Source: Prevotella sp. | Lineage (GTDB): Bacteria > Bacteroidota > Bacteroidia > Bacteroidales > Bacteroidaceae | Length of the DNA stretch: 12,446 nucleotides | Direction of reading: 5' to 3' | NCBI GenBank assembly: GCA_017623335.1 | Contig: JAGAPI010000192.1 | Span: forward strand, 1-12,446 | Shown: piece after piece, positions 1 through 12,446 of the stretch | Layout of the letters: the number at the start of each line of letters is the position of its first letter | Position numbering within the stretch: position 1 is the first letter of the stretch | Notes under the pieces: model-generated | The model's input: the letters and a program-made list of their open reading frames with translations, nothing else | Databases searched by the model: none | What the model was told of the DNA's origin: nothing | Translations under genes and position numbers: made by a program

Positions 1-1560
1 ACCTGTCACCTCATAGTCGGAGAACTCCTTGTTTTCCACAATCATAAACGAGTGCGGCTCCTTTATGAACTTCTTTCCCGCGGCTGTGACCTTCAGCAGT
101 CCGTAGTTCTCCACGTCCTTGCGCAGATAGCCCGAGAGCAGCGCCTGCCTTATGAGCGGCTTCCAAACCTTCTCGTCGCTGTCCTCTCCCGCGCCGAAGT
201 CCTCCAGCTTGTGATGCTTGTGCGCCACCACCTCGTCGGTGTCTCTGCCGCATATAAAGTCTATTACATAGTCCTCGCGGAAATTCTCCTTGATGGCGAG
301 TATGGCTGTTAGCGCTATCACCAGTTCCTTGCCTGCCTCTATTTTCTTTGCCGGGTGCAGGCAGTTGTCACAGTTGCCGCAGTTGTCTTGCTCATAATCC
401 TCTCCAAAGTAATGGAGCAGCATCTTGCGGCGGCACACGCTCGACTCGGCATACGCGGCGGTCTCTGCCAGCAGCTGCCTGCCTATGTCCTGCTCAGCCA
501 CAGGCTTGCCCTCCATAAACTTGTCCAGCTTCTCCAGGTCCTTGTACGAATAGAACGTCAGGCACACTCCCTCGCCGCCGTCCCTGCCGGCGCGCCCCGT
601 CTCCTGATAATATCCCTCAAGGCTCTTGGGTATGTCGTAGTGTATCACAAACCTCACGTCGGGTTTGTCGATACCCATTCCGAATGCTATGGTGGCAACA
701 ATCACCTGTATGTCCTCCATCAGAAACTGGTCCTGCGTCTCCGACCGCTTCTGGCTCTCCAGCCCCGCATGATATGGCGCCGCCTTTATGTTGTTAGCCA
801 CGAGCACCGCCGCCAGCTCCTCCACCTTCTTGCGCGACAGGCAGTACACAATGCCGCTCTTTCCCGGGTGCTGCTTTATGAACTTCGTGATGTCGAGGTC
901 CACATCCTTTGTCTTGGGGCGCACTTCGTAGTAAAGGTTGGGGCGGTTGAACGAGCTTTTAAACTGCACTGCATCCATGATTCCGAGCGACTTCATTATG
1001 TCCGTCCTCACCTTGTCGGTGGCTGTGGCAGTAAGCGCTATCACCGGTGCCTCGCAGATGCGGCTAAGCGTAGGCCTTATGTTGCGGTACTCCGGGCGGA
1101 AGTCGTGCCCCCACTCCGATATGCAGTGCGCCTCGTCGATTGCTACAAACGACACCTTCACCGAGCGCAGGAACTTCACGTTCTCCTCCTTTGTAAGCGA
1201 CTCGGGTGCCATATACAACAGCTTGGTCAATCCAGAGCGTATGTCCGCCTTCACCTGATCGATGGCGGTTTTGTTGAGCGATGAGTTCAGACAGTGGGCG
1301 GTGCCATGCTCCGCCATGCTCGTTATCACGTCCACCTGATTCTTCATCAGTGCTATGAGCGGCGATATGACAATTGCCACACCGTCCATGAGCAGCGACG
1401 GCAACTGATAGCACAGGCTCTTTCCGCCTCCTGTGGGCATGAGCACAAACACGTTGTGTCCTTCCATGAGGTTGCGTATTATAGCCTCCTGGTCGCCCTT
1501 GAACTTATCAAATCCAAAATATTTCTTTAACGCTTCTGTAAGATTGATGTTTTCTGTCAT
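1..1560 (-). CDS. recQ: ATP-dependent DNA helicase RecQ (partial, C-terminus beyond left edge)
   Basis: RecQ is a superfamily 2 3'-5' DNA helicase acting in recombination and fork repair. The frame is open without a stop for 520 codons from the ATG at 1560 down to base 1, so the 3' end lies outside the window. Visible motifs are Walker A TGGGKS (residues 43-48), the DEAH box (142-145) within DEAHCISEWGHDFRP, motif V/VI residues ending in QETGRAGRDG, and the RecQ zinc-binding cysteines C376, C394, C397 and C400. The region after them matches a winged-helix RQC domain. An HRDC domain, if present, would be in the missing part. The gene starts 18 bases after the clpX stop with no promoter box between them, so it is probably the last gene of a clpP-clpX-recQ operon. 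Identification is firm from the motifs. Confidence 0.96.
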   Translation of the reverse strand, partial: MTENINLTEALKKYFGFDKFKGDQEAIIRNLMEGHNVFVLMPTGGGKSLCYQLPSLLMDGVAIVISPLIALMKNQVDVITSMAEHGTAHCLNSSLNKTAIDQVKADIRSGLTKLLYMAPESLTKEENVKFLRSVKVSFVAIDEAHCISEWGHDFRPEYRNIRPTLSRICEAPVIALTATATDKVRTDIMKSLGIMDAVQFKSSFNRPNLYYEVRPKTKDVDLDITKFIKQHPGKSGIVYCLSRKKVEELAAVLVANNIKAAPYHAGLESQKRSETQDQFLMEDIQVIVATIAFGMGIDKPDVRFVIHYDIPKSLEGYYQETGRAGRDGGEGVCLTFYSYKDLEKLDKFMEGKPVAEQDIGRQLLAETAAYAESSVCRRKMLLHYFGEDYEQDNCGNCDNCLHPAKKIEAGKELVIALTAILAIKENFREDYVIDFICGRDTDEVVAHKHHKLEDFGAGEDSDEKVWKPLIRQALLSGYLRKDVENYGLLKVTAAGKKFIKEPHSFMIVENKEFSDYEVTG

Positions 1561-1578
1561 ATATTATTAGTTTCCCCC

Positions 1579-2811
1579 TTAACTTTTAAAATGCGTTTTA
1601 TTCAACTGGCTCTGCACATAGTCCCTGTCGATGGTTATCGACTTCCTGCGGCTTCCCGGAGCCTCAAACATGGTGTCGGTCATCACGCTCTCCACTATTG
1701 AGCGCAGTCCGCGCGCGCCGAGCTTATACTCCACTGCCGTGTCGACAATCAGACTCAGGGCATCGTCGGTGAAGGTGAGCTCTATGCCGTCCATCTCAAA
1801 CAGCTTGACATACTGCTTCACAATCGAGTTCTTTGGCTCGCGCAATATTCTCGACAGCGCCTCCTTGTCGAGCGGATTGAGATAAGTGAGCACGGGCAGA
1901 CGACCGATGATTTCCGGAATCAGTCCAAACGACTTCAGGTCCTGCGGCAGCACATACTGCATCATGTCCTTGGTGTCAATCTTCGCCGTGTTCTGCACCG
2001 AGTTGTATCCCACCGTGTGTGTGTTCATTCTCTGCGCTATCTTTCGCTCTATGCCGTCGAATGCTCCTCCGCATATAAACAGTATGTTGCTTGTGTCCAC
2101 GTGGATGTAGTCCTGGTCGGGGTGCTTGCGCCCTCCCTTCGGCGGCACGTTCACCATTGTTCCCTCCAGCAGTTTGAGCAGTCCCTGCTGCACTCCCTCT
2201 CCGCTCACGTCGCGGGTGATGCTGGGGTTGTCGCTCTTGCGTGCAATCTTGTCAATCTCGTCGATGAATACGATGCCGCGCTGCGCCGCCTCCACGTCGT
2301 AGTCGGCTACCTGAAGTAGCCGTGACAGTATGCTCTCCACATCCTCGCCCACATATCCCGCCTCGGTGAACACCGTTGCGTCTACGATGGTGAATGGCAC
2401 ATCGAGCAGCTTGGCAATGGTGCGCGCCATGAGAGTCTTTCCCGTTCCGGTGCTTCCCACCATCACTATGTTGCTCTTCTCTATCTCCACTCCGTTGTCG
2501 TCCTGTGGCTGGTTCAACCGCTTGTAGTGATTGTACACTGCCACCGAGAGATAGCGCTTCGCCTCGTCCTGCCCTATGATATACTGGTCGAGATATTCCT
2601 TTATCTTCTTAGGCTTGGGCACGTCCTTCATGGGTTTCTTCCCTGTCTTCTTCGACTTAGCTCCCTGCTGCTGTCCCGACATCATCCCCGCTGCCTCCAC
2701 AATGCCGTAAGCCTGCACTATGCAGTTGTTGCAGATATTGCCGTTGATTCCCGAGACGAGCATTTCCACCTCATGTTCGTTTCTTCCGCAGAAATTACAT
2801 TTCTTCAACAT
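1579..2811 (-). CDS. clpX: ATP-dependent Clp protease ATP-binding subunit ClpX
   Basis: ClpX is the hexameric AAA+ unfoldase that feeds substrates to ClpP. The 410-aa product is slightly shorter than E. coli ClpX (about 424). It shows the N-terminal zinc-binding domain (C5, C8, C27, C30), Walker A GSTGTGKT (119-126), the pore-1 loop GYVG (152-155), Walker B VFIDEID (181-187), the RKH loop (228-230) and a sensor-2 GARGLRS stretch near the C-terminus. At the position of the ClpP-docking IGF loop it reads VGY (about 267-269), so the usual Phe/Leu is replaced by Tyr. The start ATG begins the canonical zinc domain. It lies 50 bases after the clpP stop, with no TAnnTTTG box in the gap, so it is probably co-transcribed with clpP. 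Confidence 0.98.
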
Positions 2812-2861
2812 TTCCCTGTCTTTCTTCTCTTATTATCGCTTTATTATCCCTTCGGCACGTT

Positions 2862-3527
2862 TTACTTTCTCTTCAGCACATTGTCAATCATGCCATATTC
2901 CTTTGCTTCGTCGGCTGTCATCCAGTAGTCGCGGTCGCTGTCTGCCCACACCTTGTCGAACTCGGTGTGCGAGTGGTCGGCGATGATGGTGTAGAGCTCC
3001 TTCTTGAGCTTCTGTATCTCGCGCGCCGTAATCTCTATGTCCGATGCCTGTCCCTGCGCGCCTCCCATTGGCTGGTGAATCATCACGCGGCTGTGGGTGA
3101 GCGCCGAACGCTTTCCCTCCGCGCCGCTTACCAGCAGCACGGCTGCCATCGACGCCGCCATGCCCGTGCATATCGTAGCCACGTCGCTTGTGATAAACTG
3201 CATGGTGTCGTAGATGCCCAGTCCGGCATACACGCTTCCGCCCGGCGAGTTGATGTATATCGATATGTCCTTTCCGGGGTCGGTGCTGTCAAGATATAGC
3301 AGCTGCGCCTGCAGGGTGTTTGCGGTATAGTCGTCGATCTGCGTGCCGAGGAAAATAATGCGGTCCATCATCAGGCGCGAGAACACGTCCATCTGCGTTA
3401 CGTTGAGCTGTCGCTCCTCCAGTATGTACGGGTTGAGGTATTGTGCCTGCGAGGTTATTACGTCGTCGAGCACCATACCGTTCATGCCCAGGTGCTTAGT
3501 GGCGAATTTTCTAAAATCGTTCTGCAT
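2862..3527 (-). CDS. clpP: ATP-dependent Clp protease proteolytic subunit ClpP
   Basis: ClpP is the serine peptidase that forms the double-heptamer chamber of ClpXP. The product from the ATG at 3527 has 221 aa. The catalytic triad is visible as S126 (GMAAS), H151 (MIHQPMGG) and D200 (DRDYWM), with spacings of 25 and 49 residues, identical to those of E. coli ClpP. The frame is open upstream to 3605. The ATG at 3527 is chosen because the protein then starts MQNDFRKFAT with a normal-length propeptide, and because the extra codons would begin at or before the predicted transcription start downstream of the box at 3603-3610. clpX follows after 50 bases. Confidence 0.97.
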   Translation of the reverse strand: MQNDFRKFATKHLGMNGMVLDDVITSQAQYLNPYILEERQLNVTQMDVFSRLMMDRIIFLGTQIDDYTANTLQAQLLYLDSTDPGKDISIYINSPGGSVYAGLGIYDTMQFITSDVATICTGMAASMAAVLLVSGAEGKRSALTHSRVMIHQPMGGAQGQASDIEITAREIQKLKKELYTIIADHSHTEFDKVWADSDRDYWMTADEAKEYGMIDNVLKRK

Positions 3528-3569
3528 ATATGTTATTGTTTTTATTGTTATTTTTAGATGAAAAAAGGA

Positions 3570-3634
3570 GGAGGTTACCGACCCTTTTTCGCGTTTTCTC
3601 AACAAAATTACAAAAAAAGTCGGTAACCTCCAAA
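3570..3634 (-). promoter_or_regulatory. clpP promoter framed by a 13-bp inverted repeat
   Basis: On the minus strand a TTTG (-33 type, 3631-3634) and a TAATTTTG (-7 type, 3603-3610) are 20 bp apart, a good match to the Bacteroidetes primary sigma factor promoter. A perfect 13-bp inverted repeat flanks the -7 box: GTCGGTAACCTCC at 3619-3631 and GGAGGTTACCGAC at 3570-3582, separated by 36 bases. One arm sits in the promoter spacer and the other in the early transcript. This could be a two-site operator. In read-through transcripts from tig it could form a stem. It does not resemble CIRCE. Confidence 0.7.
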
Positions 3635-3687
3635 TATTTATGAGGTTTTTTCAAAAAAAAACGTATTTTTATGCCGTTATGCCCCTG

Positions 3688-5055
3688 TTAAGCCTCCATG
3701 AGCTTGTTGAACTCGTCCAAAGTGATGGTCTTCTTGTTGAGCTTCACGGTAGCCTTGAGAGCCTCCATGAGCTTCTGGTCAACGGCGCGGTCAACGAGCA
3801 TGTCTATGTTCTTGCGCTCCTTGAGCATGTCGGCAGCATACTTGTCGAGATACTCCTCTGGCACGTTGGTCATTCCATACTGTGCAAACTGTGCTCTTGC
3901 CATTGCCTTTGCCACGTTCTTCACGTCGGCATCCTCAATCTTTATCTCCCTTGCCTCCACGAGCTGGTTCTTGATGAGACTCCACTTCAGCTCCTTCAGG
4001 CTCATGTCGAAGTTGTCCTCGATAAACTTCTCGTCCTTGTCCTTGTTGTTGTTGCGCATGATACGCTTCAGCAGTTCCTCGGGGAATGTCAGCTCACCGA
4101 CCTTCTCCTCCACATACTTGCGTACGTTCTTCATAAAGAGGAAGTCGCAGTTCGGGGTGAGCTGCAGCTTGATGCCCTCGGCAATCTTTGCGCGGAAGTC
4201 TGCCTCGTCCTTCACCACGTCCTTGCCCATCACGTTGTCGAAGAGCTCCTGGTTGATGTCAGCTTTGGCGTGACGTGATATCTCAGTCACCTGATATGTA
4301 AAGTCGCTGTTCATCTCAGCCACCTTGTCCTTCTCAATCTTCAGCAGGCTTGCCACCTCGGCGTCGTTGCCCTCGTAAGCCTTCTTAGGATTGAAGGTGA
4401 TGATCGATCCCACCTTTGTGCCCTCGAAGAGAGCCTTCTGCTCCTCCACCTTGATAAACTGCGGCATGAGCACAGCGCCCTCCACCACGATGCCGCCTTC
4501 CTTGGTGTTGCCCTCGGCGTCGAGCTCGCGCAGGTCGCCCTTGAGCATGTCGCGTGTCTCAGGGTTGTACTCCTGTACGGTTGTGTCCTGATGGCCCAGC
4601 TGTGTGCGGAACATCTCCACCTGCTCGTCCACCATTGCGTCGTCAACTGTAATCTCGCTGTATTCAATCTCGTCCTTGTCTGTAAGCTCAGCCTTGAACT
4701 CCGGAGCCACGGCAATGTCGAATATGAAAGTGTATGGACCGTCGGTCTTCTCAATCTCCACCGGCACCTGGTTGGCGTTTGGCAGCGGCTCGCCGAGCAT
4801 TGCTATCTTGTTCTCGCGTACATATTCATATAGCTTGTCGCCAAGGAGCTTGTTCACTGCGTCCATCTTTGCCTGTGTGCCATACATACGCTTAATCATG
4901 CCCATTGGCACCTGACCGGGACGGAATCCCGGCATGTTAGCCTTCTTGCGGAAATCCTTCAGCTGCTTCTCCACGTCGGCAGCATAGTCTTCCTTCTCAA
5001 TGGTGATGGTCATCACGCCATTCACCTTGTCATTTGCCTCGAATGAAATATTCAT
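3688..5055 (-). CDS. tig: Trigger factor (ribosome-associated chaperone)
   Basis: Trigger factor binds near the ribosomal exit tunnel and shields nascent chains. The product has 455 aa, somewhat longer than E. coli TF (432). The ribosome-binding signature GFRPGQVP is at residues 43-50 of an N-terminal domain that begins MNISFEANDK. A central region corresponds to the PPIase domain, though it diverges from the FKBP consensus as is usual in Bacteroidetes, and a long helical, charged C-terminal region follows. The gene has its own promoter box (5104-5111) and lies about 160 bases upstream of clpP, so the chaperone and protease genes are adjacent as in many bacteria. I see no convincing intrinsic terminator between tig and clpP. 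Confidence 0.95.
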   Translation of the reverse strand: MNISFEANDKVNGVMTITIEKEDYAADVEKQLKDFRKKANMPGFRPGQVPMGMIKRMYGTQAKMDAVNKLLGDKLYEYVRENKIAMLGEPLPNANQVPVEIEKTDGPYTFIFDIAVAPEFKAELTDKDEIEYSEITVDDAMVDEQVEMFRTQLGHQDTTVQEYNPETRDMLKGDLRELDAEGNTKEGGIVVEGAVLMPQFIKVEEQKALFEGTKVGSIITFNPKKAYEGNDAEVASLLKIEKDKVAEMNSDFTYQVTEISRHAKADINQELFDNVMGKDVVKDEADFRAKIAEGIKLQLTPNCDFLFMKNVRKYVEEKVGELTFPEELLKRIMRNNNKDKDEKFIEDNFDMSLKELKWSLIKNQLVEAREIKIEDADVKNVAKAMARAQFAQYGMTNVPEEYLDKYAADMLKERKNIDMLVDRAVDQKLMEALKATVKLNKKTITLDEFNKLMEA

Positions 5056-5099
5056 TTTCTTATTTTTGCTGTTATTTTTTAATTAATTTGCGATATTGG

Positions 5100-5117
5100 G
5101 GTGCAAAATTACACATA
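5100..5117 (-). promoter_or_regulatory. tig: tig promoter (-7 box in an 18-bp motif shared with lptB)
   Basis: The minus strand carries TAATTTTG at 5104-5111, a match to the Bacteroidetes -7 box, about 50 bases upstream of the tig ATG. It lies within an 18-base word (plus strand GGTGCAAAATTACACATA) that is identical in the lptB promoter at 6039-6056. No clear TTTG was found at the -33 position. Confidence 0.6.
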
Positions 5118-5158
5118 AACAATGTAAAAAAAGCACATTTTGTTTTTTTTAACGTTTT

Positions 5159-6016
5159 TCAGCCCTCTTCCTCTGCCTCTTTTGCCATTCTCTCAGCCTT
5201 GAGTGTCTGGAAATCTTTCTGTCTCAGCACAAACGAGTTTGTAAGATATTTCTCTCTCACCACCTTGTTGGCAGCCAGCTCCTCGGGGTTGCCGTGGAAC
5301 AGTATTCGTCCCTCGAACAGCAGATATGCGCGGTCGGTGATGCAGAGCGTGTCCTCCACGTTGTGGTCGGTGATGAGGATGCCGATGTTGCGGTACTTCA
5401 GCTCCCACACTATCTGCTGAATGTCCTCCACGGCAATAGGGTCAACGCCCGCGAAGGGCTCGTCGAGCATTATGAACTTGGGGTTGATGGCGAGACAGCG
5501 CGCTATCTCCGTGCGGCGGCGCTCGCCTCCCGAGAGCTGGTCGCCCTTATTCTTGCGCACCTTGCCCAGGCGGAACTCCTTTATCAGGCTCTCCATCTTC
5601 TCCAGGCGGTAGTCGCGCGCCTTGCCCTCATATCCCTCGGGCTTGTCGCACATCTCCAGCACGCTCATCAGGTTGTCCTCCACGCTCATCTTGCGGAACA
5701 CGCTCGCCTCCTGTGCCAGATAGCCTATGCCGGCACGTGCGCGCTTATACACGGGATACTCGGTGATGTCGAGGTCGTCGAGGAAAATCTTGCCGCCATT
5801 GGGCACTATCAGTCCCGTGGTCATATAAAACGACGTGGTCTTGCCGGCACCGTTGGGTCCCAGCAGTCCCACTATCTCGCCCTGCCTCACGTGTATCGAC
5901 ACGTCGTTCACCACCGTGCGCTTGCCGTAGCGCTTCACGAGGTGCTCCGTGCGCAGCTCGCTGTGCACCGGCTCCGGCTGTATTTCCGTGCCGATTGCTT
6001 CCAAATTGTCAGTCAT
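5159..6016 (-). CDS. lptB: LPS export ABC transporter ATP-binding protein LptB
   Basis: LptB is the cytoplasmic ATPase of the LptB2FG complex that extracts lipopolysaccharide from the inner membrane for transport to the outer membrane. The 285-aa product shows Walker A GPNGAGKT (53-60), the Q-loop Q102 in YLAQEASVF, the LptB-type signature LSGGERRR (161-168), Walker B FIMLDEP (181-187) and H-loop H218. The arrangement [14 protein letters not shown] after Walker B is typical of LptB. It carries about 20 extra residues at the N-terminus and a charged tail of about 20 residues at the C-terminus beyond the usual 240-aa core. It has its own promoter box at 6043-6050 and precedes tig by about 100 bases. 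The other lpt genes are not in the window. Confidence 0.93.
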
Positions 6017-6038
6017 TGCTCACATTATTCTTTTTCAA

Positions 6039-6056
6039 GGTGCAAAATTACACATA
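6039..6056 (-). promoter_or_regulatory. lptB: lptB promoter (-7 box)
   Basis: TAATTTTG on the minus strand (6043-6050) lies 26 bases upstream of the lptB ATG, inside the same 18-base word found at the tig promoter. This leaves a short leader of about 20 bases. No strong -33 TTTG is seen. Confidence 0.6.
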
Positions 6057-6120
6057 TTTATGGAGAATCACGAACTTTTTTCTTTTTTTTAGCAAAAAAG
6101 GTGAAAGGGGGTAGAATAGC

Positions 6121-6432
6121 CTATAGCGTGATGCTTCCGACACCAGCCACACTTAATTTCGCATTCAGCCCCATAGCCTTGAATACACGGGCAACCGTGG
6201 ACAGTGTCAGATTCCTGCCATTCTCAATCTTCGACACCTGAGCACGCTGCACTCCTATGCGCTCCGCAAGTTCCTGCTGCGTCATATTCTGTGCTTTCCT
6301 CGCCTGCCTGATAGCCTCTCCCACAAGGAAAGAATGAAGCTCTGCCTCATACTTGTCTCTTTCTGCCGTACCGACCTTGCCGATGTGCTTATCCTTTATT
6401 TCGTCAAGGGTATAAAACGTCATATCTTCCAT
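6121..6432 (-). CDS. Xre-family antitoxin of a HigBA/RelBE-type system
   Basis: This 103-aa protein has a C-terminal Xre/Cro-type helix-turn-helix (about residues 41-90), with the core TQQELAERIG followed by VQRAQVSKIENGR. The N-terminal 40 residues are charged and probably contact the toxin. It starts 3 bases after the stop of the toxin gene, the toxin-first order typical of higBA. Besides neutralising the toxin it should repress the operon, probably at the palindrome 6818-6835. A second ATG at 6423 is an equally possible start. The family assignment is firm; the exact subfamily is not. Confidence 0.88.
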   Translation of the reverse strand: MEDMTFYTLDEIKDKHIGKVGTAERDKYEAELHSFLVGEAIRQARKAQNMTQQELAERIGVQRAQVSKIENGRNLTLSTVARVFKAMGLNAKLSVAGVGSITL

Positions 6433-6435
6433 ATC

Positions 6436-6783
6436 CTATTTTTTCTTATCAAAATAAATTCTTCTTATTGCCTCTGCCTTGGAAATCTCCTTCTGGGGTG
6501 TCTTCTGCATTTTCTTGATAAAGCCATGCGTGGCAATAACCAGAGTATCCTCATCTGTATCCCAGAACGCAAACAGCCGATATTGAATGCCCCGGTACAA
6601 AGTACGGAACTCCCAAATATCATTTGTGTCATCGAGTTTCTTGAAAAGGTCTTTGTCTATATGTCCGTTAGCAACCTTATCCACGTTGTAGATTATCTTA
6701 GCCTTCACGTCAGGGCGCAATGTGCACAGGAAAGCATCAGCCTCGCTGGACAAAATAACCTTAATTTTTCTCCTTGTTTCCAT
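6436..6783 (-). CDS. RelE/ParE-superfamily (HigB-like) toxin
   Basis: This 115-aa protein resembles the phage-derived Gp49/HigB-like branch of RelE toxins, which typically cleave mRNA at the ribosome. Recognisable features are the stretch FKKLDDTNDIWEFRTLYRG, then YRLFAFWD, then LVIATHGFIKK and the basic end KTPQKEISKAEAIRR. The frame is open to an earlier ATG at 6801. I prefer the ATG at 6783 because the -7 promoter box ends at 6803, which puts transcription initiation at or after the first ATG. The partner antitoxin follows after 3 bases. The pair sits between core genes and the accessory block, consistent with acquisition. Confidence 0.88.
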   Translation of the reverse strand: METRRKIKVILSSEADAFLCTLRPDVKAKIIYNVDKVANGHIDKDLFKKLDDTNDIWEFRTLYRGIQYRLFAFWDTDEDTLVIATHGFIKKMQKTPQKEISKAEAIRRIYFDKKK

Positions 6784-6802
6784 GAAACAGTTGTTTTGCA
6801 TG

Positions 6803-6835
6803 CAAAATTAAGCAATATGTTCCATAATTGGAACA
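6803..6835 (-). promoter_or_regulatory. Toxin-antitoxin promoter with operator-like palindrome
   Basis: The minus strand carries the -7 box TAATTTTG at 6803-6810. Just upstream, at 6818-6835, is an 18-bp inverted repeat, TGTTCCA-TAAT-TGGAACA, with perfect 7-bp arms. It occupies the space between the -7 box and a weak TTG at 6834-6836. This is a fitting place for repression by the Xre antitoxin; the link to the antitoxin is inferred. Confidence 0.65.
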
Positions 6836-6876
6836 ATATCGCCGCAAATTTATGTTTTTTTAGTATCTTTACACCG

Positions 6877-6902
6877 AAAATCTGTGGCATGCCACAGATT
6901 TT
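6877..6902. repeat. 26-bp perfect palindrome
   Basis: Two 13-base arms, AAAATCTGTGGCA and TGCCACAGATTTT, meet with no spacer and form a perfect palindrome between the divergent toxin and nuclease genes. On the plus strand it ends in a run of five T, so it could act as a terminator, but no plus-strand gene precedes it. It may instead be a protein-binding site or a dispersed palindromic element. Confidence 0.75.
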
Positions 6903-6959
6903 TCGTAATAGGCAATTACTCCCGTCCGGCAAAAAAATATTAAAATTTTTATTTTATAT

Positions 6960-6990
6960 TTTGTTTTGTGCCCACTTATTTGTATCTTTG
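6960..6990 (+). promoter_or_regulatory. Promoter of the Rpn-like nuclease gene
   Basis: TTTG at 6960-6963 and TATCTTTG at 6983-6990 are 19 bp apart, matching the Bacteroidetes -33/-7 promoter. The box ends 30 bases before the ATG at 7021. Confidence 0.7.
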
Positions 6991-7020
6991 CAGACAAAAT
7001 AAATAATAAATTAAAACGAT

Positions 7021-8028
7021 ATGGGACAGTTGGAAGAGCGTTACATAAGCCTGCTGACGGATTTTGGCTTCAAGAGGATTTTCGGCACACGCCCGAACAA
7101 GGATCTGCTTGTGAATTTCCTCAACTCGATGTTCAACGGCGAACAGGTGATTACCGACGTGCGCTACCTTAACAGCGAGCACGTGGGCGACGTGTTCGCC
7201 GAGCGCCGCGCCATCTTCGACGTGTACTGCGAGAACGAGCGCGGCGAGAAGTTCATAGTGGAGATGCAGAACGCATACCAAAAGCACTTCAAGGACCGCT
7301 CGCTGTACTACGCCACGTTCCCCATACGCGAGCAGGCTCCCAAGGATGCCAGCTGGAACTTCCAGCTCAACCACGTCTACATCGTGGCGCTGCTCAACTT
7401 CGACCTCAAGGAGCCGGCGTTCAACCCGAACGACATCACCCACGACGTGGGACTGATGGACAAGAAGACGCTCAGGGTGTTCAACGACAAGCTGTCGTTC
7501 AAGTACGTGGAGATAGCGAAATTCGACAAGACGGAGGCGGAGCTTGTCACGCTCTACGACAAGTGGCTGTTTGCGCTCAAGAACATATCGTATCTCGACA
7601 AGCGTCCCGACTCGTTCCGTGAGCGCGTCTTCAGCAAGCTGTTCGACGAGGCGGAGATTGCAAGGTTCAATCCTCAGGAGCTGCACGAGTACGAGGACAG
7701 CCTAAAGGCATACCGCGACATAAAGAACTCCATCGACACGGCTCTGGAGCTGGGACGTGAGCAGGGACTTGCCGAGGGCATCGAGCAGGGGCGTGCCGAG
7801 GGAAGAGCCGAAGGAAGAGCGGAAGGACGTGCGGAAGGACGTGCGGAAGGACGTGCCGAGGGAAGAGCGGAAGGACGTGCCGAGGGAAGAGCGGAAGGAC
7901 GTGCCGAGGGCATCGAGCAGGGGCGTGCACAAATAGTTCTCTCCATGCTCGCCAAAGGCTTGGACATCACTGCGGTGTCAGAACTTACGGGATTGTCGGT
8001 GGAGGATATACGCACATTGCAGAAATAA
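7021..8028 (+). CDS. Rpn/PDDEXK_2-family PD-(D/E)XK nuclease with RAEG repeat tail
   Basis: This 335-aa protein belongs to the Rpn (recombination-promoting nuclease) / PD-(D/E)XK nuclease-family transposase group. The N-terminal motif TDFGFKRIFG (13-22) is diagnostic, and the nuclease core is visible as D67 (FDVYC) and E81-x-Q83 (FIVEMQ). A helical linker follows. The C-terminal domain begins near residue 229 (AYRDIKNSIDTALELG) and contains IEQG, then ten consecutive RAEG units encoded at 7792-7911, IEQG again, and the end MLAKGLDITAVSELTGLSVEDIRTLQK. E. coli Rpn proteins are toxic nucleases with anti-phage activity, restrained by a small C-terminal product. In this gene I find no in-frame ATG, GTG or TTG between the GTG at 7507 and the ATG in SMLAKG (about 7945), so an internal start ahead of the tail domain is not evident. 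The adjacent small ORF may supply that product. Confidence 0.9.
   Translation: MGQLEERYISLLTDFGFKRIFGTRPNKDLLVNFLNSMFNGEQVITDVRYLNSEHVGDVFAERRAIFDVYCENERGEKFIVEMQNAYQKHFKDRSLYYATFPIREQAPKDASWNFQLNHVYIVALLNFDLKEPAFNPNDITHDVGLMDKKTLRVFNDKLSFKYVEIAKFDKTEAELVTLYDKWLFALKNISYLDKRPDSFRERVFSKLFDEAEIARFNPQELHEYEDSLKAYRDIKNSIDTALELGREQGLAEGIEQGRAEGRAEGRAEGRAEGRAEGRAEGRAEGRAEGRAEGRAEGIEQGRAQIVLSMLAKGLDITAVSELTGLSVEDIRTLQK
7792..7911 (+). repeat. 12-bp coding minisatellite (ten RAEG units)
   Basis: Ten in-frame 12-bp units encode Arg-Ala-Glu-Gly. They differ only by synonymous changes (cgt/aga, gcc/gcg, gag/gaa), often in alternating order, which suggests expansion by slippage or unequal exchange of larger blocks. 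Both sides are bordered by codons for IEQG. The downstream copy of the tail has only two units. Confidence 0.95.
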
Positions 8029-8031
8029 TAA

Positions 8032-8277
8032 ATGATAAAAGACATGGAGCAGGCATACCGCGACATAAAAAACTCCATCGACACGGCTCTGGAGCTCGGG
8101 CGTGAGCAGGGGCTTGCCGAGGGCATCGAGCAGGGAAGAGCCGAAGGGCGTGCCGAAGGCATCGAGCAAGGGCGTGCACAAATAGTTCTCTCCATGCTCG
8201 CAAAAGGCTTGGACATCGCTACGGTGTCAGAGCTTACGGGATTGTCGGTGGAGGAAATACGCACATTGCAGAAATAA
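8032..8277 (+). CDS. Small protein duplicating the C-terminal domain of the upstream nuclease (candidate RpnS-like antitoxin)
   Basis: This 81-aa ORF begins with a unique MIKDMEQ and then repeats the tail of the nuclease: AYRDIKNSIDTALELG, IEQG, two RAEG units, IEQG, and MLAKGLDIATVSELTGLSVEEIRTLQK. At DNA level it matches 7706-8028 except for the number of 12-bp units and about nine base differences, nearly all synonymous or conservative, so the frame has been kept. It starts 3 bases after the nuclease stop in the same frame, suggesting translational coupling. By analogy with E. coli RpnS it could bind and inhibit the full-length nuclease. The other explanation is a decayed tandem paralogue of which only the 3' end remains. 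The ORF itself is clear; its expression and function are inferred. Confidence 0.7.
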   Translation: MIKDMEQAYRDIKNSIDTALELGREQGLAEGIEQGRAEGRAEGIEQGRAQIVLSMLAKGLDIATVSELTGLSVEEIRTLQK

Positions 8278-8649
8278 AAACAGAAAATAAGGATGGGGAG
8301 GATTTTGTGCTCCGTTGTGGGCGTTTTGCGACCGATGTGTCTAAAATCATGTTAAAATACTGACTATAAAGTTAAATTTCAATATTTTTTGCGCGAACTT
8401 TCGGGGGGGGAGTATGGCTCTGCCCATATTTTTTATTAACTTTGCAGAAGCTAAGCTGCACCTCGGCATAGCCTCTCAAGCAAGCTTGATGGCTCTGCTC
8501 TCGGTTTGCATTAACTTTGCAGAAGTTAAGCTGCACCTCGGCATAGCATTCAAGCAAGCTTGATGCTCTGCTCTCGGTTTGCATTAACTTTGCAGAAGAA
8601 AAAAAACTAAAATCTGTGAATAAATAAAACTAAAAGATAATAAAAAAAT
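8278..8649 (+). promoter_or_regulatory. Intergenic region with tandem promoter-bearing repeats upstream of the BspA-like gene
   Basis: This 372-base gap has no supported gene. It contains a G8 tract at 8403-8410 and a tandem direct repeat: unit one 8436-8510 (75 bases), unit two 8511-8583 (73 bases) and the first 15 bases of a third unit. Each unit begins TTAACTTTGCAGAAG, so three TAACTTTG -7 boxes occur at 8437-8444, 8512-8519 and 8585-8592. Boxes two and three have a TTG 22-23 bp upstream, within AAGCAAGCTTG. The last box lies about 57 bases before the ATG at 8650. Minus-strand ORFs over this repeat are artefacts. Confidence 0.75.
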
Positions 8650-10116
8650 ATGGGAAAGAAAATTCTATTTGCAGTCATGGCTCTGTTGGTCATGGCTACG
8701 GGGAAAATTTGGGCGGAAGATACTGCCGAAAAGAAAGCCTACGCGGTTTTGCATTCAAATGAAGACGGTACAACCTACTCAATGCACTTTGTGAACACAA
8801 CTGATAACGTAAATACTGAAGGAAGTGGAGAGATAACAGTTGGAGGCGGCAGTGACGCTACCACTACAATAACACTTACATACACCAAGGCTTGGGAAAT
8901 AAAAGATGGAAATTATTGTGGATGGATATTCAACTTACATGATGAAAAAGCCCAAATCACCGAAGTTGTGTTTATGGAAAGTTTCAAGGATGTTAAGGTC
9001 AAGAGTTGTAATAGATGGTTTAATGGTTTTACAATGCTTGCAGAAATAAAAGGCATTGAAAATCTGGACACATCAGAGGTGACAGATATGGGCGATATGT
9101 TTTACAACTGCAGCAGTCTGAAGTCGCTTGACCTCAGAAGCTTCATCACATCAAACGTGCAATATATTCATTTTATGTTTGGGGGCTGCAGCAAACTGAC
9201 CGAGCTTGACCTCAGCAGCTTCAAAACATCAAACTTGACAAGTATGAATGGGATGTTTGACGGCTGCACCAACCTGAAAATACTGAATTTATCAGAAGTT
9301 AAAACAGCAGAAGATATTACTAAAATAATCGGGAAACTTCCAGAAAATAGCAATCCTGTGATATTCATTTCTAAAAACATAGAAAAGCCAACAACTGATA
9401 AGAATATAGTTGCTGAGAACGAAACCTGCGAGGAGTTCGTGATTGATGCCAACAACCTCACATCACTGAACATCCCATATTCTTTTTATGCAAACAAGAT
9501 TACGTTCGTGCGCACGTTCGCAGCAGGCAAGGCACAGACCGTCTGCCTGCCGTTTGCAGTGGAGAACACCGCCGAGTACGGCACGTTCTATGAATACAGC
9601 GGATATGACAGCGGCAGCGGCAATGTGAAGTTTAAAAAGGTTAGCGCAACTAATGCAAACAAGCCTTATCTGTTTATACCAGACGGCGAGGTGACGGAGA
9701 TAGTGACAGCGGGCGATGTAAACGCAACGGCAAACAATGCCGAAGACGGCTGTTTCTTCGGCGTTTACAAGAAAAAGGTGTTCACTCAGGAGGAAGCCGA
9801 TGAAGGCACTTGCTACGGCTGGGCCGGCGGCGAATTCCGCAGAGCGGGAGCGGGTGCGAGCGTGGCTGCCTGCCGGGCTTACATAAGGCTGCCGAGAGAG
9901 ACTACCGGCGGCAGCCCTGCCCCGGCGCGCCTGTCGGTGGAGCTTGACGGCGGAGCCACAGGGATAGAGGCAGCGACGGAGAAGGAAAAGGGCACCGCCA
10001 AAAGCGGCGCCAACAGTGGCACGGAGGCGCCGGCGTATAGCCTGCAGGGGCAGCGCGTGGGCGGCAGCTACAAGGGCGTGGTGATAAAGAACGGCAAGAA
10101 GATGATTGTGAAGTGA
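8650..10116 (+). CDS. Secreted BspA-like (DUF285 leucine-rich repeat) surface protein
   Basis: This 488-aa protein begins with a Sec signal peptide (about residues 1-22: KK, a hydrophobic core, then WA before ED), with no lipobox cysteine. After a beta-rich N-terminal part, residues about 135-220 hold DUF285/BspA-type repeats of about 26 aa, such as LDLSSFKTSNLTSMNGMFDGC; related units contain MFYNCSSL and MFGGCSKL. A C-terminal segment ends in YSLQGQRV and KGVVIKNGKKMIVK (463-488), the ending common on Prevotella secreted proteins and possibly a sorting or anchoring signal. BspA-like proteins mediate adhesion and host or bacterial contacts. The 5' half is AT-rich while the last third (from about 9780) is clearly GC-rich, so the gene looks mosaic. 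The exact ligand cannot be told from sequence. Confidence 0.82.
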   Translation: MGKKILFAVMALLVMATGKIWAEDTAEKKAYAVLHSNEDGTTYSMHFVNTTDNVNTEGSGEITVGGGSDATTTITLTYTKAWEIKDGNYCGWIFNLHDEKAQITEVVFMESFKDVKVKSCNRWFNGFTMLAEIKGIENLDTSEVTDMGDMFYNCSSLKSLDLRSFITSNVQYIHFMFGGCSKLTELDLSSFKTSNLTSMNGMFDGCTNLKILNLSEVKTAEDITKIIGKLPENSNPVIFISKNIEKPTTDKNIVAENETCEEFVIDANNLTSLNIPYSFYANKITFVRTFAAGKAQTVCLPFAVENTAEYGTFYEYSGYDSGSGNVKFKKVSATNANKPYLFIPDGEVTEIVTAGDVNATANNAEDGCFFGVYKKKVFTQEEADEGTCYGWAGGEFRRAGAGASVAACRAYIRLPRETTGGSPAPARLSVELDGGATGIEAATEKEKGTAKSGANSGTEAPAYSLQGQRVGGSYKGVVIKNGKKMIVK

Positions 10117-10198
10117 GGACTTCGGGGAGAGAGCAATAGGGCTTCGGGGAGAGTAAGGGCCCCGGAGATAGTAATGATTTAAAAAAAAGATAAAGGAC

Positions 10199-10357
10199 AT
10201 GACAGAGACAAAGAGAAAATACGTGAAGCCGCAGATGACGGTGATAGAGGTGGACATGCAGCAGATGATCTGCACGAGCCCGGGGGGCGAAATCCAGACC
10301 TTCAGCCGCAAAAGGGCGGACACGGAGTATGATTATTATGAAGGCGAGTTTGAGTGA
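10199..10357 (+). CDS. Small hypothetical peptide (52 aa) with YxxP leader-like motif
   Basis: The ORF starts 82 bases after the BspA-like gene, is preceded by AAAGGAC, and ends before a strong terminator, so it is probably the last gene of that transcript. The product begins MTETKRKYVKPQMTVIEVDM, continues QQMICTSPGGE, and ends in an acidic, tyrosine-rich tail (DTEYDYYEGEFE). There is no signal peptide. Short proteins with an N-terminal KxYxxP followed by a hydrophobic stretch are common next to secreted-protein genes in Bacteroidales, but their role is unknown to me. The YxxPxM pattern resembles leaders of some ribosomally made modified peptides, yet no modification enzyme is nearby. It is too short for a confident family call. 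Confidence 0.6.
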   Translation: MTETKRKYVKPQMTVIEVDMQQMICTSPGGEIQTFSRKRADTEYDYYEGEFE

Positions 10358-10382
10358 AACTCGGCGCATGTAGAACAGCTAT

Positions 10383-10423
10383 ACTCCCCGGGGCGACATT
10401 GCCCCGGGGAGTTTTGTTTTTTT
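10383..10423 (+). terminator. Rho-independent terminator after the surface-protein unit
   Basis: A 12-bp perfect stem (ACTCCCCGGGGC at 10383-10394 with GCCCCGGGGAGT at 10401-10412) encloses the 6-base loop GACATT and is followed by TTTGTTTTTTT. It lies 25 bases after the 52-aa ORF. No T-run follows on the minus strand, so it should work mainly for plus-strand transcripts. Confidence 0.93.
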
Positions 10424-10470
10424 GAACAGTAATGCCAAGAAATGAACCGGACATTACTATTCAAAATCAC

Positions 10471-10902
10471 TCACGGCATGAGGTAGCAGTACTCGCCGCA
10501 GGAGAAGCAGGGACATGCCTTGGTTACTCCGGGCAGCTCGTTGTGCCCCACGATGTATGCCTTGGGGAACAGCCGGTGGAGCTTCTGCAGCAGTTCGTGG
10601 AGCATGGCTCGCTGCTCGGGCGTGCGCGTGTCGGCAGGGCGTCCGGCGGCATCGAGCCCGCCCTCGTAGCACACTCCGATGCTGCAGCGGTTGAAGCCCT
10701 TGGCATGTGCCCCCACTTCGAGGAGCCTGCGGTGCTGGGTCACCTCTCCGCTCTTGCGTATGTAGAAGTGATAGCCTATGGTGCGGAAGCCGCGCGCCTT
10801 GTGGTCGCGCATCATCTGTTCCACGGTGTAGTTGCGGTTGACGCGTGTGGCGGAGCAGTGGACGACGATGAAGCGCACGGCATCGGCGCCGCTCATCATC
10901 AT
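10471..10902 (-). CDS. N-acetylmuramoyl-L-alanine amidase (T7-lysozyme type)
   Basis: This is an Amidase_2 family zinc amidase that cleaves the bond between MurNAc and L-alanine in peptidoglycan. From the ATG at 10902 the product has 143 aa. Zinc ligands H15 (VVHCSAT), H120 (GHNELPG) and C130 (KACPC), with the catalytic residues Y44 (GYHF) and K128, match T7 lysozyme in order and nearly in number. There is no signal peptide, as in phage-type amidases. The frame stays open to a GTG at 10995 and an ATG at 10989, which would add about 30 atypical residues. I prefer 10902 because GGAGG lies 5 bases upstream of three consecutive ATG codons and the family normally starts just before the VVHC strand. 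It is the last gene of the DUF4248/HU-like/smalltalk/amidase cassette. Confidence 0.9.
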   Translation of the reverse strand: MMMSGADAVRFIVVHCSATRVNRNYTVEQMMRDHKARGFRTIGYHFYIRKSGEVTQHRRLLEVGAHAKGFNRCSIGVCYEGGLDAAGRPADTRTPEQRAMLHELLQKLHRLFPKAYIVGHNELPGVTKACPCFSCGEYCYLMP

Positions 10903-10991
10903 GCCTTCCTCCACCCCGGTGAGGAGAGAGCGCTCGTTGAGCACCTCTTCCTCGCCGCCGATAATGATGGGAAATGTGTAGGTAATCATAG

Positions 10992-11084
10992 TCACATACA
11001 GCTTTGTACTGCGAAACAGCCCAGTATGGTTGTAAGCACAGTGATTACGACGTTAATTACTTTCTTCCAGGTTTCTTTCTTCAT
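10992..11084 (-). CDS. Smalltalk protein (30 aa)
   Basis: This short minus-strand gene translates to MKKETWKKVINVVITVLTTI followed by LGCFAVQSCM. It has a basic start, a single hydrophobic stretch and two cysteines near the end, which I recognise as the smalltalk family found between an HU-like gene and an amidase in Bacteroidales islands. It may be a small membrane protein or lipoprotein-like peptide (LGC); its function is not known. Its stop overlaps the possible GTG start of the amidase frame, suggesting co-translation with the region downstream. Confidence 0.85.
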   Translation of the reverse strand: MKKETWKKVINVVITVLTTILGCFAVQSCM

Positions 11085-11140
11085 AGTGTTGAGTGTTTAG
11101 TGTTTAGTGTTTTGTGTTAAGTGTGGAGTGAGGAGTGTTT
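11085..11140. repeat. 7-bp tandem repeat (8 units)
   Basis: Eight consecutive 7-base units with consensus AGTGTTT fill exactly the gap between the HU-like stop and the smalltalk ATG; some units have one or two changes (AGTGTTG, AGTGTGG, AGTGAGG, TGTGTTA). Confidence 0.85.
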
Positions 11141-11619
11141 TACAGTCCGCTGCCTCCGGTGTCGGTGCTGTCACCGCCGGTGCCGGTGCTTCCTGGCTCC
11201 TCCTCGTTGCGTCGCGGGCTCCTGTAGTCGGGGCTCTCCACGAGGCTTGCGTCCTTGAGGTTGGCGATGGAGAACTCGCCCGTGGCTCGTGAGCTGAGGT
11301 GAACGTTGGTGATGTTCTTCGCCACGGTCCACTCCTTGGGGTCCTTCTCTCCCTTGCTCTTCACCTTGAGCGAGAAGATGGCGAGGTCGTCGATTTTCAC
11401 CTTGCGCCCCTGGAGCACCATCTCCTTGATGCACGACACCATGTCGGTGAGTATCCCTTTGATGAGCCCCTTGGAGTAAGGGCTGTTGTGCTCCGACATG
11501 TGCTTCGACAGTTCGTCGAGCACCATTGTGGGTTCTTCGTGTCTCACTGCTCCGTACCACAGGTTCTCGTCCTTGGTCATGGGATTGCTTTTCTGTACCA
11601 GTTGAAATTTCAGTGCCAT
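11140..11619 (-). CDS. HU-like (HU-HIG) DNA-binding protein
   Basis: This 159-aa protein belongs to the Bacteroidetes HU-related family with an extended N-terminal part. MALKFQLVQKSNP is followed by an HU-like helical half (LDELSKHMSEHNSPYSKGLIKGIL) and a beta-arm region (GRKVKIDDLAIFSLKVKSKGEKDP). The C-terminal 30 residues are low-complexity Gly/Ser/Thr (TGTGGDSTDTGGSGL). HU-type proteins bend DNA; a role in the element's own DNA transactions is plausible but inferred. It has a promoter at 11792-11799 and a long structured leader, and it is followed by smalltalk and the amidase. Confidence 0.9.
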   Translation of the reverse strand: MALKFQLVQKSNPMTKDENLWYGAVRHEEPTMVLDELSKHMSEHNSPYSKGLIKGILTDMVSCIKEMVLQGRKVKIDDLAIFSLKVKSKGEKDPKEWTVAKNITNVHLSSRATGEFSIANLKDASLVESPDYRSPRRNEEEPGSTGTGGDSTDTGGSGL

Positions 11620-11678
11620 AGTTTTGTTGTTGGATTTTTAGTTGTTTTACTTTGTGTTGACAGTCTCTACGTTGCCGC

Positions 11679-11733
11679 AAATCGCCGATTGGCGCGCTCA
11701 ATTCGGCGATTTGGAGTCCTCAATCGGCGATTT
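11679..11733 (-). promoter_or_regulatory. Competing hairpins in the HU-like gene leader
   Basis: Three related elements occur in the predicted 5' leader: AAATCGCCGATTG at 11679-11691 and two inverse copies, at 11699-11712 and 11722-11733. The first can pair with the second (13 bp, one bulged T, 7-base loop) or with the third (12 bp perfect, 31-base loop), but not both. The end is 60 bases from the HU-like ATG. Mutually exclusive folding suggests a regulatory leader; this is inferred. Confidence 0.5.
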
Positions 11734-11791
11734 AGCCGGCTGTAACCGCGACTGGCGGACCCGTAAGGCGTGTTTGTGTTTGTTTACAGTG

Positions 11792-11799
11792 CAAAGGTA
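11792..11799 (-). promoter_or_regulatory. -7 promoter box of the HU-like gene
   Basis: TACCTTTG on the minus strand matches TAnnTTTG and would give a leader of about 165 bases before the HU-like ATG. No clear -33 TTTG is found; the repeats at 11814-11852 begin 14 bases upstream of the box. Confidence 0.55.
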
Positions 11800-11813
11800 C
11801 GAAATTTCAGAAT

Positions 11814-11852
11814 CCCCGTGTCCGACATTGTCCGTAGATGTCCGACACGGGG
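11814..11852. repeat. Imperfect palindrome with three 10-bp-phased TGTCCG words
   Basis: Arms CCCCGTGTC-C-GACAT (11814-11828) and ATGTC-C-GACACGGGG (11838-11852) are complementary except for a central C-C mismatch, with a 9-base loop. TGTCCG recurs at 11819, 11829 and 11839, exactly one helical turn apart. On the plus strand a run of eight T follows from 11855, so it could terminate plus-strand transcription. Its place just upstream of the HU-like promoter also suits a regulator-binding site. Confidence 0.6.
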
Positions 11853-11865
11853 TGTTTTTTTTGCA

Positions 11866-12081
11866 TTACGGCTCTCCGAGGTGCTCGGTTATGAGCCTTA
11901 CCTGATGCGGGGTGTAGGTTTTTGCCTTCACGGCGGCGTTTGATTCCGCGAGCTTTTGGCAGAGGTCGGGGCAGCGGATTATCCACCGCCGCAGGTGGCG
12001 CAGGGCTGTGTCGCGGTCGGAGTCGGGGAAGTAGAGCAGCGCCAGCTCGTGCTTGTCGTATGTTCTTATTATAAATTTCAT
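11866..12081 (-). CDS. DUF4248 family protein
   Basis: This 71-aa protein starts MKFIIRTYDKHELALLYFPD and contains LRRWIIRCPDL and YTPHQVRLITEHLGEP, the pattern of DUF4248, a small Bacteroidetes family that recurs just upstream of HU-like, smalltalk and amidase genes in integrated elements. Its basic, helix-rich composition is compatible with nucleic-acid binding, but its function is unknown. The open frame extends to 12207, but that extension covers CACAGAG-rich repeat sequence, so the ATG at 12081, where the family normally begins, is chosen. Confidence 0.85.
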   Translation of the reverse strand: MKFIIRTYDKHELALLYFPDSDRDTALRHLRRWIIRCPDLCQKLAESNAAVKAKTYTPHQVRLITEHLGEP

Positions 12082-12363
12082 TTTTCTGATGTTTTTAGGG
12101 TATTTTTTTACCACAGAGACACAGAGAACACAGAGTTTTTTATCTGTATTCTGCCGTTGCATGATGATGCTCACAGAGAACAATGCCGACCGGCATTGCG
12201 GAGACACAGAGACTTCCTATCGTCGCGTGTGTAGCGATGGCGCAGGCTCTGTGTTCTCTAATGCCGACCGGCATTAACTCTGTACACTCCGCATAAAGCG
12301 CCAAGAGAAAAAACTCTGCAATCTATATTAAAATCCAAATAAATTAACGTTTTTAACACTTTT
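12082..12363. repeat. Gene-free region with inverted and CACAGAG repeats
   Basis: No gene is supported here. CACAGAG words cluster at 12111-12135 and recur around 12172 and 12205. AGAGAACACAGAG (12123-12135) has an exact inverted copy at 12247-12259. The palindromic 16-mer AATGCCGACCGGCATT occurs twice, at 12182-12197 and 12260-12275. This is the kind of structure seen in dispersed non-coding repeats or miniature elements. From about 12310 the sequence is AT-rich without a clear signal. Confidence 0.7.
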
Positions 12364-12446
12364 CTATGCTGTAAACATAAAATCAGGATTGTATTTCTCT
12401 CCTTTTCTAATCATAGCCGTTATAGTTTGTATTATTTTGTTCTTGA
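12364..12446 (-). CDS. Possible 3' end of a transposase gene (partial, runs off right edge)
   Basis: The minus strand is open from the right edge to a TAG at 12364, giving a 27-codon end that reads KNKIIQTITAMIRKG then EKYNPDFMFTA. The NK...I..MI.KGE.Y.P pattern resembles the C-terminus of IS110-like transposases, which often end in a similar NK...MLxKGExYxP. The stretch is short, so both its reality as a gene and the family are tentative. Confidence 0.35.
   Translation of the reverse strand, partial: KNKIIQTITAMIRKGEKYNPDFMFTA

Follow-up and report, generated by a model that had tools for sequence, protein, structure and literature searches.

A tail-only, RpnS-like gene with an unmatched repeat number follows an Rpn-type nuclease gene in Prevotella

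We analysed a 12,446-nucleotide stretch of DNA from Prevotella sp. (contig JAGAPI010000192.1, forward strand; hereafter the window), in which an Rpn-type nuclease gene is followed by a small gene encoding only a C-terminal tail. The initial annotation described a nuclease, a gap of 3 bases and a tail-only ORF with a new ATG, and we reproduced its coordinates, frame and stops. The features of the locus are as follows:

6960..6990, plus strand: match to a Bacteroidota-type promoter, TTTG-N19-TATCTTTG, 5' of the nuclease
7021..8028, plus strand: Rpn-type nuclease gene, 335 aa, coordinates confirmed by the ORF list
7756..7923, plus strand: repeat of the nuclease tail, 14 units of four residues (12 bp) each: REQG, LAEG, IEQG, ten RAEG, IEQG
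8026..8031, plus strand: TAA TAA junction, comprising the nuclease stop (8026-8028) and a second in-frame TAA (8029-8031)
8032..8277, plus strand: stand-alone tail gene (RpnS-like), 81 aa, in the same frame as the nuclease
8101..8172, plus strand: four-residue repeat of the stand-alone tail, with 6 units (the nuclease has 8 more)
8173..8274, plus strand: helix-turn-helix at the C-terminal end of the small protein

The minus strand carries genes that we take, from their sequences, to be ClpX-, ClpP- and trigger-factor-like, followed by a Gp49-type toxin/HTH pair; the nuclease and tail genes come next, and then a DUF285/leucine-rich-repeat gene. The pair (6121-6801, minus strand) consists of a Gp49-type (HigB-like) toxin gene at 6436-6801 and then an HTH antitoxin-like gene at 6121-6432, a type II-like toxin-antitoxin arrangement that adjoins the nuclease and is divergent from it. 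A promoter type that we assume to be the Bacteroidota consensus, TTTG-N17-21-TANNTTTG, has two matches in the window, one per strand, with 0.14 expected from shuffling. The match at 6960-6990 is the only one on the plus strand of the window, where the tail gene has none directly upstream; because this sole match precedes the nuclease, the two genes probably share a single transcript. The intergenic stretch at 8414-8598 contains 34-nt repeat copies ending TTAACTTTGCAGAAG, spaced by 75 and 73 bases, as well as a 59-nt repeat pair ending AAGCTGCACCTCGGCATAGC; judged by eye, similar text also lies 3' of the tandem tail at L072, a Bacteroidales locus described below. PADLOC returned nothing for the window beyond a weak match to a putative invertase.

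The nuclease matches PF12784 (PDDEXK_2) at 7.5e-69 and TIGR01784 (Rpn) at 1.8e-24, with 87 bits against a cut-off of 52.1 for the latter, in agreement with its earlier assignment to the Rpn family. Asp67, Glu81 and Gln83 are invariant across 26 aligned sequences, that of the window among them, and are read from this alignment as the PD-(D/E)XK residues. The predicted structure of the nuclease was a poor model (pLDDT 48) and was not used. In alignment A2 (P0121-P0238), nucleases whose catalytic domains are closely similar have rather different C-terminal HTH sequences, differences that suggest module exchange beyond repeat number alone.

The small ORF aligns to nuclease residues 225-335 (tblastn, 1e-34 and 4e-31), which excludes a chance origin. 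It begins MIKDMEQAYRD, with YEDSLKAYRD at the equivalent place in the nuclease, and runs for 74 residues from AYRD to its end, compared with 106 in the nuclease. The proposal that it is a copy of the nuclease C-terminus thus holds as regards alignment and homology, but the copy is inexact, with 6 four-residue units against 14. The four-residue repeats that had been pointed out in the nuclease tail are indeed present, and their number varies among relatives: P0121, P0122 and P0123 carry 5, 10 and 5 units, while only 3 or 4 of 245 N-terminal residues differ from the window nuclease. Misassembly is unlikely, since the identical 81-aa protein occurs on five contigs (presumably including that of the window); versions with 98% and 96% identity from other sources also speak against an assembly artefact.

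Among about 5.8 billion proteins searched, 11 close stand-alone versions of 57-85 aa are listed, of which two (P0001 and P0004) are two start calls of the window's own sequence. All 11 have MEQAYRD in place of the nuclease SLKAYRD, a tail-specific start, and they contain from 1 to 7 repeat units, their lengths varying by multiples of four residues. The collection holds open frames only and gives no genomic context, so that broken tail versions would be invisible in it. As to family and fold, TIGR01784 is matched by the small ORF in its C-terminal portion (3.2e-10, below the family's own cut-off); a profile built from tails finds the RpnA structure 7TH0 at 3.2e-5, ranked behind another helix-turn-helix repeat entry, and the structure model of the tail fits 7TH0 over the 46 residues of that entry, with other helix-turn-helix proteins scoring similarly. 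We assign the small protein to the Rpn C-terminal domain, with a predicted fold like that of RpnAS. The exact window locus was not found in the named genomes searched; in 399 genomes of the G002 family, the window's presumed trigger factor reaches at most 71%. By tblastn, 39 plasmid records match the window tail, all at less than 60% identity, and the viral contigs searched gave no match. Stand-alone RpnS-like tails recur, as the 11 listed versions with their common start show, and we conclude that this gene is probably maintained.

The layout itself is not new. The one RpnS paper among the literature matches listed, a preprint consulted in part (PMC10327210), describes RpnS as having either a gene of its own or a coding region inside rpn. 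In E. coli, rpnE is followed by ypaA, and rpnC by a second rpnCS; separate origins are argued for, and the YpaA protein is shown to be made (PMC10327210). The window is another case of the rpnE-ypaA layout: in both, an Rpn-type nuclease is followed by a gene for a repeat helix and a helix-turn-helix, with unequal repeat numbers. A further likeness, in the available text, is that the downstream copies of rpnE and rpnC derive from their own neighbours (PMC10327210); for rpnC-rpnCS our comparison draws on that paper and not on the sequence. The systems differ in that E. coli Rpn proteins belong to PF04754 according to the portion of PMC5350276 consulted, whereas the window nuclease belongs to PF12784, and in that E. 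coli rpn genes have an internal RpnS start, whereas the window has no ATG, GTG or TTG there. The intragenic RpnL/RpnS systems (RpnA, RpnB and RpnP2) share with the window the nuclease superfamily and the four-residue repeats of the first helix, and RpnAS (7TH0) has a fold like that of the window tail model. Unlike these, the window tail is a separate cistron of unequal repeat number, known from its sequence alone.

We consider it about an even chance (probability roughly 0.5) that the small gene is an RpnS-like brake on the neighbouring nuclease. The C-terminal domain of an Rpn nuclease would have been duplicated into a second cistron behind the nuclease gene, where ribosomes that finish the nuclease would start again on the same mRNA (termination-reinitiation). 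Its product, a predicted long helix plus helix-turn-helix, may pair with its counterpart domain in the nuclease and, by analogy with RpnS, restrain cutting. Given the unequal repeat numbers, we expect such pairing to fall short of a tight one-to-one block, being weaker than in the matched E. coli pairs or regulated in another way. Two points already count against a brake. RefSeq marks ypaA as a pseudogene in MG1655, where 12 bases separate it from rpnE, and gives the same label to its counterparts in nine other tandem strains; in addition, a protein collection limited to open frames conceals any decay of the stand-alone tails.

We looked for further loci of this kind in Bacteroidales among 47 regions (20 + 7 + 20) fetched for a tail match in a shortish frame (≤213 aa). 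The search suggested earlier, for a nuclease followed by a tail-only ORF, produced three more clear cases (3/47): L072, L081 and L162. L061 and L086 were left out as their downstream ORFs are longer and of other sequence, and L161 and L171 as contig ends cut them. In L063, L064, L159, L160, L169 and L170 the nuclease frame is broken ahead of the tail, and these are not tandem tails; the remaining regions lie at contig ends or hold solitary tails. A tandem tail was seen in none of 53 rank-picked regions (L088-L140; two end less than 500 bases past the nuclease), a count from which a 51-aa start-less frame inside the L118 nuclease was excluded. Nor was a second tail found by tblastn (1e-5) in 16 relatives drawn from at least 80 pattern matches in genome contigs, although in two of these relatives the sequence past the nuclease is only 129 and 248 bases long. 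Tandem tails are thus rare but recurrent, and their rarity is a further point against a brake. The titles and abstract openings of the literature matches listed make no mention of tandem tails in Bacteroidota. Each tandem tail is similar to the tail of its neighbouring nuclease, a resemblance that suggests separate duplications.

In L162 (1897-3046) the tail lies one base behind the nuclease and has six more units than it. The array in L081 (genome G588) comprises a nuclease, three tail-only genes and a truncated fourth start. It resembles the window in its PDDEXK_2 nuclease and in tail-only genes with their own starts and unequal repeat numbers; it differs in the number of tails, in the internal ATGs of its nuclease and in its overlaps, where the preceding TGA meets each tail's ATG as ATGA three times running. 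In the protein collection the L081-type tails have ten relatives, one of them a fragment of a nuclease (P0251) and another incomplete (P0250). Several other short genes in these regions have the first nuclease residues (MKQV..., MRQVEERY...) fused straight to a tail (L057, L058:6088-6462, L061:3860-4246, L069 and L070). Their core was lost in frame, their junctions differ and two of them are from Segatella copri; P0017, P0022, P0029, P0032 and P0037 are among the similar proteins. The L058 and L061 stretches also hold other nuclease frames. In L047, two Rpn nuclease ORFs (3-776 and 742-1734) overlap and have related tails with different repeat numbers.

These loci bear on the possibility that the small gene is a non-functional remnant, a tandem duplicate that has lost its N-terminal part and stays open by chance or through gene conversion. 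Tandem tails are lineage-specific as well as rare, the L081 array ends in a truncated unit, six of the short-frame matches proved to be the ends of broken nucleases, ypaA is annotated as a pseudogene, and rpn arrays produced by tandem duplication are reported in the preprint, as far as its text was available (PMC10327210). Nevertheless we judge this explanation unlikely. In the window, L072, L081 and L162 the nuclease ahead of the second tail is complete and retains a tail of its own, the listed stand-alone tails have their own common start, and the L081-type tails recur in the ten related proteins, the fragment and the incomplete entry included. Selection points the same way in part. The comparison of dN/dS proposed at the outset succeeded for the L081 tails, which give 0.30, 0.42 and 0.29 tail to tail, values to which gene conversion may contribute; the window pair offered only six changes, 3 synonymous and 3 nonsynonymous in 45 codons, and so slender a basis is itself a point against the brake.

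The initial annotation further proposed that the antitoxin had moved from a gene within a gene to a tandem cistron. A codon scan of the window nuclease reproduced the reported gap: the in-frame GTG at 7507 is followed by an ATG at 7945, and no internal RpnS start in the form of ATG, GTG or TTG was found between 7510 and 7944. CTG, ATT, ATC and ATA codons are present in that stretch and could serve as rarer starts. We then scanned 58 distinct window-type nucleases from the equivalent of window residue 200 to 30 residues before the nuclease end. Three of them (the window, L047 and L125) lack any ATG, GTG or TTG in the stretch, and 19 of the 58 lack ATG; no start common to all 58 was seen. The missing internal start of the window is therefore unusual. 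It does not go hand in hand with a tandem tail in these small numbers, as L047 and L125 have neither an internal start nor a tail-only gene behind them, while L072 (counted as L038; L162 came after the scan) and L081 retain in-frame internal candidates. In the L081 nuclease, one such ATG lies at the position where the tails also have theirs. Since these two tandem loci keep candidates, relocation is not the rule, and the proposed move is weakened.

The mismatch in repeat number, 14 units against 6, is the most informative result, and it raises the question of how a brake would work. An intact, matched antitoxin is not what the locus shows, with the two copies 8 units apart. The linker comprises 67 residues in the window nuclease and 35 in its tail, 22 and 18 in L072, 11 and 35 in L162, and 39 in the L081 nuclease against 23, 35 and 15 in its tails. 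None of these six Bacteroidales tails equals its nuclease in linker length, and all differences are multiples of four. In E. coli we read 16 rpnE regions (L141-L156), of which 10 are tandem and 6 single-copy. The repeat units of rpnE and ypaA in the 10 tandem strains are 0/1, 0/1, 3/1, 5/2, 1/4, 8/4, 1/4, 5/2, 5/1 and 5/1; no pair is equal, the strains not being independent (six distinct combinations). According to the consulted part of the preprint, RpnCS with a different repeat number fails to block RpnCL, and equal numbers are needed for RpnC (PMC10327210). This rule is hard to square with downstream copies acting simply as antitoxins when every pair is mismatched; unless it is special to RpnC, the two are in conflict, and the mismatches weigh against a brake on the neighbour.

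One way to reconcile the rule with the mismatches, though we think it improbable, is that the small protein neutralises nucleases of another repeat number, such as other or incoming alleles, rather than its neighbour. The three L081 tails would suit this idea, in that they are unlike their nuclease and unlike each other and two of them carry another helix sequence, as would the identical linker sequence of the nuclease fragment P0251 and the stand-alone tail P0248. The solitary tails L057, L069 and L070, for which no nuclease frame was found in the fetched stretch, could also be accommodated. Yet at E 1e-12 the sole matches to the L081 tail P0241 in G588 are its own array and nuclease, despite at least one further Rpn-type frame in that genome. 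In E. coli, moreover, shuffled pairs give 1.0 match on average and none in 22% of trials (P 0.22), indicating that repeat number in one copy is independent of that in the other and that equality is not avoided.

The E. coli regions also contain traces of exchange between the two copies. The YpaA-type C-terminus is on the nuclease itself in all six single-copy alleles and on the downstream copy in all ten tandem strains, whose nucleases have the other type. By span and annotation, 16 of 40 rows taken in even steps through 5371 matching records look single-copy, six of which were read. In the lineage of the window, nuclease P0121 differs from the window nuclease at 3 of its first 245 residues, and its final 34 residues are those of the window's stand-alone tail, where the window nuclease differs at 3 positions. 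From these sequences, tail exchange between a nuclease and a downstream copy is visible, and it may have run in either direction.

Such exchange raises the possibility that the downstream copy matters mainly as DNA for recombination, a single step changing both the repeat number and the C-terminus of the nuclease under pressure from phages or partners. We regard this as rather unlikely, although the YpaA-type ends, the tail of P0121 and the independent repeat numbers are all consistent with it, and a fusion of nuclease with downstream rpnS region is mentioned for E. coli in the accessible text (PMC10327210). With their own starts, ATGA overlaps and low dN/dS, the tail genes show more than a silent donor would require, and with the direction of exchange not established, the single-copy form could be the older state.

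With a brake on the neighbouring nuclease still our favoured reading, we also put forward a broader idea that we hold to be quite unlikely: stand-alone Rpn tails may form small banks in which spare tails and alternative antitoxins are kept, each with another repeat-length specificity, from which recombination feeds the next allele. Orphan immunity genes and tip cassettes of contact-dependent toxins form a parallel. If the idea were true, tail banks would protect the cell from foreign nuclease alleles, with L081 as a bank and the window as its two-copy form. The chief interest of the locus lies in the repeat mismatch, the coupled L081 array and the tail exchange. With unmatched tails in both Bacteroidales and E. 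coli rpnE-ypaA, the downstream copy cannot have a simple role if the same-number rule is simple too. Overlapping genes of Rpn toxin-antitoxin systems are described, in the part of the preprint consulted, as forcing both proteins to co-evolve (PMC10327210), a link that a separate tail gene would break, and exchange between neighbours may allow Rpn tails to change fast.
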